Below are positions 1 to 64,000 of a stretch of 64,000 bases of DNA, piece after piece. Below the pieces are notes generated by a model, which was not told where the DNA came from, ran no database searches, and saw only the letters and a list, made by a program, of their open reading frames with translations. The stretch is taken from positions 16,369 to 80,368 of the forward strand of contig NZ_QAXS01000007.1 in NCBI RefSeq assembly GCF_003053565.1, written 5' to 3'. Both the position numbers and the translations under genes were made by a program. Within the stretch, counting starts at the first letter, position 1. Each line of letters opens with the position of its first letter. The stretch comes from Halanaerobium saccharolyticum. Lineage in GTDB: Bacteria; Bacillota; Halanaerobiia; Halanaerobiales; Halanaerobiaceae.

Positions 1-3
1 AAA

Positions 4-1197
4 ATGGCAAAAGCAAAATTTGAAAGAACAAAACCACATGTTAACATAGGTACAATAGGACATGTTGACCATGGAAAAACAACACTAACAGCAGCTATCA
101 CAAATGTGTTAGCAAACTATGGTGGAGCAGAAGTAAGAGCATTTGATACAATTGATAATGCTCCAGAAGAAAAAGAAAGAGGAATCACAATTGCGACATC
201 TCACGTAGAGTATGAAACAGAAACAAGACACTATGCTCACGTAGACTGTCCAGGACACGCTGACTATGTAAAGAACATGATTACAGGTGCAGCGCAGATG
301 GATGGAGCAATCTTAGTAGTATCTGCAGCAGATGGACCAATGCCACAGACAAGAGAGCATATTCTCTTAGCAAGACAGGTTGGTGTGCCATCAATTGTAG
401 TATTCTTAAACAAAGCAGATATGGTAGACGACGAAGAGTTAATCGAACTTGTAGAAATGGAAGTAAGAGAACTCTTAAACGAATATGAATTCCCAGGAGA
501 CGATATTCCAGTGATAGTAGGATCAGCTTTAAAAGCTGCTGAAAATGGAGATCCTGAAGGAGAATGGGGTAAGAAGATTATTGAGCTTATGGATGCAGTA
601 GATAGCTATATTCCAGAGCCAGAAAGAGATACAGAAAAGCCATTCTTAATGCCTGTTGAGGATGTATTCTCAATCACAGGACGTGGAACAGTAGCCACAG
701 GAAGAATCGAAAGAGGAACTCTACATCCATCAGATGAGGTAGAGATTGTAGGAATCAAAGATACAGAAACAACAGTAGTAACAGGAGTAGAAATGTTCCG
801 TAAGATGTTAGACGAAGCAGTAGCAGGAGATAACATTGGAGCCTTATTAAGAGGTGTAAAAAGAGAAGACATCGAAAGAGGTCAGGTACTGGCAAAGCCA
901 GGAAGTATTACACCACATACAAAGTTTTACGCTGAGGTATATGTATTAAGTAAAGATGAGGGTGGAAGACACACACCATTCTTTGATGGATATAGACCAC
1001 AGTTCTACTTCCGTACAACAGACGTAACAGGAACAATTCAGTTACCAGAAGGAGTAGACATGGTAATGCCTGGAGATAACATTGAGATGACAGGAGAGTT
1101 AATTACTCCAATAGCTATGGAAGAAGGACTACGTTTTGCGATCCGTGAAGGTGGTCACACAGTAGGAGCTGGAGTTGTAACTGAAATTATTGAGTAA
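4..1197 (+). CDS. tuf: Elongation factor Tu, copy 1
   Basis: EF-Tu is the GTPase that delivers aminoacyl-tRNA to the ribosomal A site in the cytoplasm. All three domains are complete at 397 aa. The P-loop GHVDHGKT lies at residues 19-26, DCPGH near 81 and NKAD near 136. Only three bases precede the ATG, so its ribosome binding site is outside the window. A base-by-base comparison with the second copy at 15448-16641 shows three synonymous differences (positions 843, 870, 993) and a different stop codon (TAA here, TAG there). Codons are strongly skewed to ACA, CCA, GGA and GTA, unlike the neighbouring ribosomal genes. A terminator follows, so this copy forms its own unit with whatever lies upstream. 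Confidence 0.98.
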
Positions 1198-1251
1198 GTA
1201 CAATAAATGCTTGTTACATTAAGTTATTAAAACTTAAATTTAATTCCATAG

Positions 1252-1286
1252 GCATGTGCAGAACTAAACTGCACATGCTTTTTTTC
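1252..1286 (+). terminator. Rho-independent terminator after tuf1
   Basis: The arms GCATGTGC (1252-1259) and GCACATGC (1271-1278) form a perfect 8-bp stem, followed by a run of eight T. It separates tuf1 from the rpmG-secE-nusG unit. Confidence 0.9.
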
Positions 1287-1296
1287 TAAAAAAACA

Positions 1297-1325
1297 TTGA
1301 CATTAGTCTTTAAATATGGTAAATT
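1297..1325 (+). promoter_or_regulatory. Sigma-A-type promoter for rpmG-secE-nusG
   Basis: TTGACA (1297-1302) and TAAATT (1320-1325) are separated by 17 bp, directly after the tuf1 terminator. The leader to rpmG is about 110 nt; I see no recognisable riboswitch in it. Confidence 0.7.
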
Positions 1326-1439
1326 AATTAAGGTTAAGAATCAGAAAAAAATTAGGCAAACTCAAGAGGGAGAACAATTAAAACCTCTTAATATAAGTTT
1401 TTCAAGCAGTATCTGTTTGATTGAGGAGGTGGATTTACG

Positions 1440-1589
1440 GTGAGAGAAATTATTACACTTGAATGTACAGAATGCAAAAACCGCAATTATTCTACCAAAA
1501 AAAATAAAAAGAATACTCGTGATAGACTGGAATTAAAAAAATATTGTAAGTTTTGCAAGGAGCATACCCTCCATCGTGAAACAAAGTAG
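1440..1589 (+). CDS. rpmG: Ribosomal protein L33 (Zn-ligand form)
   Basis: This 49-residue protein of the large ribosomal subunit starts at GTG, 7-8 nt after a strong GAGGAGG. Two CxxC knuckles are visible (CTEC near residue 9 and CKFC near residue 36), so this is the zinc-binding form rather than the Cys-free, zinc-starvation paralogue. Length and the TLECTEC opening are typical of the family. It lies immediately upstream of secE and nusG, the standard arrangement in Firmicutes, and is probably cotranscribed with them from the promoter at 1297. Confidence 0.95.
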
Positions 1590-1625
1590 AATCATTAATA
1601 CTTTAGCTGAGGAAGTGATTTAAAG

Positions 1626-1829
1626 ATGGCAAAAGAACTCGGGTTTTTTGGTAAAACAGCCAAGTTTTTTAAGTCAGTTAAATCTGAACTAAAAAAAGTG
1701 AACTGGCCAAACAAAGAAGAAATTACTTCAAATACACTAGTTGTAATTGTTACAGTAATTGCTTTGATATCATTTATTGGTTTAATAGATCTGGCACTGG
1801 CTAATATAATTACTCCATTAATTTCGTAA
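1626..1829 (+). CDS. secE: Preprotein translocase subunit SecE
   Basis: SecE clamps SecY in the protein-conducting channel of the cytoplasmic membrane. The 67-aa product is the short, single-span bacterial type. An amphipathic N-terminal region with the conserved stretch ELKKVNWPNKEE (about residues 21-32) is followed by one hydrophobic segment (about 37-62). ATG follows a weak GAGGAAG-type site. It sits between rpmG and nusG, the usual position. Confidence 0.96.
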   Translation: MAKELGFFGKTAKFFKSVKSELKKVNWPNKEEITSNTLVVIVTVIALISFIGLIDLALANIITPLIS

Positions 1830-1830
1830 T

Positions 1831-1868
1831 TGAGGAGGTGAGGATTCTTTAGAGAATCCTTAAATATG
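1831..1868 (+). promoter_or_regulatory. Shine-Dalgarno and start of nusG bridged by a hairpin
   Basis: The ribosome binding site GAGGAGG (about 1832-1838) lies 28 nt from the nusG ATG at 1866, which is too far for normal initiation. Between them is a perfect 8-bp hairpin, AGGATTCT (1841-1848), loop TTAG, AGAATCCT (1853-1860). Folding it would leave roughly 8 nt between the site and the ATG. No other in-frame start lies closer: the GTG at 1838 is followed by an in-frame TAG at 1850. Confidence 0.75.
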
Positions 1869-2435
1869 AGTGAAGAAAGTAAGTTAAATGAAGAGTTAGA
1901 AAAAGCAAGAGAAGATATTCCCTGGTATGTTGTCCATACATATTCGGGACATGAAAGAAAAGTTAAGGCAAATCTTGAAAAAAGAATAGCCAGTACAGGT
2001 ATGGAAGACAGTATTTTTAGAATTCTAGTTCCAACTGAAGAAAAGATTGAAAAGAAAAAAGGGAAAGATGAAGTAGTAAAGAAAAGAATTTTTCCTGGAT
2101 ATATATTACTGCAGATGGATATGAATGATAAGTCCTGGTATGTTGTTAAAAACACACCCGGAGTAATTGGCTTTGTCAGTGGAGGAACAAAACCACTTCC
2201 TGTAGAAAAAGCAGAAGTCGATGCTATCTTAAGCAGCATGGGTGAAAAAGCTAAAAAAGTTTCCGTTGATTTTGAAGTTGGCGACCAGGTAACTGTAAAA
2301 GATGGTCCATTTGAAGATTTCGATGGAGTTATTAAAGAAATTCATCCTGAACAGGGTAAGGCAAAAATCCTTGTTTCGATGTTTGGACGTGAAACTCCAG
2401 TTGAATTAGAGTTTGATCAATTTGAGAAACATTAG
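1866..2435 (+). CDS. nusG: Transcription termination/antitermination factor NusG
   Basis: NusG binds the RNA polymerase clamp, modulating pausing, and can couple transcription to translation or Rho. The NGN domain starts at WYVVHTYSGHE (about residue 21) and the KOW domain lies near the end (GDQVTVKDGPFEDFDG). The 189 aa include an acidic N-terminal extension of about 20 residues compared with the shortest family members. ATG at 1866 is preceded by the unusual hairpin-bridged ribosome binding site described separately. The gene follows secE and precedes rplK. Confidence 0.97.
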   Translation: MSEESKLNEELEKAREDIPWYVVHTYSGHERKVKANLEKRIASTGMEDSIFRILVPTEEKIEKKKGKDEVVKKRIFPGYILLQMDMNDKSWYVVKNTPGVIGFVSGGTKPLPVEKAEVDAILSSMGEKAKKVSVDFEVGDQVTVKDGPFEDFDGVIKEIHPEQGKAKILVSMFGRETPVELEFDQFEKH

Positions 2436-2482
2436 TTTATCTTTTCAAATAGATAATTATTTTGAAGAAAGGGGTGTTTTAA

Positions 2483-2905
2483 ATGGCTAAACAGGTAATG
2501 ACAGTAATTAAATTGCAGATTCCTGGAGGACAGGCTAACCCTGCACCACCTGTAGGTCCTGCACTAGGACAGCATGGTGTTAATATTATGGAATTCTGTA
2601 AATCTTTTAATGCTAAGACTAAAGATAATCAGGGAACATTAATTCCGGTAGAAATTACAGTATATCAGGATCGTTCTTTTGATTTTATCACTAAAACTCC
2701 ACCGGCTGCTGTATTATTAAAGCAGGCTGCAGGAATTGATACTGCTTCTGGAGAACCAAATGTAAATAAAGTGGCTACTGTAAGTAAAGATGCAGTACAG
2801 AAGATTGCAGAAACTAAAATGCAGGACTTAAATGCAGGTAGTTTAGAAGCTGCAATGAGCATGATTGAAGGTACAGCAAGAAGTATGGGAATTCTGGTAG
2901 AGTAA
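2483..2905 (+). CDS. rplK: Ribosomal protein L11
   Basis: L11 is part of the GTPase-associated centre of the 50S subunit, binding 23S rRNA helices 43/44 near the stalk. The 140-aa product has the Pro/Gly-rich N-terminus ([18 protein letters not shown]) followed by the RNA-binding C-terminal domain ending [11 protein letters not shown] follows GAAAGGGGTG. It is paired with rplA downstream across a 108-nt gap that holds a likely L1-binding site. Confidence 0.98.
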
Positions 2906-2965
2906 ATTTATTAATTAACTTTATTAGAAAACTGAGAAAATCAAATCGAGATGATTAATAGACGT

Positions 2966-3005
2966 AATTCAGTGGGAGGAAGATTCCGCTAATACCACAA
3001 AGGAG
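2966..3005 (+). promoter_or_regulatory. Probable L1-binding leader of rplA
   Basis: In front of rplA is a small bulged hairpin: GTGG (2972-2975) pairs with CCAC (2994-2997), and GGAA (2978-2981) with TTCC (2984-2987). The asymmetric GTGGGAGG...TACCAC arrangement resembles the 23S rRNA site of L1 and the mRNA site used for L1 feedback. The ribosome binding site AAGGAGG follows immediately. The assignment rests on motif memory, not on a covariance search. Confidence 0.55.
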
Positions 3006-3013
3006 GAATAATA

Positions 3014-3718
3014 ATGGCAAAAAGCAGAAGATATGCAGAAACTTTAGAAAAATACGATCGCGAAAAATTATTTGCCCCAAAAGAAGCTTTTGAATTAGTT
3101 AAAGAACTTGCGACTGCAAACTTTGACGAAACAATTGAGCTTTCAGCAAGACTGGGAGTAGATCCCAAGCACGCTGATCAGAATATTAGAGGGACTGTTG
3201 TTTTACCGGAAGGTACAGGTCAGGAAGTAACATTAGTTGTGTTTGCTAAAGGTGAAAAAGCCAAAGAAGCTGAAGAAGCTGGCGCAGATTTTGTTGGTGG
3301 CGAAGAACTGGCAGAAAAAATTGAAGGTGGCTGGTTAGATTTTGATTTAGCTATTGCTACACCTGATATGATGAGTGTTGTTGGCCGCCTGGGTAGAGTT
3401 TTAGGACCTAAAGGTTTAATGCCTAATCCTAAAGCAGGTACTGTTACTTTTGAATTAGAAAAAGCAGTAGCTGAATTTAAAGCAGGTAAGCTTGAATACC
3501 GTGTTGATAAAACTGGTATTGTTCACTTACCGATTGGTAAAGCTTCTTTTACAGAAGAAGAACTTTTAAACAACTACCACAAAATCATGGACACTCTTGC
3601 AAAAGAACGTCCAGCAGCAGCTAAAGGTAAATTCTTTAGAACTTTAGCTATCTCACCAACAATGGGTCCTGGAGTAAAGATTGATCCAGCAGCTACAATG
3701 TCCTTTATTGGAAGATAA
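3014..3718 (+). CDS. rplA: Ribosomal protein L1
   Basis: L1 forms the mobile L1 stalk of the 50S subunit that handles deacylated tRNA in the E site, and in many bacteria it represses its own mRNA. The 234-aa length is typical. Conserved stretches visible are [19 protein letters not shown] and [17 protein letters not shown]. The ATG lies 6 nt downstream of AAGGAGG. It follows rplK and precedes the separately promoted rplJL unit. Confidence 0.98.
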
Positions 3719-3725
3719 AAAAAGT

Positions 3726-3754
3726 TTGACCTGTTAAGATTTTTGTGTTATATT
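3726..3754 (+). promoter_or_regulatory. Promoter of rplJ-rplL
   Basis: TTGACC (3726-3731) and TATATT (3749-3754) are 17 bp apart, directly downstream of rplA. The predicted transcript start would fall at the beginning of the L10 leader. Confidence 0.65.
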
Positions 3755-3761
3755 TATTTAG

Positions 3762-3885
3762 ACAAGAAAATAACCTTACCGAAGACAGCAGGGGCGCAAT
3801 GCTTAAATTTCCTGCCGAGGGCAACTTTCTGCAAATTTAATTTTTGCATTTATACCTCCTGACTGTCTACAGGAGGTTTTTTCAT
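3762..3885 (+). promoter_or_regulatory. L10 (rplJ) ribosomal protein leader
   Basis: The conserved core of the L10 leader is readable: ACCGAAGACAGCAGG (about 3779-3793) and CCTGCCGAGG (about 3811-3820). The family binds L10(L12)4 and represses rplJL. At the 3' end ACCTCCTG (3854-3861) pairs with CAGGAGGT (3870-3877) followed by T's, a terminator-like hairpin. This suggests transcription attenuation as part of the feedback. The first half is known family behaviour; the attenuation step is inferred. Confidence 0.85.
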
Positions 3886-3932
3886 TTTAGATAAGATTTA
3901 TTGTTAAGCTCATATTTTGAGGGGGTGAAAAT

Positions 3933-4448
3933 GTGGCAAGACCAGAAAAAGAAGCGGTTGTTAAAGAACTTACTGATAAATTTAGTAGTGCAAAATCACT
4001 TGTAATTACAGATTATCTGGGTTTAAATGTTGCCGAAATGACTGAATTAAGAAGCAAATTAAGAGAAGCGGGAGTAGAGTTTAAAGTTGTAAAAAATACT
4101 CTGGCTACTATTGCTGCTAATGATGTTGAAATGGAAGAAATGACAGAATACTTTTCAGGACCTACAGCGATAGCCTTTGGTGAAGATGATGCTGTGTCTC
4201 CTGCTAAAGTTTTGGTTGAATTCGCTAAAGATCATGAAGTTTTAGAGATTAAAGCTGGTCTTTTAAATGGTGAAATTATAAGTAAAGAAAAAGTGGAATC
4301 CCTGGCGGAAATTCCATCCAGAGAAGAACTTCTCGCAAAGGCTTTTGCAAGTATGAAAGCACCCCTATCTGGATTGGTCAACGTGCTGCAGGGTAATATC
4401 CGCGGCTTAGTACAGGTATTAAATCAAATTAAAGAAGAGAAAGCTTAA
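3933..4448 (+). CDS. rplJ: Ribosomal protein L10
   Basis: L10 is the base of the ribosomal stalk: its N-terminal domain binds 23S rRNA and its C-terminal helix carries L7/L12 dimers. The 171-aa product opens [17 protein letters not shown] and ends in the long helical tail that binds L7/L12. It starts at GTG behind GAGGGGGTG. It is cotranscribed with rplL 24 bp downstream and is probably feedback-controlled through the leader upstream. Confidence 0.97.
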
Positions 4449-4472
4449 AAAAATTTAAGGAGGATTATTATA

Positions 4473-4844
4473 ATGAATAAAGAAGAAATTATTAGTGCAA
4501 TTGAGGAAATGAGTGTTTTAGAATTATCTGAGCTGGTTGAAGAATTAGAAGAAAAGTTTGGTGTAAGTGCAGCTGCTCCTGTAGCAGTAGCTGGTGGTGC
4601 TGGTGCAGCCGGTGGCGCAGCAGAAGAAGAAAAATCTGAGTTTGATGTTTTCTTAGCTGATGTTGGCGGTAAGAAAATTAAAGTTATCAAAGCAGTTCGT
4701 GAATTAACAGGATTAGGCCTAAAAGAAGCTAAGGCTGTTGTTGACGACGCTCCTGGTAATGTTAAAGAAGGTTTAGCTAAAGAAGATGCAGAAGAAATGA
4801 AAGAAAAATTAGAAGAAGCTGGAGCAACTGTAGAACTTAAGTAA
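4473..4844 (+). CDS. rplL: Ribosomal protein L7/L12
   Basis: This stalk protein is present in several copies and recruits translational GTPases. The 123 aa show the N-terminal dimerisation helices, an Ala/Gly-rich hinge (about residues 34-52) and the globular C-terminal factor-binding domain with the conserved [21 protein letters not shown] follows AAGGAGG. It is the last gene of the rplJL unit and is followed by a strong terminator. Confidence 0.98.
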
Positions 4845-4870
4845 GTCCAGTCTTAATATAGCAATTATGA

Positions 4871-4915
4871 GAATAGTCCTGCTGTATAGTTAATATACAG
4901 TGGGACTATTTTTTC
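4871..4915 (+). terminator. Terminator after rplL
   Basis: A two-part stem, AATAGTCC/GGACTATT enclosing CTGTATA/TATACAG, ends in a T-run at 4909-4914. It opens a 360-bp gene-free stretch (4845-5204). Besides this terminator and the rpoB promoter, that stretch holds only very A+T-rich sequence, including an 11-bp AT hairpin (ATACATAAATT at 4945-4955 with AATTTATGTAT at 4977-4987). Confidence 0.9.
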
Positions 4916-5095
4916 ATGAATAAATATGAGATTCTCTCTTTTATATACATAAATTTATTGTTTTTATAATTTATATAATTTATGTATCTATTGGTTAAAA
5001 TTTATTTAAATTACAGAATAAGTTTTTATATTTATTATGAAGATAATAAATGCTCAAAAAAGATTGTAAATGGGAGAATTTCATACAGAAATCTC

Positions 5096-5124
5096 TTGAC
5101 AAGAGATTTTTCCTGTGCTATCAT
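5096..5124 (+). promoter_or_regulatory. rpoB promoter with palindromic -35 region
   Basis: TTGACA (5096-5101) and TATCAT (5119-5124) are 17 bp apart. The -35 hexamer lies inside a perfect 9-bp inverted repeat, AAATCTCTT (5089-5097), GAC, AAGAGATTT (5101-5109). The leader to rpoB is about 75 nt. Confidence 0.7.
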
Positions 5125-5204
5125 TATTAGATGTCTATAAGGTAATAAGAAAATGATTATTATGGGATAGTTTCAGCTAATTATTAGAATTTCCTGGGGG
5201 TGCA

Positions 5205-8200
5205 ATGATGTCAACGGCAAGGGAAAGACGAAGTTTTAGTAAAATTGATGACGCGATGGACTTGCCAGATCTGATTTATACACAATTAAACTCTTATCAG
5301 TGGTTTTTAGAAGAGGGATTGCATGAGGTTTTTAATGAAATCTCTCCAATTGAAGACTTTTCTGAAAATCTGGTACTAGAATTTGTAGATTATTATTTAG
5401 AAGATCCCGAATATACAGTAGAAGAATGTCGGGATAGAGACGATACTTATTCGGCTTCTTTGCAGGTTAAGGTTCGTTTAATTAACAAGGAGACCGGTGA
5501 GGTAAAAGAACAGGAAGTATTTATGGGTGATTTTCCACTAATGACTGATAAGGCAACATTTATTATTAATGGTGCCGAAAGAGTTGTGGTAAATCAGCTG
5601 GTTAGATCATCTGGTGTTTATTTTAGTGATGAAAGAACAAAAGATGGGCGCCGTTTAATTACGGGTAGTATTATTCCTAATCGAGGTGCCTGGATAGAAT
5701 TTGAATATGATAAAAAGAGAATTATTTCTGTACGGGTTGATAGAACAAGGAAACTTCCATCAACTGTTTTGCTGCGCGCACTTGGTTTTGGAACAGACGC
5801 AGAAATCACTGATGAATTTGGAGATTCTGAAGTGCTGCATGATACTTTAGAAAGAGATAATACTGAATCCAAAGAAGAAGCCTTGATTGAATTATATAAG
5901 CGTTTACGTCCGGGAGAGCCGCCAACAGTAGAAAGTGCTACTAATCTTTTAGACTCACTGTTTTTTGACCATAAAAGATATGATATGGCAGCAGTTGGAC
6001 GTTACAAATTAAATAAAAAGTTAGAATTAGATGTAGATAAAGATCGCAAATATCTGCATATTGATGATATTGCTGCAACTGTAAAATATATGATTAAACT
6101 GATTTATAATGATCCAGAAGCATATATCGATGATATTGACCATCTTGGTAACCGCCGCTTGAAAACCGTTGGTGAACTGCTTCAGAATCAATTTAGAATT
6201 GGTCTTTCCAGAATGGAAAGAGTAGTTAGAGAGAGAATGACTATCCAGGATGTTGATGTAGTTACTCCTCAGGCTCTGATTAACACCAGACCTGTAGTAG
6301 CATCTATTCAGGAATTCTTTGGTAGTTCTCAGCTTTCTCAGTTTATGGACCAGACTAATCCAATGTCAGAGTTAACTCATAAGAGAAGATTATCTGCACT
6401 TGGACCTGGTGGTTTAAGTAGAGAAAGAGCTGGATTTGATGTGCGTGATGTTCACCACTCTCACTATGGACGTATCTGTCCGATTGAGACACCTGAGGGG
6501 CCAAACATTGGTCTGATTGGTACAATGGGAACTTATGCTAAAACAAATGAATTTGGATTTATTATGACTCCTTACCGCAGAGTTGTCGATAGTCGGGTTA
6601 CTGACGAAATTGATTACTTAACTGCTGATGAGGAAGATAAACATATAATTGCACAGGCAAATGCAGAAATAGATGAAGAAGGTAATTTCACCAATGAATT
6701 TGTTATTGCCCGTAAGCGAGGAGATATTTTAGAGGTTCATCCAGAAGACTTAGATTATATGGATGTTTCTACCAAGCAGATGGTTGGTGTGTCTGCAGCG
6801 ATGATTCCTTTCTTAGAAAATGATGATGCTAACCGTGCTCTAATGGGAGCAAATATGCAGCGTCAGGCAGTACCACTGATGATTACTGATGCACCTATGG
6901 TTGCTACAGGTATGGAATATAAGGCTGCTAAGGATTCAGGGGCAGTTATTGTAGCTGAAAAAGGTGGAGAGGTTGTTAGTGTAACTTCTAATAAAATAAT
7001 GATTAAAAATGAAGAAGGTTTAATTGACAGCTATAAATTAATGAAATATAAGAGATCCAATCAGGGAAGCTGTATGAATCAGAAGCCAATAGTTGCGAAA
7101 GGTGATCAGATTGAGGCAGGAGATATTATTGCCGATGGTGCGTCAACTGAAAAAGGTGAGATGGCACTTGGCCGCAACTCATTAATTGCTTTTATGCCCT
7201 GGGAAGGATATAACTATGAGGATGCTATTTTAATTAGTGAAAATCTAGTTAAAGAAGATGCATTTACTACTATTCATATAGAAGAACATGAAGCAGAGGC
7301 CAGAGATACAAAACTTGGTCCTGAAGAAATAACTCGTGATATTCCGAATGTAGGTGAAAACGCTCTTAAAAACTTAGATGAACGAGGAATAATTAGAGTT
7401 GGAGCCGAGGTTGAAGAGGGAGATATTCTGGTTGGTAAGGTGACTCCTAAAGGAGAAACTGAATTATCAGCAGAGGAAAGACTTCTGAGAGCAATCTTTG
7501 GTGAAAAAGCACGTGAAGTTAGAGATACTTCTTTAAAGGTGCCGCATGGTGAAGAAGGTATAGTTGTGGATGTCAAAGTCTTTTCTCGAGAACAGGGAGA
7601 TGACTTAAAACCTGGAGTTAATCGTCTAGTTAGAGTTTATGTTGCAACTAAAAGAAAGATTTCAGTAGGGGATAAACTTGCTGGTCGTCACGGTAACAAA
7701 GGTGTTATTTCGAGAATTTTACCGGAAGAAGATATGCCGTTCCTACCAAATGGTGAACCGGTAGAAGTTGTGTTAAACCCACTTGGTGTACCGTCTCGAA
7801 TGAACATTGGACAGGTATTAGAAACTCATCTTGGTATGGCAGCCAGAGCGCTGGGGATTTATACTGAAACTCCAGTCTTTAATGGTGCCTTAGAGGAAGA
7901 AGTTGAGGATATACTCGAAGAAGCCGGTCTTGCAAGAGACGGTAAAACAGTTCTTTATGATGGAAGAACTGGAGAAAGATTTGAAGAAAGAGTAACAGTT
8001 GGAGTTATGTACATTCTTAAACTCCACCACTTAGTTGATGATAAATTACATGCTCGTTCAACAGGACCTTATTCTCTTGTTACACAGCAGCCGCTGGGAG
8101 GTAAAGCTCAATTTGGTGGCCAGCGTTTTGGTGAGATGGAAGTTTGGGCACTTGAAGCTTATGGTGCCGCTTACACCTTGCAGGAAATGCTGACAGTTAA

Positions 8201-8462
8201 ATCTGATGATGTAGTAGGAAGAGTTAAAGCTTATGAGGCCATTGTTAAGGGTGAAAACGTACCTGATCCTGGCATTCCAGAATCATTTAAAGTATTGATT
8301 AAAGAGATGCAGAGCCTTGGGCTTGATGCTCGAATCTTTACTTCTGATGAAGAGGAACTGCAGGTTGCTGAAAATGAAGATGAAATGATGGAAACTGCAC
8401 AAAAACTTGGATTAGATACAGACTTAAAATTAAGTCGTGATAATGATGATGAAGACGAATAA
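5205..8462 (+). CDS. rpoB: RNA polymerase beta subunit
   Basis: This is the large catalytic subunit of RNA polymerase. At 1085 aa it is shorter than the Bacillus protein (about 1190) but carries the conserved blocks. These include the rifampicin-pocket region ([20 protein letters not shown], then [10 protein letters not shown]), the [12 protein letters not shown] stretch, and the C-terminal [10 protein letters not shown] and [20 protein letters not shown] blocks. ATG codons at 5205 and 5208 both fit the GGGGGTG site; the first was taken. The C-terminus is acidic. rpoC follows after 26 bp as one operon. Confidence 0.98.
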
Positions 8463-8488
8463 TTCCAATATAGAAAGGGGAGAGACCC

Positions 8489-11400
8489 TTGTTAAATGTG
8501 AATAATTTCGATTCAATGAGGATCGGAGTTGCTTCTGCAGAGCAGATACGTGAATGGTCCCGCGGAGAGGTTAAAAAACCAGAGACAATTAATTACAGAA
8601 CTTTAAAGCCTGAAAAAGATGGCTTATTCTGTGAAAAAATCTTTGGGCCAACCAAGGATTATGAATGTCACTGTGGTAAGTATAAGCGGGTCCGTTATAA
8701 AGGTGTTGTGTGTGACCGCTGTGGAGTAGAGGTAACCAGATCCAAAGTGAGAAGAGAAAGAATGGGGCACATCGAACTGGCTGCACCATGCACACACATT
8801 TGGTATTTCAAAGGTATCCCCAGTCGTCTGGGTTTAATAATGGATATGTCACCAAGAGCTTTAGAAAAGGTAATTTATTTTGTTCATTACATTGTAACTG
8901 ATCCTGGTGACACACCATTAAGCGAAAAACAGCTGCTGCCGGAAAGTGAATACCGTGAAGCCAAGTCTAAATACGGCAACACTTTTAAAGCTGCTATGGG
9001 AGCAGAGGCTATTCAGGAACTACTGGGAAGAATTGATGTTGAAGCTGAAGTAAATGAACTTAAAAAAGAAGTAAAAGAAGCAAGTGGGCAGCGCCGTAAA
9101 AGAGCTGTTCGCAGACTGGAAGTAATGGATGGGCTTTTAGATTCTGGTTTAAATCCTGCTAATCTAGTCCTTAATGCAATTCCAGTTATTCCACCAGACT
9201 TAAGACCAATGGTTCAGCTGGATGGTGGACGTTTTGCTACTTCTGACTTGAATGACTTATACAGAAGAGTAATCAATCGTAACAATAGATTAAAAAGACT
9301 GCTGGATCTTGGGGCACCTGAAATCATTATTCGGAATGAGAAAAGAATGCTGCAGGAATCAGTTGATGCTTTAATTGATAACGGACGTCGCGGAAGACCT
9401 GTTACAGGTGCTGGAAATAGACCACTTAAGTCTTTAAGTGATATGCTTAAGGGTAAACAGGGACGTTTCCGTCAGAACCTCTTAGGTAAGCGTGTTGACT
9501 ATTCAGGTCGTTCAGTTATCGTTGTTGGACCTGATCTTAAGATGCATCAGTGTGGTCTGCCGAAAAAAATGGCTTTAGAGCTGTTTAAACCTTTTGTAAT
9601 GAGAGGTTTAGTTGAAGAGGGGCATGCCCACAACATTAAAAATGCTAAGAGAATGGTAGAAGATGTTGATGAGGCAGTTTGGGGGATTTTAGAAGAAGCA
9701 ATTAAAGATCATCCTGTACTTCTAAACCGTGCTCCTACACTGCACAGACTCGGGATTCAGGCTTTTGAGCCAGTACTGGTTGAAGGTAAAGCAATTAAGC
9801 TGCACCCACTCGTCTGTCCTGCTTACAATGCGGACTTTGATGGTGACCAGATGGCTGTTCACTTACCTTTATCTGTAGAAGCTCAGGCTGAATCAAGACT
9901 GCTGATGTTAGCTACAACTAATATCTTAAATCCATCTGATGGTGGACCAATTACCATTCCTACTCAGGATATGGTGCTGGGTGTCTTCTATTTAACAACA
10001 ATTAAAGAAGACAGAAAGGGAGCGGGCAAGATATTTGCTAATGCTGATGAAGCTATTAAAGCTTATGACACAGAGCGTGTTCATCTGCAAGCGCCTGTAA
10101 AAGTAAGACTTAACGGAGAAATTATTGATACTTCCATTGGTAGAGTAATCTTTAACGAGGCTTTACCTGAAGAAGTTGAGTTTGTAAATGAGAGAATTGG
10201 CAAAAGTGATCTGGGAGACTTAATTACCGATCTTTACGAAGAAGTTGGTAATGATAAAACTGCTGAGACTTTAGATAATATTAAGGCTATGGGTTATGAT
10301 TTTGCTACCCGTTCCGGTATTTCTATTGCTGTTAGTGATGCAGAGATCCCGCCATCCAAACCTGAAATTGTTTCTAAAGCGGAAGACGAGGTTCATCAGA
10401 TTGAAAATCACTACCGCCGCGGAGCTATTACTGAGGATGAGAGATATCATAAAGTTGTTGATATCTGGAACCAGGCAAAAGATGATGTTACAGACGCACT
10501 GCTTGCGAACCTTGACGAAAGCAATAATATTTACATTATGGCTATCTCCGGTGCTCGTGGTAATACATCTCAGATCTCCCAGCTTGCTGGTATGCGCGGT
10601 TTGATGGCTGACCCATCAGGACGGATTATTGATGTTCCAATTCGATCCAGTTTCCGTGAAGGCCTGGATGTATTAGAATATTTCCTATCTACTCACGGAG
10701 CTCGTAAAGGACTTGCTGATACAGCCTTAAGAACTGCTGACTCTGGTTATCTAACCAGAAGGCTGGTTGATGTTTCACAGGATGTTATAGTTAGAGAAGA
10801 TGACTGTGGAACTGAAGAAGGTATTTATGTTGAAGCAATTGGTCCCAAGGGCAAAAATGCAGTTGAGCCTTTATCGGAACGCTGTATTGGTCGTTATACT
10901 GCAGAAGAGATTGCAGATCCAGAAAGTGGAGAGGTAATTGTTGAAAACAATACCTTAATTGATAGAAAGAAAATGAATGAAATTGAAGCAGCAGGTATTG
11001 ATAAAGTAAAAATTAGAACCAACTTAACCTGTGAAGCTCAGCACGGTGTCTGTCGTAAATGTTACGGACGCAACCTGGCAACAGGAAAGCAGGTTGATAT
11101 TGGAGAATCTATTGGTATTATTGCTGCACAGTCAATTGGTGAGCCTGGTACTCAGTTAACAATGCGTACCTTCCACACCGGAGGAGTTGCTGGTGATGAT
11201 ATCACCCAGGGTCTGCCTAGAGTAGAAGAGCTTTTTGAAGGTAGAACTCCAAAAGGGCAGGCTATCATGACCGAAAGAGAAGGTTATGTAACCATTGTTG
11301 AAAAGAAAAACTCCAAGCGAGTTGTAGTAGAAAATGAAGATGGGAAAAAGAAAACATATAAAATCCCTTATGGTTCTAAAATGATTGTAAAAGATGATGA

Positions 11401-11968
11401 TTATGTAACAGCTGGTGATAAGCTGACAGAAGGTCCGCTTGATCCTAATGTGCTGCTGAAAGTTAAGGGCGAAAAAGCTGTGCAGAATTATCTTCTAGAA
11501 GAAGTTCAGAATGTTTACCGCTCACAGGGTGTTGAAATTAATGATAAGCATATTGAGGTAATAGTTCGCCAGATGATGAAGAAACTTAAGATTGTAAAAC
11601 CTGGTGACACTGAATTACTGCCTGGAAGTCTGGTAAACAGATATGATTACCGTAAAGCTAATGAGGAAGCTGCAGCTGAGAATAAAGAACCTGCTGTTGC
11701 TAAACCAGAGCTGCTCGGTATTACTAAGGCTTCACTTGCTACAGATTCATTCTTATCTGCAGCTTCTTTCCAGGAAACCACCAGAGTCTTGACTGAGGCT
11801 TCTCTGGATGGAAAGGTTGATCCATTATTAGGACTTAAAGAGAATGTAATAATTGGACAACTGATTCCAGCAGGTACTGGGATGAAGTATTACAGAGATA
11901 TAGATGTAGTTAAGGAAGATGGAACCATGTTTGGAGATTTAACTGAGGATTTAACTGATGTCGAATAG
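8489..11968 (+). CDS. rpoC: RNA polymerase beta' subunit
   Basis: The catalytic subunit is 1159 aa long. The N-terminal zinc site has the pattern C-x-C...C-x2-C (near residues 58-76, ending CDRCG). The Mg-binding active-site motif NADFDGDQ is at about residue 449. The second zinc site [11 protein letters not shown] (about 850) is followed by the trigger-loop region [19 protein letters not shown]. Translation starts at TTG behind AAAGGGGAGAG. It is cotranscribed with rpoB and ends in a terminator with unusually long, widely separated arms. Confidence 0.98.
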
Positions 11969-12012
11969 TTAATCCAAATCTAAATGTATAAATTAACATT
12001 AAAATAAATTAG

Positions 12013-12110
12013 AAGAGTTTCTCCTTTATTGTCAGGTGAATTTGGACTGGAAAAAATCTGTTTATTAGTTCTTAATTTACAATATCAATAAAAGGAGAAA
12101 CTCTTTTTAA
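12013..12110 (+). terminator. Long-armed terminator after rpoC
   Basis: A 19-nt arm (12013-12031, beginning AAGAGTTTCTCC) is complementary, with one bulged A, to 12086-12105, followed by TTT. The arms enclose 54 nt with no obvious second structure. It lies in the 222-bp gap between rpoC and the L7Ae-like gene, directly before the next promoter. Confidence 0.8.
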
Positions 12111-12117
12111 TTTTAGC

Positions 12118-12146
12118 TTGACATGGAACTCTAAAGCTGTTAAAAT
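12118..12146 (+). promoter_or_regulatory. Promoter of the str operon (L7Ae-rpsL-rpsG-fusA-tuf)
   Basis: TTGACA (12118-12123) and TAAAAT (12141-12146) are spaced by 17 bp, immediately after the rpoC terminator. Confidence 0.75.
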
Positions 12147-12190
12147 ACTTAAGTGTGCTCAACAAAGTTTGATCTGGAGGTTTGCTTAAA

Positions 12191-12433
12191 ATGCTAAGCG
12201 AAACAAGTACTGATGAGCTGCTGGTTGGCAGCAAACAGACATTAAAAGCTATAGCAGGAAATCAGGTAAAAAAAATATTTTTAGCTAAAGATATTGACCA
12301 GCCTTTAAAAAAAGAAATACTTGAGGCTGTTAATAATAATAATATTCCTTTTGAGATTGTAGAAAGCAAAAATGAATTAGGCAGAATTTGTGGGATCGAT
12401 GTTTCTGCAGCTTCTGCAGCTCTATTGAAATAA
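12191..12433 (+). CDS. L7Ae/L30e-family RNA-binding protein (YbxF-like)
   Basis: This 80-aa protein belongs to the L7Ae/L30e/S12e kink-turn-binding family. Its position between rpoC and rpsL is that of ybxF (rplGB). Visible features are GSKQTLKAI near the N-terminus, KKIFLAKD in the first beta-strand and a C-terminal [11 protein letters not shown] like that of the family. The ATG at 12191 lies 10 nt after TGGAGG; an in-frame TTG at 12182 is too close to that site. Bacillus members bind kink-turn RNA in vitro; the cellular role is not settled. Confidence 0.88.
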
Positions 12434-12453
12434 TTGGAAGGAGGTGGGATTGC

Positions 12454-12825
12454 ATGCCGACAATTAGTCAGTTGATCCGTAAAGGACGAGAAAAGACTAA
12501 AAAGAAGACTTCCGCTCCTGCTTTGGAGGGTTCTCCACAGAAGAGGGGTGTCTGTACTAGAGTATATACTGCTACACCTAAAAAGCCTAACTCAGCTTTA
12601 AGAAAGGTAGCTCGTGTTCGTTTAACCAATGGAAAAGAGGTAACAGCTTATATTCCGGGAATTGGACATAACTTACAGGAACACTCTGTTGTATTAGTAA
12701 GAGGTGGAAGAGTAAAGGATTTACCAGGTGTTAGATATCATATTGTAAGAGGAGCACTCGATACAGCTGGTGTTGAAGACAGAAAACAGGGACGTTCCAA
12801 ATATGGTGTAAAAAAACCTAAGTAA
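12454..12825 (+). CDS. rpsL: Ribosomal protein S12
   Basis: S12 lies at the decoding centre of the 30S subunit and influences accuracy. The 123-aa product starts [14 protein letters not shown] at the ATG 7 nt after GGAGGTGG. A longer in-frame extension upstream overlaps the preceding gene and lacks a ribosome binding site, so it was discarded. The loop [11 protein letters not shown] carries the wild-type lysine associated with streptomycin sensitivity. It heads the classical rpsL-rpsG-fusA-tuf order. Confidence 0.98.
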
Positions 12826-12839
12826 AAGGAGGGATTTTA

Positions 12840-13307
12840 GTGCGCAAAAATAGAGCAGAAAAAAGAGATGTAGTACCAGATCCAGTATATGATAATGTTG
12901 TTGTCAGCAGAATTATTAACAAATTAATGCTGGATGGCAAAAAAGGACTGGCAGAAAAAGCATTTTACAGTGCTCTTGATATCATCTCCGAAAAAACTGG
13001 TGAAGATGGCTTAACAGTTGTAAATGAAGCACTGGAGAACATAAAACCAGCTCTTGAAGTTAAATCAAGACGTGTTGGTGGTTCTAACTATCAGGTACCA
13101 GTAGAAGTAGATGAAGATAGAAAAAGAACTTTAGCATTACGCTGGTTAGTAACAGCAGCTAGAGGTCGTAGTGAAAGAACTATGAGAGAAAGAATTGCCG
13201 GAGAAATTACAGACGCATACAACAATACAGGCGGCGCAGTTAGAAAGAAAGAAGAAGTCCATCGTATGGCTGAAGCCAATAGAGCTTTTGCACATTACAG
13301 ATGGTAA
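12840..13307 (+). CDS. rpsG: Ribosomal protein S7
   Basis: S7 nucleates the 30S head and contacts E-site tRNA. The 155-aa protein begins at GTG ([17 protein letters not shown]) behind AAAGGAGGG and ends [19 protein letters not shown]-like, as in the family (here [20 protein letters not shown]). It is cotranscribed with rpsL 14 bp upstream and fusA 48 bp downstream. Confidence 0.98.
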
Positions 13308-13355
13308 TTTAGTTGCGTGATGATGTATATAATTTTTATATAAGGGGGGAGAATA

Positions 13356-15422
13356 GTGGCCCGACAATTTCCACTAGAGAAAACACGTAACATTGGTATT
13401 ATGGCACATATTGATGCAGGAAAGACAACTACAACAGAAAGAATTCTTTACTATACAGGTCGAGTTCATAAAATGGGTGAAACACATGATGGTGCATCTG
13501 TTATGGACTGGATGGAGCAGGAACAGGAAAGAGGAATTACAATTACCTCTGCTGCTACTACTTGTCAGTGGCGTGAGAATAGAATTAATATTATAGATAC
13601 GCCCGGACACGTGGACTTTACAGTTGAGGTAGAAAGATCCTTGAGGGTTTTAGATGGAGCGATTGCTTTATTCTGTTCTGTAGGTGGTGTAGAACCACAG
13701 TCCGAAACTGTATGGAGACAGGCTGATAAATATGGAGTTCCCAGAATTGCATTTGTTAATAAAATGGATAGAACGGGAGCTGACTTTTTTAGAGCTGTAG
13801 ACATGATGAAAGATAGACTTGGTGCTAACGCAGTACCAATTCAACTTCCAATTGGAAGTGAAGACAGCTTTGATGGTGTTGTTGACCTTGTAGAAATGGA
13901 CGCTATTGTTTATGAAGATGAACTTGGTGTTAATTTTGAAAGAGTTGAAATACCTGAAGATATGAAAGAACAGGCAGCAGAATACAGAGAAATTTTAATG
14001 GAAGTGCTGGCTGAAGAAGATGATGAATTTATGATGAAATATTTAGAAGGTGAAGTAAGCACTGATGACATTAAAGATTTACTGCGTCAGGCAGTACTTA
14101 ATGTTAATGTAATCCCAGTATTATGTGGATCTGCTTTTAAAAACAAAGGTGTACAGATGCTGCTGGATGCTGTTTTAGATTACCTGCCTTCTCCAACTGA
14201 TGTACCACCAATTGAAGGTTTTAATCCGGAAACTGAAGAAACTGAAGTAAGAGAAGCTGATGATGACGCTCCTTTCTCTGGTCTGGCATTCAAAATCATG
14301 TCTGACCCTTATGTTGGAAAGTTAGCATTCTTTAGATCTTATTCAGGAACTTTAGAAGCGGGTTCATATGTATATAATGCAACAGCAGATATTCGCGAAA
14401 GAGTTGGCCGTATCTTACAGATGCACGCTAACCGCCGTGAAGAAAGAGATGAAATTTTTGCTGGTGACCTTGGAGCTTTAGTTGGTCTTAAAAATACAAG
14501 TACAGGTGACACAATCTGTGATCAGGATCATCCAATTATTTTAGAAGCAATGGAATTCCCTGAACCAGTTATTGGTGTTGCAATTGAGCCTAAGAGTAAA
14601 GCAGACCAGGATAAACTGGGTGAAGCTTTACAGAGATTAGCAGAAGAGGATCCAACATTCAGAGTTCACACTGATGAGGAAACAGGACAAACAATTATTG
14701 AGGGTATGGGAGAATTACACCTTGAAGTTATTGTTGACCGCCTCTTAAGAGAATTTAAAGTTGATGCTAATATTGGTAAACCTAAGGTAGCTTACCGTGA
14801 AACAATCACTAAAAAAGTTACTGGTGTTGAAGGCAAATTCATCCGTCAGTCTGGTGGACGTGGACAGTACGGTCATGTTGTGATCGATATTGAGCCACAG
14901 GATGCAGGCGAAGGATTTGAATTTGAAGATAAGATTACAGGTGGAGCAATTCCACGCGAATATATCCCTTCTGTAGAAGATGGAATCAGAGAAGCTATGG
15001 AAAATGGAATTATTGCCGGTTATCCAGTTGTTGATGTTAAAGTAACACTGAATGATGGTAGTTACCATGATGTTGACTCATCAGAAATGGCATTTAAAAT
15101 CGCTGGTTCAATGGGCTTCAGACAGGGAGCTAAAAAAGCTGGTCCTGCAATTTTAGAACCTGTAATGGCTGTTGAAGTTGTTACTCCTGAAGAATATATG
15201 GGAGATGTAATGGGTGACCTTAATGGACGCCGCGGAAAAGTTGAAGGTATGGAGCCTCGAGGTAATGCTCAGGTTGTTAGTGCTCATGTACCACTTTCTG
15301 AGATGTTCGGTTATTCAACAGATCTTCGTTCTAAAACTCAGGGTAGAGCAACTTATACAATGCAGTTCTCTCATTATGAGCAGGCACCAAAGAGTATTGC
15401 TGAAGAAATTATTGGAGAATAG
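13356..15422 (+). CDS. fusA: Elongation factor G
   Basis: EF-G is the GTPase that drives ribosomal translocation and, with RRF, recycling. The 688 aa show the P-loop AHIDAGKTT (about residues 17-25), the switch region [19 protein letters not shown] and NKMD. Domains II-V follow, with GRGQYGHV in domain IV. It starts at GTG behind AAGGGGGGAG. Only one EF-G gene is present in the window; tuf2 follows after 25 bp. Confidence 0.98.
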
Positions 15423-15447
15423 ATAAATTTTTAAGGAGGAATAAAAA

Positions 15448-16641
15448 ATGGCAAAAGCAAAATTTGAAAGAACAAAACCACATGTTAACATAGGTACAAT
15501 AGGACATGTTGACCATGGAAAAACAACACTAACAGCAGCTATCACAAATGTGTTAGCAAACTATGGTGGAGCAGAAGTAAGAGCATTTGATACAATTGAT
15601 AATGCTCCAGAAGAAAAAGAAAGAGGAATCACAATTGCGACATCTCACGTAGAGTATGAAACAGAAACAAGACACTATGCTCACGTAGACTGTCCAGGAC
15701 ACGCTGACTATGTAAAGAACATGATTACAGGTGCAGCGCAGATGGATGGAGCAATCTTAGTAGTATCTGCAGCAGATGGACCAATGCCACAGACAAGAGA
15801 GCATATTCTCTTAGCAAGACAGGTTGGTGTGCCATCAATTGTAGTATTCTTAAACAAAGCAGATATGGTAGACGACGAAGAGTTAATCGAACTTGTAGAA
15901 ATGGAAGTAAGAGAACTCTTAAACGAATATGAATTCCCAGGAGACGATATTCCAGTGATAGTAGGATCAGCTTTAAAAGCTGCTGAAAATGGAGATCCTG
16001 AAGGAGAATGGGGTAAGAAGATTATTGAGCTTATGGATGCAGTAGATAGCTATATTCCAGAGCCAGAAAGAGATACAGAAAAGCCATTCTTAATGCCTGT
16101 TGAGGATGTATTCTCAATCACAGGACGTGGAACAGTAGCCACAGGAAGAATCGAAAGAGGAACTCTACATCCATCAGATGAGGTAGAGATTGTAGGAATC
16201 AAAGATACAGAAACAACAGTAGTAACAGGAGTAGAAATGTTCCGTAAGATGTTAGACGAAGCAGTAGCAGGAGATAACATTGGAGCATTATTAAGAGGTG
16301 TAAAAAGAGAAGATATCGAAAGAGGTCAGGTACTGGCAAAGCCAGGAAGTATTACACCACATACAAAGTTTTACGCTGAGGTATATGTATTAAGTAAAGA
16401 TGAGGGTGGAAGACACACACCATTCTTTGATGGATACAGACCACAGTTCTACTTCCGTACAACAGACGTAACAGGAACAATTCAGTTACCAGAAGGAGTA
16501 GACATGGTAATGCCTGGAGATAACATTGAGATGACAGGAGAGTTAATTACTCCAATAGCTATGGAAGAAGGACTACGTTTTGCGATCCGTGAAGGTGGTC
16601 ACACAGTAGGAGCTGGAGTTGTAACTGAAATTATTGAGTAG
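15448..16641 (+). CDS. tuf: Elongation factor Tu, copy 2
   Basis: This copy encodes exactly the same 397-aa protein as the copy at 4-1197. The nucleotide sequences differ at three synonymous sites (16287, 16314 and 16437) and in the stop codon (TAG). Such identity over 1.19 kb while flanks are unrelated points to ongoing gene conversion. The ATG follows AAGGAGG by 9 nt. It ends the str operon; a terminator-like hairpin separates it from rpsJ. Confidence 0.98.
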
Positions 16642-16645
16642 GTAT

Positions 16646-16679
16646 AAAAAAGCAGAGGAGGCAGCCTCCTCGCTTTTTC
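16646..16679 (+). terminator. Terminator/attenuator between tuf2 and rpsJ
   Basis: GAGGAGGC (16655-16662) pairs with GCCTCCTC (16664-16671), leaving a small loop after fraying. The stem is extended by AAAAGC/GCTTTTT with one bulged A and ends in T's. No clear promoter lies between it and rpsJ 47 bp on, so partial readthrough into the S10 operon is likely. Confidence 0.8.
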
Positions 16680-16726
16680 TATGCTCCTAACTGAGCTTAA
16701 ATCGTAAAGATTAAGGAGGTAAGCAA

Positions 16727-17038
16727 ATGGCAAAACACGAAAAAATTAGGATTCGCCTTAAAGCTTTTGAACATGAGCTCCTGGATCAATCAGCAGAAAA
16801 GATTGTTGCTACTGCTGAGAGAACTGGTGCAGATGTATCTGGTCCAGTACCTCTACCAACAGAAAAAGAGGTATTTACAGTACTTCGCTCACCTCATGTT
16901 CATAAAGATGCAAGAGAACAATTTGAAATGAGAACACACAAAAGACTGATCGATATTCTCGATCCTACATCAAAAACTGTAGACTCTCTGATGAGGCTTG
17001 ATTTGCCCGCAGGAGTAAATATAGAAATTAAACTTTAA
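16727..17038 (+). CDS. rpsJ: Ribosomal protein S10
   Basis: S10 is a 30S head protein that also pairs with NusB in antitermination. The 103-aa product starts [16 protein letters not shown], with the ATG 6 nt behind AAGGAGG, and contains the family stretch [21 protein letters not shown]. It opens the S10-spc-alpha gene series, which runs unbroken to rplQ. Confidence 0.98.
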
Positions 17039-17060
17039 ATGTCAGGAGGTGTATTAGGCC

Positions 17061-17681
17061 ATGGCGAAAGCTATACTAGGAAAAAAGCTGGGGATGACTC
17101 AGTATTTTAAAGATAATGGAGAGCTGGTACCTGTAACTGTAGTTGAGGCCGGTCCCTGTGTTGTAACACAGATTAAGACTACAGAAAAAGATGGATATGA
17201 TGCAGTACAGCTCGGTTTTGGAGAAGTTAAAAAGCACAGACTTAACAAACCAGCACTTGGTCAATTTGAAAGTCGTGATCTTGAACCTAAGAAACATTTG
17301 AGAGAATTTAAAGGACTGGATATGGAACTGAGTGAAGGTAGTGAAATTAAAGCTGATCTCTTCGAAGTAGGAGAAAAAGTTAATGTTAGTGGTATTTCCA
17401 AAGGTAAAGGATTTGCCGGTAATATTAAAAGATGGAATCACAATGCAGGACCTAAAACACACGGTTCACACTTCCATCGTGCACCTGGTTCAATTGGTGC
17501 TGTTGATGCAAGAAGAGTATTTAAAGGCTTTAAAATGCCGGGTAGAATGGGTCACAATAGAGTGACTGAAAGAAACTTAGAAATCGTAAAAGTTGACGTA
17601 GAGCGTAATGTTTTATTGATTGCTGGTCCAGCACCAGGAGCCAAAAAAGCAGTGCTTGAAATCAAATCTGTTAACAACTAA
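17061..17681 (+). CDS. rplC: Ribosomal protein L3
   Basis: L3 is an early-assembly 50S protein whose extended loop reaches the peptidyl transferase centre. The 206-aa product starts MAKAILGKKLGMTQYF and contains the loop region KGFAGNIKRWNHNAGPKTHG followed by SHFHRAPGSIG. ATG follows CAGGAGGTG. It is the second gene of the S10 operon, 22 bp after rpsJ. Confidence 0.98.
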   Translation: MAKAILGKKLGMTQYFKDNGELVPVTVVEAGPCVVTQIKTTEKDGYDAVQLGFGEVKKHRLNKPALGQFESRDLEPKKHLREFKGLDMELSEGSEIKADLFEVGEKVNVSGISKGKGFAGNIKRWNHNAGPKTHGSHFHRAPGSIGAVDARRVFKGFKMPGRMGHNRVTERNLEIVKVDVERNVLLIAGPAPGAKKAVLEIKSVNN

Positions 17682-17706
17682 ATAAGTTAAGAAAGGAGGA
17701 TTTTTG

Positions 17707-18336
17707 ATGCCGCAGGTAGCAAAATTCAATCAGAGTGGAAAAGAACTCGAAAAAGTAGAATTAAACGATTCTGTTTTTAATGATAAAATAAATAAACATG
17801 TTGTACATCAGGTAGTTAATGCTCAATTAGCTGCAAGAAGAGGCGGAAATGCTTCTACAAAAACTAGAGGTAAAGTTCGCGGTGGTGGCCGCAAGCCCTG
17901 GAGACAGAAAGGTACCGGACGTGCTCGTCACGGAAGTATTCGTTCTCCTCTATGGGTAGGTGGAGGAATCACTTTTGGACCTTCTCCCCGCAGTTATGAT
18001 AAAAAGTTAACTAAAAAGATGAGAAGATTGGCTTTAAGATCTGTTTTAACTGATAAAGTGCAGAGAGATGAGCTAATTTTAGTTGATAAGATTGAGCTTG
18101 ATCAACCAAAAACAAAAGCAGTAGTAAACATTTTAGCTGATTTAAATTTAGAAGATAAAAAAGTTGTTTTAGTAATGCCTGAAAAGGATAAAAACTTATA
18201 TCTTTCAGCAAGAAATATTCCGAATGTGAAAACTCTGCTGGCCGGTTCAATTAATGCCTATGATCTTTTAGATAATGAAATGGTTATTTTCATCGAAGAA
18301 GCGGTTAAAATGGTTGAGGAGGTGCTGGGCGAATGA
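17707..18336 (+). CDS. rplD: Ribosomal protein L4
   Basis: L4 lines the peptide exit tunnel. The 209-aa protein shows the basic tunnel loop (KTRGKVRGGGRKPWRQKGTG, then RARHGSIRSP) at about residues 57-86. ATG at 17707 was chosen over the adjacent in-frame TTG at 17704 because it is better spaced from AAAGGAGG. The stop codon overlaps the rplW start (ATGA), indicating translational coupling. Confidence 0.97.
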   Translation: MPQVAKFNQSGKELEKVELNDSVFNDKINKHVVHQVVNAQLAARRGGNASTKTRGKVRGGGRKPWRQKGTGRARHGSIRSPLWVGGGITFGPSPRSYDKKLTKKMRRLALRSVLTDKVQRDELILVDKIELDQPKTKAVVNILADLNLEDKKVVLVMPEKDKNLYLSARNIPNVKTLLAGSINAYDLLDNEMVIFIEEAVKMVEEVLGE

Positions 18337-18623
18337 AAGATGCAAGAGATATCATCATAGCACCTATTATTTCTGAAAACACTATGGATCAGATGCAGGA
18401 GGCTAATACTTATACATTTAAGGTAGCCAAAAATGCAAATAAAGTTGAAATTAGAAATGCAGTAGAAGAAATCTTCTCTGTAAATGTTATAAATGTGAAC
18501 ACAATGAATGTTAGAGGTAAGAAAAGAAGACTCGGCTTCCATGTTGGTAAAAAACCTGACTGGAAAAAAGCTTTAGTTAAGCTGGCTGAGGGCGATGAAA
18601 TTGAAATTTACGAAGGCCTCTAA
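18333..18623 (+). CDS. rplW: Ribosomal protein L23
   Basis: L23 sits at the exit of the peptide tunnel and docks trigger factor and SRP. The 96 aa include APIISENTMDQMQEANTYTF near the N-terminus and the loop VRGKKRRLGFHVGKKPDWKKA. Its ATG overlaps the rplD stop by 4 nt, with the ribosome binding site GAGGAGG inside rplD. Confidence 0.97.
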   Translation: MKDARDIIIAPIISENTMDQMQEANTYTFKVAKNANKVEIRNAVEEIFSVNVINVNTMNVRGKKRRLGFHVGKKPDWKKALVKLAEGDEIEIYEGL

Positions 18624-18651
18624 AAAATAATTAATAAAGGAGGGAAATAAG

Positions 18652-19488
18652 ATGGCGATTAAAAGTTTTAAACCAACCACACCTTCAAGGCGTTATATGA
18701 CTGTTGCTAGTTTTGATGAAATTACAACAGATACGCCAGAAAAGAGCCTGCTGGCTCCAATCAAAAGAAAGGGTGGCCGTAATGCGAATGGTAGAATTAC
18801 CAGCCGTCATCAGGGTGGTGGACATAAGCGCCGCTATCGTATAATAGATTTTAAGCGGGATAAAGATGGAATTCCTGCAAAAGTAAAGACTATAGAATAT
18901 GATCCAAATCGTTCTGCAAGAATTGCTCTGCTGCAGTATGCAGATGGAGAGAAAAGATACATCCTTGCACCAAACAAAGTAGAAGTTGGTGACACTTTAG
19001 ACACTGGTGTTGAGGCAGATATTACTGCCGGAAACGCACTTCAGTTAAAAGATATTCCTGTTGGTACAATTGTACACAATGTAGAAATGCAGGCAGGAAA
19101 AGGTGGTCAAATTGCCCGTTCCGCTGGAACTATGGCACAGATTCTTGCAAAAGAAGGTAAGTTTGTACATTTAAAGATGCCTTCTGGTGAAGTTAGATTA
19201 ATTCATAATGTATGTAAAGCTACTGTTGGACAGGTTGGTAATATTGATCACGAAAATATTACAGTCGGTAAAGCCGGACGCAGCCGCTGGAAAGGTAAAA
19301 GACCTCATGTACGCGGTGTAGTTATGAATCCTCATGACCACCCACACGGTGGTGGAGAAGGTAAATCACCTGCTGGTAGACATCCTGTAACTCCGTGGGG
19401 TAAACCTACTATGGGTAAAAAGACACGTAAACCAAAGCGCTCAGATAAGTATATTATCCGTTCACGTCACGCTAAGAAGCGCAAATAG
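18652..19488 (+). CDS. rplB: Ribosomal protein L2
   Basis: L2 is required for subunit association and peptidyl transferase centre assembly. At 278 aa it is full length, with [21 protein letters not shown] near residue 55 and the conserved C-terminal block [17 protein letters not shown] containing the His residue near the catalytic centre. ATG follows AAAGGAGGG. Confidence 0.98.
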
Positions 19489-19506
19489 TAGAAAGGAGGA
19501 TTATTG

Positions 19507-19791
19507 ATGGCTAGATCTATAAAAAAGGGACCTTTTGTCTCAGAGAAACTAATTGCCAGAATCAGAGAAATGAATGAGAGTGGAAAAAAGCAGGTTGTAA
19601 AAACCTGGTCTAGAAGCTCAACCATTTTCCCTGAAATGGTTGGACATACAATTGCTGTCCATGATGGTCGTAAGCATGTGCCAGTATATATATCTGAAGA
19701 GATGGTAGGACATAAACTTGGAGAATTTGCTCCAACCAGAATCTTTAGAGGTCACAGCCGCCATACAGAACGTTCAACAGCACTTAAATAA
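19507..19791 (+). CDS. rpsS: Ribosomal protein S19
   Basis: S19 is a 30S head protein bridging to S13. The 94-aa product starts [15 protein letters not shown] and contains [24 protein letters not shown] at 19507 was preferred to the in-frame TTG three bases earlier because of its spacing from AAAGGAGG. Confidence 0.97.
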
Positions 19792-19825
19792 GAAATAATT
19801 GCAGATAGAGTAAGGGGGTTTTAAA

Positions 19826-20167
19826 ATGGAAGCAAAAGCAGTTGCAAAGCATCTGCGTATTACTGCCCGCAAAGCACGTCTGGTAACAGACTTAATTAAG
19901 GGTAAGGACGTTAATACAGCAGTTGCAATTTTAAAAAGCACACCGAAAAAAGCTGCTAAGATGGTAGAAAAAGTATTAAATTCAGCTACAGCAAATGCTG
20001 AAAATAATCATGATATGTTTGTAGATGACCTTTATGTTAAGAAGGCTTTTGTTGATGAGGGTCCTACAATGAAGAGATGGAAAGCTCGTGCACAGGGATC
20101 GGCTAGCCCTATTAATAAGAGAACAAGCCATATCACAATCGTTTTAAGCGATACAAAGGAGGGATAG
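19826..20167 (+). CDS. rplV: Ribosomal protein L22
   Basis: L22 spans the 50S subunit and its beta-hairpin narrows the exit tunnel. The 113-aa protein starts [20 protein letters not shown] and ends with the hairpin region [23 protein letters not shown] follows AAGGGGG. rpsC starts 3 bp after its stop, with the rpsC ribosome binding site inside the last codons. Confidence 0.98.
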
Positions 20168-20170
20168 AAT

Positions 20171-20815
20171 TTGGGTAATAAAATAAATCCACATGGTCTC
20201 CGAGTTGGAGTTATAAAAGATTGGGATGCAAAATGGTATGCTGATAAAACTGATTATGCCAAGCTTTTAAATGAAGACCGAGAGATTAGAAATCATGTTA
20301 AGGAGAAAATGTTTGAAGCTGGAATTTCTAGAGTTGTGATTGAAAGAGCTGCTAATAGATTAAAATTAGATGTACACACTGCCAGACCAGGAATGGTAAT
20401 TGGTCGTGGTGGATCTGAAGTTGAAGCTTTAAGAAACGAAGTTGAAGCTTTAACTGGTAAAACTGTACAGATTAATGTTGTAGAGGTTTCGGATCCAGAG
20501 ATGAACGCTCAGTTAGTTGCTGAAAATATTGCTTCTCAGTTAGTTAGAAGAATTTCTTTCCGGAGAGCAATGAAACAGGCAATGAACCGTGCAATGCGTA
20601 TGGGAGCTGAAGGTTTTAAAGTTCAGAGCAGTGGCCGTCTTGGTGGAGCTGAAATGGCAAGACGCGAAGGCTACAGTGAAGGCAGTGTGCCAATGCATAC
20701 ACTTAGAGCAGATATTGATTATGGTTTTGCAGAAGCTGACACAACATACGGAACAATTGGAGTTAAAGTTTGGATCAATAAGGGAGAAATACTTCCAGAA
20801 TTAGATGATGAATAG
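20171..20815 (+). CDS. rpsC: Ribosomal protein S3
   Basis: S3 forms the mRNA entry channel of the 30S subunit. The 214-aa product starts at TTG ([18 protein letters not shown]) behind AAAGGAGGG. It has the KH-domain GXXG signature in [15 protein letters not shown] and the C-terminal block [20 protein letters not shown]. It is tightly coupled to rplV. Confidence 0.97.
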
Positions 20816-20844
20816 ATAGATTATGCAGGAAAGGAGGCTCTTTG

Positions 20845-21279
20845 ATGTTAGTACCTAAAAGAGTAAAACATCGTAAGCAAATGAGAGGAAGAATGAAAGG
20901 TAAAGCCCACCGGGGAAATAAAATCACCTTTGGTGAATATGGCCTACAGGCCTTAGAACCCGTTTGGATTACCAATAGACAGATAGAGGCTGCTCGTGTT
21001 GCCCTTACCAGAAGTATTAAGCGTGGAGGTAAAGTTTGGATCAAGATTTTTCCAGATAAGCCAGTAACCGCAAAGCCTGCTGAAACACGTATGGGTAGTG
21101 GTAAAGGTGCCCCTGAGAAATGGGTGGCAGTTGTTAAACCAGGTAGAATTATGTTTGAGCTGGCTGGTGTACCGGAAGAGGTTGCCAGAGAAGCGATGCG
21201 CCTTGCATCTCACAAACTACCTATTAAAACTAAATTTGTAGCAAGAGAGGGAATGGATGGTGAGGCCGATGAGAGCTGA
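20845..21279 (+). CDS. rplP: Ribosomal protein L16
   Basis: L16 organises the A-site tRNA region of the 50S subunit. The 144-aa protein starts [19 protein letters not shown] and contains [16 protein letters not shown] and the [18 protein letters not shown] loop. ATG at 20845 is better spaced from AAGGAGG than the in-frame TTG at 20842. Its C-terminus overlaps the start of rpmC. Confidence 0.97.
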
Positions 21280-21472
21280 TGAATTAAGAAATTTAACAGA
21301 AGCAGAGTTAGAACAGAAAGCCCGCGAATTTAAAGAAGAGTTATTTAACCTTCGCTTCCAACATGCAACAGCACAGTTGGATAATCCTATGAGGATTAAA
21401 GAGGTTAAAAGAATTATTGCCCGAATTAAAACTGTTCTGCGGGAAAAGGAACTAGGTATCGAGAGGGCTTAA
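21269..21472 (+). CDS. rpmC: Ribosomal protein L29
   Basis: This small helical protein lies at the tunnel exit near L23. The chosen ATG gives [20 protein letters not shown] (67 aa), matching the usual family start. Two earlier in-frame starts (21257, 21260) would add four or three residues. The start lies inside the end of rplP, so translation is coupled. The typical [16 protein letters not shown] block is present. Confidence 0.94.
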
Positions 21473-21496
21473 TTCTTTTTTGAAAGGAGGTTTCTT

Positions 21497-21751
21497 ATGG
21501 AAAGAAATAGTCGTAAAGAGCGTAAAGGTGTTGTAGTTAGTGATAAGAGAGATAAGACTATCACTGTAGCTGTAGAGCGCAGAACACAGCATCCTAAATA
21601 TAAAAGAGTTGTTAAGAAAACAAAAAAATATACAGCTCATGATGAAGAGAATGTTTGTAATGAAGGTGACATTGTAAGAATTATGGAAACACGTCCATTA
21701 AGCAAGACAAAGAGATGGCGTTTAGTAGAAATTGTTGAAAAAGCAAAATAA
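21497..21751 (+). CDS. rpsQ: Ribosomal protein S17
   Basis: S17 is an OB-fold protein and an early 16S rRNA binder. The 84 aa contain [19 protein letters not shown] and the later block [20 protein letters not shown] typical of the family. ATG follows GAAAGGAGG. It is cotranscribed between rpmC and rplN. Confidence 0.97.
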
Positions 21752-21780
21752 GTCCTGGAAGTAGAAAGGAGGGCCTGAAA

Positions 21781-22149
21781 ATGATACAATCTGAAAGCCG
21801 TTTAAAGGTAGCGGATAATTCAGGTGCCCGTGAACTTTTATGTATTAAGGTACTTGGAGGCTCCAAAAAGAAATATGCTAAAGTTGGAGACACAATAGTA
21901 GTCAGCGTTAAAGAAGCTATTCCTGACGGAATGGTGAAAAAAGGTGAGGTTGCTAAAGCTGTAGTTGTTAGAACCAAAAAGTCCTTAAAGCGCAAAGACG
22001 GCACCTATATTAGATTTGATGAAAATGCAGCAGTAATAATAGATGACAACAATAATCCTAAGGGTACACGTATTTTTGGTCCTGTGACCCGTGAACTGAG
22101 GGAAAAGAATTATATGAAGATTATCTCCCTTGCACCGGAGGTATTATAG
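21781..22149 (+). CDS. rplN: Ribosomal protein L14
   Basis: L14 is at the subunit interface (bridge B8) and is the docking site of silencing factor RsfS. The 122-aa protein starts [20 protein letters not shown] and ends [11 protein letters not shown], as usual. ATG follows AAAGGAGGG and the gene opens the spc part of the cluster. Confidence 0.98.
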
Positions 22150-22164
22150 AAGGAGGGGATTGGA

Positions 22165-22479
22165 TTGAGAATTAAAAAAGGTGACACTGTGGAAGTAATA
22201 TCCGGAAAGGATAAAGGTAAGCGCGGTGAGATTTTAAAAGTAATTCCTAAAAAAGATCGCGTAATCGTTGAAGGTGTGAATATAGTACACCGCCATGTTA
22301 GTCCTACTCAGGATATGCCGCAGGGTGGAATTATAGAAAACGAAGCACCAATACATGCTTCAAATGTTCAACTCGTCTGCCCCCGTTGTGACGAAAAGAC
22401 AAGGGTTGGCGCAGAGCGTTTAGATGACGGTACTAAAGTTAGAAAATGCAAAAAATGTGATGAAGTTGTTGATAAATAA
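22165..22479 (+). CDS. rplX: Ribosomal protein L24
   Basis: L24 is an assembly initiator with an N-terminal KOW motif ([20 protein letters not shown]). The 104-aa product starts at TTG behind GAAGGAGGGG. Its C-terminal third carries two CxxC knuckles (CPRC near residue 72 and CKKC near 96), which suggests a zinc-stabilised tail as seen in many Firmicute and Thermotoga L24 proteins; metal binding is inferred. Confidence 0.97.
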
Positions 22480-22501
22480 ATAAGCGGAAGGAGGTCCAGA
22501 A

Positions 22502-23041
22502 ATGTCAGTATTAGCTAATGAATACAAGGAAGAAATTCTACCCCAGCTAATGGAGAAATTTGATTACAATAATGTAATGGAAGCTCCTAAATTAGAAAAA
22601 ATAGTAGTTAATGTTGGGTTAGGAGATGCTAAAGAAGATACTAAACTTCTGGATACTGTTGTTGATGAGATCGCAAGAATAACAGGACAGAGTCCTACTG
22701 TAACTCGAGCAAAGAAATCTATTGCTAATTTTAAAATTAGAGAAGGCATGCCGGTTGGAGTAAAAGTTACTCTTCGCGGTGAGCAGATGTTTGAGTTTTT
22801 ATATAAGTTAATTAATATTACAATGCCACGTATCCGAGATTTTAGAGGTGTATCTCCTAAATCATTTGACGGTCGCGGTAATTACAGCTTAGGAATAAGC
22901 GAACACACTGTTTTCCCAGAAATCAATATTGATGATGTTGATAATGTTCATGGTATGGAAATTACCATTGTTACATCTGCCGAAACAGATGAAGAAGCAT
23001 TTGAATTATTATCACTAATGGGAATGCCATATAAGAAGTAA
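22502..23041 (+). CDS. rplE: Ribosomal protein L5
   Basis: L5 binds 5S rRNA and forms the B1b bridge. The 179-aa product contains [11 protein letters not shown] near residue 31 and the loop [20 protein letters not shown]. It ends at MGMPYKK. ATG follows GAAGGAGG; rpsN lies 28 bp downstream. Confidence 0.98.
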
Positions 23042-23069
23042 AGACCTATAAATTGAAGGAGGGTTTAGT

Positions 23070-23255
23070 TTGGCACGTAAAGCTTTAATTGAAAAGGCCA
23101 ATAAAGAGCCTAAATATGAAACACGAAAAGTGAATCGCTGCAGCAGATGTGGACGTTCACGCGGATATATGAGAAAATTTGATTTATGCAGAATTTGTTT
23201 CCGAGAATTAGCCCACAAAGGCGAAATTCCTGGAGTTAAAAAAGCAAGCTGGTAA
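23070..23255 (+). CDS. rpsN: Ribosomal protein S14, zinc-binding type Z
   Basis: This 30S head protein has the short 61-aa form with [20 protein letters not shown], the four-cysteine zinc site. It begins at TTG ([20 protein letters not shown]) behind GAAGGAGGG. No zinc-independent paralogue is present in the window. Confidence 0.97.
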
Positions 23256-23275
23256 AACTGGAAGGAGGTTTGTAA

Positions 23276-23674
23276 ATGAATTTAACAGATCCAATAGCAG
23301 ATATGCTGACCCGGATTCGCAATGCTAATAGTGTTGGGAAAGACAGAGTTGATATTCCCGCTTCTAAGGTTAAAACCAGCATTGGTGAACTTTTAAAAGA
23401 TGAAGGTTTCATTAATGATGTAAAATTAGTTGAAAGAAAACCTCAGAACATGATTCGGGTTTATTTAAAATATGGAGATAATGACGAAAAAGTTATAAGT
23501 GGAATTAAAAGAATCAGTAAGCCTGGTTTAAGAGTATATGTAGGTAAGGAAGAAGTGCCGCAGGTACTTGGAGGTTTAGGAATCGCAGTGATTTCAACTT
23601 CCCAGGGTGTTATGAGCGATAAAGAAGCAAGAGAAAAAGGTATCGGTGGAGAGGTTCTCTGTTACGTCTGGTAA
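23276..23674 (+). CDS. rpsH: Ribosomal protein S8
   Basis: S8 binds the central domain of 16S rRNA and in some bacteria represses the spc operon. The 132-aa protein starts [18 protein letters not shown] and ends with the family block [14 protein letters not shown] follows GAAGGAGG. It is followed by an atypically long 96-bp spacer before rplF. Confidence 0.98.
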
Positions 23675-23770
23675 TAAGATGTAAGTAGTAGGATGTCGGA
23701 TGTCAGATTCCTGACTGACGGCTTCTGCTTGGGAGAATTTTTTCAGATAAAATCTACGGAGGTGAAATTT

Positions 23771-24304
23771 ATGTCACGTATTGGTGATCTACCTATTGAA
23801 ATACCAGAAAAAGTTGAAGTAACTGTTGATGGTCAGACTGTTAAAGTCAAAGGACCATTAGGTGAACTAGAAAGAACTTTTAAAGCTGGTATTGATATCA
23901 AAGTTGAAGATAATGAAGTTGTTGTTGAACGCAATGGCGAAGATATTGAAGCTCGCTCCATGCACGGTTTGGTTAGAAGTTTAATCGAAGGTATGGTTGA
24001 GGGTGTAAGCAAAGGCTTTGAGAAGAAATTAGAAATGGTAGGTGTAGGATATAATGCTCAGGTTCAGGGTGATAAACTCAAACTTGAGGTTGGATATTCA
24101 CACCCGGTAATTATAGAAGCTGAAGGTGATATTTCTTTTGAGGTTGAAAAGAATACAAATATCACAGTTAAAGGTATAGATAAACAGCGTGTTGGTGATA
24201 CAGCAGCTAAGATTCGTGAAGTAAGAAAACCAGAACCTTACAAAGGAAAAGGAATTAAATATGTTGGAGAACATATTAGACGTAAGGTCGGTAAAACTGG
24301 TTAA
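23771..24304 (+). CDS. rplF: Ribosomal protein L6
   Basis: L6 has two homologous domains near the sarcin-ricin loop of the 50S subunit. The 177-aa product starts MSRIGDLPIEIPEKVEV at the ATG behind GGAGGTGA. A longer in-frame extension (from 23693) has no ribosome binding site and codes for no family sequence. The C-terminal block PEPYKGKGIKYVGEHIRRK is present. Confidence 0.97.
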   Translation: MSRIGDLPIEIPEKVEVTVDGQTVKVKGPLGELERTFKAGIDIKVEDNEVVVERNGEDIEARSMHGLVRSLIEGMVEGVSKGFEKKLEMVGVGYNAQVQGDKLKLEVGYSHPVIIEAEGDISFEVEKNTNITVKGIDKQRVGDTAAKIREVRKPEPYKGKGIKYVGEHIRRKVGKTG

Positions 24305-24322
24305 TAGAAAGGAGTGAATGTG

Positions 24323-24679
24323 ATGGGTAAAAGAGAAGCAAGACAAAAGCGCCATCAGAGAATTAGAAATAAAGTTGTGGGTACACCAAATCGTCCAAGA
24401 ATGAATGTAACCCGTACTTTAAAGCACATGTATGTGCAGATTATAGATGATTTATCTGGAGAAACTATTGCTTCTGCATCTACTCTTGATCCAGCTCTTC
24501 GCGATTCAATTGAAGTAGCAAGTAACAGAGATGCTGCTAAAATGGTAGGAGAGTTAGCTGCCAGTAGAGCACTGGAAAAAGGAGTAGAGACAGTAGTATT
24601 TGATAGAAGTGGATATAAATACCACGGCCGAGTTAAAGCTCTGGCTGATGCTGCCCGCGAGGAAGGGCTAAAGTTTTAA
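24323..24679 (+). CDS. rplR: Ribosomal protein L18
   Basis: L18 binds 5S rRNA. The 118-aa form starts [20 protein letters not shown]; the ATG at 24323 was chosen because it is 8 nt from AAAGGAG and matches the family. The in-frame GTG at 24314 overlaps the binding site. The conserved [20 protein letters not shown] block is at the C-terminus. Confidence 0.97.
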
Positions 24680-24695
24680 ATAAGGAGGTAAATTA

Positions 24696-25196
24696 ATGAG
24701 TAAAATTAATGCTGATAAACTCGACCTTGAAGAGCGCGTAGTAAATATTAACCGTGTTGCCAAGGTTGTAAAAGGTGGCCGTAGATTTAGCTTTAGTGCC
24801 CTGGTAGTTGTAGGGGACAAAGAAGGCCATGTTGGTGCAGGTATTGGTAAAGCAAACGAAGTACCTGAAGCCATCAGAAAAGGTATTGATGCAGCTAAAA
24901 AAGAATTAATCGAGGTTCCAATTGTGGAAACAACAATTCCCCATGAGAAAACTGGAGTTTTTGGTGCTGGTAGAGTTCTACTAAAGCCTGCTGCTCCTGG
25001 TACTGGTGTTATTGCTGGAGGTCCTGTGCGTGCGGTAATCGAACTTGCAGGAATTAGCGATATTTTAACTAAATCTCTTGGAACATCTAATCCGATTAAT
25101 ATGATCAATGCTACAATTACTGGTCTTAAAGAACTTAAGAGCGCAGAACAAGTTGCCAAATTAAGAGGTAAATCTGTAGAAGAATTAATTGGATAA
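24696..25196 (+). CDS. rpsE: Ribosomal protein S5
   Basis: S5 lies at the mRNA entry site and affects decoding fidelity. The 166-aa protein shows an N-terminal double-stranded RNA-binding domain ([20 protein letters not shown]) and [23 protein letters not shown] follows AAGGAGG. The following gene is rplO rather than rpmD, which is absent. Confidence 0.98.
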
Positions 25197-25215
25197 TTAT
25201 CAAGGAGGTGTAAGT

Positions 25216-25659
25216 ATGAAATTAAATAATCTTAAACCTGCTGCTGGATATAAAAAAGATCGCAAAAGAGTTGGTCGTGGTACTGGCTCCGGTCGCGGTT
25301 ATACATCTGGTAGAGGTGCAAATGGACAGAACTCTCGTGCAGGTGGAAGAGTACGCCCAACATTTGAAGGTGGACAGACTCCTCTGTTTAGACGTCTTCC
25401 CAAAAGAGGGTTTAATAATAAATTTAAAAAAGAATTTAATGAAATTAATGTATATCAGTTAAATAGATTCTCTGCTGATGAAACTGTAACACCTGAAGTT
25501 TTATTAGAAAAGGGAATTATTGATGGTATTGCAAAAAATGGAGTAAAAATACTGGGTAAAGGTGAAGTTAATGTTGCCCTGAATGTAAAAGCAAATGCTT
25601 TTACTGCTTCTGCCAGAGAAAAAATAGAAGCTGCTGGCGGAAAGTCAGAGGTGATTTAA
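25216..25659 (+). CDS. rplO: Ribosomal protein L15
   Basis: L15 is a late-assembly 50S protein. The 147-aa product starts [20 protein letters not shown] and carries the Gly/Arg-rich N-terminal arm ([20 protein letters not shown]). ATG at 25216 sits 8 nt behind AAGGAGG; the earlier in-frame ATG at 25189 lies inside rpsE and was rejected. Only 19 bp separate it from rpsE. Confidence 0.97.
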
Positions 25660-25660
25660 G

Positions 25661-26929
25661 TTGATTAAGGCTCTCGGTAATGTTTTTAAAGTAAAAGAAC
25701 TTAGAAATAAAGTTTTATTCATGCTTGCTATGATGGCAGTTTACCGCCTGGGAGCACATATTCCGGTCCCTGGAGTAGATGTAGCATTGCTTCAGGAAAG
25801 ACTTTTTGGCGGAAACTTTGGTGGAGCACTTGATTTTTTAGATCTATTTGCAGGTGGTGCTTTAAGTAACTTTACTATTTTTGCGATGAGCATTACTCCC
25901 TACATTACTGCTTCAATTATTTTACAGCTCTTGACTGTAGTTGTACCTAAATTAGAAGAGCTTTCTAAACAGGGTAATGAGGGCCGCAAAAAAATTGCTC
26001 AGTATACCAGATATGGAACAATTGTACTTGCTGTAATTCAGGCAATTGGTATTACACTTTATATTCAGCGTTTTGGTGCTGTTCCTAATGCAACAGCGTT
26101 TGATATTGCCCTAATTATTGTAAGTTTAACTGCTGGTACAGCTTTCTTAATGTGGCTGGGTGAGCAGATTACGGATAAAGGAATTGGAAATGGTATTTCT
26201 ATTATCATTTTTACATCTATTATCTCTCGCTTCCCGTCAGATATGTATAACACATATGAGTTATTACAGGCAGGCACAATCTCAATTTTAAATGTGCTAA
26301 TTTTTGCTGTACTGGCTATAATAATTATTGCCGGTATTATTTTTGTTCAGCAGGGAGAAAGAAGAATCCCGGTTCAGTATTCAAAGAGAATTGTGGGCCG
26401 CAGAGTTTACGGAGGTAGAAGTACTCATATTCCGATGAAGATCAATCAGGCTGGTGTTATCCCAGTAATCTTCGCTTCTTCTGTACTCTTATTCCCTGGA
26501 ATTATTGCACAGGTTTTACCTTATGACTGGGCAACAGGTCTGGCAAATGCAATTAGTCCTGGATCTACACTTTATATGGTACTGTATGGTCTGATGATTT
26601 TATTCTTTACTTATTTCTATACTGCTATTACCTTTAATCCAGAAGAGGTAGCAGACAATATGAAAAAGTATGGTGGGTTTATTCCTGGAATTCGTCCTGG
26701 AAGACCAACTATTAATTATTTAGATAGAGTTTTAATGAGAGTTACATTAGCAGGAGCTATATTCTTAACAATTGTAGCATTACTTCCTTTTGCAATGCAG
26801 CCGCTGACTGGTGTAACAATTAGTTTTGGAGGAACATCCTTAATCATTATGGTTGGTGTTGCTTTAAAAACTATGGAACAGATCGAATCCCATCTCCTGA
26901 TGAGACACTATGAAGGTTTCATGAAATAA
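25661..26929 (+). CDS. secY: Preprotein translocase subunit SecY
   Basis: SecY is the pore of the Sec translocon in the cytoplasmic membrane. The 422-aa protein has ten predicted hydrophobic spans. The opening is KVKELRNKVLFMLAMMAVYR, followed by the plug-region HIPVPGVD and cytoplasmic loops such as QQGERRIPVQYSKR. It starts at TTG one base after the rplO stop, so translation is coupled, with AGAGGTGA as ribosome binding site. Confidence 0.97.
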   Translation: MIKALGNVFKVKELRNKVLFMLAMMAVYRLGAHIPVPGVDVALLQERLFGGNFGGALDFLDLFAGGALSNFTIFAMSITPYITASIILQLLTVVVPKLEELSKQGNEGRKKIAQYTRYGTIVLAVIQAIGITLYIQRFGAVPNATAFDIALIIVSLTAGTAFLMWLGEQITDKGIGNGISIIIFTSIISRFPSDMYNTYELLQAGTISILNVLIFAVLAIIIIAGIIFVQQGERRIPVQYSKRIVGRRVYGGRSTHIPMKINQAGVIPVIFASSVLLFPGIIAQVLPYDWATGLANAISPGSTLYMVLYGLMILFFTYFYTAITFNPEEVADNMKKYGGFIPGIRPGRPTINYLDRVLMRVTLAGAIFLTIVALLPFAMQPLTGVTISFGGTSLIIMVGVALKTMEQIESHLLMRHYEGFMK

Positions 26930-26944
26930 AGAGGAGGAAATAAA

Positions 26945-27595
26945 ATGGATATGATTTTACTGGGTTTACCCGGTGTTGGTAAGGGTACTCAGGCTAAAAA
27001 ATTAGAAGCAAGTTTGGAAATTCCTCATATTGCTACTGGTGATATTTTTAGAAAGGCAATTAAAAATAAAACCCCACTGGGAAAAAAAGCTAAATCATTT
27101 ATTGATGCCGGCGAATTAGTACCAGATGAAGTAACCATTGGAATTGTTGAAGAACGATTAAAAGAGGATGACTGTAAAGAGGGATTTATCCTGGATGGAT
27201 TTCCCCGTACAATTGCACAGGCAGAGGCTTTAGATGAGATTTTAGCAGAGCAGAATAGAGAGCTTGATCTTGCGATTTATCTGCAGGCTGAAATAGATAT
27301 CTTAGTTGAAAGACTGGCTGGACGCAGAGTATGTGTTGATTGTGGGGCCACCTATCATGTAAAAAATGATCCACCTGAAGTTGAAGGTGTATGTGATAAG
27401 TGTGGAGGAGAAGTAATTCAGCGCAGTGATGATGAGGAAGAAACAGTTAAGAAACGAATTGAAGTAAATAAAGAAAAGACTGCTAAGCTTGCAGATTACT
27501 ATCAAAACAAAGGAATACTGCATGAGGTTAAAAGCACCGGCGGAATTGAAAAGGTGCAGCAGCGACTAATGAAATTAATTGAGGCGAATAAATAA
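26945..27595 (+). CDS. adk: Adenylate kinase
   Basis: Adenylate kinase interconverts ATP + AMP and 2 ADP. The 216-aa long-LID form carries the P-loop [14 protein letters not shown] (residues 6-19) and the DGFPRT motif. Its LID has four cysteines (CVDC near residue 130 and CDKC near 150), the zinc-binding arrangement of Gram-positive enzymes. ATG follows AGAGGAGG. Its stop overlaps the map start by one base. Confidence 0.98.
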
Positions 27596-28344
27596 TGATT
27601 ATCTTGAAATCGAGGCGAGAAATTGATATAATGCGTGAAGCAAATCAGATAGTGGCAGAAACACATGCTTATCTGGCAGAAAATATTAAACCTGGTATAT
27701 CTACTGCAGAACTTGATCAGCTTGCTGATGAATTTATTCGCAGTAAGGGAGCTGTACCTTCTTTTAAAGGATATCAGGGTTTTCCAGCCTCTATTTGTAT
27801 TTCAATTAATGAAGAAGTTGTACATGGTATTCCTGCTGATCATCGTTTTTTAGAAGCTGGTGATATAGTAAGTATTGACATTGGAACTTTTTATGAAGGC
27901 TTTAATGGTGATGCTGCCAGAACACATGCAGTTGGTTCAATTTCGGAAAATGCCAGCAAATTATTGAAGGTAACTGAAGAATCTCTTCTTAAAGGAATTG
28001 AAAAAGCAGTTATCGGCAACAGATTATTTGATATTTCACATGCTGTACAGGAATATGTCGAAAAAAATGGGTTTTCTGTGGTTCGGGATTATGTTGGTCA
28101 CGGAATCGGTCGTGATATGCATGAAGATCCACAGATACCTAATTTTGGTCCGGCAGGAAAAGGTCCTAAATTAAAAGAGGGTATGACCCTTGCTATTGAG
28201 CCAATGGTAAACATTGGCGGTTATGAAGTCGAGACATTAGAAGATGACTGGACAGTAGTAACAAAAGATAGAAGCCTTTCTGCTCATTTCGAGCATACAA
28301 TAGCAATAACTAAAGATGGAGTTGAAATATTAAGTAAACTTTAA
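27595..28344 (+). CDS. map: Type I methionine aminopeptidase
   Basis: The enzyme removes initiator methionine from nascent proteins with a dinuclear metal centre. The 249 aa contain the expected ligands: two Asp in [18 protein letters not shown], His in [10 protein letters not shown], Glu in AIEPMV and Glu in FEHTIAI. ATG overlaps the adk stop codon. The secY-adk-map order is canonical. Confidence 0.98.
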
Positions 28345-28350
28345 CTTTTA

Positions 28351-28380
28351 TTGCAGAGCCTGTCTTATCTATGGTATAAT
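28351..28380 (+). promoter_or_regulatory. Internal promoter for KOW protein-infA-rpmJ-alpha operon
   Basis: TTGCAG (28351-28356) and TATAAT (28375-28380) are 18 bp apart, in the 73-bp gap after map. It would allow infA, rpmJ and the alpha operon to be transcribed independently of the S10/spc promoter. Confidence 0.65.
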
Positions 28381-28417
28381 ATACAGTGCGTGTTAAAAAG
28401 AGAGCTTGAAGGAAAGA

Positions 28418-28717
28418 GTGATATTTTTGGATACTGCTTTTAAAGTTGGCGAAATTGTCAGGTCGACTGCCGGCAGAGATAAAGATACTTATTATTTAGT
28501 AATAGATATAGATAATGAGTCAGATCAAAAAATAAAAGTTGTCGATGGTGTAAAGAGGAAATTTAATAATCCAAAATATAAAAATAGCAGACATTTAGAA
28601 AGTACAGGTCAGATTGCAGCAGAGTTTTTAAGAGATTTAAAAGATAAGAAACGAGTTCGCAGTGAAGATGTTCGCTTAATTTTAAAGGATTATCTCAGTA
28701 AAGAGGAGGTCAAATAA
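28418..28717 (+). CDS. KOW-domain RNA-binding protein (L14e-like)
   Basis: This small protein (99 aa from the GTG at 28418) begins with a KOW-like stretch, FKVGEIVRSTAGRDKDTYYL, followed by a basic segment (KFNNPKYKNSRHLEST). Such KOW-domain proteins are regularly found between map and infA in Clostridia-like bacteria; their function is unknown. The start is uncertain: TTG at 28406, GTG at 28418 and TTG at 28427 are all in frame, and the AAGGAAAG site is best spaced for the last. infA begins three bases after its stop. Confidence 0.8.
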   Translation: MIFLDTAFKVGEIVRSTAGRDKDTYYLVIDIDNESDQKIKVVDGVKRKFNNPKYKNSRHLESTGQIAAEFLRDLKDKKRVRSEDVRLILKDYLSKEEVK

Positions 28718-28720
28718 TTT

Positions 28721-28945
28721 ATGGCAAAAGAAGATCCTATTGAAGTCCAGGGTACTGTAGTTGAACCCCTGCCAAATGCAATGTTTAGAGTTGAATTGGA
28801 AAACGGACATAAAGTTCTGGCACATGTTTCAGGAAAAATGAGGATGAATTTTATACGAATTTTACCTGGTGATAAGGTAACAGTAGAACTTTCTCCCTAT
28901 GACTTGAGTCGTGGCCGGATAACTTATCGACATAAAGCGAAATAA
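28721..28945 (+). CDS. infA: Translation initiation factor IF-1
   Basis: IF-1 is an OB-fold factor occupying the A site during initiation. The 74-aa protein starts [20 protein letters not shown] and contains the family blocks [19 protein letters not shown] and [21 protein letters not shown] follows GAGGAGG located in the end of the previous gene. rpmJ follows, the standard order. Confidence 0.98.
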
Positions 28946-28962
28946 ATTACCACAAGGGGTGA

Positions 28963-29082
<120 letters not shown>

Positions 29083-29102
29083 AAAATACTGGAGGTGAAA
29101 TC

Positions 29103-29483
29103 ATGGCTAGAATTGAAGGTGTTGATCTTCCCAGAAATAAGAGGGTAGAGATTGGATTGACATATATTTATGGTATCGGTAGAACTACTTCTCAAAAAAT
29201 TCTTGAGAGCACAGGCGTTGATCCTGATACAAGAATTAAAGATTTAACTGAAGCTGAAATTTCAAATTTAAGAAGTGAAATTGATGAGCACTATATAGTT
29301 GAGGGTGAATTAAGAAGAGAAAGAAGAGCTGATATTAAAAGATTAAAAGATATTGGTTGTTACCGTGGTCTTCGTCACCGCAGAGGTTTACCAGTGCGTG
29401 GACAGAGAACTAAAACAAATGCTCGTACACGTAAAGGTCCTAAGAAAACTGTTGGTGTAACTAGATCAAAACCAGCTAAGTAA
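29103..29483 (+). CDS. rpsM: Ribosomal protein S13
   Basis: S13 forms intersubunit bridges from the 30S head. The 126 aa start [20 protein letters not shown] and end with the basic tail containing [23 protein letters not shown] follows TGGAGGTGA. It opens the alpha operon rpsM-rpsK-rpsD-rpoA-rplQ. Confidence 0.98.
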
Positions 29484-29499
29484 GGAGGGAATATAATTA

Positions 29500-29898
29500 A
29501 TGGCTAAAAATAAGAAGAAAAAATCACGTAGAAGAAAAAAGGTTAAACGCAATATAGAAAAAGGTCAGGCTCATATTAAATCTACATTTAATAATACAAT
29601 TATTTCAATTACTGATGAAGAAGGTAAGGTAATTGCCTGGTCAAGTGCTGGAAAAGTTGGTTATAAAGGTTCCAGAAAAAGTACTCCTTTTGCTGCTCAG
29701 CTGGCTGCAGAAAATGCTGCTGATGAAGCAAAAGAAATGGGTCTTAAGGAAGTAGAAATTTATGTTAAAGGTCCTGGTTCTGGTAGAGAGTCTGCAATTA
29801 GAACTCTACAGTCTGCAGGTTTAAACATTACTTTAATTAAAGATATTACTCCTATTCCACATAATGGATGTAGACCCCCAAAAAGAAGACGTATATAA
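29500..29898 (+). CDS. rpsK: Ribosomal protein S11
   Basis: S11 lines the platform of the 30S subunit near the mRNA exit. The 132-aa protein has a very basic N-terminus ([16 protein letters not shown]) and the conserved [18 protein letters not shown] and [13 protein letters not shown] blocks. ATG follows AAGGAGGG with a slightly long spacer of about 10 nt. Confidence 0.98.
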
Positions 29899-29926
29899 TT
29901 ATATAATAGAAAGTTGAGGTGTAAAA

Positions 29927-30553
29927 ATGGCAAGATATACAGGTTCAGTTTGTAAATTATGCAGGCGTGAAGGTGAAAAATTATATTTAAAAGGCGCCCG
30001 TTGTTATAGTGATAAATGTTCTTTTGATCGCAGACCTTATGTTCCAGGTGAGCATGGTCAGGGACGTCAAAAAGTATCAGAATATGGTTCTCAGTTAAGA
30101 GAAAAGCAGAAAGTTAGAAGAATTTATGGAATTATGGAAAAGCAGTTCCGTAATTACTTCGAAAAGGCTGAAAATGAAAACGGAGTTACAGGTGAAAACT
30201 TCCTCCAGTTATTAGAAAGAAGACTGGATAATATTGTTTACAGAATGGGTTTTGCCAGCTCCCGCAGTGAAGCCAGACAGTTTGTATTACACGGTCATAT
30301 TAAAGTGAATGGACGTAAGGTTGACATTCCTTCATATGAAATAGATGTAGATGATGTTATTAGTGTAAAAGATTCCAGCCGCAAGTCCAAGCGTTTTAAA
30401 GAGATTTTTGAATACAATGCTGACTTTGCTACACAGGAATGGCTTAATTCTGATCTTGAAAAAGCAGAAGGTACAGTTGTTGCATTACCAGAGAGGGAAG
30501 ATATCGATTATCCGGTAGAAGAGCACCTGATTGTCGAGTATTATTCACGGTAA
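29927..30553 (+). CDS. rpsD: Ribosomal protein S4 (four-Cys form)
   Basis: S4 is a primary 16S rRNA binder and feeds back on the alpha operon in several bacteria. The 208-aa product has an N-terminal CKLC plus C...C pattern (residues 9-31), the zinc-binding version. Its S4 RNA-binding domain ([20 protein letters not shown]) is intact. ATG is preceded by GTTGAGGTG, a modest site. No second, Cys-free rpsD is present in the window. Confidence 0.97.
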
Positions 30554-30605
30554 ATGAATACCCTCAGTCATAAAATTGTTAATTTAAGGAGGGTAAGCTG
30601 ATAAT

Positions 30606-31553
30606 ATGATAGAAATTGAAAAACCACGTGTGGAAAGACTGGAAAGTGATGAAAATTATGGTCGTTATGAAATTTCTCCTTTAGAAAGAGGATATGGAAC
30701 TACTCTTGGTAATTCTCTGCGTCGTATTTTGCTTTCTTCTCTACCTGGAGCTGCACTTACTTCAGTTAAAGTAGAGGGTGTAAAGCATGAATTTTCAGCT
30801 ATTCCAGGAGTAGTTGAAGATATGACAGATTTAATTTTGAATCTAAAAGAAGTAGTTGTTAAATATTCAGGTGATGAACAGACAACTATTCGTTTAGAGG
30901 CAGAAGGAGAAGGAGAGGTAACTGCTGGAGATTTTATTTCTTCAGGTGATGTACAGATTGTCAATAAAGATCACCATATTGCCACTCTCGCGGAGGATGG
31001 CAGACTTGTTTTAGAGGCTACTGTAGATAAGGGTAGAGGTTATCATACCGCTGAAGAAAACAAAGACTTATTTGATAATAATGTAATTGGTCTAATTCCA
31101 ATAGATTCTTCTTACAGTCCTATTGATAGAGCCAATTTTAATATCGAAAATACCAGAGTTGGTCAGGTAACTGACTTTGATCGTCTGGTTCTGGAAGTAG
31201 ATACAAATGGTAGTATTCATCCTGATGATGCTATCAGTCTTGCTGCTAAAATCATGGTTGAGCATCTTGAACTATTTATCAATTTAACTGATGAAATTGA
31301 AGATGTAGAAATTATGGTAGAAGTAGAAGAAGAAGAAAAGGATAAAATCTTAGATACAACAATTGAAGAATTAGAGCTTTCAGTTCGTTCTTCTAATTGT
31401 CTGAAACGGGCCGGGATCAATACAGTTGAAGAATTAGTTGATAAAACTGAAGATGATCTGATGAAGGTTCGTAATCTTGGTAAAAAATCCTTGCAGGAAA
31501 TTAAAGATAAATTAGATGAACTTGATTTAGATTTAAAAGAGAATGAAATTTAA
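30606..31553 (+). CDS. rpoA: RNA polymerase alpha subunit
   Basis: The alpha dimer nucleates RNA polymerase assembly and contacts promoter UP elements and activators. The 315 aa show the N-terminal assembly domain ([20 protein letters not shown]-like block at residue 20 onwards) and, after an acidic linker, the C-terminal DNA-binding domain ([20 protein letters not shown], then [17 protein letters not shown]). ATG follows AAGGAGGG by 13 nt. Confidence 0.98.
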
Positions 31554-31566
31554 GGAGGGATTTTAG

Positions 31567-31908
31567 GTGGCTAAGCGTAAATTACAGAAAAGATCTTCCC
31601 ATCGTCAGGCTATGTTAAGCAACATGGCGACATCATTATTTCGCGAGGGAAGAATCGAAACTACACTACCTAAGGCAAAAGAATTAAGATCTTATGCTGA
31701 GAAGCTTATTACTGCTGCGAAGACCAACAATCTTGCTTCAAGGCGTAAAGTGATGAGCAAAATCAAAGACAAAGAAGTAGTTACAAAATTATTTGATGAG
31801 ATTGCACCTCAGTATTCAGAAAGACCTGGTGGTTATACAAGAATTTTAAAAATGTATCCCCGTCGTGGAGATGCAGCTAAGCAAGCGATTATTGAACTAG
31901 TAGAATAA
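31567..31908 (+). CDS. rplQ: Ribosomal protein L17
   Basis: L17 lies near the tunnel exit of the 50S subunit. The 113-aa product starts at GTG ([20 protein letters not shown]) behind AAGGAGGG and ends [20 protein letters not shown]..., typical of the family. It closes the alpha operon; ecfA1 follows after 20 bp without a visible terminator. Confidence 0.97.
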
Positions 31909-31928
31909 TACTGAATGTAGGTGTTAAT

Positions 31929-32750
31929 ATGAGCCTGATAGAAATAAATGGGGTAGATTTTCTTTATGAAAATGACGACAGTGATAGACCGGCCCTGCAG
32001 AATATTGATCTGCAGATTGAAGCCGGTGATTTTGCTGTTATTATTGGTTCAAATGGTTCAGGCAAATCTACCCTGGCAAAGTTATTAAATGTACTCTTAA
32101 CTCCTTCCAAAGGAGAGATTTTTGTTGCAGGTTTAAATACTAATAATCGTGATAATACCTGGAAGGTTAGGCAGAAGGTTGGAATGGTTTTTCAAAACCC
32201 GGACAATCAACTTGTTGCTTCTATGGTTGAAGATGATGTAGCATTTGGACCTGAAAATTTAGGGGTTCCAACCGAAGAGATTCGTCAGAGAGTGGATAAA
32301 TCTCTTGAAATGGTAGGAATGGCTGGATTTCAAAAATTTGCCCCTCATAAATTATCTGGTGGGCAGAAACAGAGAGTCGCAATTGCCGGGGTTATTGCCA
32401 TGGAACCTGACTGTATAGTTCTTGACGAACCGACTGCAATGCTTGATCCGCAGGGTAGAAAAGAAGTGATGGAAACAGTACAATATTTAAACAAAGAAAA
32501 AGGAATTACTGTTGTCCATATAACTCACTTTATGGAGGAAGCGATAAATGCAGATAAGGTTATTGTTATGAACCAGGGTCAGATTTTGCATAAAGGGAGT
32601 CCAAAATCCATTTTTAGATTAGTTGAGCAGTTAAAAGATGTTAACTTAGATATACCTGTTGCAGTTGAGGTTGCTGAATATCTGCGTCAGGAAAAGATTA
32701 ATATTCCTGATATTTTAAGCATAGATGAGTTGGTGGATGCATTATGTTAA
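31929..32750 (+). CDS. ecfA1: ECF transporter ATPase A1
   Basis: This is one of two ATPases of the energy-coupling-factor vitamin/metal transport module. Across 273 aa are seen Walker A GSNGSGKST (near residue 42), signature LSGGQKQRVAIAG and Walker B CIVLDEPTAMLDP. The position rplQ-ecfA1-ecfA2-ecfT-truA is characteristic of Firmicutes. No substrate-binding S component is nearby, so the module is probably shared by unlinked S proteins (group II ECF). It overlaps ecfA2 by 7 bp. Confidence 0.96.
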   Translation: MSLIEINGVDFLYENDDSDRPALQNIDLQIEAGDFAVIIGSNGSGKSTLAKLLNVLLTPSKGEIFVAGLNTNNRDNTWKVRQKVGMVFQNPDNQLVASMVEDDVAFGPENLGVPTEEIRQRVDKSLEMVGMAGFQKFAPHKLSGGQKQRVAIAGVIAMEPDCIVLDEPTAMLDPQGRKEVMETVQYLNKEKGITVVHITHFMEEAINADKVIVMNQGQILHKGSPKSIFRLVEQLKDVNLDIPVAVEVAEYLRQEKINIPDILSIDELVDALC

Positions 32751-33592
32751 TTGAATTAAATAATGTTAGCCATATCTATCAGGATGAAAATAATGTTAAA
32801 GCATTAAAAGATATTAATTTAGAGATCAGCAAGGGAGAATTTATTGGAATTGTAGGACACACTGGTTCTGGTAAATCTACCTTAGTTCAGCTTTTTAACG
32901 GACTGATCATACCAAGTTCTGGAACCGTTAAGGTTAATGGGAAAAATATAACTAATGAAAAAAGCAATTTAAAAGAAACCAGACGTCATGTTGCTTTAGT
33001 TTTTCAGTATCCTGAACATCAATTGTTTGAAGAAACAGTTTTTCAGGACATAGCTTTTGGCCCTAAAAACCTTGGTTTAAAAAAAGGTGAAATAGAGAAA
33101 AGAGTTAAAGAGGTTATGGACTTAGTCGGTCTTGGTTACGAAGAATTTAAAGACCGTTCTCCATTTAATTTAAGTGGAGGCCAGCAGCGGAAAGTTGCAA
33201 TCGCTGGAGTTTTAGCTCTAAAGCCTGATGTTTTAGTTCTGGATGAACCCAGTGCTGGACTTGATCCACAGGGTAGAAAACAGCTTGCAGAACTGCTGAA
33301 ATATCTCTATCAGGAACTTGAAATGACAGTCATCTTAATCTCACACCGGATGGAAGAGATAGCTGAACTTGCAAGTAGAGTTATTGTGATGCATCAGGGA
33401 GAAATTGTTATTGATGATACACCAGTGAAAGTTTTTTCTCAGGAACAGGAGCTGCATAAACTTTCTCTTGATCTTCCTCAAATCACAGAAATTCTACACC
33501 GTCTGGAAGAAAAAGGATTGAAGGTAAATACAAATTTATTTTCTATATCTGAGGCATCAGCTGAAATAATTAAAGCATTGAGGAGCAAATAA
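32744..33592 (+). CDS. ecfA2: ECF transporter ATPase A2
   Basis: This is the second ECF ATPase (282 aa), with Walker A GHTGSGKST, signature LSGGQQRKVAIAG and Walker B VLVLDEPSAGLDPQG. It pairs with EcfA1 to drive the EcfT scaffold in the membrane. The ATG overlaps the end of ecfA1, implying translational coupling; ecfT starts two bases after its stop. Confidence 0.96.
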   Translation: MLIELNNVSHIYQDENNVKALKDINLEISKGEFIGIVGHTGSGKSTLVQLFNGLIIPSSGTVKVNGKNITNEKSNLKETRRHVALVFQYPEHQLFEETVFQDIAFGPKNLGLKKGEIEKRVKEVMDLVGLGYEEFKDRSPFNLSGGQQRKVAIAGVLALKPDVLVLDEPSAGLDPQGRKQLAELLKYLYQELEMTVILISHRMEEIAELASRVIVMHQGEIVIDDTPVKVFSQEQELHKLSLDLPQITEILHRLEEKGLKVNTNLFSISEASAEIIKALRSK

Positions 33593-33593
33593 T

Positions 33594-34385
33594 ATGCTAA
33601 AAGATATAACAATTGGTCAATATATAGCACGCGATTCTATTGTTCATGCTCTGGATGCCCGGATTAAGATAATTATTACAACGATTTTAATAATTGCTTT
33701 ATTTACTATTGATACATTTAGTGGTTTTGGCTTTTTTTCTGCTTTTATTTTGGTAGTTATTTTATTATCCAAAATCTCATTAAAAAAAGTTCTCAAAGGT
33801 TTAAAGCCAATATTGATTTTGGTATTATTTACCCTTGTAATTCATGTTTTCTTAACTAAAGGTGGCGAAGTTCTTTGGGCCTGGAAATTTATTTCTATAG
33901 AATCTGAAGGAGTATACACCGGTTTTTTTATGGTGAGTAGAATATTTATTTTAATCTTATTCACCTCACTTTTAACATTAACCACTTCTCCCCTGCAGTT
34001 AACAGATGGAATTGAATATATTTTATCACCTTTAAAGAGGTTTGGAGTTCCAGCCAGTGAGCTGTCAATGATGATGACAATAGCTCTAAGGTTTATTCCA
34101 ACTCTACTGGAAGAGGCTGATAAAATTATGAAAGCTCAACAGGCAAGGGGTGCTGATTTCGAATCCGGTAATTTAATTCAGAGAGCTAAAAGTTTAATTC
34201 CCTTACTGGTTCCGTTATTTATAAGTGCTTTTAGAAGAGCAGATGATCTTGCACTTGCTATGGAGTCCAGGTGTTATCGGGGAGGAGAAGGCAGAACAAG
34301 ACTGCACGAGCTGGAGTTTAAGTATTATGATTTTATTGCTTTAATTATAATTATTATTCTGGCAGTTGCTGTATCATTTTATTAG
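33594..34385 (+). CDS. ecfT: ECF transporter transmembrane protein EcfT
   Basis: EcfT is the scaffold coupling the two ATPases to exchangeable S components. The 263-aa protein has several hydrophobic spans (for example residues 25-60, 68-90, 105-125 and the C-terminus). Two Ala-Arg-Gly-type coupling motifs are visible: AQQARGADF near residue 180 and ESRCYRGGEGR near 225. The ATG follows GAGGAGCAA in the end of ecfA2. Confidence 0.95.
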   Translation: MLKDITIGQYIARDSIVHALDARIKIIITTILIIALFTIDTFSGFGFFSAFILVVILLSKISLKKVLKGLKPILILVLFTLVIHVFLTKGGEVLWAWKFISIESEGVYTGFFMVSRIFILILFTSLLTLTTSPLQLTDGIEYILSPLKRFGVPASELSMMMTIALRFIPTLLEEADKIMKAQQARGADFESGNLIQRAKSLIPLLVPLFISAFRRADDLALAMESRCYRGGEGRTRLHELEFKYYDFIALIIIIILAVAVSFY

Positions 34386-34395
34386 GTGAGATTAA

Positions 34396-35142
34396 ATGAA
34401 ACAAAATTATAAAATTATAGTCGAATATGATGGAAATAATTATAGTGGCTGGCAGATTCAAAAAAACACCAGTCAGACAATACAGCAGAAGTTAGAAAAT
34501 GCTCTGACTAGAATTAATAAAAAAAGAGTTAGGATTACTGGTGCAGGAAGGACAGATGCCGGGGTTCATGCGGCTGGTCAGACGGCGAATTTCTTTCTGG
34601 ATGTAGATATTCCAGCTCATAAAATTCCAATCGCTTTAAATAGCGAATTACCTGCTGATATTATCTGTAAAAAAGCAGAAAAAGTGGATGAAGAGTTCCA
34701 CTCTAGATTTGATGCACGGGGCAAAAAATATAGATATAGAATTTTGAACAGTAATTTTAATTCAGTTTTTGTCCGCAATTTTGTTTATAATGTTTATAAA
34801 AAACTTGATATAGAAATTATGCAGAGAGCCGCTAAAGTCTTTGAAGGCTCACATGATTTTGCTGCTTTTTGTGCTGCCGGATCTTCAGCTGAATCAACAG
34901 TAAGAGAAATCTATTCTCTGGATCTTTATGCAGCAGATAATGGCGAAATTTGGATTGATGTCATTGGAAATGGTTTTTTATATAATATGATAAGGATTTT
35001 AGCCGGTACACTTATTGAAACCGGTCTGGGAAAAAGAACTCTGTCGGAAATGGAATATATTCTGCAGAGTTGTGATCGAAATAATGCTGGTTTTACTGCT
35101 CCGGCTCAGGGTTTAACATTAATCGAAGTATTTTATGATTAA
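34396..35142 (+). CDS. truA: tRNA pseudouridine(38-40) synthase TruA
   Basis: TruA isomerises uridines 38-40 in the tRNA anticodon stem-loop. The 248-aa enzyme has the catalytic aspartate in GAGRTDAGVHA (near residue 54) and the IVEYDGNNYSGWQIQ opening. ATG follows TTAGGTGAG. The neighbour order ecfT-truA-rplM-rpsI is common, but a new promoter precedes rplM. Confidence 0.97.
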   Translation: MKQNYKIIVEYDGNNYSGWQIQKNTSQTIQQKLENALTRINKKRVRITGAGRTDAGVHAAGQTANFFLDVDIPAHKIPIALNSELPADIICKKAEKVDEEFHSRFDARGKKYRYRILNSNFNSVFVRNFVYNVYKKLDIEIMQRAAKVFEGSHDFAAFCAAGSSAESTVREIYSLDLYAADNGEIWIDVIGNGFLYNMIRILAGTLIETGLGKRTLSEMEYILQSCDRNNAGFTAPAQGLTLIEVFYD

Positions 35143-35158
35143 TTTATATTTTTTTAAC

Positions 35159-35187
35159 TTGACAAAAGCAGAAGATTGTATTAAAAT
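35159..35187 (+). promoter_or_regulatory. rplM promoter
   Basis: TTGACA (35159-35164) and TAAAAT (35182-35187) are 17 bp apart, just after truA. Confidence 0.75.
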
Positions 35188-35194
35188 TACTATG

Positions 35195-35233
35195 AATTAT
35201 TCTGTCCAACAACAAGCCCCGTTGAGAATAATT
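35195..35233 (+). promoter_or_regulatory. Probable L13 leader hairpin
   Basis: AATTATTCT (35195-35203) pairs with AGAATAATT (35225-35233), and inside it CAAC (35207-35210) pairs with GTTG (35221-35224), with conserved-looking AACAAGCCCC in the loop. Position and layout match the L13 leader known upstream of rplM-rpsI in low-GC Gram-positives. A covariance search was not possible here. Confidence 0.6.
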
Positions 35234-35275
35234 TCATGTAATTAGAGAGAGTATTTTAACTAAGGAGGTATAGTT

Positions 35276-35704
35276 ATGTCAACATATATGGCGAAAAATG
35301 AAACTGTAGAGCGCGACTGGTATGTAGTTGATGCTGCAGATAAAACTTTAGGAAGACTGGCATCTGAAATTGCTCAGTATATAAGAGGAAAGCACAAGCC
35401 AACTTTTACACCTCATGTAGATATGGGAGATTATGTAATTGTGGTTAACGCTGAAAAAGTTAAATTATCAGGTAAGAAGTGGGATGATAAGAAACATTAC
35501 AGTCACACAAATCATCCAGGTGGTATTAAAGAAGTTACTTATAAAGAACTTCGTGACAAAGATCCAGAATTTATCATTGAAAAAGCTGTTAAGGGTATGT
35601 TACCACACAATAAACTTGGTAGAAAAATGTTTAAAAAATTAAAAGTATACAGTGGACCTAATCATCCACATCAGGCTCAACAGCCAGAAAAATTAGAACT
35701 TTAA
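35276..35704 (+). CDS. rplM: Ribosomal protein L13
   Basis: L13 is an early-assembly 50S protein. The 142-aa product starts [20 protein letters not shown] behind TAAGGAGG and contains [20 protein letters not shown] and [20 protein letters not shown]. It forms a two-gene operon with rpsI and probably responds to the leader hairpin upstream. Confidence 0.98.
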
Positions 35705-35727
35705 TTCTGAAAGGAGGAATTTAATAG

Positions 35728-36123
35728 ATGGCTTCTGAAGTACAATATAGAGGTACAGGTCGTAGAAAGACTTCTACAGCTCGTGTGCGCCTGCTGCCTG
35801 GAGATGGAAAGTTTTTAGTAAATGACAAAGAAATTGATAACTATTTTAATAGAAAATCTTTAATTAAAGATATTATGTCACCTTTAGAATTAGTTAACGC
35901 TGATGGTACATTTGATGTATTAGTAAATGTTAGAGGTGGAGGACTTTCAGGTCAAGCTGGAGCAGTTCGTCATGGAATTGCTAGAGCACTGCTGGAAGTT
36001 GATAAGGATTACCGTGGACCACTTAAGAAAGCTGGTTACTTAACCAGAGACTCCCGTATGGTTGAAAGAAAGAAGTACGGCCGCAAAAAAGCGAGAAAAA
36101 GTCCACAGTTTTCAAAAAGATAA
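35728..36123 (+). CDS. rpsI: Ribosomal protein S9
   Basis: The C-terminal tail of S9 reaches the P-site tRNA. The 131-aa protein shows [19 protein letters not shown] near the N-terminus and ends [10 protein letters not shown], the conserved tail. ATG follows AAAGGAGG. A terminator follows, closing the ribosomal cluster. Confidence 0.98.
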
Positions 36124-36146
36124 TATTTATTTTTCATTTTATTACA

Positions 36147-36172
36147 GGCAGAGCTCAGGCTCTGCTTTTTTC
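36147..36172 (+). terminator. Terminator after rpsI
   Basis: GCAGAGC (36148-36154), loop TCAG, GCTCTGC (36159-36165), followed by a T-rich run. It begins the gene-free stretch that also holds the foldback element. Confidence 0.93.
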
Positions 36173-36200
36173 TTTTTTTCTAATCTTAGTTTTAGTTAAT

Positions 36201-36419
36201 TATTTTAAAGCTGAGCAACAAAATGTCGATCCAGAAAAAAATTATTACAATAACTAAGACTCATAAAAGAACTTAGTACAGCTGCCTGAGCAAAGAAACC
36301 TCCTGTTTCTGGCTCAGCTCAGAGCGTCCGTGCTCTTCGTCTGCCCTAAGTTCTTTTATTCATCAAGTTATAATAAAATAATTTTTTAGTCACTCATTTT
36401 GATGCTCAGCTTTAAAATA
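36201..36419 (+). repeat. 219-bp foldback element with branched tip
   Basis: Outer arms TATTTTAAAGCTGAGCA (36201-36217) and its exact complement (36403-36419) form a 17-bp stem. It continues inward as CAAAATG/CATTTTG, an 11-bp A/T stem (36236-36246 with 36377-36387), ATAAC/GTTAT, and a perfect 14-bp stem ATAAAAGAACTTAG (36263-36276) with 36346-36359. The tip holds two hairpins: CTGAGC-AA-AGAAAC/GTTTCT-G-GCTCAG (36286-36317) and AGAGC/GCTCT (36321-36336). No reading frame is evident. It may be a miniature inverted-repeat element or a structured RNA; I do not recognise the family. Confidence 0.8.
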
Positions 36420-36655
36420 AAATATTCAATAGATTAGAAAAAAGAAAAAGCAGGCCTTTGGGGATTAATCAAGTTATAATTAAGCGAATTTCATAATACG
36501 CTTAATTTAGTTTAATTCAAAAAAATATTGTCTGCGAATCATAAAAATAAGCCTTTTAACTTGAATTTGTAGATTTTAATGATTTACCATAGATTTACTG
36601 CTAAATTTAGACGCACTTAGCTTGGGTATCTTAAAATCTTGCTTTAAAATGCTTT

Positions 36656-37891
36656 TTAAGCAGCTAAAGTCTGATTTTGAAGCTTGATCTTTTCGGCTGC
36701 GATTCTTGCAGCTATCAAACTGATTGAACTTAATAGCAAATGAGTTTTGACTTTTTTGGCTCCCATTACAGTTAAGTTCTCTAAATTTAGATGCTCTTTT
36801 AGTCTGGAAAAAGTTCTCTCAACACTGGTTCTCTTGTTGTAGATCCTTCTCCAGGTTCTAGAGTCTCTATGTGGTGTTGATATATATCTGGGGTTCTCTT
36901 TTGGTCTAGTTTTAGTTACCTGACCGTAGTTGCTGTCAGAACACCATTTAGTTCCATGAATACAATCAACTTTACCACATACATGTGGGCATCTAAATTT
37001 GTTGACTCCTTTGTAATGACCCCAGTAATACATTTTGTGGCCTCCACTGCAGACTGGTGTTCCTTTAAAATCATAGAATCCAGCTGGTGGCTGTTTAGCA
37101 TTACGCTTGTTAATTGGAATAATAGCCTGAGACTCCTGCTCAAAGAGAATATGTTCATAGATATCAGTGTAATCATAGCCTGAATCCATAGTCCAGTATT
37201 TGGGTTTAGTTAAATCTCTTTCAGCTAAAAAGTCATTAACCTTTTCAACTAGGGGTATTGCCTGAGTTTTATCTGCATGATTGGCTGGAGTTAAAGTTAA
37301 AGCAATCGGTAATTCTGAGTTAGTTTCAACTGCAGCATGTATCTTCCAGCCAAACCAGGTTATCTGATTTTTATGAGAGTCAAATTTAGTACCCCAATCA
37401 GGGGTAGAATTATTTTCTTTATCTATCTTTGACCTTGGTTTAGCTCGTTCATAAGCTTCCAGTTTTGAAGCATCAACAGCCATTGTCTCAGTGTCCAATA
37501 AGTTAAAAACAATACATTGATCCAAAAGATTATTCATCAGTATTTCCAGTTCATCAGTCTCAGATAATTTGCTGTAATATCGGCTGAAAGTTGCTTCACT
37601 GGGCACCCTGCCAGTGGTAGAAAAACCACAGACATATCTGAGATATGGACTTCTATCAATTTTGCTTACTAAGTCTGCTCTGGTAGGAATCTTTTCAATC
37701 TGCTGGACCAGAAAAGCTCTTAAAATAGCTTCTGGATTATATCCAGTTGGTCCTTTATTAGACTTAGGCTTTATCTTTTCAACAACAGGTTTAAGATCAA
37801 TAGGATCTAAAATACAAATTAATTTGTCAGTTTCCGATAAATTAAGTAATTCTTCAAAGGGAAAGAGACACTCTTGTCGAATATTATTAAT
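36656..37891 (-). CDS. IS transposase, DDE type, probable ATT start
   Basis: The frame is open from the TGA at 37898-37900 down to the stop at 36656, which gives 411 aa when started at the first ATT (37889-37891). The N-terminal domain contains GYNPEAILRAFLVQQIEKIP and GRVPSEATFSRYYSKL, typical of IS1182/IS5-like transposases. Candidate catalytic residues are Asp in MAVDASKLEAY, Asp in WTMDSGYDY and Glu in SVERTFSRLK. No ATG, GTG or TTG occurs in the first 95 codons; the GTG at 37604-37606 would remove the whole N-terminal domain. ATT at 37891 lies 6 nt after AGAAGGTGA, making it the best start. The C-terminus appears intact. Confidence 0.8.
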   Translation of the reverse strand: MNNIRQECLFPFEELLNLSETDKLICILDPIDLKPVVEKIKPKSNKGPTGYNPEAILRAFLVQQIEKIPTRADLVSKIDRSPYLRYVCGFSTTGRVPSEATFSRYYSKLSETDELEILMNNLLDQCIVFNLLDTETMAVDASKLEAYERAKPRSKIDKENNSTPDWGTKFDSHKNQITWFGWKIHAAVETNSELPIALTLTPANHADKTQAIPLVEKVNDFLAERDLTKPKYWTMDSGYDYTDIYEHILFEQESQAIIPINKRNAKQPPAGFYDFKGTPVCSGGHKMYYWGHYKGVNKFRCPHVCGKVDCIHGTKWCSDSNYGQVTKTRPKENPRYISTPHRDSRTWRRIYNKRTSVERTFSRLKEHLNLENLTVMGAKKVKTHLLLSSISLIAARIAAEKIKLQNQTLAA

Positions 37892-37958
37892 AGGGCTTCA
37901 CCTTCTTTCGAGTTTTTTGGGTGTTACTATTAAATTCGACAAGAATGGGGTGAAGCCC
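37873..37958 (-). promoter_or_regulatory. Leader of the transposase mRNA with interleaved complementary segments
   Basis: Four 10-nt blocks occur here: CTTGTCGAAT (37873-37882), GGGCTTCACC (37893-37902), ATTCGACAAG (37934-37943) and GGTGAAGCCC (37949-37958). The first pairs with the third, the second with the fourth, so the stems cross (pseudoknot or alternative folds). On the mRNA the second block contains the transposase Shine-Dalgarno, and the first overlaps the initial codons. Pairing could therefore hide the start site. Confidence 0.65.
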
Positions 37959-38077
37959 TTTTTATATCATTAAAATCTTTGTTATATCAAGGCTTATTTT
38001 TATGAAATTCGCTTAATTAATAAAATGTATCAGCGAAAAGTAGCTTTAGAGGTGTTTTTTTATTAGTTGATTTGTTG

Positions 38078-38083
38078 TATAAT
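38078..38083 (+). promoter_or_regulatory. Possible -10 element upstream of the AmmeMemoRadiSam genes
   Basis: A perfect TATAAT lies about 100 bp before the gene at 38185, in the 293-bp stretch between transposase and that gene. No good -35 hexamer is seen at the right distance, so support is limited. The rest of that stretch is the transposase leader, the insertion-sequence right end and A/T-rich sequence. Confidence 0.4.
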
Positions 38084-38184
38084 ATAAGTGATGAAGGAAT
38101 TAGATATGAATTCTTAATCTTTTGGAAGTTAAATTAAATTTATCTGCATTGATTTAGAGCTTAACTTTAGCGGAGGTGACAATG

Positions 38185-39018
38185 ATGGGTGTTAAATGTG
38201 CTGCTCTGCTGCCTCATCCACCAATTGTGATTGAGGAAATTGGAGGAAGAGAATTAAAAAAAGCAGAAAAAACAGTTCAGGGTTTTAAAAAGACAGCTGC
38301 AGAAATTGCTGAATTTAAAGATGAACTTGATTTAATAGTTTTTATTACTCCCCATGGTCCTGTATTTCGTTCTACAGCCTCTTTAATTATTAAGGATCAG
38401 CTGCAGGGTAATTTTGGAGATTTTGGTTTTTCAAAGCTAGAATTTAAAGAAAAATCTGACATCAATTTTGCTGAAAAATTACTTCAAAATACCAGTGAGA
38501 AAAATCTGGCCTTACAGCCTCTAAGAAAAAAAGACTTGATTAATTATGGTATTGATCAGGAATTAGATCATGGAATTATGGTTCCCTTAAATTATCTTGA
38601 AGAAGCCGGACTTAAATTACCAATAGTTCCGATATCTATTGGCTTCATCTCCTACCAGGAGCTTTTTAAAATTGGTAAGGAGATTGCGAGAACTGCAGCT
38701 GAGCTTGACTATAAGATAGCAGTTATTGCCAGTGGTGACCTTTCTCACCGCTTAAAAAAGGGAGCACCGGCAGGTTATAATTCTGAGGCACATCTTTTTG
38801 ATGAAAAATTGATTGAGTATTTTAAAGAAAAAGATTTTGATTCTATATTAAATTTCGATCAGGAACTGGTCGAGAAAGCTGGAGAATGCGGTTTAAGGCC
38901 GATTGTGACTATGCTGGGGGCAGTTGATGGCCTGGAGCTAGAACTTGAGGTTAACTCTTATGAAGGCCCCTTTGGAGTCGGTTATGGCACAGTTTTTATT
39001 AAGACTAAATCAATTTAG
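38185..39018 (+). CDS. AmmeMemoRadiSam system protein B (MEMO/LigB-like)
   Basis: This 277-aa protein belongs to the MEMO/extradiol-dioxygenase-like fold family. Visible candidate metal-site residues are the His in LPHPPIVIEEIG (near residue 10), the His in ITPHGPVFRSTA, and DHGIMVPLNYL and SGDLSHRL further on. It is the first of three genes that in many bacteria are fused or adjacent: MEMO, AMMECR1 and a radical SAM protein. The joint function is not established. ATG at 38185 was chosen (8 nt from GGAGG); the ATG at 38182 and the GTG at 38176 are alternatives. Confidence 0.88.
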   Translation: MGVKCAALLPHPPIVIEEIGGRELKKAEKTVQGFKKTAAEIAEFKDELDLIVFITPHGPVFRSTASLIIKDQLQGNFGDFGFSKLEFKEKSDINFAEKLLQNTSEKNLALQPLRKKDLINYGIDQELDHGIMVPLNYLEEAGLKLPIVPISIGFISYQELFKIGKEIARTAAELDYKIAVIASGDLSHRLKKGAPAGYNSEAHLFDEKLIEYFKEKDFDSILNFDQELVEKAGECGLRPIVTMLGAVDGLELELEVNSYEGPFGVGYGTVFIKTKSI

Positions 39019-39052
39019 GAGTTTATATAATTAGTAGTGAGGAGTGATTATG

Positions 39053-39580
39053 ATGAAAGAAGAAAAATTTATAACAGATTTAGCCAGAAGAGCAGTTGAA
39101 GAATACATTATTTCTGGGAAAGAAGCTGAATTTGAGGAAGCTGAACTGCCAGATATTTTAAAAAAGGAAGCAGGAGTATTTGTAACTATAAAGAAAAATG
39201 GTAAGTTAAGAGGCTGTATGGGCACTTTTAGACCGGTACAGAAAAATGCAGCTTATGAAATTGTCAGCAATGCAATGACAGCTGCTGAGAATGATCCCCG
39301 CTTTCCTGAAGTTGAAAAAGAGGAATTAAATGAGATTTCAATTTCGGTAGATATATTATCCAAACCTGAAAGAATTAGAGACAAATCGGAACTTGATCCT
39401 AAAAAATACGGAATTCTTGTTAAAGGAGGACATCAGACAGGACTACTGCTGCCTGATTTAGAAGGTATTGAAACAGTTGAAAAGCAGCTTAGTGTAGCCA
39501 AGAGAAAGGCTGGTTTGCGAGAAGATGCCGCAGTAGAAATTTATCGTTTTACTGTAAGCAGGTTTGATGAAAATGACTGA
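39053..39580 (+). CDS. AmmeMemoRadiSam system protein A (AMMECR1 domain)
   Basis: This 175-aa AMMECR1-domain protein has the signature LRGCMGT (near residue 55), followed by the NAMTAAENDPRFPEV and GHQTGLLLPDLEG blocks. The conserved Cys-containing loop suggests an enzymatic or binding site, but no activity is assigned. ATG codons at 39050 and 39053 both fit the GAGGAG site. The gene overlaps the radical SAM gene downstream, so the two are translated together. Confidence 0.9.
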   Translation: MKEEKFITDLARRAVEEYIISGKEAEFEEAELPDILKKEAGVFVTIKKNGKLRGCMGTFRPVQKNAAYEIVSNAMTAAENDPRFPEVEKEELNEISISVDILSKPERIRDKSELDPKKYGILVKGGHQTGLLLPDLEGIETVEKQLSVAKRKAGLREDAAVEIYRFTVSRFDEND

Positions 39581-40562
39581 TCTATATCCAGCTCAATATT
39601 ATCAAATCAAAGATAACGGTATTGTTGAGTGTGAACTCTGTCCCCATAACTGTAAAATTTCAAACAATAAAGTTGGAATTTGTCAGGTTAGAAAAAATAT
39701 TGATGGTAAATTGTATTCATTAAATTACGGACAGATATCTTCACTGGGGGTTGATCCGGTCGAGAAAAAACCTCTTTACCATTTTTACCCACAGAAAAAA
39801 GTTCTTTCTGTGGGCAGCTGGGGCTGTAATATGAGCTGTGTATTCTGTCAAAACTGGCAGATTAGTCAGCAGAAGCCTGAATTGAGGGAGTTTAAACCTG
39901 AAGAAATTGTTGAAACTGCTCTCAAAAAAGGGATCGACTTAATTGCCTATACTTATTCAGAACCAGTAGTCTTTTATGAATACATGCTTGAAACAGCTGA
40001 AATAGCTGCTGAAAAGGGATTGAAAAACATTCTAGTAAGTAATGGGTTTATTAATCAAAAGCCTTTAAAAAAGCTTCTTCCCTTTTTAGATGCGGCAAAT
40101 ATTGATCTAAAAGCATTTAATAATAACTTTTATCAAGATAATTGTGGGGGAGGATTTGAGCCTGTAAAAAGGACAATTGAAACTCTTGCCCGGGAAATTC
40201 ATTTAGAAGTAACAACACTGGTCGTTACTGATTTGAATGATGACCTGAATGAATTAGAAGAGCTCTTTAAATGGCTGGCTCAGATTAACAGTCAGATTCC
40301 TCTTCATCTGAGCAGATATCATCCAGCCTATAAATTGAATAATCCACCAACAGATTTGGAAAAGATGAAAAAAGCCTATCAAAAAGCAAAAAAACATCTG
40401 GACCATGTTTATTTAGGTAATGCAATTATTGAAAATACTGCTGATACTTACTGCAGCAGCTGTGGTAGAAAGTTAATTAAAAGAAAAGCTTACCAGGTAG
40501 AGAATATGCTTGATCAGAATCGATGTCCTGACTGTGGTACAGAATTATACGGTGAATTCTAG
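39573..40562 (+). CDS. amrS: AmmeMemoRadiSam system radical SAM protein
   Basis: The 329-aa radical SAM enzyme has the cluster motif C-x3-C-x2-C in SWGCNMSCVFCQNW (near residue 85). It has extra N-terminal cysteines (CELCPHNC at about 17-24) and a C-terminal zinc-knuckle-like pair (CSSCGRKL and CPDCGTEL). The family resembles pyruvate formate-lyase-activating enzymes, but the target is unknown. In-frame ATG codons at 39567 and 39573 both lie inside the AMMECR1 gene. The trio suggests a common pathway; the linkage is known widely, the chemistry is not. Confidence 0.9.
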   Translation: MTDLYPAQYYQIKDNGIVECELCPHNCKISNNKVGICQVRKNIDGKLYSLNYGQISSLGVDPVEKKPLYHFYPQKKVLSVGSWGCNMSCVFCQNWQISQQKPELREFKPEEIVETALKKGIDLIAYTYSEPVVFYEYMLETAEIAAEKGLKNILVSNGFINQKPLKKLLPFLDAANIDLKAFNNNFYQDNCGGGFEPVKRTIETLAREIHLEVTTLVVTDLNDDLNELEELFKWLAQINSQIPLHLSRYHPAYKLNNPPTDLEKMKKAYQKAKKHLDHVYLGNAIIENTADTYCSSCGRKLIKRKAYQVENMLDQNRCPDCGTELYGEF

Positions 40563-40684
40563 CTAATCTGTTTAAATAGCGGTTTGTTTTAATAAGACTC
40601 TTTTGTCATTCCAGGCAGGAAAGGCATAGTGAAGAAACGAACAATTATCAAATAATTTCAAATTTTGTTTTTTTATAAATTAAC

Positions 40685-40713
40685 TTGACAGTAATTATTA
40701 GTACTGCTATACT
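40685..40713 (+). promoter_or_regulatory. Promoter of the 53-aa zinc-ribbon gene
   Basis: TTGACA (40685-40690) and TATACT (40708-40713) are 17 bp apart. The 5' part of this gap (40563-40680) shows no recognisable feature. Confidence 0.78.
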
Positions 40714-40761
40714 CTAATTAAGCTCATATAATACTATAAGACTAATAAGGAGGGCTTAATA

Positions 40762-40923
40762 ATGAGAAACAAAAATGTAAAATGTAATGTATGTGGAAGT
40801 CAGAACTGGTCTGGTGCACTCTATTGTGAGAAGTGTAGTGGTGACTTATATCATAATCATAATGATGAAAAAATTGCAGCCAAGATTGATCAGGTAAATA
40901 AAATCTTTAAGCTGTGGGAGTAA
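40762..40923 (+). CDS. Small zinc-ribbon protein, 53 aa
   Basis: This small gene has its own promoter, the ribosome binding site AAGGAGGG, and a terminator. The protein shows CNVCG (residues 8-12) and CEKCSG (22-27), i.e. C-x2-C-x10-C-x2-C, a zinc ribbon. A His/Asn patch (HNHND) and a helical tail ending KIFKLWE follow. I do not recognise a named family and assign no function; rubredoxin-like or nucleic-acid-binding roles are both possible. It is convergent with the membrane protein gene on the - strand. Confidence 0.8.
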   Translation: MRNKNVKCNVCGSQNWSGALYCEKCSGDLYHNHNDEKIAAKIDQVNKIFKLWE

Positions 40924-40942
40924 GTCTAATTTGAATAAGAAT

Positions 40943-40978
40943 TTAAAAGGTCGGCCTCTGGCCGGCCTTTTGTTTTTC
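40943..40978. terminator. Bidirectional terminator between convergent genes
   Basis: AAAAGG-T-CGGCC, loop TCT, GGCCG-G-CCTTTT forms an almost perfect stem with T's on the + strand and A's at its left (T's on the - strand). It can serve both the zinc-ribbon gene and the - strand gene ending at 40990. Confidence 0.88.
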
Positions 40979-40989
40979 TAGAAGTTAAT

Positions 40990-41715
40990 TTAGATAATTA
41001 CAAAATCGAAACCATAAATAAAAACTATGTAAAGAGTTAAAAAATAGCTGTAAAAAATAATTGGAGTAAATAAGTTATGATCACTGCAGATATAAAGATA
41101 ATTACTGATAACTACTGAAATAAAAATAATTAAGATAAAAGCAGGGGTGAACTCCAAAAAAAGAACCGCAGCAAATAAACCGCTGAAAATCACCGCTAAA
41201 AAAGTAGGTAGATAAAGATTAAACAGTGAGAAAATAATCTTATTAAATAAAAATTGTTCTACACTGGCTGTAAATAAAAGAATTAAGAAAACCATAATTA
41301 ATAGGGGTAAATCACTGTAAATGATTTTGAAAATATTTTCTCCTAACTGCAGGGGAAAAAAGCTGCTTTTAACTTCAGGCCTATAATTAAGATTGATTAA
41401 AATCACTCCAGCTGTTAAAAGAAGAAAAATTATAAAAAGTGCCTTTAAGTTGATTTTATCTTTTTTAAATTTAAATCCAAGGTCCGCAAAACTAAAGTCA
41501 TAGAGCAGATTAAAATAGCTGTAGATTATAAATAAAAATATAATATGAGAGAGAACATTTATAGAAAAAGCAAGAATTTCATTGATATAGATTAAGGCTG
41601 TAAAATCTTTTTCAATTATAAAATAACTGCTCAGAGTGATAAAATACCAGGCAGCAATAACTATTAAAAAATCTTTATAATTGAGACGCTGGTCAGAAAA
41701 AATATTATTTTTCAA
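40990..41715 (-). CDS. CPBP-like membrane protein, degenerate active site
   Basis: The 241-aa protein is very hydrophobic with about seven to eight predicted membrane segments. Its layout resembles the CPBP (Abi, CAAX-protease-like) family. The usual EExxxR glutamate pair is replaced by SVEQFLFNKI (near residue 151), the FxxxH motif reads FAAVLFLEF, and the last His-containing motif reads DHNLFTPII. Proteolytic activity is therefore doubtful. It starts at TTG behind GAGGAGGTGAT. The gene is divergent from cdaA; its role is unknown. Confidence 0.6.
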   Translation of the reverse strand: MKNNIFSDQRLNYKDFLIVIAAWYFITLSSYFIIEKDFTALIYINEILAFSINVLSHIIFLFIIYSYFNLLYDFSFADLGFKFKKDKINLKALFIIFLLLTAGVILINLNYRPEVKSSFFPLQLGENIFKIIYSDLPLLIMVFLILLFTASVEQFLFNKIIFSLFNLYLPTFLAVIFSGLFAAVLFLEFTPAFILIIFISVVISNYLYICSDHNLFTPIIFYSYFLTLYIVFIYGFDFVII

Positions 41716-41849
41716 GATATCACCTCCTCTCTATTATTTTCTATTAAAATTTGAGGAATCCTTTAAAATTTTAATTTTTTGTGATGTTTTGAAAAATAAG
41801 CAGGGTTTAGAGTCTCTTTTGCCGAATATTTAATTAAGAGGTGATAAAA

Positions 41850-42626
41850 TTGTCCTGGAAAGTTATAACAAGTTTATTAGATATCTTTATTATTGCTTTT
41901 ATTATTTACTATTTACTCAACATTATCTCAGGAACAAGGGCTGTTCAGCTAATTAAAGGTCTGGGGCTGATTTTTTTGGTTGCCTTATTTGCTCAACTTT
42001 TAGAGCTGAACACAGTTAACTGGTTTTTAGATAGTTTTCTGACCATTATTATGGTAGCGCTGCCAATTGTTTTTCAACCAGAATTGAGGAGAGCTCTCGA
42101 ACAAATTGGGCGGGGAGGATTTCTCAAAGAACAGTTCTGGCAGAACTGGGGACCAAAAGAAATAAATGAAATTGTTATGGCAACAGCAGAAATGTCTGAG
42201 AAAAAAACTGGCGCATTAATTGTTATTGCACGCAGAGTTGGTTTAAAAAATTATATCGAGACAGGAATTGAGCTTGATTCCAAAATCAGCAAACAGTTGC
42301 TGCTCAGCATTTTTCAACATCAGTCACCTCTACACGATGGAGCTTTGATTATCGAAAATGGTACGGTTCAGGCAGCCAGCTGTTTTTTAAACCTTTCTAC
42401 TCGTTCTGATATCAATCCACGGCTGGGTACCAGACACCGAGCAGCTATCGGTATTACAGAAGAGTCTGATTCTCTGGCAATAGTGGTTTCTGAAGAAACA
42501 GGAGTCATTTCAGTTGCCGAAAATGGACAACTGAGCCGTCATCTTGATACAGCTGAACTGCGGGAAACTCTTGCCCACAGTTTTGAAAAATCTAAAGAAA
42601 AATCTTTTATGAGGAGGCATCTCTAA
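41850..42626 (+). CDS. cdaA: Diadenylate cyclase CdaA
   Basis: CdaA makes c-di-AMP from two ATP at the membrane, a signal for potassium and osmotic balance and for wall homeostasis. The 258 aa carry three N-terminal membrane spans (to about residue 75), then the DAC domain with HDGALIIENG and LGTRHRAAIGITE, the nucleotide-binding and catalytic motifs. TTG at 41850 follows AGAGGTGAT; GTG at 41841 is the in-frame alternative. The cdaA-cdaR-glmM order is the conserved operon linking c-di-AMP and cell-wall precursor synthesis. Confidence 0.95.
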   Translation: MSWKVITSLLDIFIIAFIIYYLLNIISGTRAVQLIKGLGLIFLVALFAQLLELNTVNWFLDSFLTIIMVALPIVFQPELRRALEQIGRGGFLKEQFWQNWGPKEINEIVMATAEMSEKKTGALIVIARRVGLKNYIETGIELDSKISKQLLLSIFQHQSPLHDGALIIENGTVQAASCFLNLSTRSDINPRLGTRHRAAIGITEESDSLAIVVSEETGVISVAENGQLSRHLDTAELRETLAHSFEKSKEKSFMRRHL

Positions 42627-43016
42627 ATGTTTTCTCTAACTGAAAACCAAAAAAAATTAATACTTGCCTTTTTTATAGCTGTTCTGCTCTGGGGTTATGC
42701 CAGTAATCAAACAGCAAATGTTTTAAATTATGGGGAAGAACAGGCAGCTTCATTTTTACTGGATATTGAAGTTAGAAATTTACCAGAGGAATATCAGCTG
42801 GAATCAATGTCTGTAGAAAGAGCAGTAGTCAGAATTGATTATGTTTCTTATTTTTCTAAAATTAATAGATCAGATCTTAATGCTTATGTTGATTTGCGTA
42901 ATGTTGATCCAGGTGATAATATGAAAATAATTGAGGTTGAATTACCGAGTTCAGCCAGGCTGCTGGGAGTAGATCCAGGCTATATACTGGTTAAAGTAAC
43001 TGCAGAAGAAAATTAA
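42627..43016 (+). CDS. cdaR: CdaR-like YbbR-domain protein, short form
   Basis: CdaR is the extracellular regulator of CdaA. Here it is only 129 aa: one N-terminal membrane anchor (residues 10-27) followed by about one YbbR repeat (DIEVRNLPEEYQLESMSVER...). Family members in Bacillus have several repeats. It starts right at the cdaA stop, so the two are coupled. There is no sign of a frameshift: the sequence after the stop lacks YbbR-like coding and leads straight to glmM. Confidence 0.88.
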   Translation: MFSLTENQKKLILAFFIAVLLWGYASNQTANVLNYGEEQAASFLLDIEVRNLPEEYQLESMSVERAVVRIDYVSYFSKINRSDLNAYVDLRNVDPGDNMKIIEVELPSSARLLGVDPGYILVKVTAEEN

Positions 43017-43092
43017 ATTATGATTAATCTATTATATTAATCTATTAGATTAGAATAGTTTATTCTAGAATTTTAAAATTGAGGTGGATATT

Positions 43093-44445
43093 TTGGAAAA
43101 GAAATTATTTGGAACTGATGGTGTACGTGGAGTTGCCAATCATGAATTAAAAGGAGAGCTTGCTTTTAAGCTGGGAAGAATTGGTGGTTATTATTTGAGT
43201 AAAAATTCAGATCAAAAGCGGCCTGTAGTCATTATTGGTAAGGATACAAGGCTTTCTGGAGATATGCTGGAGGCAGCTCTGATGGCCGGTTTAACTTCAG
43301 TTGGTATTGATGTTTATAGATTGGGAATTATTCCAACCCCGGGAGTCTGTTATTTAAGCAGAACTAAAGAGGTAGTTGGGGGAATAATGATTTCTGCTTC
43401 TCATAATCCAACTGCTGATAATGGAATTAAGTTTTTTGATCAGAATGGGATTAAACTAAGTGATCAGGCTGAACTGGAGATTGAAGAGTTAATTTTTAAT
43501 GATCATTCAGAAGAGCTCCCCTATCCAATTGATAAAGAGATTGGTCTGGTTGAAGAAAAGTACAGCTGGATTGATGAATATATTGATTTTGTAATTGCAA
43601 GTGCAGATAAAAAATTAAATGATTTAAAAATTGTAATTGACTGTGCCAACGGAGCGGCTTATCAGGCTTCACCTGCTGTTTTTGAAGCACTTGGAGCCGA
43701 AGTAGTGGTAATCAATAATCATCCTAATGGTGAAGAAATTAATGTTAACTGTGGTTCAACAGCTCCTGAACTGGCAGCCAAAAAAGTAGTGGAAACCGGC
43801 GCTGATTTAGGAATTGCCCATGATGGTGATGCAGATCGGGTAATCTTAATTGATGAAAAAGGTGAAGTTGTTGAAGGTGACAACATTATGGCTGTTGCGG
43901 CAAGAGATCTGCTTAAAGAGGATAAATTAAATAAGAAAACTGTGGTAACAACTAAATACAGCAATTTGGGCTTAAAAGAAAGTCTGGCTGAAGTTGGAGC
44001 TGAACTGGTAATAACTAAAAATGGAGACCGCTATGTGCTGGCAGAAATGCTGAAAAATGGTTATAAACTTGGGGGAGAAAAATCAGGACACATTATTTTT
44101 AGTGAATATAATACAACCGGTGATGGAATTTTGACTGCGGTTAAAATTGCTTCTATCATCAAAAAAGAAGAGCAGTCACTTTCAGAGCTAAAAGAAGTTA
44201 TGAGCTACTGGCCCCAGCTTCTGGCAAATGTAAAGGTCAGCCAGAAAGAAGAATGGGAGCAGAATTCTAAAATTGCTGCTGAAATTAAAGCTGCGGAAGA
44301 GGAAATAGGTAGTTCAGGTCGGGTTTTTGTTCGTGCATCTGGAACTGAACCACTGATTAGAGTAATGCTTGAGGGTAAGGAAGAAGAACTTCTAAACAAA
44401 TGGGAAAATAAGCTGAAAGAATTAATTAGTGAAGAATTGAACTAA
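43093..44445 (+). CDS. glmM: Phosphoglucosamine mutase
   Basis: GlmM converts glucosamine-6-P to glucosamine-1-P for peptidoglycan synthesis. The 450-aa enzyme starts [13 protein letters not shown] and has the phosphoserine loop [12 protein letters not shown] (near residue 100). The metal-binding DGDADR and the sugar-binding GEKSGHI follow. TTG at 43093 is best spaced from GAGGTGG; an upstream GTG at 43084 overlaps that site. In Bacillus GlmM binds and inhibits CdaA, consistent with the operon. Confidence 0.97.
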
Positions 44446-44449
44446 AAAT

Positions 44450-44478
44450 TTGCTATTTACAGTAATTTATAATAAAAT
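44450..44478 (+). promoter_or_regulatory. Possible glmS promoter
   Basis: TTGCTA (44450-44455) and TAAAAT (44473-44478) are 17 bp apart, right after glmM. Only the spacing and partial consensus support it. The 323-bp gap also holds the leader mini-ORF and the ribozyme. Confidence 0.45.
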
Positions 44479-44536
44479 AAATCTGTTCTGACTGATATTT
44501 AGTTAAAAATGTCAAATCAGAGAGTTAAAGCCAAAA

Positions 44537-44582
44537 AAGGAGGTGATTAAAAAAATTGAAGAGAAAAAGCGCCAGAACCTGA
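44537..44582 (+). other. Perfect Shine-Dalgarno and 8-codon frame overlapping the glmS ribozyme
   Basis: AAGGAGGTGAT (44537-44547) is complementary over 11 nt to the 16S rRNA 3' end. Eight bases later TTG (44556) opens a frame of eight codons ending TGA at 44580-44582. The predicted ribozyme cleavage site (between 44568 and 44569) cuts inside its fifth codon. Whether it is translated is unknown. Confidence 0.5.
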
Positions 44583-44712
44583 TTGGGACGGGATTTTAAT
44601 CAGGTGGACGAGGAAGAAGGTTATCGAATATTCGGCGGATGCCTTCAGGTAGTGGCTGTTCTGCCTCAATTTTATTTCTCAAAATCAGCGGGCAATTGCT
44701 GAGACAAAGGGA
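44566..44712 (+). ncRNA. glmS glucosamine-6-phosphate-activated ribozyme
   Basis: The sequence follows the glmS ribozyme closely. The segment AGCGCCAGAACC at the 5' end places the cleavage site just before GCGCC. P1 is CCTGATT/AATCAGG, then GGACGAGG, TATCGA, TTCGGCGGATGCC in the core, and the terminal ACAAAGGG. It lies directly upstream of glmS in the 5' untranslated region. The known mechanism is self-cleavage with GlcN6P as cofactor, leading to mRNA decay and end-product control. Confidence 0.95.
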
Positions 44713-44768
44713 ATAAATAACAGTTGACAGTTGAATATTAATAATAAAAACGGAGGTAAAGATAATAT

Positions 44769-46601
44769 ATGTGCGGAATTGTTGGTTACATTGGTGAGAA
44801 AAAGGCAGCCCCTATACTGCTTTCAGGTCTGAAAAAGCTGGAATACAGAGGCTATGATTCAGCTGGAATTGCAGTTCAAGAAGAAGAGGCTGTTAAAATT
44901 GTTAAAAAAGAAGGTAAATTAGACAAATTAAAGTCCAGTGCAGAAAAAGAAATCTTTAATGGGGAGACTGGAATCGGACATACCAGGTGGGCTACTCATG
45001 GTAAACCCTCTGATATAAATTCACATCCTCACACTGATTCTTTTGCTAAGATTGTTATTGTGCATAATGGAATTATTGAGAACTTTAGAGAGTTAAAAGA
45101 AGAACTGCTCGAAAAAGGCCATCAATTTGAATCAGAAACTGATACAGAAGTTGCAGCGCATTTAATTGCAAGTTATTATCAGCAGAACAACTTAAAAGAA
45201 GCAGTAATTAAGGCAGTAAAAAGACTGGAAGGTTCTTTCGCTCTGGCTGTGATGTCTTATACAGAAAAAGATAGAATTATTGCTGTTCGTAAGGACAGTC
45301 CTCTAATTGTCGGCCTGGGTGAAAATGAAAACTTTTTGGCTTCCGATATCCCAGCTTATCTCGAACATACAGATGATTTCTATATTTTAGAAGATGGAGA
45401 AATCGCTGATATCAGAAAAGACGAGGTTAAAATCTATTCTTTTGCTGATGAGTTAATTGCTGATAAGCAAAAGACAAAGATCGACTGGGATGCAGAGATG
45501 GCTGAGAAGCAGGGTTATCAGCATTTTATGCTCAAAGAGATTCATGAACAGCCAGAATCATTAAAGAGACTGCTGGAGGATAATTTAAAAGATGGCAAAA
45601 TTGATTTAAGTGAAAGTGGTCTTGATAAAAACTGGCTTGCTAATTATGATAAAATTCATGTTGTAGCCTGTGGAACTGCCTATCATTCTGGAGCTCTGGC
45701 TAAGTATCTGCTGGAAGATAAACTTAGAATACCGGTAGAGGTAGAGGTTGCCAGTGAGTACCGCTACCGTAACCCGATTATTGATGAGCGGACTTTAATG
45801 ATTGTAGTCAGCCAGTCAGGTGAGACTGCAGATACACTGGCTGCACTGAGACTGGCCAAAAATAAAGGAGCAAGTGTACTTGCCCTTACAAATTCTCGTG
45901 ACAGCAGTATTGCCAGAGAATCTGATATGGTTATTTATTTAAAAGCTGGCCCGGAAATTGCAGTTGCTTCCACTAAGGCTTATACTAATATGGTTGCTGC
46001 TTTTTATATTTTGCTGATCGATGGCATGAGGCAGCGTCAGGAAATAAGTGAAGAAGTTGAAGCTAAATATACTTCTGATTTAATAAAATTACCTGAGATG
46101 ATCAGACAGCTGAGTGAGCAGTCAAAAGATCAAATCAAATTGATTGCTGATAAATATGCAAAAAAAGAGAACATCTTTTTTATTGGACGCAATACAGATT
46201 ATACTCTTGCGCTTGAGGGAGCACTAAAATTAAAGGAGATTTCCTATATCCATGCTGAGGCCTACCCGGCCGGTGAACTGAAACATGGAACACTGGCACT
46301 GATAGAAGAAGATGTGCCGGTTGTTGCTCTCGGCAGTAGGGCGGATGTATTTCCAAAACTATTCAGTAATCTAAAAGAGGTTAAGGCCAGAGGAGCTGAA
46401 ACTCTCTTAATTACTGAGGAAGATCAAAAGTTCGAAAGAGACAGTGTTGATCATTTAATCGAACTGCCGCTTTTAAATCAGGACTTTGCAGGACTGCTGG
46501 CAATTATACCTCTGCAGTTACTTGCCTATTATACTGCTTTAAATTGTGGAGAAGATATTGACCAGCCCAGAAATCTGGCAAAAAGTGTAACAGTAGAATA
46601 A
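44769..46601 (+). CDS. glmS: Glutamine-fructose-6-phosphate aminotransferase
   Basis: GlmS makes glucosamine-6-P from fructose-6-P and glutamine, the first step to UDP-GlcNAc. The 610 aa begin MCGIVGYIG with the nucleophilic Cys2, followed by the glutaminase domain (HTRWATHG). Two SIS sugar-isomerase domains contain VSQSGETADTLAAL and end DQPRNLAKSVTVE, as usual. ATG lies 12 nt from CGGAGG. Expression should be repressed by its product via the upstream ribozyme. Confidence 0.98.
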   Translation: MCGIVGYIGEKKAAPILLSGLKKLEYRGYDSAGIAVQEEEAVKIVKKEGKLDKLKSSAEKEIFNGETGIGHTRWATHGKPSDINSHPHTDSFAKIVIVHNGIIENFRELKEELLEKGHQFESETDTEVAAHLIASYYQQNNLKEAVIKAVKRLEGSFALAVMSYTEKDRIIAVRKDSPLIVGLGENENFLASDIPAYLEHTDDFYILEDGEIADIRKDEVKIYSFADELIADKQKTKIDWDAEMAEKQGYQHFMLKEIHEQPESLKRLLEDNLKDGKIDLSESGLDKNWLANYDKIHVVACGTAYHSGALAKYLLEDKLRIPVEVEVASEYRYRNPIIDERTLMIVVSQSGETADTLAALRLAKNKGASVLALTNSRDSSIARESDMVIYLKAGPEIAVASTKAYTNMVAAFYILLIDGMRQRQEISEEVEAKYTSDLIKLPEMIRQLSEQSKDQIKLIADKYAKKENIFFIGRNTDYTLALEGALKLKEISYIHAEAYPAGELKHGTLALIEEDVPVVALGSRADVFPKLFSNLKEVKARGAETLLITEEDQKFERDSVDHLIELPLLNQDFAGLLAIIPLQLLAYYTALNCGEDIDQPRNLAKSVTVE

Positions 46602-46650
46602 AAAATTAATTTCAACAATAAACGATAAAATATGACAAAAACAGACATTA

Positions 46651-46680
46651 AACCGGGCCTGTAACAGGGTCCGGTTTTTT
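46651..46680 (+). terminator. Terminator after glmS
   Basis: AACCGG-G-CCTG, loop TAA, CAGG-GT-CCGGTT followed by six T. The T-run abuts the -35 element of the next promoter. Confidence 0.9.
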
Positions 46681-46707
46681 GCATTTAGCGCATAATTTTA
46701 ATATAAT
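46679..46707 (+). promoter_or_regulatory. acpS promoter
   Basis: TTGCAT (46679-46684) and TATAAT (46702-46707) are 17 bp apart, directly at the end of the glmS terminator. Confidence 0.65.
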
Positions 46708-46755
46708 TATAAAGTAGAATGATTGAGTATAACTTTGATTTGAGAAAGGAAATAT

Positions 46756-47136
46756 ATGATTTTAGGAACCGGGATTGATTTAGTTAAAAATAGTCGAATT
46801 AAGGACTTAATAGAAAAATATGAAGATCGCTTTTTAAAAAAAATTTACACTGAAGCTGAAATAAGATACTGTCAGCAGAAAATAAATTCAGCGCCCCCCT
46901 TTGCAGCGCGTTTTGCCGCTAAGGAAGCCGTTTTAAAAGCTCTGGGCACAGGAATGAGAAATAACAGCTGGCAGGACATTGAGGTTTTAAATGACAAACT
47001 AGGTAAACCAGAAGTTAAATTATCTGGCAGCACTGCAGTTAGAGCGCAAGAACTTGGAGTAAGCTCAATTTTTATTTCTATTTCTCACGAAAAAGACTTC
47101 AGTATTGCTCAGGTTGTTATGGAAGGAGCAGAATAA
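46756..47136 (+). CDS. acpS: Holo-[acyl-carrier-protein] synthase
   Basis: AcpS transfers 4'-phosphopantetheine from CoA to acyl carrier protein. The 126-aa enzyme shows GTGIDLVKNSRI (metal-binding Asp) at the N-terminus and FAAKEAVLKALGTG near residue 55, both hallmarks. ATG follows GAAAGGAAA. Its stop is followed immediately by the nnr ATG; the acpS-nnr pair is common in bacteria. Confidence 0.96.
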   Translation: MILGTGIDLVKNSRIKDLIEKYEDRFLKKIYTEAEIRYCQQKINSAPPFAARFAAKEAVLKALGTGMRNNSWQDIEVLNDKLGKPEVKLSGSTAVRAQELGVSSIFISISHEKDFSIAQVVMEGAE

Positions 47137-48699
47137 ATGGAAGTTTTAACTCCGACAATGATGGCAAAATGTGATCAGGAAACTATTGAGGCTGGCTGTC
47201 CGGAAATTTTACTGATGGAAGCAGCAGCTTATGGTACAGCCAGGCTGGCAGTAGAAATTATAGAAAAAGAATTTGAATCAAAAGCTGAGGCTGAGCTTAA
47301 GCTAAGCATTTTAGTTGGTAAGGGAAACAATGGTGGTGATGGCCTGGCTGCAGCTCGAATACTAAAAAATTGGGGTTATCAGCCAGAAATAATTTTAAGT
47401 ACAGCTGCTAAAGACTTAAAAGGAGTTAACAGTAAAAATTATGAGCTGGCTCTTTTAAACGGGGTTAAAGTTTATCAATTTAATGATTTAAAAGAAAATG
47501 AATTTTTGAATTTAATAAAAAATAGTGATTTGATTATCGATGCACTGCTGGGAACTGGAATTAAGGGTGAGCTGAGAGGTAGTGTAAAAAAAATTATTAC
47601 TCAGATCAACCAGAAACTGAAAAAGAAACCTTTAACACTTGCTGTTGATATACCTTCCGGGATTATCGGAGAAAATGGCAGGATAGCTGGTGAAACCCTA
47701 AAGGCAGATTATACAGCCACAATGGCGGCTTATAAGCGAGGTCTGCTTTTATATCCAGGTAGAGACTACAGCGGTCAGATTAGAATAATTAATATTGGAA
47801 TTCAGCCGGAGACAATTACTCAAAATGGTGATCGACTTAAGGCTTTTGGAGAGCAGGCTGCAGCCAATTTAATACCAAAACGAAAAAATAATGGGCATAA
47901 GGGCAGTTTTGGCAAAGTTGCTGTAATTGCAGGTTCTAAAGGAATGACCGGTGCACCTCTTTTGAGTACAAAGGCAGCTTTGCGAAGTGGTGCTGGTCTG
48001 GTTTATCTTTTAACTGCAGCAGAGATTGAAGCCCGGACTTCAGTTCAGCTGGAAGAGGTAGTGGGAGTTCCACTGTCTTCAAAAGAGGGAATGATTAGTG
48101 CGGATTCCTTTAATGAGATCAGGCAATTTTCGGAAAAAGTGGACCTCATTGCTGCTGGCCCGGGATTGGGTAAAAGTTCTGAAATAACTGATTTGATGGA
48201 GAAAATTTTAAAGAATCTGGAACTGCCGCTGATTCTGGATGCAGATGCAGTAAATTCAATTAAGAATCTCAAATTATTAAAAAATTATAAAGGCGAACTT
48301 ATTTTAACACCTCACCCCGGCGAAATGGCAAATCTGACAGGGATGAGTATTCAGGAAATTAACAATAATCGAATTGAAGTGGCCAGAGATTTTGCCGCTG
48401 AATACGGAGTCAATTTAATATTAAAAGGAGCTGCAACTATAACTGCTGCTTCTGATGGTAGAGCTTATATCAACACCAGCGGCTGTAATGGAATGGCTAC
48501 AGCAGGTAGTGGAGATGTTTTAACAGGCACAGTAGCTGCTCTTCTGGCACAGGGGATGAGCAGTTTTGAGGCTGCAGCCCTTGCTGTTTATCTGCACGGT
48601 AAAGCGGGAGAATTTGCAGCAGCTGAAAAGAGTAATTATGCTCTTATTGCATCAGATATAATTGATAATCTGTCGAAGGTCTGGCAGAAATTCGAATAA
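47137..48699 (+). CDS. nnr: Bifunctional NAD(P)HX epimerase/dehydratase
   Basis: This repair enzyme restores hydrated NADH/NADPH. The 520 aa combine an N-terminal YjeF-type epimerase (GKGNNGGDGLAAARIL near residue 65, ALLGTGIKGEL) and a C-terminal ADP-dependent dehydratase of the ribokinase-like fold. The latter is shown by GHKGSFGKVAVIAGSKGMTG, LTPHPGEMANLTG and NGMATAGSGDVLTG. ATG touches the acpS stop, so the two are coupled. Confidence 0.96.
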   Translation: MEVLTPTMMAKCDQETIEAGCPEILLMEAAAYGTARLAVEIIEKEFESKAEAELKLSILVGKGNNGGDGLAAARILKNWGYQPEIILSTAAKDLKGVNSKNYELALLNGVKVYQFNDLKENEFLNLIKNSDLIIDALLGTGIKGELRGSVKKIITQINQKLKKKPLTLAVDIPSGIIGENGRIAGETLKADYTATMAAYKRGLLLYPGRDYSGQIRIINIGIQPETITQNGDRLKAFGEQAAANLIPKRKNNGHKGSFGKVAVIAGSKGMTGAPLLSTKAALRSGAGLVYLLTAAEIEARTSVQLEEVVGVPLSSKEGMISADSFNEIRQFSEKVDLIAAGPGLGKSSEITDLMEKILKNLELPLILDADAVNSIKNLKLLKNYKGELILTPHPGEMANLTGMSIQEINNNRIEVARDFAAEYGVNLILKGAATITAASDGRAYINTSGCNGMATAGSGDVLTGTVAALLAQGMSSFEAAALAVYLHGKAGEFAAAEKSNYALIASDIIDNLSKVWQKFE

Positions 48700-48766
48700 A
48701 TTTGTAACCAAAGATCTACAGTACTATTTAAAAGCTAATTTATAAAATAATTTTGAGGAGTTAAAA

Positions 48767-49309
48767 ATGATATTATCAGATAAAACAATTAAAAAAATGC
48801 TAGCAAATCAGGAATTGATTATAGATCCGATTGATGAAATGCAGATTCAACCAGCTTCGGTTGATATGAGGCTGGGAGATGATTTTTTAAAAGTAGATGA
48901 AAACTCTCTGCCTTTAATGACTTTAAATGATGAAGTTAATTATGAAGAAGTGAGGGGTTCAGAAATTATTATTCCCCCTCATTCATTTTTACTGGCAACA
49001 ACAAAAGAATATATAAAATTACCCGATAATTTAACTGCTTTTGTGGAAGGAAGAAGTTCAATTGGTAGAATGGGTCTTTTTATTCAAAATGCGGGCTGGG
49101 TTGATCCCGGTTTTGAAGGTCAGATTACTCTGGAACTTTATAATGCAAATCGTCTGCCAATTAAATTAGAATCTGACCGCAGAATCTGTCAGCTGGTATT
49201 TGCTTCAATGGATAATGAAGCTGACAATCCTTATCGCGGCAAATATCAGGGACAAAAAAATACAGTAGGTACCAGAGTCTTTAAAGATCCAGAAAACAAA
49301 AAAAGATAA
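48767..49309 (+). CDS. dcd: dCTP deaminase
   Basis: The enzyme deaminates dCTP to dUTP in thymidylate supply. The 180-aa protein contains MQIQPASVDMRLGDDF near the N-terminus, GRSSIGRMGLFIQNAGWVDP and the catalytic-glutamate segment GQITLELYN. Whether it also cleaves dUTP (bifunctional form) cannot be decided from motifs alone. ATG follows TTGAGGAG; no clear terminator separates it from nnr 67 bp upstream. Confidence 0.95.
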   Translation: MILSDKTIKKMLANQELIIDPIDEMQIQPASVDMRLGDDFLKVDENSLPLMTLNDEVNYEEVRGSEIIIPPHSFLLATTKEYIKLPDNLTAFVEGRSSIGRMGLFIQNAGWVDPGFEGQITLELYNANRLPIKLESDRRICQLVFASMDNEADNPYRGKYQGQKNTVGTRVFKDPENKKR

Positions 49310-49325
49310 ACCTGGAGGTGTAGTT

Positions 49326-51575
49326 ATGGTAACTTTGGTAATTTCGGAAATAGATAAAAGAATTGGTCCTGGGGATATTGTAGGAGCTTTTATCAATGAA
49401 GCCGGGACTGCAAGTGATGATATTGGTAAAATTAATATAGATAAGAGTAAAAATAAGGCAGAAGTAGAAGTGAACTGGGAATCAGCTCCTCAGATTATTA
49501 GAGCTATGGATAATAATCAGATCGGAGGAGTTAAAGTTCAGGTAAGTGCTAAGAATCCAGATGATTTAATTGATAAGGAAATTATAAATTACTATAATAA
49601 ATTTTATGACTTAGTTGATTTGGAGAGACAGGAAGAGATAGACAGACATAAATTAGAAATTAAATATTTATCAGCCAGAGAGAGGCAGGCTAAAGGACGT
49701 GCTTTATTAGATCTGCACGGAAAAGATAATGGCAATACCTTTGGTCATCGGCCTTTAGTCAAATTTACTTCAAAATATAAGGGAGAAAAGCTGGCAGAGA
49801 CTCAAATTACACCGGGAGATCTGGTAATGATCAGTTTAGATAAACCATTACATCCAGATAATCCTACGGGAACTGTAGTAGAAAAGACTTCTTATTCAAT
49901 TACTGTTGCTTTTGAGAGTCATCCACCTGAATTTATCTATAATAAAGGCGTCAGACTGGATCTCTTTGTTAACGATACTACTTTTCAGAGAATGTTTACT
50001 GCTCTTGAAAAAATCAAACACCCTAAAAATGAACTGCAGGAGCACAAAAGAGATATACTGCTGGAAAGAAAAGAGCCTAAAGCTGCAGTTAAAACAGATT
50101 TAGAACTCGGTGGTCTCAATCAATCACAAAAAGAGGCTGTAGAAAAAGCGATGGCTGCCGAAGATATCTATTTAATTCAGGGGCCACCTGGAACTGGAAA
50201 AACTGTAACTGCAGTCGAGCTGATTGCAGAGGCGGTTGAACAGGGTGATAAAGTTCTGGCAGCTGCAGATTCTAACACAGCAGTTGATAATCTGCTGGAA
50301 CTGCTGGCCGAAAAAGAATTAAATGTAATTAGAATTGGACATCCAATTAGAGTCAATAAAAAACTGAGACAGCATACTCTTGATGAGGTAGTTATGGAGC
50401 ATCCGGATTATCTGGAGGCTGAAAAATTAAGAGATGAAGTTTCCGATTTAATAAATAAACAGGAATCATATATCTATCCAGGTGGTAAATACCGCAGAGG
50501 TTTATCTGACCAGGAAATTAAAAATTATGCTGAAAAAGATTTAGAACATCATGTAAGAGGAATAAGTCCTGAAGTAATAGATGAGATGGCCAGCTGGCTG
50601 GAACTGCAGGAAAAAATAGATAATTATTTTAAGAAAATAGAGAGGCTTGAAAATAAAGCTGTAGATGAACTTTTGGATCAGGCTGATGTAATCTGTACAA
50701 CCAATATCACTGCCGGATCAGAATTACTTGAAAATAGAAAATTTGATTTAAGTGTAATTGATGAAGCCACTCAGGCAACACAGCCTGCGGCTTTAATTCC
50801 TTATCTGAAAGCTGAAAAGACAATTTTAATTGGTGACCACAAGCAGCTGCCGCCAACAGTAGTTAATCAGGAAGCAGCCAAAAACGGATTAAGAGTATCT
50901 CTCTTTGAAAAATTGATGGAAATTTATCAGGGGGAGCTTAGTTCACTGCTCAAAACTCAGTACAGAATGAACAGAGAAATTATGGGCTTTTCCAGCATTT
51001 ACTTTTATAACAATAGTTTAAAAGCTGCTGAATCGGCAGCAGCCCAGAAGTTGAGTGATCTGGGAGTGAAAATAAATGATGAGCACTGTTTTACAGAAAA
51101 ATCACTTAACTCAGATTATCCTCTGGTATTTCTAGATACAAAAGAGATGAAGGCAAAGGAGAGGTCATTTGAAGGTTCAAATTCTTACGACAATCCGGTT
51201 GAATCAGAAATAGTTCTTGATATCCTGGATCGTGCTCTTAAATCATCTCTCTCAGAATCAGATATTGCAGTAATTGCTGCCTATAAGGATCAGGTTGACT
51301 TGATTAATCAGCATAATAGTTACGAAAATGTAGAAATAGATACAGTAGATGCTTTTCAGGGAAGAGAAAAAGAAATGATTGTTTTTACTGCTGTCCGCAG
51401 CAATTCTGAAAATAATATTGGATTTTTAAGAGATCTGCGCCGACTCAATGTTGCTTTAACCAGAGCCAAAAGGAAAATGATTTTCATTGGAGACAGCAGC
51501 ACAATTTGTGAGCATGATGCCTATGCAAAACTGCTTAAATATATAAAAAAAAGCGGACTCTATTATAAACTTTAG
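49326..51575 (+). CDS. SF1 (IGHMBP2/Upf1-like) helicase with DbpA-like N-terminus
   Basis: The 749-aa protein has a complete superfamily 1B helicase core: Walker A GPPGTGKT (near residue 285), Walker B SVIDEATQA, GDHKQLPP, QYRMN, TVDAFQGREKE and NVALTRAKRKM. The first 75 residues (KRIGPGDIVGAFINEAGTAS, then IGKINI) resemble the DbpA/CsdA-type RRM found at the C-terminus of DEAD-box RNA helicases, suggesting RNA binding. Residues 110-260 match the IGHMBP2-like beta-barrel region. The substrate may be RNA or RNA-DNA hybrids; this is inferred. ATG follows TGGAGGTG, 16 bp after dcd. Confidence 0.88.
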   Translation: MVTLVISEIDKRIGPGDIVGAFINEAGTASDDIGKINIDKSKNKAEVEVNWESAPQIIRAMDNNQIGGVKVQVSAKNPDDLIDKEIINYYNKFYDLVDLERQEEIDRHKLEIKYLSARERQAKGRALLDLHGKDNGNTFGHRPLVKFTSKYKGEKLAETQITPGDLVMISLDKPLHPDNPTGTVVEKTSYSITVAFESHPPEFIYNKGVRLDLFVNDTTFQRMFTALEKIKHPKNELQEHKRDILLERKEPKAAVKTDLELGGLNQSQKEAVEKAMAAEDIYLIQGPPGTGKTVTAVELIAEAVEQGDKVLAAADSNTAVDNLLELLAEKELNVIRIGHPIRVNKKLRQHTLDEVVMEHPDYLEAEKLRDEVSDLINKQESYIYPGGKYRRGLSDQEIKNYAEKDLEHHVRGISPEVIDEMASWLELQEKIDNYFKKIERLENKAVDELLDQADVICTTNITAGSELLENRKFDLSVIDEATQATQPAALIPYLKAEKTILIGDHKQLPPTVVNQEAAKNGLRVSLFEKLMEIYQGELSSLLKTQYRMNREIMGFSSIYFYNNSLKAAESAAAQKLSDLGVKINDEHCFTEKSLNSDYPLVFLDTKEMKAKERSFEGSNSYDNPVESEIVLDILDRALKSSLSESDIAVIAAYKDQVDLINQHNSYENVEIDTVDAFQGREKEMIVFTAVRSNSENNIGFLRDLRRLNVALTRAKRKMIFIGDSSTICEHDAYAKLLKYIKKSGLYYKL

Positions 51576-51695
51576 AACTGTTAATTTAAGAGAAGAAAAG
51601 TCATATCCATAATTTATAATTATTTGGATAGCTTTACAGAGCTATAAATATTAAACTCATTCCAGTCATATCAGTAATTAAGCTGGATATTTTGA

Positions 51696-51724
51696 TTGAC
51701 AGCATTTAATATTTGAGATATAAT
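51696..51724 (+). promoter_or_regulatory. Perfect consensus promoter before a 48-aa gene
   Basis: TTGACA (51696-51701), 17 bp, TATAAT (51719-51724): both hexamers are exact matches to the sigma-A consensus. Confidence 0.88.
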
Positions 51725-51775
51725 TACATTATCTAAAAGAGTTCTAAAATCATTTTATAATGAGGTGGTTAATCA

Positions 51776-51922
51776 GTGGAGAGGCTGCGCCGCAAAAAGA
51801 ATTTTAGTAAGACTGAAAAAGAAGAAATCGCTAGAGAGATGGTAAAAGGCTATGAAAAAATGGCTGCAGTAAATGAAGATCTTGTTCGAAATGTTTCTCT
51901 ACTTAAGGATGGGGCTAATTAG
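51776..51922 (+). CDS. 48-aa protein resembling the tail of a MazE-type antitoxin
   Basis: GTG at 51776 lies 7 nt after GAGGTGG and opens a 48-codon frame with its own promoter and terminator. The segment EIAREMVKGYEKMAAVNEDL aligns with [20 protein letters not shown] in the antitoxin 250 bp downstream: the GY-KMA-N core is shared. The ribbon-helix-helix DNA-binding part is missing; instead there is a basic N-terminus (ERLRRKKNFSKTEK). It may be an antitoxin remnant or a free-standing toxin-binding peptide. No other family is recognised. Confidence 0.68.
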   Translation: MERLRRKKNFSKTEKEEIAREMVKGYEKMAAVNEDLVRNVSLLKDGAN

Positions 51923-51936
51923 TCTCATCTTTTTTC
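51908..51936 (+). terminator. Terminator of the 48-aa gene
   Basis: GATGGGG (51909-51915) pairs with TCTCATC (with G-T pairs) around CTAATTAG, followed by TTTTTT. The stop codon lies in the loop. Confidence 0.7.
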
Positions 51937-51966
51937 TTAATTATTTTTAAAAATCAAGCTGTAAAA

Positions 51967-51994
51967 TTGATAATTATTCCCTGCATGATATAAT
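51967..51994 (+). promoter_or_regulatory. Promoter of the mazEF-type pair
   Basis: TTGATA (51967-51972), 16 bp, then TGATATAAT (51986-51994), an extended -10. The transcript leader is about 25 nt. Confidence 0.75.
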
Positions 51995-52027
51995 AGAAAC
52001 AGCTTAAAAACAGTGGAGGTGGGTCAG

Positions 52028-52324
52028 TTGTCCGAAAGCAGAAAACTTAATGTAGAACTGCCAGTCTATCTGGTGGAAGAAATTGAGCGTTATTGTAAAA
52101 ATAATAATCAGCAGCGAAATAACTTTTTAAATCAAGCAGTTAAATTTTATCTAAAAGAATTGAAAAAAGAAGAAGTTCGTAATCATCTCAGAGATGGATA
52201 TAAAAAAATGGCCGGTCTTAATCAGCAGTTAGCTGATGAAGGATTATCAAGTGAGTGTTACTCATATTTATGTTATGAACAGAGACTGGTGGAGTGTGAA
52301 AAAATTGAAAGTAAAAAGGGGTGA
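52028..52324 (+). CDS. mazE: MazE-type (EndoAI-like) ribbon-helix-helix antitoxin
   Basis: The antitoxin would neutralise the MazF-type RNase and repress its own promoter. The 98-aa product starts at TTG ([20 protein letters not shown]), 8 nt after GGAGG; a GTG at 52013 overlaps that site. The N-terminal RHH domain (about residues 1-45) is followed by the toxin-binding tail ([20 protein letters not shown]). Length is close to Bacillus EndoAI (93 aa). The 3' end overlaps the toxin gene by 20 nt. Confidence 0.9.
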
Positions 52325-52655
52325 TGTTTTTTACGCGAATTTAAATCCAGTCGTTGGCTCTGAACAGGGAGGAGTTAGACCTGTATTAGTTATTCAAAAT
52401 GATATTGGTAATAAATACAGTCCCACTGTTATTGTTGCTGCTATTACTTCCCGGATTAATAAAGCTAAACTACCGACTCATGTTGAAATACCAGCTGATT
52501 ATACTAATTTGGATAAAGATTCTGTTATTTTACTGGAGCAGATTAGAACCTTAGACAAAAAAAGACTGCAGCGCCACATTGCACATTTAGGTGAAGATGT
52601 GATAGAAGATGTTAATCAATCTATAGAAATAAGTCTGGGCTTAATTGAATTATAA
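52305..52655 (+). CDS. mazF: MazF/EndoA-type endoribonuclease toxin
   Basis: This sequence-specific mRNA interferase has 116 aa, the same length as Bacillus EndoA. It begins [20 protein letters not shown] and contains [12 protein letters not shown] and [20 protein letters not shown], the regions with the catalytic Arg and Thr. TTG at 52305 was chosen because it gives the canonical start and is 10 nt from TGGAG; an upstream in-frame extension lies inside the antitoxin. In Firmicutes this pair is often chromosomal and near acpS/nnr-like genes, as here. Confidence 0.94.
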
Positions 52656-52685
52656 TTTTTTCTTAATTGAGCTAAATTTTTCTTC

Positions 52686-52714
52686 TTGACAGTGTGAAAA
52701 AAATATCATATACT
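52686..52714 (+). promoter_or_regulatory. Promoter of the hydrogenase locus
   Basis: TTGACA (52686-52691), 17 bp, TATACT (52709-52714). It precedes the first DRTGG gene with a leader of about 110 nt containing two palindromes. Confidence 0.75.
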
Positions 52715-52740
52715 TTTGATAGTAATTTTTTATTAACTAA

Positions 52741-52785
52741 AGTGAAAATTATCACTACAAACTATTTGTGGGAATATTTTACAAA
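52741..52785 (+). promoter_or_regulatory. Two operator-like palindromes in the hydrogenase leader
   Basis: AGTGAAAATTATCACT (52741-52756) is a 16-nt near-perfect palindrome. TTTGTGGGAATATTTTACAAA (52765-52785) has TTTGT/ACAAA arms and resembles a Rex (NADH/NAD sensor) site, TTGTG-N8-CACAA, but with one extra central base. Downstream location suggests roadblock-type repression; regulator identity is inferred. Confidence 0.45.
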
Positions 52786-52833
52786 TTGCAAAAATGACAA
52801 AAATGAGATATTATTTAACTATGGAGGTTAAAA

Positions 52834-53208
52834 ATGAAACTAAAAACTGTCAAGTCTCTTCTTAATACAGACACTATTTTTGAAGCTTCTGCTGAAAAGG
52901 ATGATCTGGAAGTGAAAAATGCCTGTGGTGCAGATTTGATGAGTGATGTACTTGCTTTTTCAAATGAAAAAACACTTTTGCTTACAGGTTTAACAAATCC
53001 CCAGGTTGTTCGAACCGCTGAGATGGTTGGGATTCAGGTTATTATTTTTGTCAGGGGAAAGGATCCACAGATAGAAACAATTTCTCTGGCCAATCAGTTA
53101 AATATCTTTTTATATTCCACAGATAAGCCTTTATTTGAAGCCTGTGGTCTTTTGTATAAAAATGGGATTGGTCCGGAAGAGATGAACTTTATAGAAACCT
53201 CCAAATAA
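52834..53208 (+). CDS. DRTGG-domain protein 1
   Basis: This 124-aa protein is of the small DRTGG-domain type that accompanies [FeFe] hydrogenase genes. Recognisable segments are CGADLMSDVLAF, LLLTGLTNPQVVRTAEMVGI and FVRGKDPQIETISLANQLNI, ending with FEACGLLYKNGI. Function is unknown; a ligand-sensing or regulatory role is usually supposed. ATG follows TATGGAGG. It is first in a run of genes leading to hydABC. Confidence 0.82.
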   Translation: MKLKTVKSLLNTDTIFEASAEKDDLEVKNACGADLMSDVLAFSNEKTLLLTGLTNPQVVRTAEMVGIQVIIFVRGKDPQIETISLANQLNIFLYSTDKPLFEACGLLYKNGIGPEEMNFIETSK

Positions 53209-53224
53209 TTGTCGGGAGTTGATT

Positions 53225-53659
53225 TTGTCTTTGCAAAAACAACAGATATTAAATAAAGAAATTGAAAGCTTTGATTTTCAAAGTGGGGGAGAGGCTTCAA
53301 GTGATTTAAAGAATATTCTGCGTAAACTGGGTGTTCCTTCAGCAATAGTTCGTAAGACAGCTATAATTACCTATGAACTTGAGATGAATGTTGTAATTCA
53401 TTCTCTGGGGGGAGAAATTACAGCTTTGATTTCAGAAGATGAACTTGAAATAAGGGTTGATGACAGTGGCCCGGGAATAGAAGATCTTGATAAGGCTTTT
53501 ACAGCAGGTTTTTCAACTGCCAGTGATGAAATTAGAGAAATGGGTTTTGGAGCTGGAATGGGCCTTGTTAATGTTAAGCGCTATGCAGATCAAATTGATG
53601 TAAAATCATCAAAAGATGATGGAACTCATGTGAAAGTAATAATTAATCTAGCAAATTAA
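53225..53659 (+). CDS. Stand-alone HATPase (anti-sigma/RsbW-like) protein
   Basis: The 144-aa GHKL-fold ATPase shows the N box TYELEMNVVIHS, G1 box DDSGPGI and G2 box FGAGMGLVNVKRYAD. There is no histidine phosphoacceptor domain, so it resembles anti-sigma kinases rather than sensor kinases. TTG at 53225 was taken (6 nt after GGGAG); TTG codons at 53219 and 53231 are alternatives. It sits between a DRTGG gene and an iron-sulfur protein in the hydrogenase locus. Confidence 0.82.
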   Translation: MSLQKQQILNKEIESFDFQSGGEASSDLKNILRKLGVPSAIVRKTAIITYELEMNVVIHSLGGEITALISEDELEIRVDDSGPGIEDLDKAFTAGFSTASDEIREMGFGAGMGLVNVKRYADQIDVKSSKDDGTHVKVIINLAN

Positions 53660-53688
53660 CTTTAACTAATCGCAGCAGGAGGTTAATA

Positions 53689-55026
53689 ATGACCAAAAAG
53701 CATTCTGTGCTCTTAAAAGAAGAAAAATGTGAGGGATGCACCAATTGTGTAAAGGGATGTCCCACTAAAGCAATTCGAGTTCATCAGGGTAAAGCCTGGA
53801 TTAAAGAGGATTTATGTATTGATTGTGCAGAGTGTATCAGAGCCTGTGAATATCACGCTAAATACACTAAAACAGATCAACTTGATCAAATCATGGAGTC
53901 CTCAGAATATCCTGTTTTATTGATTCCACCCAGTTTTTACAGTCAATTTTCAGCGGGAATTCCTGCACAGAAGATTAAAAAATCAATTATTAATTTAGGT
54001 TTTGAGGCAGTTTTTGATGTAGCAGATGCAGCTGCTGCATTATCTCGTAAAACACTTGATTTTTTAAATAATAATTCCGGTAATTATATATCAACATCCT
54101 GTCCGGTAATAGTTAGATTAATTAAACTTCAGTATCCTGATTTAATTGAGATGTTAATTCCTCTAAAATCCCCAGTCGAATTGATTGCCGAAAGAGTTGA
54201 AAGAAAACTTAAAGAAGAAAAAAATATCGATCCAGATATTTTCTTTTTAACTCCCTGTCCGGCAAAATTAACTACAGTTAAGAGAGCAATTGGTCAGAAC
54301 AAAAGTTTTTTAACCGGGGCAATTGGGGTAGAAAATATTTATCAAAAGATTTATGAATCACTTGCTGATATTGAGCTGGAAGAGAAAGAGGATCAGCTGA
54401 TTAGTCTGGCTACAATCTGGGGTAGTGAGGGTGGAGAAGAAGGTATTTTACGTTCCTGGCAGGAGCTAAACACTTTAAGTGTATCCGGGATTAAGAAAGC
54501 AAAAAAATTATTAAATGAAATCGAAAGAAACAATATTCCGGAAGCAATCAGGTATTTTGAAATCACTTCCTGTGTGGATGGATGTATTGGGGGAGTGCTG
54601 AATGTTATTAATCCATTTCAGGCTCAATTTAACTTAGAAGAAAGAATCAAAAAAATTAGACAGATAACTCAAGAACATAATTTGGTATTAAAAAAAGAAG
54701 ATGATGAATTTTATAATTTTGCTCTTTCCCAAAAGATTACTGCAGATAATATTTCTAAACTGGATAGTAATTTTAAAAAAGCAATGCAGAAACTTGAACA
54801 GCTGCAGAAAGAAATAGATATTTTGCCAGGTTTAGACTGTGCAGCCTGTGGAGCACCGGACTGCAAAACTTTTGCGGAAGATGTGATCAATGAACGAGCC
54901 AGCAGAACTGACTGTATATTTATGCTGAGGAAACAGCTCAGTAGACTGGCAGATGATCTTTCAATTCTGGCAAATGAACTTCCGCCGGTTATGGCATCTA
55001 AAAAGGAGGAAGCAGATGACAGTTAA
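53689..55026 (+). CDS. Hydrogenase-like iron-sulfur protein (HydS-type) with degenerate H-cluster motif
   Basis: The 445-aa protein begins with two ferredoxin-type [4Fe-4S] motifs (CEGCTNCVKGC and CIDCAECIRAC). A [FeFe]-hydrogenase large-subunit-like domain follows, and then a C-terminal four-Cys Fe-S domain (CAACGAPDCKTFAED...CIF). The active-site motifs are altered: STSCPVIVRL where hydrogenases have TSCCPGW, TPCPAK for MPCTAK, and SCVDGCIGG for the final Cys pair. The proton-transfer Cys or a ligand is therefore lost. A sensory or electron-transfer role next to regulators is more likely than H2 catalysis. Confidence 0.82.
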   Translation: MTKKHSVLLKEEKCEGCTNCVKGCPTKAIRVHQGKAWIKEDLCIDCAECIRACEYHAKYTKTDQLDQIMESSEYPVLLIPPSFYSQFSAGIPAQKIKKSIINLGFEAVFDVADAAAALSRKTLDFLNNNSGNYISTSCPVIVRLIKLQYPDLIEMLIPLKSPVELIAERVERKLKEEKNIDPDIFFLTPCPAKLTTVKRAIGQNKSFLTGAIGVENIYQKIYESLADIELEEKEDQLISLATIWGSEGGEEGILRSWQELNTLSVSGIKKAKKLLNEIERNNIPEAIRYFEITSCVDGCIGGVLNVINPFQAQFNLEERIKKIRQITQEHNLVLKKEDDEFYNFALSQKITADNISKLDSNFKKAMQKLEQLQKEIDILPGLDCAACGAPDCKTFAEDVINERASRTDCIFMLRKQLSRLADDLSILANELPPVMASKKEEADDS

Positions 55027-55345
55027 AGAACTTGTCGATCAGTTTGATTTAGAAGTAGTAGCTGGTCCAGATTTAAAAAAAGAAATTGACGGAGCCTATA
55101 TTGGTGATCTTTTGAGCAATGTAATGGCACGAGCAGAAAAAGATAATCTCTGGCTGACTGTTCAGGGGCATCAGAATGTTGTAGCGGTGGCTCTCTTAGT
55201 TGAGCTTTCTGCTGTTATTCTGGTAGAAAACTTTGATTATGAAGAAAATGCTGTTCAGAGAGCCTGTCAAAAAGGAGTCAATCTTCTAAAAACTAAGAAA
55301 AAAAGTTATGACTTAGCCTGCAGCTTTTGTGAAAGTAATATTTAA
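55016..55345 (+). CDS. DRTGG-domain protein 2
   Basis: This 109-aa protein is related to the one at 52834-53208. It has the pattern GAYIGDLLSNVMARAEKDNL, QGHQNVVAVALLVELSAVIL and a C-terminal helix with two cysteines (LACSFCESNI). ATG at 55016 follows AAAAGGAGG inside the end of the previous gene, an 11-nt overlap. The following PHP gene starts directly at its stop. Confidence 0.8.
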   Translation: MTVKELVDQFDLEVVAGPDLKKEIDGAYIGDLLSNVMARAEKDNLWLTVQGHQNVVAVALLVELSAVILVENFDYEENAVQRACQKGVNLLKTKKKSYDLACSFCESNI

Positions 55346-56080
55346 ATGCAGAAGCTAAGAGCTGACCTGCATCTCCATTCTGTTTTATCTCCCTGTGGTG
55401 ATTTATTAATGACCCCACTGGAGATAGTAAAAAAAGCAGAAATGCAGGGGATTGAAGTTGTAGCTTTAACAGATCACAATAGTGCAGAAAATGTGGAAGT
55501 TTTTAAATACCATTGTGAAAAGCATAATTTGATATGCATTCCGGCAATGGAGGCTGAAACAAAAGAGGAGATACACATCCTCTGCTATTTCCCAGATTTG
55601 AAGGCTCTGCTGAAATGGCAGCAGCATATTTATAAAAAGCTGCCGGATCAGGAAAATGATGAAGACTTTTTTGGACCACAGATAAAATGTGACTATAATG
55701 ATCAATTTCAGAGTAAGGTTAAAAGACTGCTTGCTGCAGCAGCTGACTTAAGTTTAGAAGAATGTCTTGACAGGGTTCAAGAACTGGGAGGTATAGCAGT
55801 TCCCTCTCATCTGGACCGAAAACACAGTATTATTTCTCAGCTTGGTTTTATCCCTACCGGGCTTGATATTAAAACAGCTGAGATTTCAAAAAACACTGAT
55901 CAAGAAAGTGTATTAAAAAAGTTTCCTTTTTTAAAGGAGCTGCAGTTTATGCAGAATTCTGACAGCCATTATCTCAGGGAAATTAAGGCCTATCAGCAGT
56001 TGATAGTAAAAGGATTTTCCTTTGCAGAATTTAAAAAGGCTCTGCAGAAAAAAGATGGAAGAAAAATCGAATTAATTTAA
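55346..56080 (+). CDS. PHP-domain phosphoesterase
   Basis: The 244-aa protein opens with the PHP metal-binding signature RADLHLHSVLSPCGD and ALTDHNSAENV. It continues with AMEAETKEEIHILCYF and a late SDSHYLREI, the expected His/Asp/Glu ligands. Such proteins hydrolyse phosphate esters of small molecules or nucleotides. In hydrogenase loci they accompany HydS-type proteins; the substrate is unknown. It starts exactly at the preceding stop codon. Confidence 0.88.
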   Translation: MQKLRADLHLHSVLSPCGDLLMTPLEIVKKAEMQGIEVVALTDHNSAENVEVFKYHCEKHNLICIPAMEAETKEEIHILCYFPDLKALLKWQQHIYKKLPDQENDEDFFGPQIKCDYNDQFQSKVKRLLAAAADLSLEECLDRVQELGGIAVPSHLDRKHSIISQLGFIPTGLDIKTAEISKNTDQESVLKKFPFLKELQFMQNSDSHYLREIKAYQQLIVKGFSFAEFKKALQKKDGRKIELI

Positions 56081-56102
56081 TTTATCAAGGAGGTAATTAT
56101 TG

Positions 56103-56585
56103 ATGGCAGAGATGACAGAAGAAAAATTAGCTGAGTATTTAGAACCAGTACAAGAAATTCTATCCCGTTATGAAAAAAAAGAAAGATATTTGATTCCAGT
56201 TTTACAGGAAGCTCAGGATGAATATGGATATTTACCGGAAGAGGTAATGAAAGAAATAGCTTTGGGCTTAAATTTATCTTTAAGTCAGGTATATGGAGTG
56301 GTGACATTTTACAGTCAGTTCCACCAGCAGCCGCGTGGTAATAATATTATTAGGGTCTGTATGGGGACAGCCTGTCATGTTCGAGGTGGAGAAGGTATCC
56401 TAAATGCAATTAAAGATGAACTGGGGATTGATGCAGGAGAGACAACTGATGATTTAGAATTTACTCTTGAATCTGTAGCCTGTATTGGTGCCTGTGGTCT
56501 GGCTCCAGTTATTATGATTAATGATGATACTCACGGCCGCTTAACTCCGGAAAAAATTCCTGGTATTATAGCAAAGTATCAGTAA
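56103..56585 (+). CDS. hydC: NADH-dependent hydrogenase subunit C ([2Fe-2S], NuoE-like)
   Basis: The small subunit of the HydABC hydrogenase has 160 aa. A helical N-terminal part is followed by a thioredoxin-like [2Fe-2S] domain with CMGTACHVRGG (near residue 88) and CIGACGLAP (near 129). ATG follows AAGGAGG; an in-frame TTG precedes it by 3 bases. The gene is separated from hydB by two regulatory or accessory genes, a known arrangement in anaerobic Firmicutes. Confidence 0.94.
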   Translation: MAEMTEEKLAEYLEPVQEILSRYEKKERYLIPVLQEAQDEYGYLPEEVMKEIALGLNLSLSQVYGVVTFYSQFHQQPRGNNIIRVCMGTACHVRGGEGILNAIKDELGIDAGETTDDLEFTLESVACIGACGLAPVIMINDDTHGRLTPEKIPGIIAKYQ

Positions 56586-56586
56586 A

Positions 56587-57144
56587 ATGAGAGAATTATC
56601 TCTTCACATTTTAGATATTATAGAAAATTCTCGGAAAGCAGAAGCAGATTTAATAAAAATAAAGATTGAAGAAAATCTAACTGACAATCTATTGAAGATT
56701 GTTATTGAAGACAATGGTAGTGGAATTGATCAGCATAAATTAGAAAAAATTACTGATCCTTTTATTACTTCAAGAACAACAAGAGAAGTTGGACTTGGTC
56801 TTTCTTTATTTAAATCAGCTGCAGAAAGCTGTGAAGGAGATTTTGAAATTGATTCTGAAATTAATCAGGGAACCAGAGTAACTGCCGATTTTAAGTATGA
56901 TCATATTGACCGAGCTCCCCTGGGAGATATAACTACAACCATTAGTAACTTTGTTGCTTCAAGTGGTGATCAGGTAGATCTTGTTTATCAGCATTATTAT
57001 CAAGAAAAATGTTTTAAATTTGACACTAGAGAAATTAAATCTGAATTGGAAGACCTTTCAATTCAATCCCGGCAGGTCACTGCCTGGATTAGAGAATATA
57101 TTGAAGAAAATTTAGCAGAAATTCGCGGAGGTGAAGCTTTTTAA
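56587..57144 (+). CDS. HATPase-domain protein in the hydrogenase operon
   Basis: The 185-aa protein starts RELSLHILDIIENSRKAEAD, with an N box (DIIENS), G1 box EDNGSGID and G2 box REVGLGLSLFK. A C-terminal half of about 100 residues is without recognised motifs. No phosphoacceptor domain is visible. The family recurs between hydC and hydB in Clostridia-like operons; its partner is unknown. ATG starts one base after the hydC stop and its own stop overlaps the next gene by 1 bp. Confidence 0.85.
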   Translation: MRELSLHILDIIENSRKAEADLIKIKIEENLTDNLLKIVIEDNGSGIDQHKLEKITDPFITSRTTREVGLGLSLFKSAAESCEGDFEIDSEINQGTRVTADFKYDHIDRAPLGDITTTISNFVASSGDQVDLVYQHYYQEKCFKFDTREIKSELEDLSIQSRQVTAWIREYIEENLAEIRGGEAF

Positions 57145-57506
57145 TGAAATCTTTAGCTGAGTTAAAAGAATTAAGAAATAAAGTGCAGAAAGAAATGAAA
57201 AAGCGTGATCAGGGTACAAGAGCTGAAATTATTGTTGGAATGGGAACCTGTGGTATTGCAGCAGGTGCCAGAGATATTTTAAAGGCTGTACTGGCTGAGA
57301 TTGAAAAACGTGATCTGGATGTTCGAGTAACCCAGACTGGCTGTATAGGTATGTGTGAAAAAGAGCCGCTGATCGATGTTAAGCTGCCAGGCAAAGAAAA
57401 AATTACTTACGGAAATTTAAGTGAAGCTGACGTACAAAAAATTATTACAGAGCATGTAGTTAACGGCAATATAGTTAGTGATTTAGTAATCGCCAGACAC
57501 AAATAA
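57144..57506 (+). CDS. Thioredoxin-like [2Fe-2S] ferredoxin-domain protein
   Basis: The 120-aa protein matches the thioredoxin-like ferredoxin fold also present at the HydB N-terminus. Its first loop reads GMGTCGIAAGA (one Cys where HydB has two), and its second reads TQTGCIGMCEKEP. With only three cysteines a normal [2Fe-2S] site is doubtful. The genomic position hydC-HATPase-this-hydB-hydA is conserved in such operons. Confidence 0.85.
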   Translation: MKSLAELKELRNKVQKEMKKRDQGTRAEIIVGMGTCGIAAGARDILKAVLAEIEKRDLDVRVTQTGCIGMCEKEPLIDVKLPGKEKITYGNLSEADVQKIITEHVVNGNIVSDLVIARHK

Positions 57507-57529
57507 GAATAATAAGGAGGCACTTGTAA

Positions 57530-59332
57530 ATGAAGGATTCTATTTATCGTTCCCATGTATTAATCTGTACAGGAACAGGATGTGTATCATCTGGAGCTAA
57601 TACTTTAAAAGAATCTCTTGAAGAAGAGTTAGCTGCAAATGATTTAAGTGGAGAAATAAAAATTGTAGAAACTGGCTGCCATGGATTTTGTGAAAAAGGA
57701 CCAATAATGATCGTTTATCCAGAAGGTGTATTTTACTGTGAGGTGCAGTCAGATGATGTAGCAGAAATTGTAGAAGAACATCTTTTAAAAGGTAGAACAG
57801 TAGAAAGACTGCTCTTTAAAGAACCAATGACAGATGAGCAGATTCCATCCTATCAGGATATCGATTTTTATAAAAAACAACAGCGGATTGCGCTGGCTAA
57901 CTGTGGTCAAATAGATCCAGAAGATATTGATGAATATATTGCCCTGGGTGGATATGAAGCAGCAGGAAAAGTTTTAACCGAAATGGACCCCCAGGAAGTA
58001 GTTGATACTGTAAAAGACGCTGGTCTTCGCGGTCGTGGTGGTGGAGGATTTCCAACCGGTTTAAAATGGCAGTTTGCCAAAAATTCTGAGGGAGATAAAA
58101 AGTACGTTATCTGTAATGCAGATGAGGGAGATCCGGGTGCTTTTATGGACCGCAGTATTTTGGAAGGAGACCCCCACAGAATTATCGAAGGAATGTTAGT
58201 TGCAGCTTATGCTATTGGAGCAGATGAGGGTTATGTTTATGTTAGAGCAGAATATCCACTGGCAATTAAACGTCTGGAAAAAGCAATAGAGGATGCTGAA
58301 GAATATGGTCTTTTAGGTGAAAATATTTTCAGCAGTGGCTTTAATTTTAAACTTCATATCAAAAAAGGTGCGGGAGCCTTTGTTTGTGGTGAGGAAACAG
58401 CCTTAATGAACTCAATTGAAGGTAAAAGAGGTATGCCCACACCAAGGCCTCCATATCCAGCTGTAAGAGGACTCTGGGGTAAACCTACTAACATCAATAA
58501 TGTAGAAACCTATGCAAATATTCCATATATAATAAATGAAGGAGCAGATAGCTTCTCTGCGATTGGTACTGAGGGTAGTTCAGGAACCAAGGTTTTTGCT
58601 TTAACTGGAAAAATTAATAACACTGGTTTAGTTGAAGTTCCAATGGGGACAACACTAAAAGAAGTTATTTTCGAGATCGGTGGTGGACTTGGTAAGGGCA
58701 AAAAATTCAAAGCTGTACAGACTGGTGGTCCATCCGGTGGTTGTTTACCTGAAGATTATTTAGACCTGCCGATTGATTATGATTCACTGCTTGATGCCGG
58801 AACAATGATGGGTTCTGGTGGTATGGTTGTTATGGATGAAGATTCCTGCATGGTTGATGTAGCAAGGTTCTTCTTAAACTTTACCCAGAGTGAATCCTGT
58901 GGTAAATGTACTCCCTGTCGTGAGGGAACAAAAAGAATGTTAGAGATTTTAAATAGAATTACTGACGGTGAAGGTAAAGATGGAGATATTGAGTTATTAC
59001 TTGAGCTGGGAGAGCATATAAAGAGTACTTCACTCTGTGGTCTTGGCCAGTCTGCTCCCAACCCTGTTTTAAGTACAATCAGATATTTCCGGGATGAGTA
59101 TGAAGCTCATATTCATGATCACAACTGTCCAGCTGGTGTCTGTTCTGACTTAGTAAGTGCCTATGTTATTGATGAAGAAGCCTGTATAGGCTGTGGAAAA
59201 TGTGCTAAGGTATGTCCGGTAGATGCAATTAGTGGAGAAATTAAGAGTCCATTTATAATAGATCCAGATGTTTGTATTGCCTGTGGGGCCTGTGAGCCAG
59301 AATGTCCTGTAGATGCAATTTCACAGGCATAA
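57530..59332 (+). CDS. hydB: NADH-dependent hydrogenase subunit B (NuoF-like flavoprotein)
   Basis: This 600-aa subunit binds FMN and NAD(H). It has an N-terminal thioredoxin-like [2Fe-2S] domain (CTGTGCVSSGA near residue 13, CHGFCEKGP) and the NuoF core with GRGGGGFPTGLKW and NADEGDPGAFMDRSIL. A [4Fe-4S] site ESCGKCTPCREG follows, and two C-terminal ferredoxin motifs (CIGCGKCAKVCP and CIACGACEPECP). ATG follows AAGGAGG. The layout matches the electron-bifurcating HydABC of Thermotoga and relatives. Confidence 0.96.
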   Translation: MKDSIYRSHVLICTGTGCVSSGANTLKESLEEELAANDLSGEIKIVETGCHGFCEKGPIMIVYPEGVFYCEVQSDDVAEIVEEHLLKGRTVERLLFKEPMTDEQIPSYQDIDFYKKQQRIALANCGQIDPEDIDEYIALGGYEAAGKVLTEMDPQEVVDTVKDAGLRGRGGGGFPTGLKWQFAKNSEGDKKYVICNADEGDPGAFMDRSILEGDPHRIIEGMLVAAYAIGADEGYVYVRAEYPLAIKRLEKAIEDAEEYGLLGENIFSSGFNFKLHIKKGAGAFVCGEETALMNSIEGKRGMPTPRPPYPAVRGLWGKPTNINNVETYANIPYIINEGADSFSAIGTEGSSGTKVFALTGKINNTGLVEVPMGTTLKEVIFEIGGGLGKGKKFKAVQTGGPSGGCLPEDYLDLPIDYDSLLDAGTMMGSGGMVVMDEDSCMVDVARFFLNFTQSESCGKCTPCREGTKRMLEILNRITDGEGKDGDIELLLELGEHIKSTSLCGLGQSAPNPVLSTIRYFRDEYEAHIHDHNCPAGVCSDLVSAYVIDEEACIGCGKCAKVCPVDAISGEIKSPFIIDPDVCIACGACEPECPVDAISQA

Positions 59333-59356
59333 ACTCTGATAATAGGAGGGAAATTA

Positions 59357-61078
59357 ATGAGCAAAGTTAAACTAACTATAGATAAGCAAACTGTTGAAGT
59401 AGAAGAAGATAGTACGATTTTAGATGCGGCAAAGGAAATCGGAGTAGAGATTCCTGTACTCTGTTATCATCCTGATTTAAGTCTGCATGGTGCCTGCCGT
59501 GTCTGTGTGGTTGAAGATGAAGAAAGTGGAAGACTTCTTGCTTCCTGTGCAACACCTGTAACTGAAGGAATGCAGATTAATACCAGAAGTATGAAGGCCA
59601 GAAAAGCTAGAAGAAAAAATGTTGAATTATTACTGGCCAATCATCCTAATGACTGTCTTGGCTGTGATCGCAATGGGCACTGTGAACTGCAGGATATTAC
59701 TTATGAATTAGGTATTCAAAAAGAAGATGTTGAAAAATATGCCGGAGAAAAAAGTGAATATGATTTAGATACAGTTGGACCTGCTCTAAAAAGAGATCCT
59801 AATAAATGTATTCTCTGCGGCCGTTGTGTCCGGATCTGTGAAGAAGTTCAGGGGGTTTCTGCTCTACAGTTTACTCAGCGGGGCTTTGATTCAATAGTAA
59901 CTACAGCTTTTGATCTGCCTCAGGCGGAAATTAATTGTGCTAACTGTGGTCAGTGTGCCACTGTTTGTCCGGTAGGTGCAATTACTGAGATGAGTGAAAT
60001 TGATAAGGTCTGGAAAGCTTTAGAAGATGAAGATAAACATGTAATTGTCCAAACTGCCCCCTCTGTTCAGGCGACCCTTGGCGAAGAATTTGGAATGGAA
60101 ACTGGCACAGTAGTGACCGGTAAAATGGTTGCGGCCTTAAGAAGACTTGGTTTTGACCAGGTATTCTCAACTGATTTTGCTGCTGATCTAACTATCTTAG
60201 AAGAGGGAAGTGAATTTTTAAAGAAGTTAAATGGTGAGGGTGAGCTACCTCATATTACTTCCTGCTGTCCTGGCTGGGTTAAATATGCTGAGCATAATTA
60301 TTCAGATCTATTACCTCATTTATCTTCAGCTAAGTCACCAATGCAGATGTTTTCTGCTTTAGGTAAAACATATTATCCAGAGCAGACCGGTATTGATCCC
60401 GAAAAGATTTATACAGTTGCAGTAATGCCCTGTACAGCCAAGAAATTTGAAAAAGATAGAGAAGAGATGCAGTCCAGTGGTTATAAAGATACAGATGCAG
60501 TATTAACAACCAGGGAATTTGCTCGGATGATCAAAGAAATGGGCATTAATTTCAATGTGCTTCCAGAAGAAGATTTTGATGAGCTGATGGGTGAGTCAAC
60601 TGGTGCCGGGACTATTTTTGGTACGACCGGTGGAGTTACAGAAGCAGCGGTAAGAACCGTTAAAGAAAAATTAACTGGGGAGCCTCTAGAAAGACTTAAC
60701 CTGGGTTTTAGAGGTATCAACCAGGCTGAGCTGAGAATCGGAGATAGGCTGGTTAAAGTTGGTATAGCTAATGGACTTGGTAATGCTGAAAAGTTATTAG
60801 ATAAAGTTCGGGCGGGTGAATGTGATTTAGACTTCATTGAGATTATGGCCTGTCCTCACGGTTGTGTTGGTGGTGGTGGGCAGCCGCGTCCAGCAACAAA
60901 TGAGAAGAAAGAGAAACGTGCTCAGGGACTGGCAAATATTGATGACAGCAGTAAGATCAGAAAATCACATGAGAATCCTCAGATTCTTAAACTCTACGAA
61001 GAGTTTTTAGGTGAACCTTTAGGTGGAGAATCACACCACTTACTGCACACAAAATATAAGGCAAGACCAAAAAATTAA
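59357..61078 (+). CDS. hydA: [FeFe] hydrogenase catalytic subunit
   Basis: The catalytic subunit has 573 aa. An N-terminal plant-type [2Fe-2S] domain (CYHPDLSLHGACRVC) is followed by the His-ligated cluster HPNDCLGCDRNGHC and two [4Fe-4S] motifs (CILCGRCVRIC, CANCGQCATVC). The H-cluster motifs are intact: TSCCPGWVKYAE, MPCTAKKFE and MACPHGCVGGGGQP. Together with HydB and HydC it should couple H2 formation to NADH and ferredoxin in the cytoplasm. The maturases HydEFG are not in the window. ATG follows AGGAGGG. Confidence 0.97.
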   Translation: MSKVKLTIDKQTVEVEEDSTILDAAKEIGVEIPVLCYHPDLSLHGACRVCVVEDEESGRLLASCATPVTEGMQINTRSMKARKARRKNVELLLANHPNDCLGCDRNGHCELQDITYELGIQKEDVEKYAGEKSEYDLDTVGPALKRDPNKCILCGRCVRICEEVQGVSALQFTQRGFDSIVTTAFDLPQAEINCANCGQCATVCPVGAITEMSEIDKVWKALEDEDKHVIVQTAPSVQATLGEEFGMETGTVVTGKMVAALRRLGFDQVFSTDFAADLTILEEGSEFLKKLNGEGELPHITSCCPGWVKYAEHNYSDLLPHLSSAKSPMQMFSALGKTYYPEQTGIDPEKIYTVAVMPCTAKKFEKDREEMQSSGYKDTDAVLTTREFARMIKEMGINFNVLPEEDFDELMGESTGAGTIFGTTGGVTEAAVRTVKEKLTGEPLERLNLGFRGINQAELRIGDRLVKVGIANGLGNAEKLLDKVRAGECDLDFIEIMACPHGCVGGGGQPRPATNEKKEKRAQGLANIDDSSKIRKSHENPQILKLYEEFLGEPLGGESHHLLHTKYKARPKN

Positions 61079-61124
61079 TAGCTGTTCTTAGATATTCTAA
61101 AATTAAATATGTTAGTATTAATGA

Positions 61125-61166
61125 AAGTCGTTCTGGTGAAATTTCATCAGAGCGGCTTTTTTGTTT
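61125..61166 (+). terminator. Terminator after hydA
   Basis: AAAGTCG-TTCTG-GTGAAA pairs with TTTCAT-CAGAG-CGGCTTT (a few G-T pairs), followed by a T-run. It closes the hydrogenase operon. Confidence 0.85.
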
Positions 61167-61198
61167 TTGATAGAAATTACTGTATATTATTGATTATC

Positions 61199-61227
61199 TT
61201 GACAACAAAACTCCAGTTGAGTATAAT
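61199..61227 (+). promoter_or_regulatory. Perfect consensus promoter of the PTS gene
   Basis: TTGACA (61199-61204), 17 bp, TATAAT (61222-61227). About 150 nt of leader follow, A/T-rich with a CCCC/GGGG pairing possibility. No clear antiterminator target or catabolite site was recognised. Confidence 0.85.
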
Positions 61228-61374
61228 TAAGAGTAGAGTTAATATTCACAAAATTTAACCCCGTTTACTATTATTTATATTAATTATTAATTAGGGGAAT
61301 ATTTAGTGGGGGAGGGAAATTAACAGTAAATTGTTTTAATTTATCTGACTAAAATAACAGGGAGGTTGATTTAA

Positions 61375-62814
61375 TTGAAAAAATTATTTTCTCAATTACA
61401 GCGTATTGGTAAATCTCTGATGCTTCCAATCGCGGTCTTACCTGCAGCAGCTTTATTACTCAGGCTGGGTGCTGGTGATGTTTTTGATATTCCATTTGTT
61501 ATGGCTGCCGGTTCTGCAATTTTTGATAATCTGGCCTTATTATTTGGTATTGGTGTTGCAGTTGGTATTGCTCATGACAGTTCTGGTTCAGCAGGTCTGG
61601 CTGGTGCAGTTGGTTATCTGGTAATTACTAATGGTACTCAGGCAATTAATCCTGATATCAATATGGGAGTTTTAGCCGGTATTATAGGTGGTTTAACTGC
61701 TGGTGCACTTTATAACCGCTATCATGATATTCAATTACCTGACTTCTTAGGCTTTTTTGGCGGCAGACGTTTTGTTCCAATTGTAACCGGGGCAGCAGCT
61801 GTTGTTCTGGCAGGAATATTTGGTTTTATCTGGCCTCCAATTCAGAATATAATTCAGGCTGCAGGTCAGTGGATAATTGATGCTGGAGCAGTTGGAGTTT
61901 TCGTTTATGGATTTTTAAATCGACTATTAATTCCACTTGGGCTGCACCATGTAATTAACAGCTTTATCTGGTTTGTATTTGGCGAATTTACTACTGCAGC
62001 TGGAGAAGTAGTTACTGGAGATTTATCTAGATTTTTTGCGGGAGACCCCTCAGCGGGATTCTTTATGTCCGGATTTTTCCCAATGATGATGTTTGGCCTG
62101 CCTGCTGCAGCATTAGCGATGTACCATGCTGCTAAACCGGAAAATAAAGCAGCAGTTTCCGGTATCTTTTTAAGTGTAGGTTTAACTTCATTTTTGACCG
62201 GTATTACAGAACCGATTGAATTTGCCTTTATGTTTCTGGCTCCAGTTTTATATTTAATTCATGCTATCTTAACAGGTTTATCACTTGTTGTTACTTATGT
62301 ACTGGGAATCCAGCATGGATTTGGTTTTTCTGCCGGGGCTATTGACTATTTTCTAAATTATGGACTTGCAACCAGGCCGATAATGATTATTCCAATTGGT
62401 TTAGTATTTTTTGCGGTTTATTATTTCTTATTCCGCTTTGCTATCCAAAAATTTGATATACCAACTCCCGGTCGTCTGGATACTGAAGCTGCAAGTACAG
62501 ATGTTAGTGTAATGCCCGAATCTCAGCAGCAGAAGCAGCACTCATTTGAAACTCGGGGTAAAGGTGAAAATAAACCGAGAGCTTATATAGAGGCGCTGGG
62601 TGGTAAAGATAATATTAAAACTGTAGATGCCTGTATTACAAGACTTCGCCTTGAGCTTAGAGACACCGGCAAAATTGACGAAAAGACCCTGCAGGAGCTG
62701 GGTGCAACTGGGGTATTGAAAGCTAATAAAAATAATGCTCAGGTTGTAGTTGGTACAAAAGCAGAAATGATTGCTGATGATATCAAACAGGAACTAAAAT
62801 TAATGCAGGAATAA
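61375..62814 (+). CDS. nagE: PTS N-acetylglucosamine-type permease EIICB
   Basis: The 479-aa sugar permease of the phosphotransferase system has a membrane-embedded IIC domain (about residues 1-370, with many hydrophobic spans). A C-terminal IIB domain carries the phosphorylatable cysteine in VDACITRLRLEL. No IIA domain is attached. Segments such as GLHHVINSFIWFVFGEF, FPMMMFGLPAAALAMYHAAK and FSAGAIDYFLNYG match the NagE (GlcNAc) branch better than glucose permeases; specificity is inferred. It starts at TTG behind GGGAGG with a long spacer. Confidence 0.88.
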   Translation: MKKLFSQLQRIGKSLMLPIAVLPAAALLLRLGAGDVFDIPFVMAAGSAIFDNLALLFGIGVAVGIAHDSSGSAGLAGAVGYLVITNGTQAINPDINMGVLAGIIGGLTAGALYNRYHDIQLPDFLGFFGGRRFVPIVTGAAAVVLAGIFGFIWPPIQNIIQAAGQWIIDAGAVGVFVYGFLNRLLIPLGLHHVINSFIWFVFGEFTTAAGEVVTGDLSRFFAGDPSAGFFMSGFFPMMMFGLPAAALAMYHAAKPENKAAVSGIFLSVGLTSFLTGITEPIEFAFMFLAPVLYLIHAILTGLSLVVTYVLGIQHGFGFSAGAIDYFLNYGLATRPIMIIPIGLVFFAVYYFLFRFAIQKFDIPTPGRLDTEAASTDVSVMPESQQQKQHSFETRGKGENKPRAYIEALGGKDNIKTVDACITRLRLELRDTGKIDEKTLQELGATGVLKANKNNAQVVVGTKAEMIADDIKQELKLMQE

Positions 62815-62833
62815 ATAGATAAATTAAGCAAAG

Positions 62834-62860
62834 TAGCCGGGGATTTATCTCCGGCTTTAA
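62834..62860 (+). terminator. Terminator after the PTS gene
   Basis: AGCCGGGGA, loop TTTA, TCTCCGGCT followed by TTAATTTT. The short T-run may permit some readthrough to the next gene. Confidence 0.78.
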
Positions 62861-62898
62861 TTTTCATAAAAACTAAAATATTAGAAAGGGAGATAAAG

Positions 62899-63804
62899 AT
62901 GGCTAAAAGACTTTTGAGTTCAAATAGTTCTGAACTATTAAGTTACAGCAAAGAAGAGCTGCTGCAGTCAATAAAACTGTCAGAGGGAAGAACTATTATC
63001 TCCGAAGTGATTGGAGAAGAATCTTTATTTAGAGATGTTAGTAATGCAGAAGTAGCAGCAGCCTTTGGCGCAGATATTTTACTGTTAAATTTATTTGATT
63101 TAAATCAGCCTAATTTCAAAAATATTAAAGCCGGTAGTGCTGCCGAAATAGTCGAGTCAATAAAAAAATTAACCGGGCGACCTCTGGGGATAAATCTGGA
63201 ACCTGTCAGTAGAGATAATGCTCAGTCAGATAATTTTATAGAGTTAAGCTCTGGACGTAAAGCCACCTTAAATAACATTGAAAAGGCTGTTAAAGCAGGT
63301 TTTAATATGATTACTTTTACCGGTAACCCTTCGGTCGGAGTCAGCAATCAGGCAATAATTGAGGCTGTTAAAATGGCCGATCAGAATTTCGGAGATCAGA
63401 TCATAATAACTGCAGGTAAGATGCATATGGCAGGAATAGATGAAGAATATCTGGCAGCTAAATATATCGATTCTTTAATTTCAGCCGGAACAGATATTAT
63501 TCTGCTTCCTGCAGCCGGTACTGTGCCTGGAATAGATGTAAATTCCTTAAAAGAAATAATAAGGCTAATTCATAATCGGGGTAAACTTGCCCTAACAGCA
63601 ATTGGAACTTCTCAGGAAAGCTCTGAGCCAGAAACAATTAGAGAAATCGCTCTGATGAGTAAGATGGCTGGTGCAGATATCCAGCATATTGGCGATGCGG
63701 CTTATGGTGGGATAGCAATACCGGAGAACATTTTGAGCTTATCGAAAACAATTAGAGGAAAGCGCCACAGCTACCGCAGAATGGCCCTTTCAATCAATCG
63801 TTAA
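62899..63804 (+). CDS. PEP-phosphonomutase/TIM-barrel-like protein of unknown function
   Basis: The 301-aa cytoplasmic protein has alternating beta/alpha segments of a TIM barrel (for example GADILLLNLFDL, GRPLGINLEPVS, GFNMITFTGNPSVGVS, DQIIITAGKMHMAG, DIILLPAAGTVPGID and IQHIGDAAYGGIA). It belongs to an uncharacterised family (sometimes labelled PEP phosphonomutase or DUF7916) that often neighbours sugar PTS genes. Linkage with the GlcNAc-type permease suggests a role in amino-sugar use, but no substrate is assigned. ATG follows AAAGGGAG. Confidence 0.75.
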   Translation: MAKRLLSSNSSELLSYSKEELLQSIKLSEGRTIISEVIGEESLFRDVSNAEVAAAFGADILLLNLFDLNQPNFKNIKAGSAAEIVESIKKLTGRPLGINLEPVSRDNAQSDNFIELSSGRKATLNNIEKAVKAGFNMITFTGNPSVGVSNQAIIEAVKMADQNFGDQIIITAGKMHMAGIDEEYLAAKYIDSLISAGTDIILLPAAGTVPGIDVNSLKEIIRLIHNRGKLALTAIGTSQESSEPETIREIALMSKMAGADIQHIGDAAYGGIAIPENILSLSKTIRGKRHSYRRMALSINR

Positions 63805-63885
63805 CAATTATTAAATTATTTTACTCAATAATTTTTAGCTTTAAACCGATTTACTAAATCGATTTATTATTATTTTTAAAAAGAC

Positions 63886-63914
63886 TTGAAAAAGTTCACA
63901 AATACTGTTATTAT
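63886..63914 (+). promoter_or_regulatory. Promoter of the next gene
   Basis: TTGAAA (63886-63891), 17 bp, TATTAT (63909-63914), about 70 bp before a possible start at the window edge. Before it, CGATTT-ACT-AAATCG (63848-63862) may be a weak terminator for the preceding gene. Confidence 0.6.
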
Positions 63915-63983
63915 TAAAGAAATGAATAATTTATAGAGTGTAACTGTTAAATCAGGCATAATCTAGGAAGGGATATTTTTAAT

Positions 63984-64000
63984 TTGTTGAGAAAAATTTA
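63984..64000 (+). CDS. Possible 5' end of the next gene (truncated)
   Basis: TTG TTG AGA AAA follows GGAAGGGAT at a suitable distance and downstream of a promoter. Only five codons are visible, so nothing can be said about the product. Confidence 0.25.

Follow-up and report, generated by a model that had tools for sequence, protein, structure and literature searches.

A probable MITE-like family of foldbacks whose two-hairpin head is conserved and probably strand-specific

Bacterial MITEs usually show conservation at the ends, whereas the middle can vary freely. Described families include MITEAba12 (PMC6382973) and RUP, BOX, and Correia (PMC3049150), and the ends of such elements usually match a resident insertion sequence (IS) (PMC6382973, PMC3049150). 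The bcr1-bcr18 repeats of the Bacillus cereus group include families whose secondary structure is conserved, and transcription is known for about half of the copies; these repeats are confined to the B. cereus group and linked to a TTTAT motif, with up to 130 copies reported for bcr1 (PMC3446304, PMC6542083). Among the palindrome-associated PATE-like elements of IS200/IS605, one is known in Halanaerobium hydrogeniformans (PMC7290912). The foldback described here, from Halanaerobium saccharolyticum, has features of each of these groups and belongs to a family of its own.

The foldback lies within a 64,000-nucleotide stretch (the window) of a draft genome (G000; 3.2 Mb in 94 contigs), between rpsI with its terminator and an IS that carries a DDE_Tnp_1 transposase frame, so that its proposed location next to an IS is correct (Table 1). 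The branched structure at 36201-36419 put forward in the original prediction is real, with perfect 17-bp and 14-bp stems, an AT-rich middle stem between them, and two tip hairpins; none of 200 shuffles of the 219 nt equals the native fold, which has energies of -75.9 kcal/mol (z-score, -12.4) on the plus strand and -87.9 kcal/mol (z-score, -9.9) on the minus strand. Weaker inverted repeats run outward to about 36168-36449 (36168-36186/36431-36449), which makes the foldback somewhat larger than the predicted 219 nt. It contains no reading frame of 25 aa or more, as had been noted, and the sole frame overlapping it (45 aa) enters from rpsI. The ends of this copy are uncertain, and no target duplication is recognizable at them.

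Table 1. Features of the foldback and its immediate surroundings, in window coordinates
Feature	Coordinates	Strand	Basis or remark
Whole foldback element, approximate ends	36195..36429	- (minus taken as sense)	Stems and folding; ends by analogy with the sharply bounded copies of G038 and G039
Outer stem, left arm, perfect 17 bp	36201..36217	.	Partner 36403-36419
Outer stem, right arm	36403..36419	.	Partner 36201-36217
Conserved structured core, 122 positions	36250..36371	-	Model R1: 86.4 bits, E 7.7e-21
Inner stem arm, perfect 14 bp	36263..36276	.	Partner 36346-36359
Inner stem, partner arm	36346..36359	.	Partner 36263-36276
Head hairpin H2, CTGAGC/GCTCAG stacked on AGAAAC/GTTTCT	36286..36317	-	Minus-strand loop with closing pair is CAGGAGG
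Head hairpin H1, AGAGC/GCTCT	about 36319..36338	-	Minus-strand loop with closing pair is CACGGACG; tandem G.A at base
rpsI intrinsic terminator, directly before element	36146..36167	+	Context; outside element
Neighboring IS transposase frame, DDE_Tnp_1	36656..37606	-	Later insertion; outside element

By DNA search, the host genome has further, weaker copies, and relatives have orthologous ones. A covariance model (R1) covering the 122-nt core, built from six members with the window copy left out, has the minus-strand copy as its only match in the window (Table 1), and it matches 17 of the 61 genomes searched (host counted), with 8 core copies in the host, 11 in G007, 9 in G008, 10 in G038, and 28 in G039; counts from the large scans, in which part of the candidates were scored, are lower bounds. 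R1 also matches two distant genomes of the same phylum (G109 and G147) and four places in a Fervidicella genome. Genome-wide pattern matches in Stenotrophomonas, Ruminococcus, Lentzea, and Nocardioides do not pass the model, and we attribute them to chance. Searches of plasmids, phages, and viral contigs returned only Lawsonia plasmid matches, which cover 20% of the AT-rich query, and a single viral pattern match that fails the covariance model. Rfam 15 gives nothing credible for the element at gathering or relaxed thresholds, and the element does not reach the gathering threshold. Two known families elsewhere in the window do score above it, a glmS ribozyme/riboswitch (44557-44727, plus strand) and a ribosomal protein L10 leader (3761-3891, plus strand). 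The family is apparently undescribed; we found no earlier description in the open literature, which leaves most subscription journals outside and is not proof of absence.

That the foldback arose as a chance inverted repeat, or derives from the neighboring IS, can be set aside almost completely. The adjoining IS is what would suggest the latter, but its end (AAGCGAATTTCATAAT) does not match the ends of the element, and it is absent beside the orthologous foldback in G003 and G008, being specific to G000 among the genomes read; the IS is thus a later neighbor, and the earlier statement that the foldback is not its derivative is upheld. Chance, which had been named as the outcome if no second copy, no conservation, and no transcript were found, is refuted by second copies and by a family present in many genomes, and no shuffle folds as well.

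The anatomy and the statistics of the family demonstrate that it is mobile, and the high-copy genome G039 (complete, 3.56 Mb) illustrates this. Copies in G038 and G039 have sharp boundaries and inverted ends, and the G039 terminal repeat ACTGCAAAAAGCTAATTTT, with up to 3 mismatches allowed, has 577 forward and 583 reverse occurrences, compared with 0 and 1 for the reversed control, giving about 580 element copies, or roughly 3% of the genome as estimated from copy number times length. A 400-kb sample contains 85 paired elements, in which region R1 finds 57 cores, but because the sample was picked around known matches, the genome-wide number rests on the terminal repeat count. The commonest size is 208-209 bp between inner marks, or about 221 bp when the outer 6 bp at either side are counted. 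Exact, AT-rich duplications flank 39 of the 85 copies (6 bp at 26 and 7 bp at 13), whereas with shuffled partners 6-bp duplications average only 1.2 (maximum, 5) and 7-bp duplications 0.4 (maximum, 3); among full-length copies, 25 of 44 have an exact 6- or 7-bp duplication. Targets are similar to ATTAAT or ATWNNAT. When the flanks are joined across the insertion, a frame of at least 150 aa is present in only 3 of 72 cases, versus 265 of 400 random points, showing that the insertions are intergenic, and copies are scattered on both strands. The original prediction had stated that many copies with target duplications would mean a mobile element, and the 8 host copies, the 17 carrier genomes, and the duplications in G039 answer in that sense.

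Not all G039 copies are complete or independent. Shortened forms (about 98-124 and 171-182 bp in the sample L157-L176) keep the same ends and mostly have different deletion points, although five share a head that lacks H2, which indicates that H2 may be dispensable for spread. At L125 (G039:C1:1960000-1975000), tandem Rhs-like C-terminal cassettes have a foldback copy between them; these copies travel with the repeated cassettes and are not independent insertions, and they seem to have multiplied along with them. In Frackibacter, two element copies (L122, 1405-1722, and L123, 1667-1817) contain foreign inserts of the same sequence (GCTACAAGCACTCCGTATTGAAACAAAACGTACAAGAACAG...), which in L122 is present inside H1 too; these are possibly a second small repeat family nested in the foldback family.

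The ends differ by lineage, with GATTAGAACACAAAAAGGTC in G038, GRTTAWACTGCAAAAAGC in G039, TTGATTCTGGTGCAAAAAGTC in G147, and yet another in G109, while the interior remains recognizable throughout. No autonomous element or transposase with matching ends is present in the 400-kb G039 sample, and none adjoins the DDE_Tnp_1 loci of G039 and G147, this being the one transposase family searched; DDE_Tnp_1 matches are absent from G038. The abundant IS of G039 is also rejected as a parent, as its ends do not match those of the element.

The rpsI-Memo spacer could be read in 11 of 12 genomes of the genus and is found in empty, complete, and damaged states, which shows that the window element is old and common to part of the genus. 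G002 and G004 have an empty 90-bp spacer, and there is no foldback in G009 and G011; G000, G003, and G008 have a complete element, G006 a head-deleted remnant, G007 half an element, and G005 a short, different palindromic stretch. In G001 (L203), an insertion beginning GTGTGCTCCGTAAATTATTC lies directly after the rpsI terminator, where relatives carry the foldback, and it resembles the 5' portion of a group II intron. Comparing the G000 and G008 elements, 11 pairs have changed on both sides and 3 on one side and are still paired, and 11 are broken. A second copy, at eda, is retained in five species (L056, L060, L070, L071, and L026) and is the only copy found in G001 and G005. Its core is 94% identical between G000 and G005 and 74% identical between G000 and G007, against 83% and 91% identity, respectively, of the eda genes. 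Both sites thus have two allele groups at odds with gene divergence, and simple vertical decay does not explain them; whole-element replacement or conversion may account for part of the observed changes, and at eda whole-element replacement, conversion, and repeated insertion are possible readings.

The fold is conserved beyond what controls give. Nine members aligned without structural guidance share 37 consensus pairs, of which 20 show compensatory double changes, and in a model-fitted alignment 45 of 47 pairs have changed on both sides. Over 74 distinct rows, 90.7% of cells pair compared with 65.5% after shuffling, and the covariation score is 0.598 compared with 0.064 to 0.105 for slid controls; this alignment is fitted to the model, and the unfitted nine-member alignment gives the same picture. 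This covariation does not distinguish RNA from single-stranded DNA (ssDNA). In 68 distinct copies, the tandem G.A of the main stem is GA/GA in 54, the base of H1 is GA/GA in 31 and two Watson-Crick pairs in 36 (together 67 of 68, so that exchange is almost only for Watson-Crick pairs), and the tandem G.A of H2 is GA/GA in 19 and otherwise mostly Watson-Crick; the loops CAGGANG (H2) and CANGANG (H1) are conserved in most copies. A kink-turn reading of the stem motif is rejected, as stem pairs continue on both sides and there is no 3-nt bulge. On the complement the G.A motifs become tandem U.C or T.C mismatches, which points to selection acting on one single-stranded fold, that of the window's minus strand. 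The proposal of a functional head is supported by covariation and by loop sequences kept across the class and beyond, its actual role being a matter of inference.

A fold of this kind could be a structured noncoding RNA serving the host, read from the minus strand and multiplied by duplication inside genomes, whose head binds a protein or ligand. Strong covariation, loop conservation, the better folding of the G.A strand in all nine members tested, and the persistence of the eda copy in five species, as sole copy in two of them, are what such an RNA would show, but we consider it improbable. Inverted ends with target duplications, about 580 copies, and intergenic scatter on both strands are features of a mobile element, no neighboring gene is consistent, and the element at the rpsI site has lost its head in G006 and half its length in G007. 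RNA families usually have more wobble pairs than are seen here. G.U makes up only 96 of 2,845 standard pairs, and A.C mismatches (59) are not much rarer; within G039 copies A.C changes (60) and G.U changes (48) are about equally common, such that inserted copies drift and the changes following insertion look neutral. Neutral drift and the damaged copies at the window site in two species fit a selfish element better than a host RNA gene, and the simplest reading is that selection operates at the level of mobility and not at a single locus. As to whether the foldback is a novel structured RNA or a miniature transposable element, the alternatives originally offered, the mobile one is supported by the copies, inverted ends, duplications, intergenic location, and presence or absence between species, and from the RNA one the conserved covarying fold is retained, whereas the host-serving gene at this locus is not supported.

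Covariation could also be a mutational artifact, in which template switching between the palindrome arms maintains their complementarity in the absence of selection and the interior is simply inherited. Between G000 and G008 the arms are still complementary, even in outer stems without sequence conservation, one G039 copy (L075) shows Watson-Crick pairs in place of its stem G.A, and wobble pairs are few, all as expected from such a process. However, template switching would erase mismatches, yet GA/GA persists in the main stem of most copies; H1 and H2 are local hairpins with fixed loop sequences kept across classes, and the target duplications are left unaccounted for. We regard this explanation as hardly probable.

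A third possibility is suggested by the loop sequences, with GGA in the two loops titrating the regulator CsrA, so that the element would be an RNA or ssDNA decoy. CsrA is encoded by 15 of 16 carriers tested, but also by most non-carriers, and one carrier (G014) shows none; the presence of CsrA does not separate carriers from non-carriers. GGA is present in H2, but many H1 loops lack it (CACGATG and similar), and a CsrA decoy is very improbable.

The window foldback is very probably a copy of a mobile element. More specifically, it is likely an old copy of a non-autonomous foldback MITE-like family of about 220-235 bp, with a role in mobility left as the most likely one for its head; that the two-hairpin head serves mobility is, as a claim in itself, a tentative one. 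An ancestor of part of the genus would have acquired the window copy downstream of the rpsI terminator, and a transposase acting in trans would move the family. Because the G.A motifs suit one strand only, we infer that a folded single strand is the recognized form; this could be an RNA transcript of the element or ssDNA arising in transposition or replication, and it would be recognized by a protein needed for mobility. The structure would be kept among spreading copies, and individual inserted copies would decay. A stronger version, in which spread depends on the element's own folded strand, with the head (ssDNA or RNA) recruiting the mobility protein as the true recognition signal and the ends free to change, is conceivable though unlikely. 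It becomes directly testable whether the movement of a miniature element requires its own folded strand, and with the covariance model the family can readily be found and masked in other genomes.

Comparison with known systems places the family closest to the bacterial MITEs. MITEAba12 (PMC6382973) and RUP, BOX, and Correia (PMC3049150) are likewise small, AT-rich, noncoding, tightly folded, intergenic, and present in many copies, with inverted ends and target duplications. MITEs are about 50-600 bp, AT-rich, and without a transposase gene, and the element, at about 220-235 bp, is the same; it also has inverted repeats, dispersed and mostly intergenic copies, and target duplications, the latter in G039 and not at the window copy. 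The share of full-length copies with a duplication is 57% here (25/44) and 40% for MITEAba12 (PMC6382973). The bcr1-bcr18 repeats (PMC3446304, PMC6542083) are also MITE-like and intergenic, but their sequence and head appear to differ. PATE-like elements are short and non-autonomous, and a folded single strand matters to them, but IS200/IS605 has no inverted ends and no target duplications (PMC7290912), and the presence of both here rules out membership. The structured noncoding RNA families of Rfam 15 share covarying stems, conserved loops, and tandem G.A motifs, whereas the foldback matches none of them and is mobile. In contrast to the usual MITE, no resident IS with its ends was found (in one transposase family and a sample of one genome), its ends vary by lineage, and its interior is conserved across classes in a strand-specific fold. 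It represents a MITE-like foldback family, apparently new, whose two-hairpin head is conserved and strand-specific; the usual MITE pattern of conservation is reversed in it and the fold is kept by covariation together with one-strand motifs.

Follow-up and report, generated by a model that had tools for sequence, protein, structure and literature searches.

Organization of the locus

The window analyzed here, a 64,000-nucleotide stretch of the 3.2 Mb genome of Halanaerobium saccharolyticum, contains a short gene directly upstream of mazE and mazF, and the small gene, its signals, mazEF and the upstream helicase gene all lie on the forward strand. The small gene (51776–51922) is a frame of 48 codons that opens with a GTG start at 51776 and closes with a TAG stop ending at 51922. 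Its predicted product corresponds to the tail of MazE only and, considering the frame, relatives, dN/dS, profile searches and predicted helix together, is a putative second MazF antitoxin. A sigma-70-type promoter precedes the gene (51696–51724: TTGACA at 51696–51701, a 17 bp spacer, and TATAAT at 51719–51724) and agrees with the consensus at 12 of 12 letters, while a ribosome binding site (GAGGTGG, 51762–51768) is located 7 nt 5' of the start codon. The unit (51696–51932) ends in an intrinsic terminator (51905–51932), a hairpin of 12 pairs followed by a T-run, the stem of which overlaps the stop codon. This hairpin is the sole terminator-like site within 1.9 kb and parts the small gene from mazEF. 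An exact consensus promoter, a ribosome binding site, a 48-codon frame and a terminator had all been described in the initial annotation, together with an antitoxin gene approximately 100 bp further downstream; each was borne out by our reading, with a gap of 105 bp between the small gene and mazE.

The downstream gene, mazE (52028–52324), encodes a predicted ribbon-helix-helix (RHH) antitoxin of the EndoAI type (PDB 4ME7, E = 2.4e-8). Its TTG start at 52028 was chosen by ribosome binding site and homology, the longest frame beginning at 52013. The gene overlaps by 20 bp with mazF (52305–52655; PF02452, E = 9.9e-38), for which a TTG start was likewise set by homology and which encodes a PemK/MazF endoribonuclease toxin. 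The small gene therefore adjoins a type II toxin-antitoxin locus, mazEF, in which both genes are intact. An additional promoter (51967–51994; TTGATA, 16 bp, TATAAT, with a TG before the -10 hexamer; 11 of 12 consensus letters) belongs to mazEF itself, and its TATAAT was found in most Halanaerobium loci but is missing from L011–L013. Upstream, and outside the unit, lies a gene for an IGHMBP2-family helicase (49326–51575; TIGR00376, E = 1.1e-182), given here for context only. The region 3' of mazF (52834–55026) encodes a small conserved protein, a protein with a SpoIIAB/RsbW-like ATPase domain and a [FeFe]-hydrogenase-like iron-sulfur protein; the first of these has no NCBIfam match and is retained at the same place in Halanaerobium.

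Similarity to the MazE tail and AimX

Scans of the 48-mer against Pfam and NCBIfam returned nothing, and a PHROGs scan returned weak, unnamed families only. AlphaFold2 predicted a single helix spanning residues 12–46 (pLDDT ~95 in residues 11–30), and the N-terminal RHH domain of a complete EndoAI-type MazE is not present in the 48-mer, in agreement with an earlier remark that the DNA-binding domain is missing. Analysis of UACAU (MazF) sites in the tail gene, mazE and mazF yielded nothing useful.

Residues M22–N33 (MVKGYEKMAAVN; 51839–51874) match the helix by which MazE and AimX bind MazF, based on alignment to 8ANV_C and published contacts (PMC10769878), and a profile and column comparison placed the homologous 12-residue segment of MazE at 52187–52222. 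The "GY-KMA-N" core that the two proteins had been said to have in common is well founded, as the score of the local alignment between the 48-mer and its own MazE was reached by 0 of 5000 shuffles. A profile of the family, searched against whole genomes, recovered the MazE of the window at E = 8e-7 and MazE tails in general at E-values down to 2e-8; the best score among 20,000 shuffles was 14.5 bits, versus 36.2 bits for the MazE of the window and 27.1 bits for AimX. When searched against the PDB using phmmer, the 48-mer alone gave AimX of phage phi3T as the top match (8ANV, E = 0.056), and the family profile gave AimX (8ANV, E = 1.9e-4) and EndoAI (4ME7, E = 0.0074). The model for staphylococcal MazE (NF041459) was matched by 19 of 26 family members (best E = 4.3e-10), at the level of homology only; the 48-mer of the window did not match it at E ≤ 1, and so lies below its curated equivalog cut-off of 108 bits. 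The best phage match of the 48-mer in a tblastn search, although weak (E = 2), was the gene following aimR-aimP. Judged by homology, the small protein belongs with the MazF-binding tail antitoxins represented by EndoAI, SaMazE and AimX.

Constraint is distributed in the same manner in both protein groups. Per-column constraint in the tail proteins correlated with that in MazE (Spearman 0.79, reached by 0 of 10000 permutations); G and Y are invariant in both, and M (M/L) and N are nearly so. The AimX-MazF interface involves M14, Y18, E20 and M21 of AimX (PMC10769878), and three of these four contacts are kept in the 48-mer, where M14, Y18 and M21 correspond to M22, Y26 and M29. The fourth, E20, corresponds to K28, and the MazE of the same genome also has K at this position.

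The helix could alternatively act on a different partner, its likeness to the MazE tail reflecting ancestry only. AimX binds an unrelated phage protein, phi3T_93, in addition to MazF (PMC10769878), which makes another partner possible for the 48-mer, and Halanaerobium versions of the small protein diverge from MazE after N33. Nonetheless, the constrained columns are the same as those in MazE, linkage to mazEF is strict in Halanaerobiia, and the gene arrangements in genomes G014 and G081 (described below) also point to MazF, making a different partner extremely improbable.

Distribution and selection

The initial annotation had suggested looking for the same short gene beside mazEF in relatives, and this search was productive: within the order, 30 of 38 genomes carry the small gene, as do 14 of 21 other genomes of the class Halanaerobiia. 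All loci of the order that have this stretch on the contig place the gene immediately 5' of mazE, except that in G014. Elsewhere in the class it occurs in families f8 (5/5), f9 (G039) and f11 (8/8), in versions of ~49–58 amino acids with a fuller MazE tail (LKEGYSQMADLNLKLAEEGLMAEKEAYQ). Family f10 yielded no copy, and the three loci read there have mazEF without it (in two of the three, mazEF is behind an apparent alr). Four genomes of f6 with mazEF, along with G020, also have mazEF without the small gene, which indicates that it is dispensable rather than essential. When 398 genomes of the phylum were sampled, only Halanaerobiia showed a second, tail-only match next to MazE. One further genome with two matches in this sample (G132) was rejected as a tail-only carrier, as both frames are of MazE length and each sits beside a mazF. 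The IGHMBP2-family helicase gene (TIGR00376) stays beside the unit in Halanaerobium and several other families, and dcd takes this place in others. Since the upstream neighbor varies, the linkage is to mazEF and not to the other side.

Among 12 Halanaerobium genomes, the small frame has no indels, and its GTG start and TAG stop are invariant. With the window copy as reference, dN/dS of the small gene in these genomes was 0.07–0.36, and pooled pN/pS was 0.35, compared with 0.34 for the DNA-binding part of mazE; the frame is hence under purifying selection. Its signals are conserved as well. The -35 hexamer TTGACA is invariant (12/12) and the -10 hexamer TATAAT nearly so (11/12), while the 17 bp spacer is free to vary. 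The TGAGGTG of the ribosome binding site is conserved in nearly all Halanaerobium loci, and the terminator stem is retained in all 12 despite substitutions that turn, for instance, a G-U pair into A-U. Across the class, most relatives have a TTGACA-17/18-TATA(A/C)T promoter 39–84 bp 5' of the start. Three relatives have TTGACT as the -35 hexamer (L019, L022 and L025), and no good promoter candidate was seen in three others (L018, L070 and L073). Whereas the promoter is kept class-wide, the terminator is kept in several families, appearing as a GATGAGAC/GTCTCATC form outside Halanaerobium.

These data bear on whether the small gene is a mazE duplicate in decay that no longer has the part for binding DNA, as would fit its homology to only part of MazE, its clean loss in f6 and G020, and the eroded core in one genus (g6) of family f4. 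Conservation across the class, the low dN/dS, the invariant start and stop, and the retention of promoter and terminator all argue against this. Moreover, the tail resembles the MazE of its own genome no more than it resembles other MazE proteins, and is therefore old rather than a recent duplicate. Decay, which the initial annotation had listed as an option while noting that the strong signals opposed it, is accordingly refuted for Halanaerobium and highly improbable as a general explanation. In the eroded loci (L026, L027, L030 and L031), the core reads GYKKIIEKESE or similar, and in three of the four the tail gene abuts mazE as one operon with no terminator.

Relatives of the small protein were also sought among 2.9 million viral contigs, and none were found. 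A separate match concerned OR845010.1 (Staphylococcus phage SA 1306 Kay), an unannotated record in which positions 7418–7501 are 68% identical to the class-level tail protein; this could represent a mazE from Staphylococcus, either carried in the record or contaminating it. The viral search is relevant to a possible anti-addiction or anti-phage device, in which the small protein would neutralize MazF-family toxins of incoming elements or support MazE when phage proteins sequester it. Orphan antitoxins have been proposed as anti-addiction devices (PMC7354431), and AimX and phi3T_93 illustrate that phages manipulate the MazE-MazF interface (PMC10769878). The absence of viral relatives speaks against such a device, as does the position of the gene in Halanaerobiia, which is always at a chromosomal mazEF where the locus is intact. 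The anti-addiction role put forward in the initial annotation found no evidence of its own (there is no plasmid or viral cue, and a vertically inherited mazF lies alongside), and we consider this explanation very unlikely.

Loci in which the tail-only protein occurs without a MazE offer natural experiments. G014 retains an intact small gene and an intact mazF but lacks mazE, with no other mazE found anywhere in the genome, although this absence could be an assembly effect. An apparent mazE end (GAGTGTGAATAA) is left as a scar before mazF at this locus (L014; G014:C19:9281-12418). In another family of Bacillota (f34), a tail-only protein of 49 amino acids is the only MazE-like match. For example, alr, the gene for the 49-amino-acid protein and mazF are consecutive in G081 (L096 and L099); in G342 (L093) and G422 (L094), the tail-only gene follows alr with mazF on a different contig, such that the toxin gene has become separated from that of the antitoxin. 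As genome-level readings of draft assemblies, the G014 and f34 cases support an antitoxin role for the tail-only protein.

They also weigh on the possibility that the small protein is a regulatory decoy, for which MazF binding would chiefly serve to shift the operator-bound MazE:MazF ratio (conditional cooperativity) or to displace MazE, the main effect being on mazEF transcription or MazE turnover. A 48-mer without an RHH domain should compete with MazE for MazF, AimX does displace MazE from MazF (PMC10769878), and nearly every locus with the small gene also encodes a full MazE. In G014 and f34, by contrast, the tail-only protein has no MazE to compete against, and we regard a decoy as unlikely.

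A putative second antitoxin outside MazE autoregulation

Toxin neutralization and operon repression are usually fused in one antitoxin. Taken together, the best explanation for the small gene is that its 48-amino-acid product is a second antitoxin of the adjoining MazF, free of a DNA-binding domain and outside MazE autoregulation, that serves as a standing buffer; based on sequence comparisons, we place the probability of this at roughly three in four. In the mechanism we infer, the 48-mer would be a free-standing copy of the toxin-binding helix of MazE, predicted to fold into one helix that would enter the groove of the MazF dimer via M22, Y26 and M29 and block its RNase activity, as AimX and SaMazE do. 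Without a DNA-binding domain, it would leave mazEF unrepressed, a task that MazE presumably performs on its own operon in H. saccharolyticum. The missing domain, together with the gene's own strong promoter and terminator, suggests that the protein is made independently of MazE autorepression. Perhaps expressed constitutively, it would take up free MazF and thereby set a threshold for toxin activation once the labile MazE is lost, providing a floor of neutralization. A constitutive neutralizer that does not repress the operon had been among the initial proposals. The neutralizer without a DNA-binding domain is the part best supported, given class-wide conservation, MazE-like constraint, the precedents of AimX and SaMazE, and lineages in which the tail-only protein is the sole MazE-like protein. 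Constitutive expression is suggested by the consensus promoter and the lack of any other conserved box, but in some relatives the gene forms one operon with mazE.

Tail-only MazF antitoxins are already known, in the form of SaMazE and AimX. The latter, from Bacillus phage phi3T and relatives (8ANV), mimics the MazE tail as a free-standing protein and resembles the 48-mer in size (~51 amino acids), in having one helix and no DNA-binding domain, and in its EMxKGYExMAAxN core. Its affinity for MazF is five times that of MazE, and it displaces MazE and blocks MazF toxicity (PMC10769878). AimX is, however, a phage gene product under AimR control, encoded after aimR-aimP in SPbeta-like phage, that acts on the MazF of a foreign host, whereas the 48-mer is encoded on the chromosome next to the mazEF of the same genome, has a promoter of its own, is inherited across a class and lacks viral relatives in the contigs searched. 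SaMazE is unusually short and binds SaMazF through residues 23–56, and its module lacks autoregulation (PMC4041440). The small protein is probably of the same short, tail-only type; SaMazE differs in being the only antitoxin of its module and in being co-transcribed with the sigB operon, whereas in Halanaerobiia the small gene, mostly a unit of its own, stands alongside a complete RHH MazE. EndoAI (MazE) of Bacillus subtilis (4ME7) has a C-terminal toxin-binding segment homologous to the 48-mer, but also an N-terminal RHH DNA-binding domain that the 48-mer lacks.

Other toxin loci are comparable in architecture. The SpoIISABC system of Bacillus has an additional small antitoxin, derived by duplication (PMC6562991), although the proteins are unrelated and SpoIISA does not belong to the MazF toxins. 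Three-component systems (Paa and epsilon-zeta) likewise comprise three genes, including an antitoxin without a DNA-binding domain (PMC3920263). In those systems a separate regulator represses, whereas MazE in the window should keep both functions, with the small protein as an extra. The open-licence papers searched contained no example of a separate tail-only gene that accompanies a complete mazEF and is ancestral to a class; work there on a second or orphan MazF antitoxin consisted mainly of general reviews, and nothing relevant was found on toxin-antitoxin systems of Halanaerobium.

More tentatively, and with somewhat less than even odds, ancestral Halanaerobiia may have had a two-tier mazEF, in which an autorepressing full MazE was accompanied by a separate, strongly expressed tail-only antitoxin that set the firing threshold and was able to replace MazE, as a cellular counterpart of AimX. 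If true, neutralization and repression would be routinely split inside one chromosomal mazEF locus, with the neutralizer outside the autoregulatory loop. This would make testable the long-debated point of how chromosomal mazEF escapes accidental firing upon MazE degradation. The small protein would also represent a cellular parallel to, and a possible source of, the phage trick of AimX, and the loci in G014 and f34 may illustrate a natural route from a full MazE to tail-only antitoxins like the staphylococcal one.
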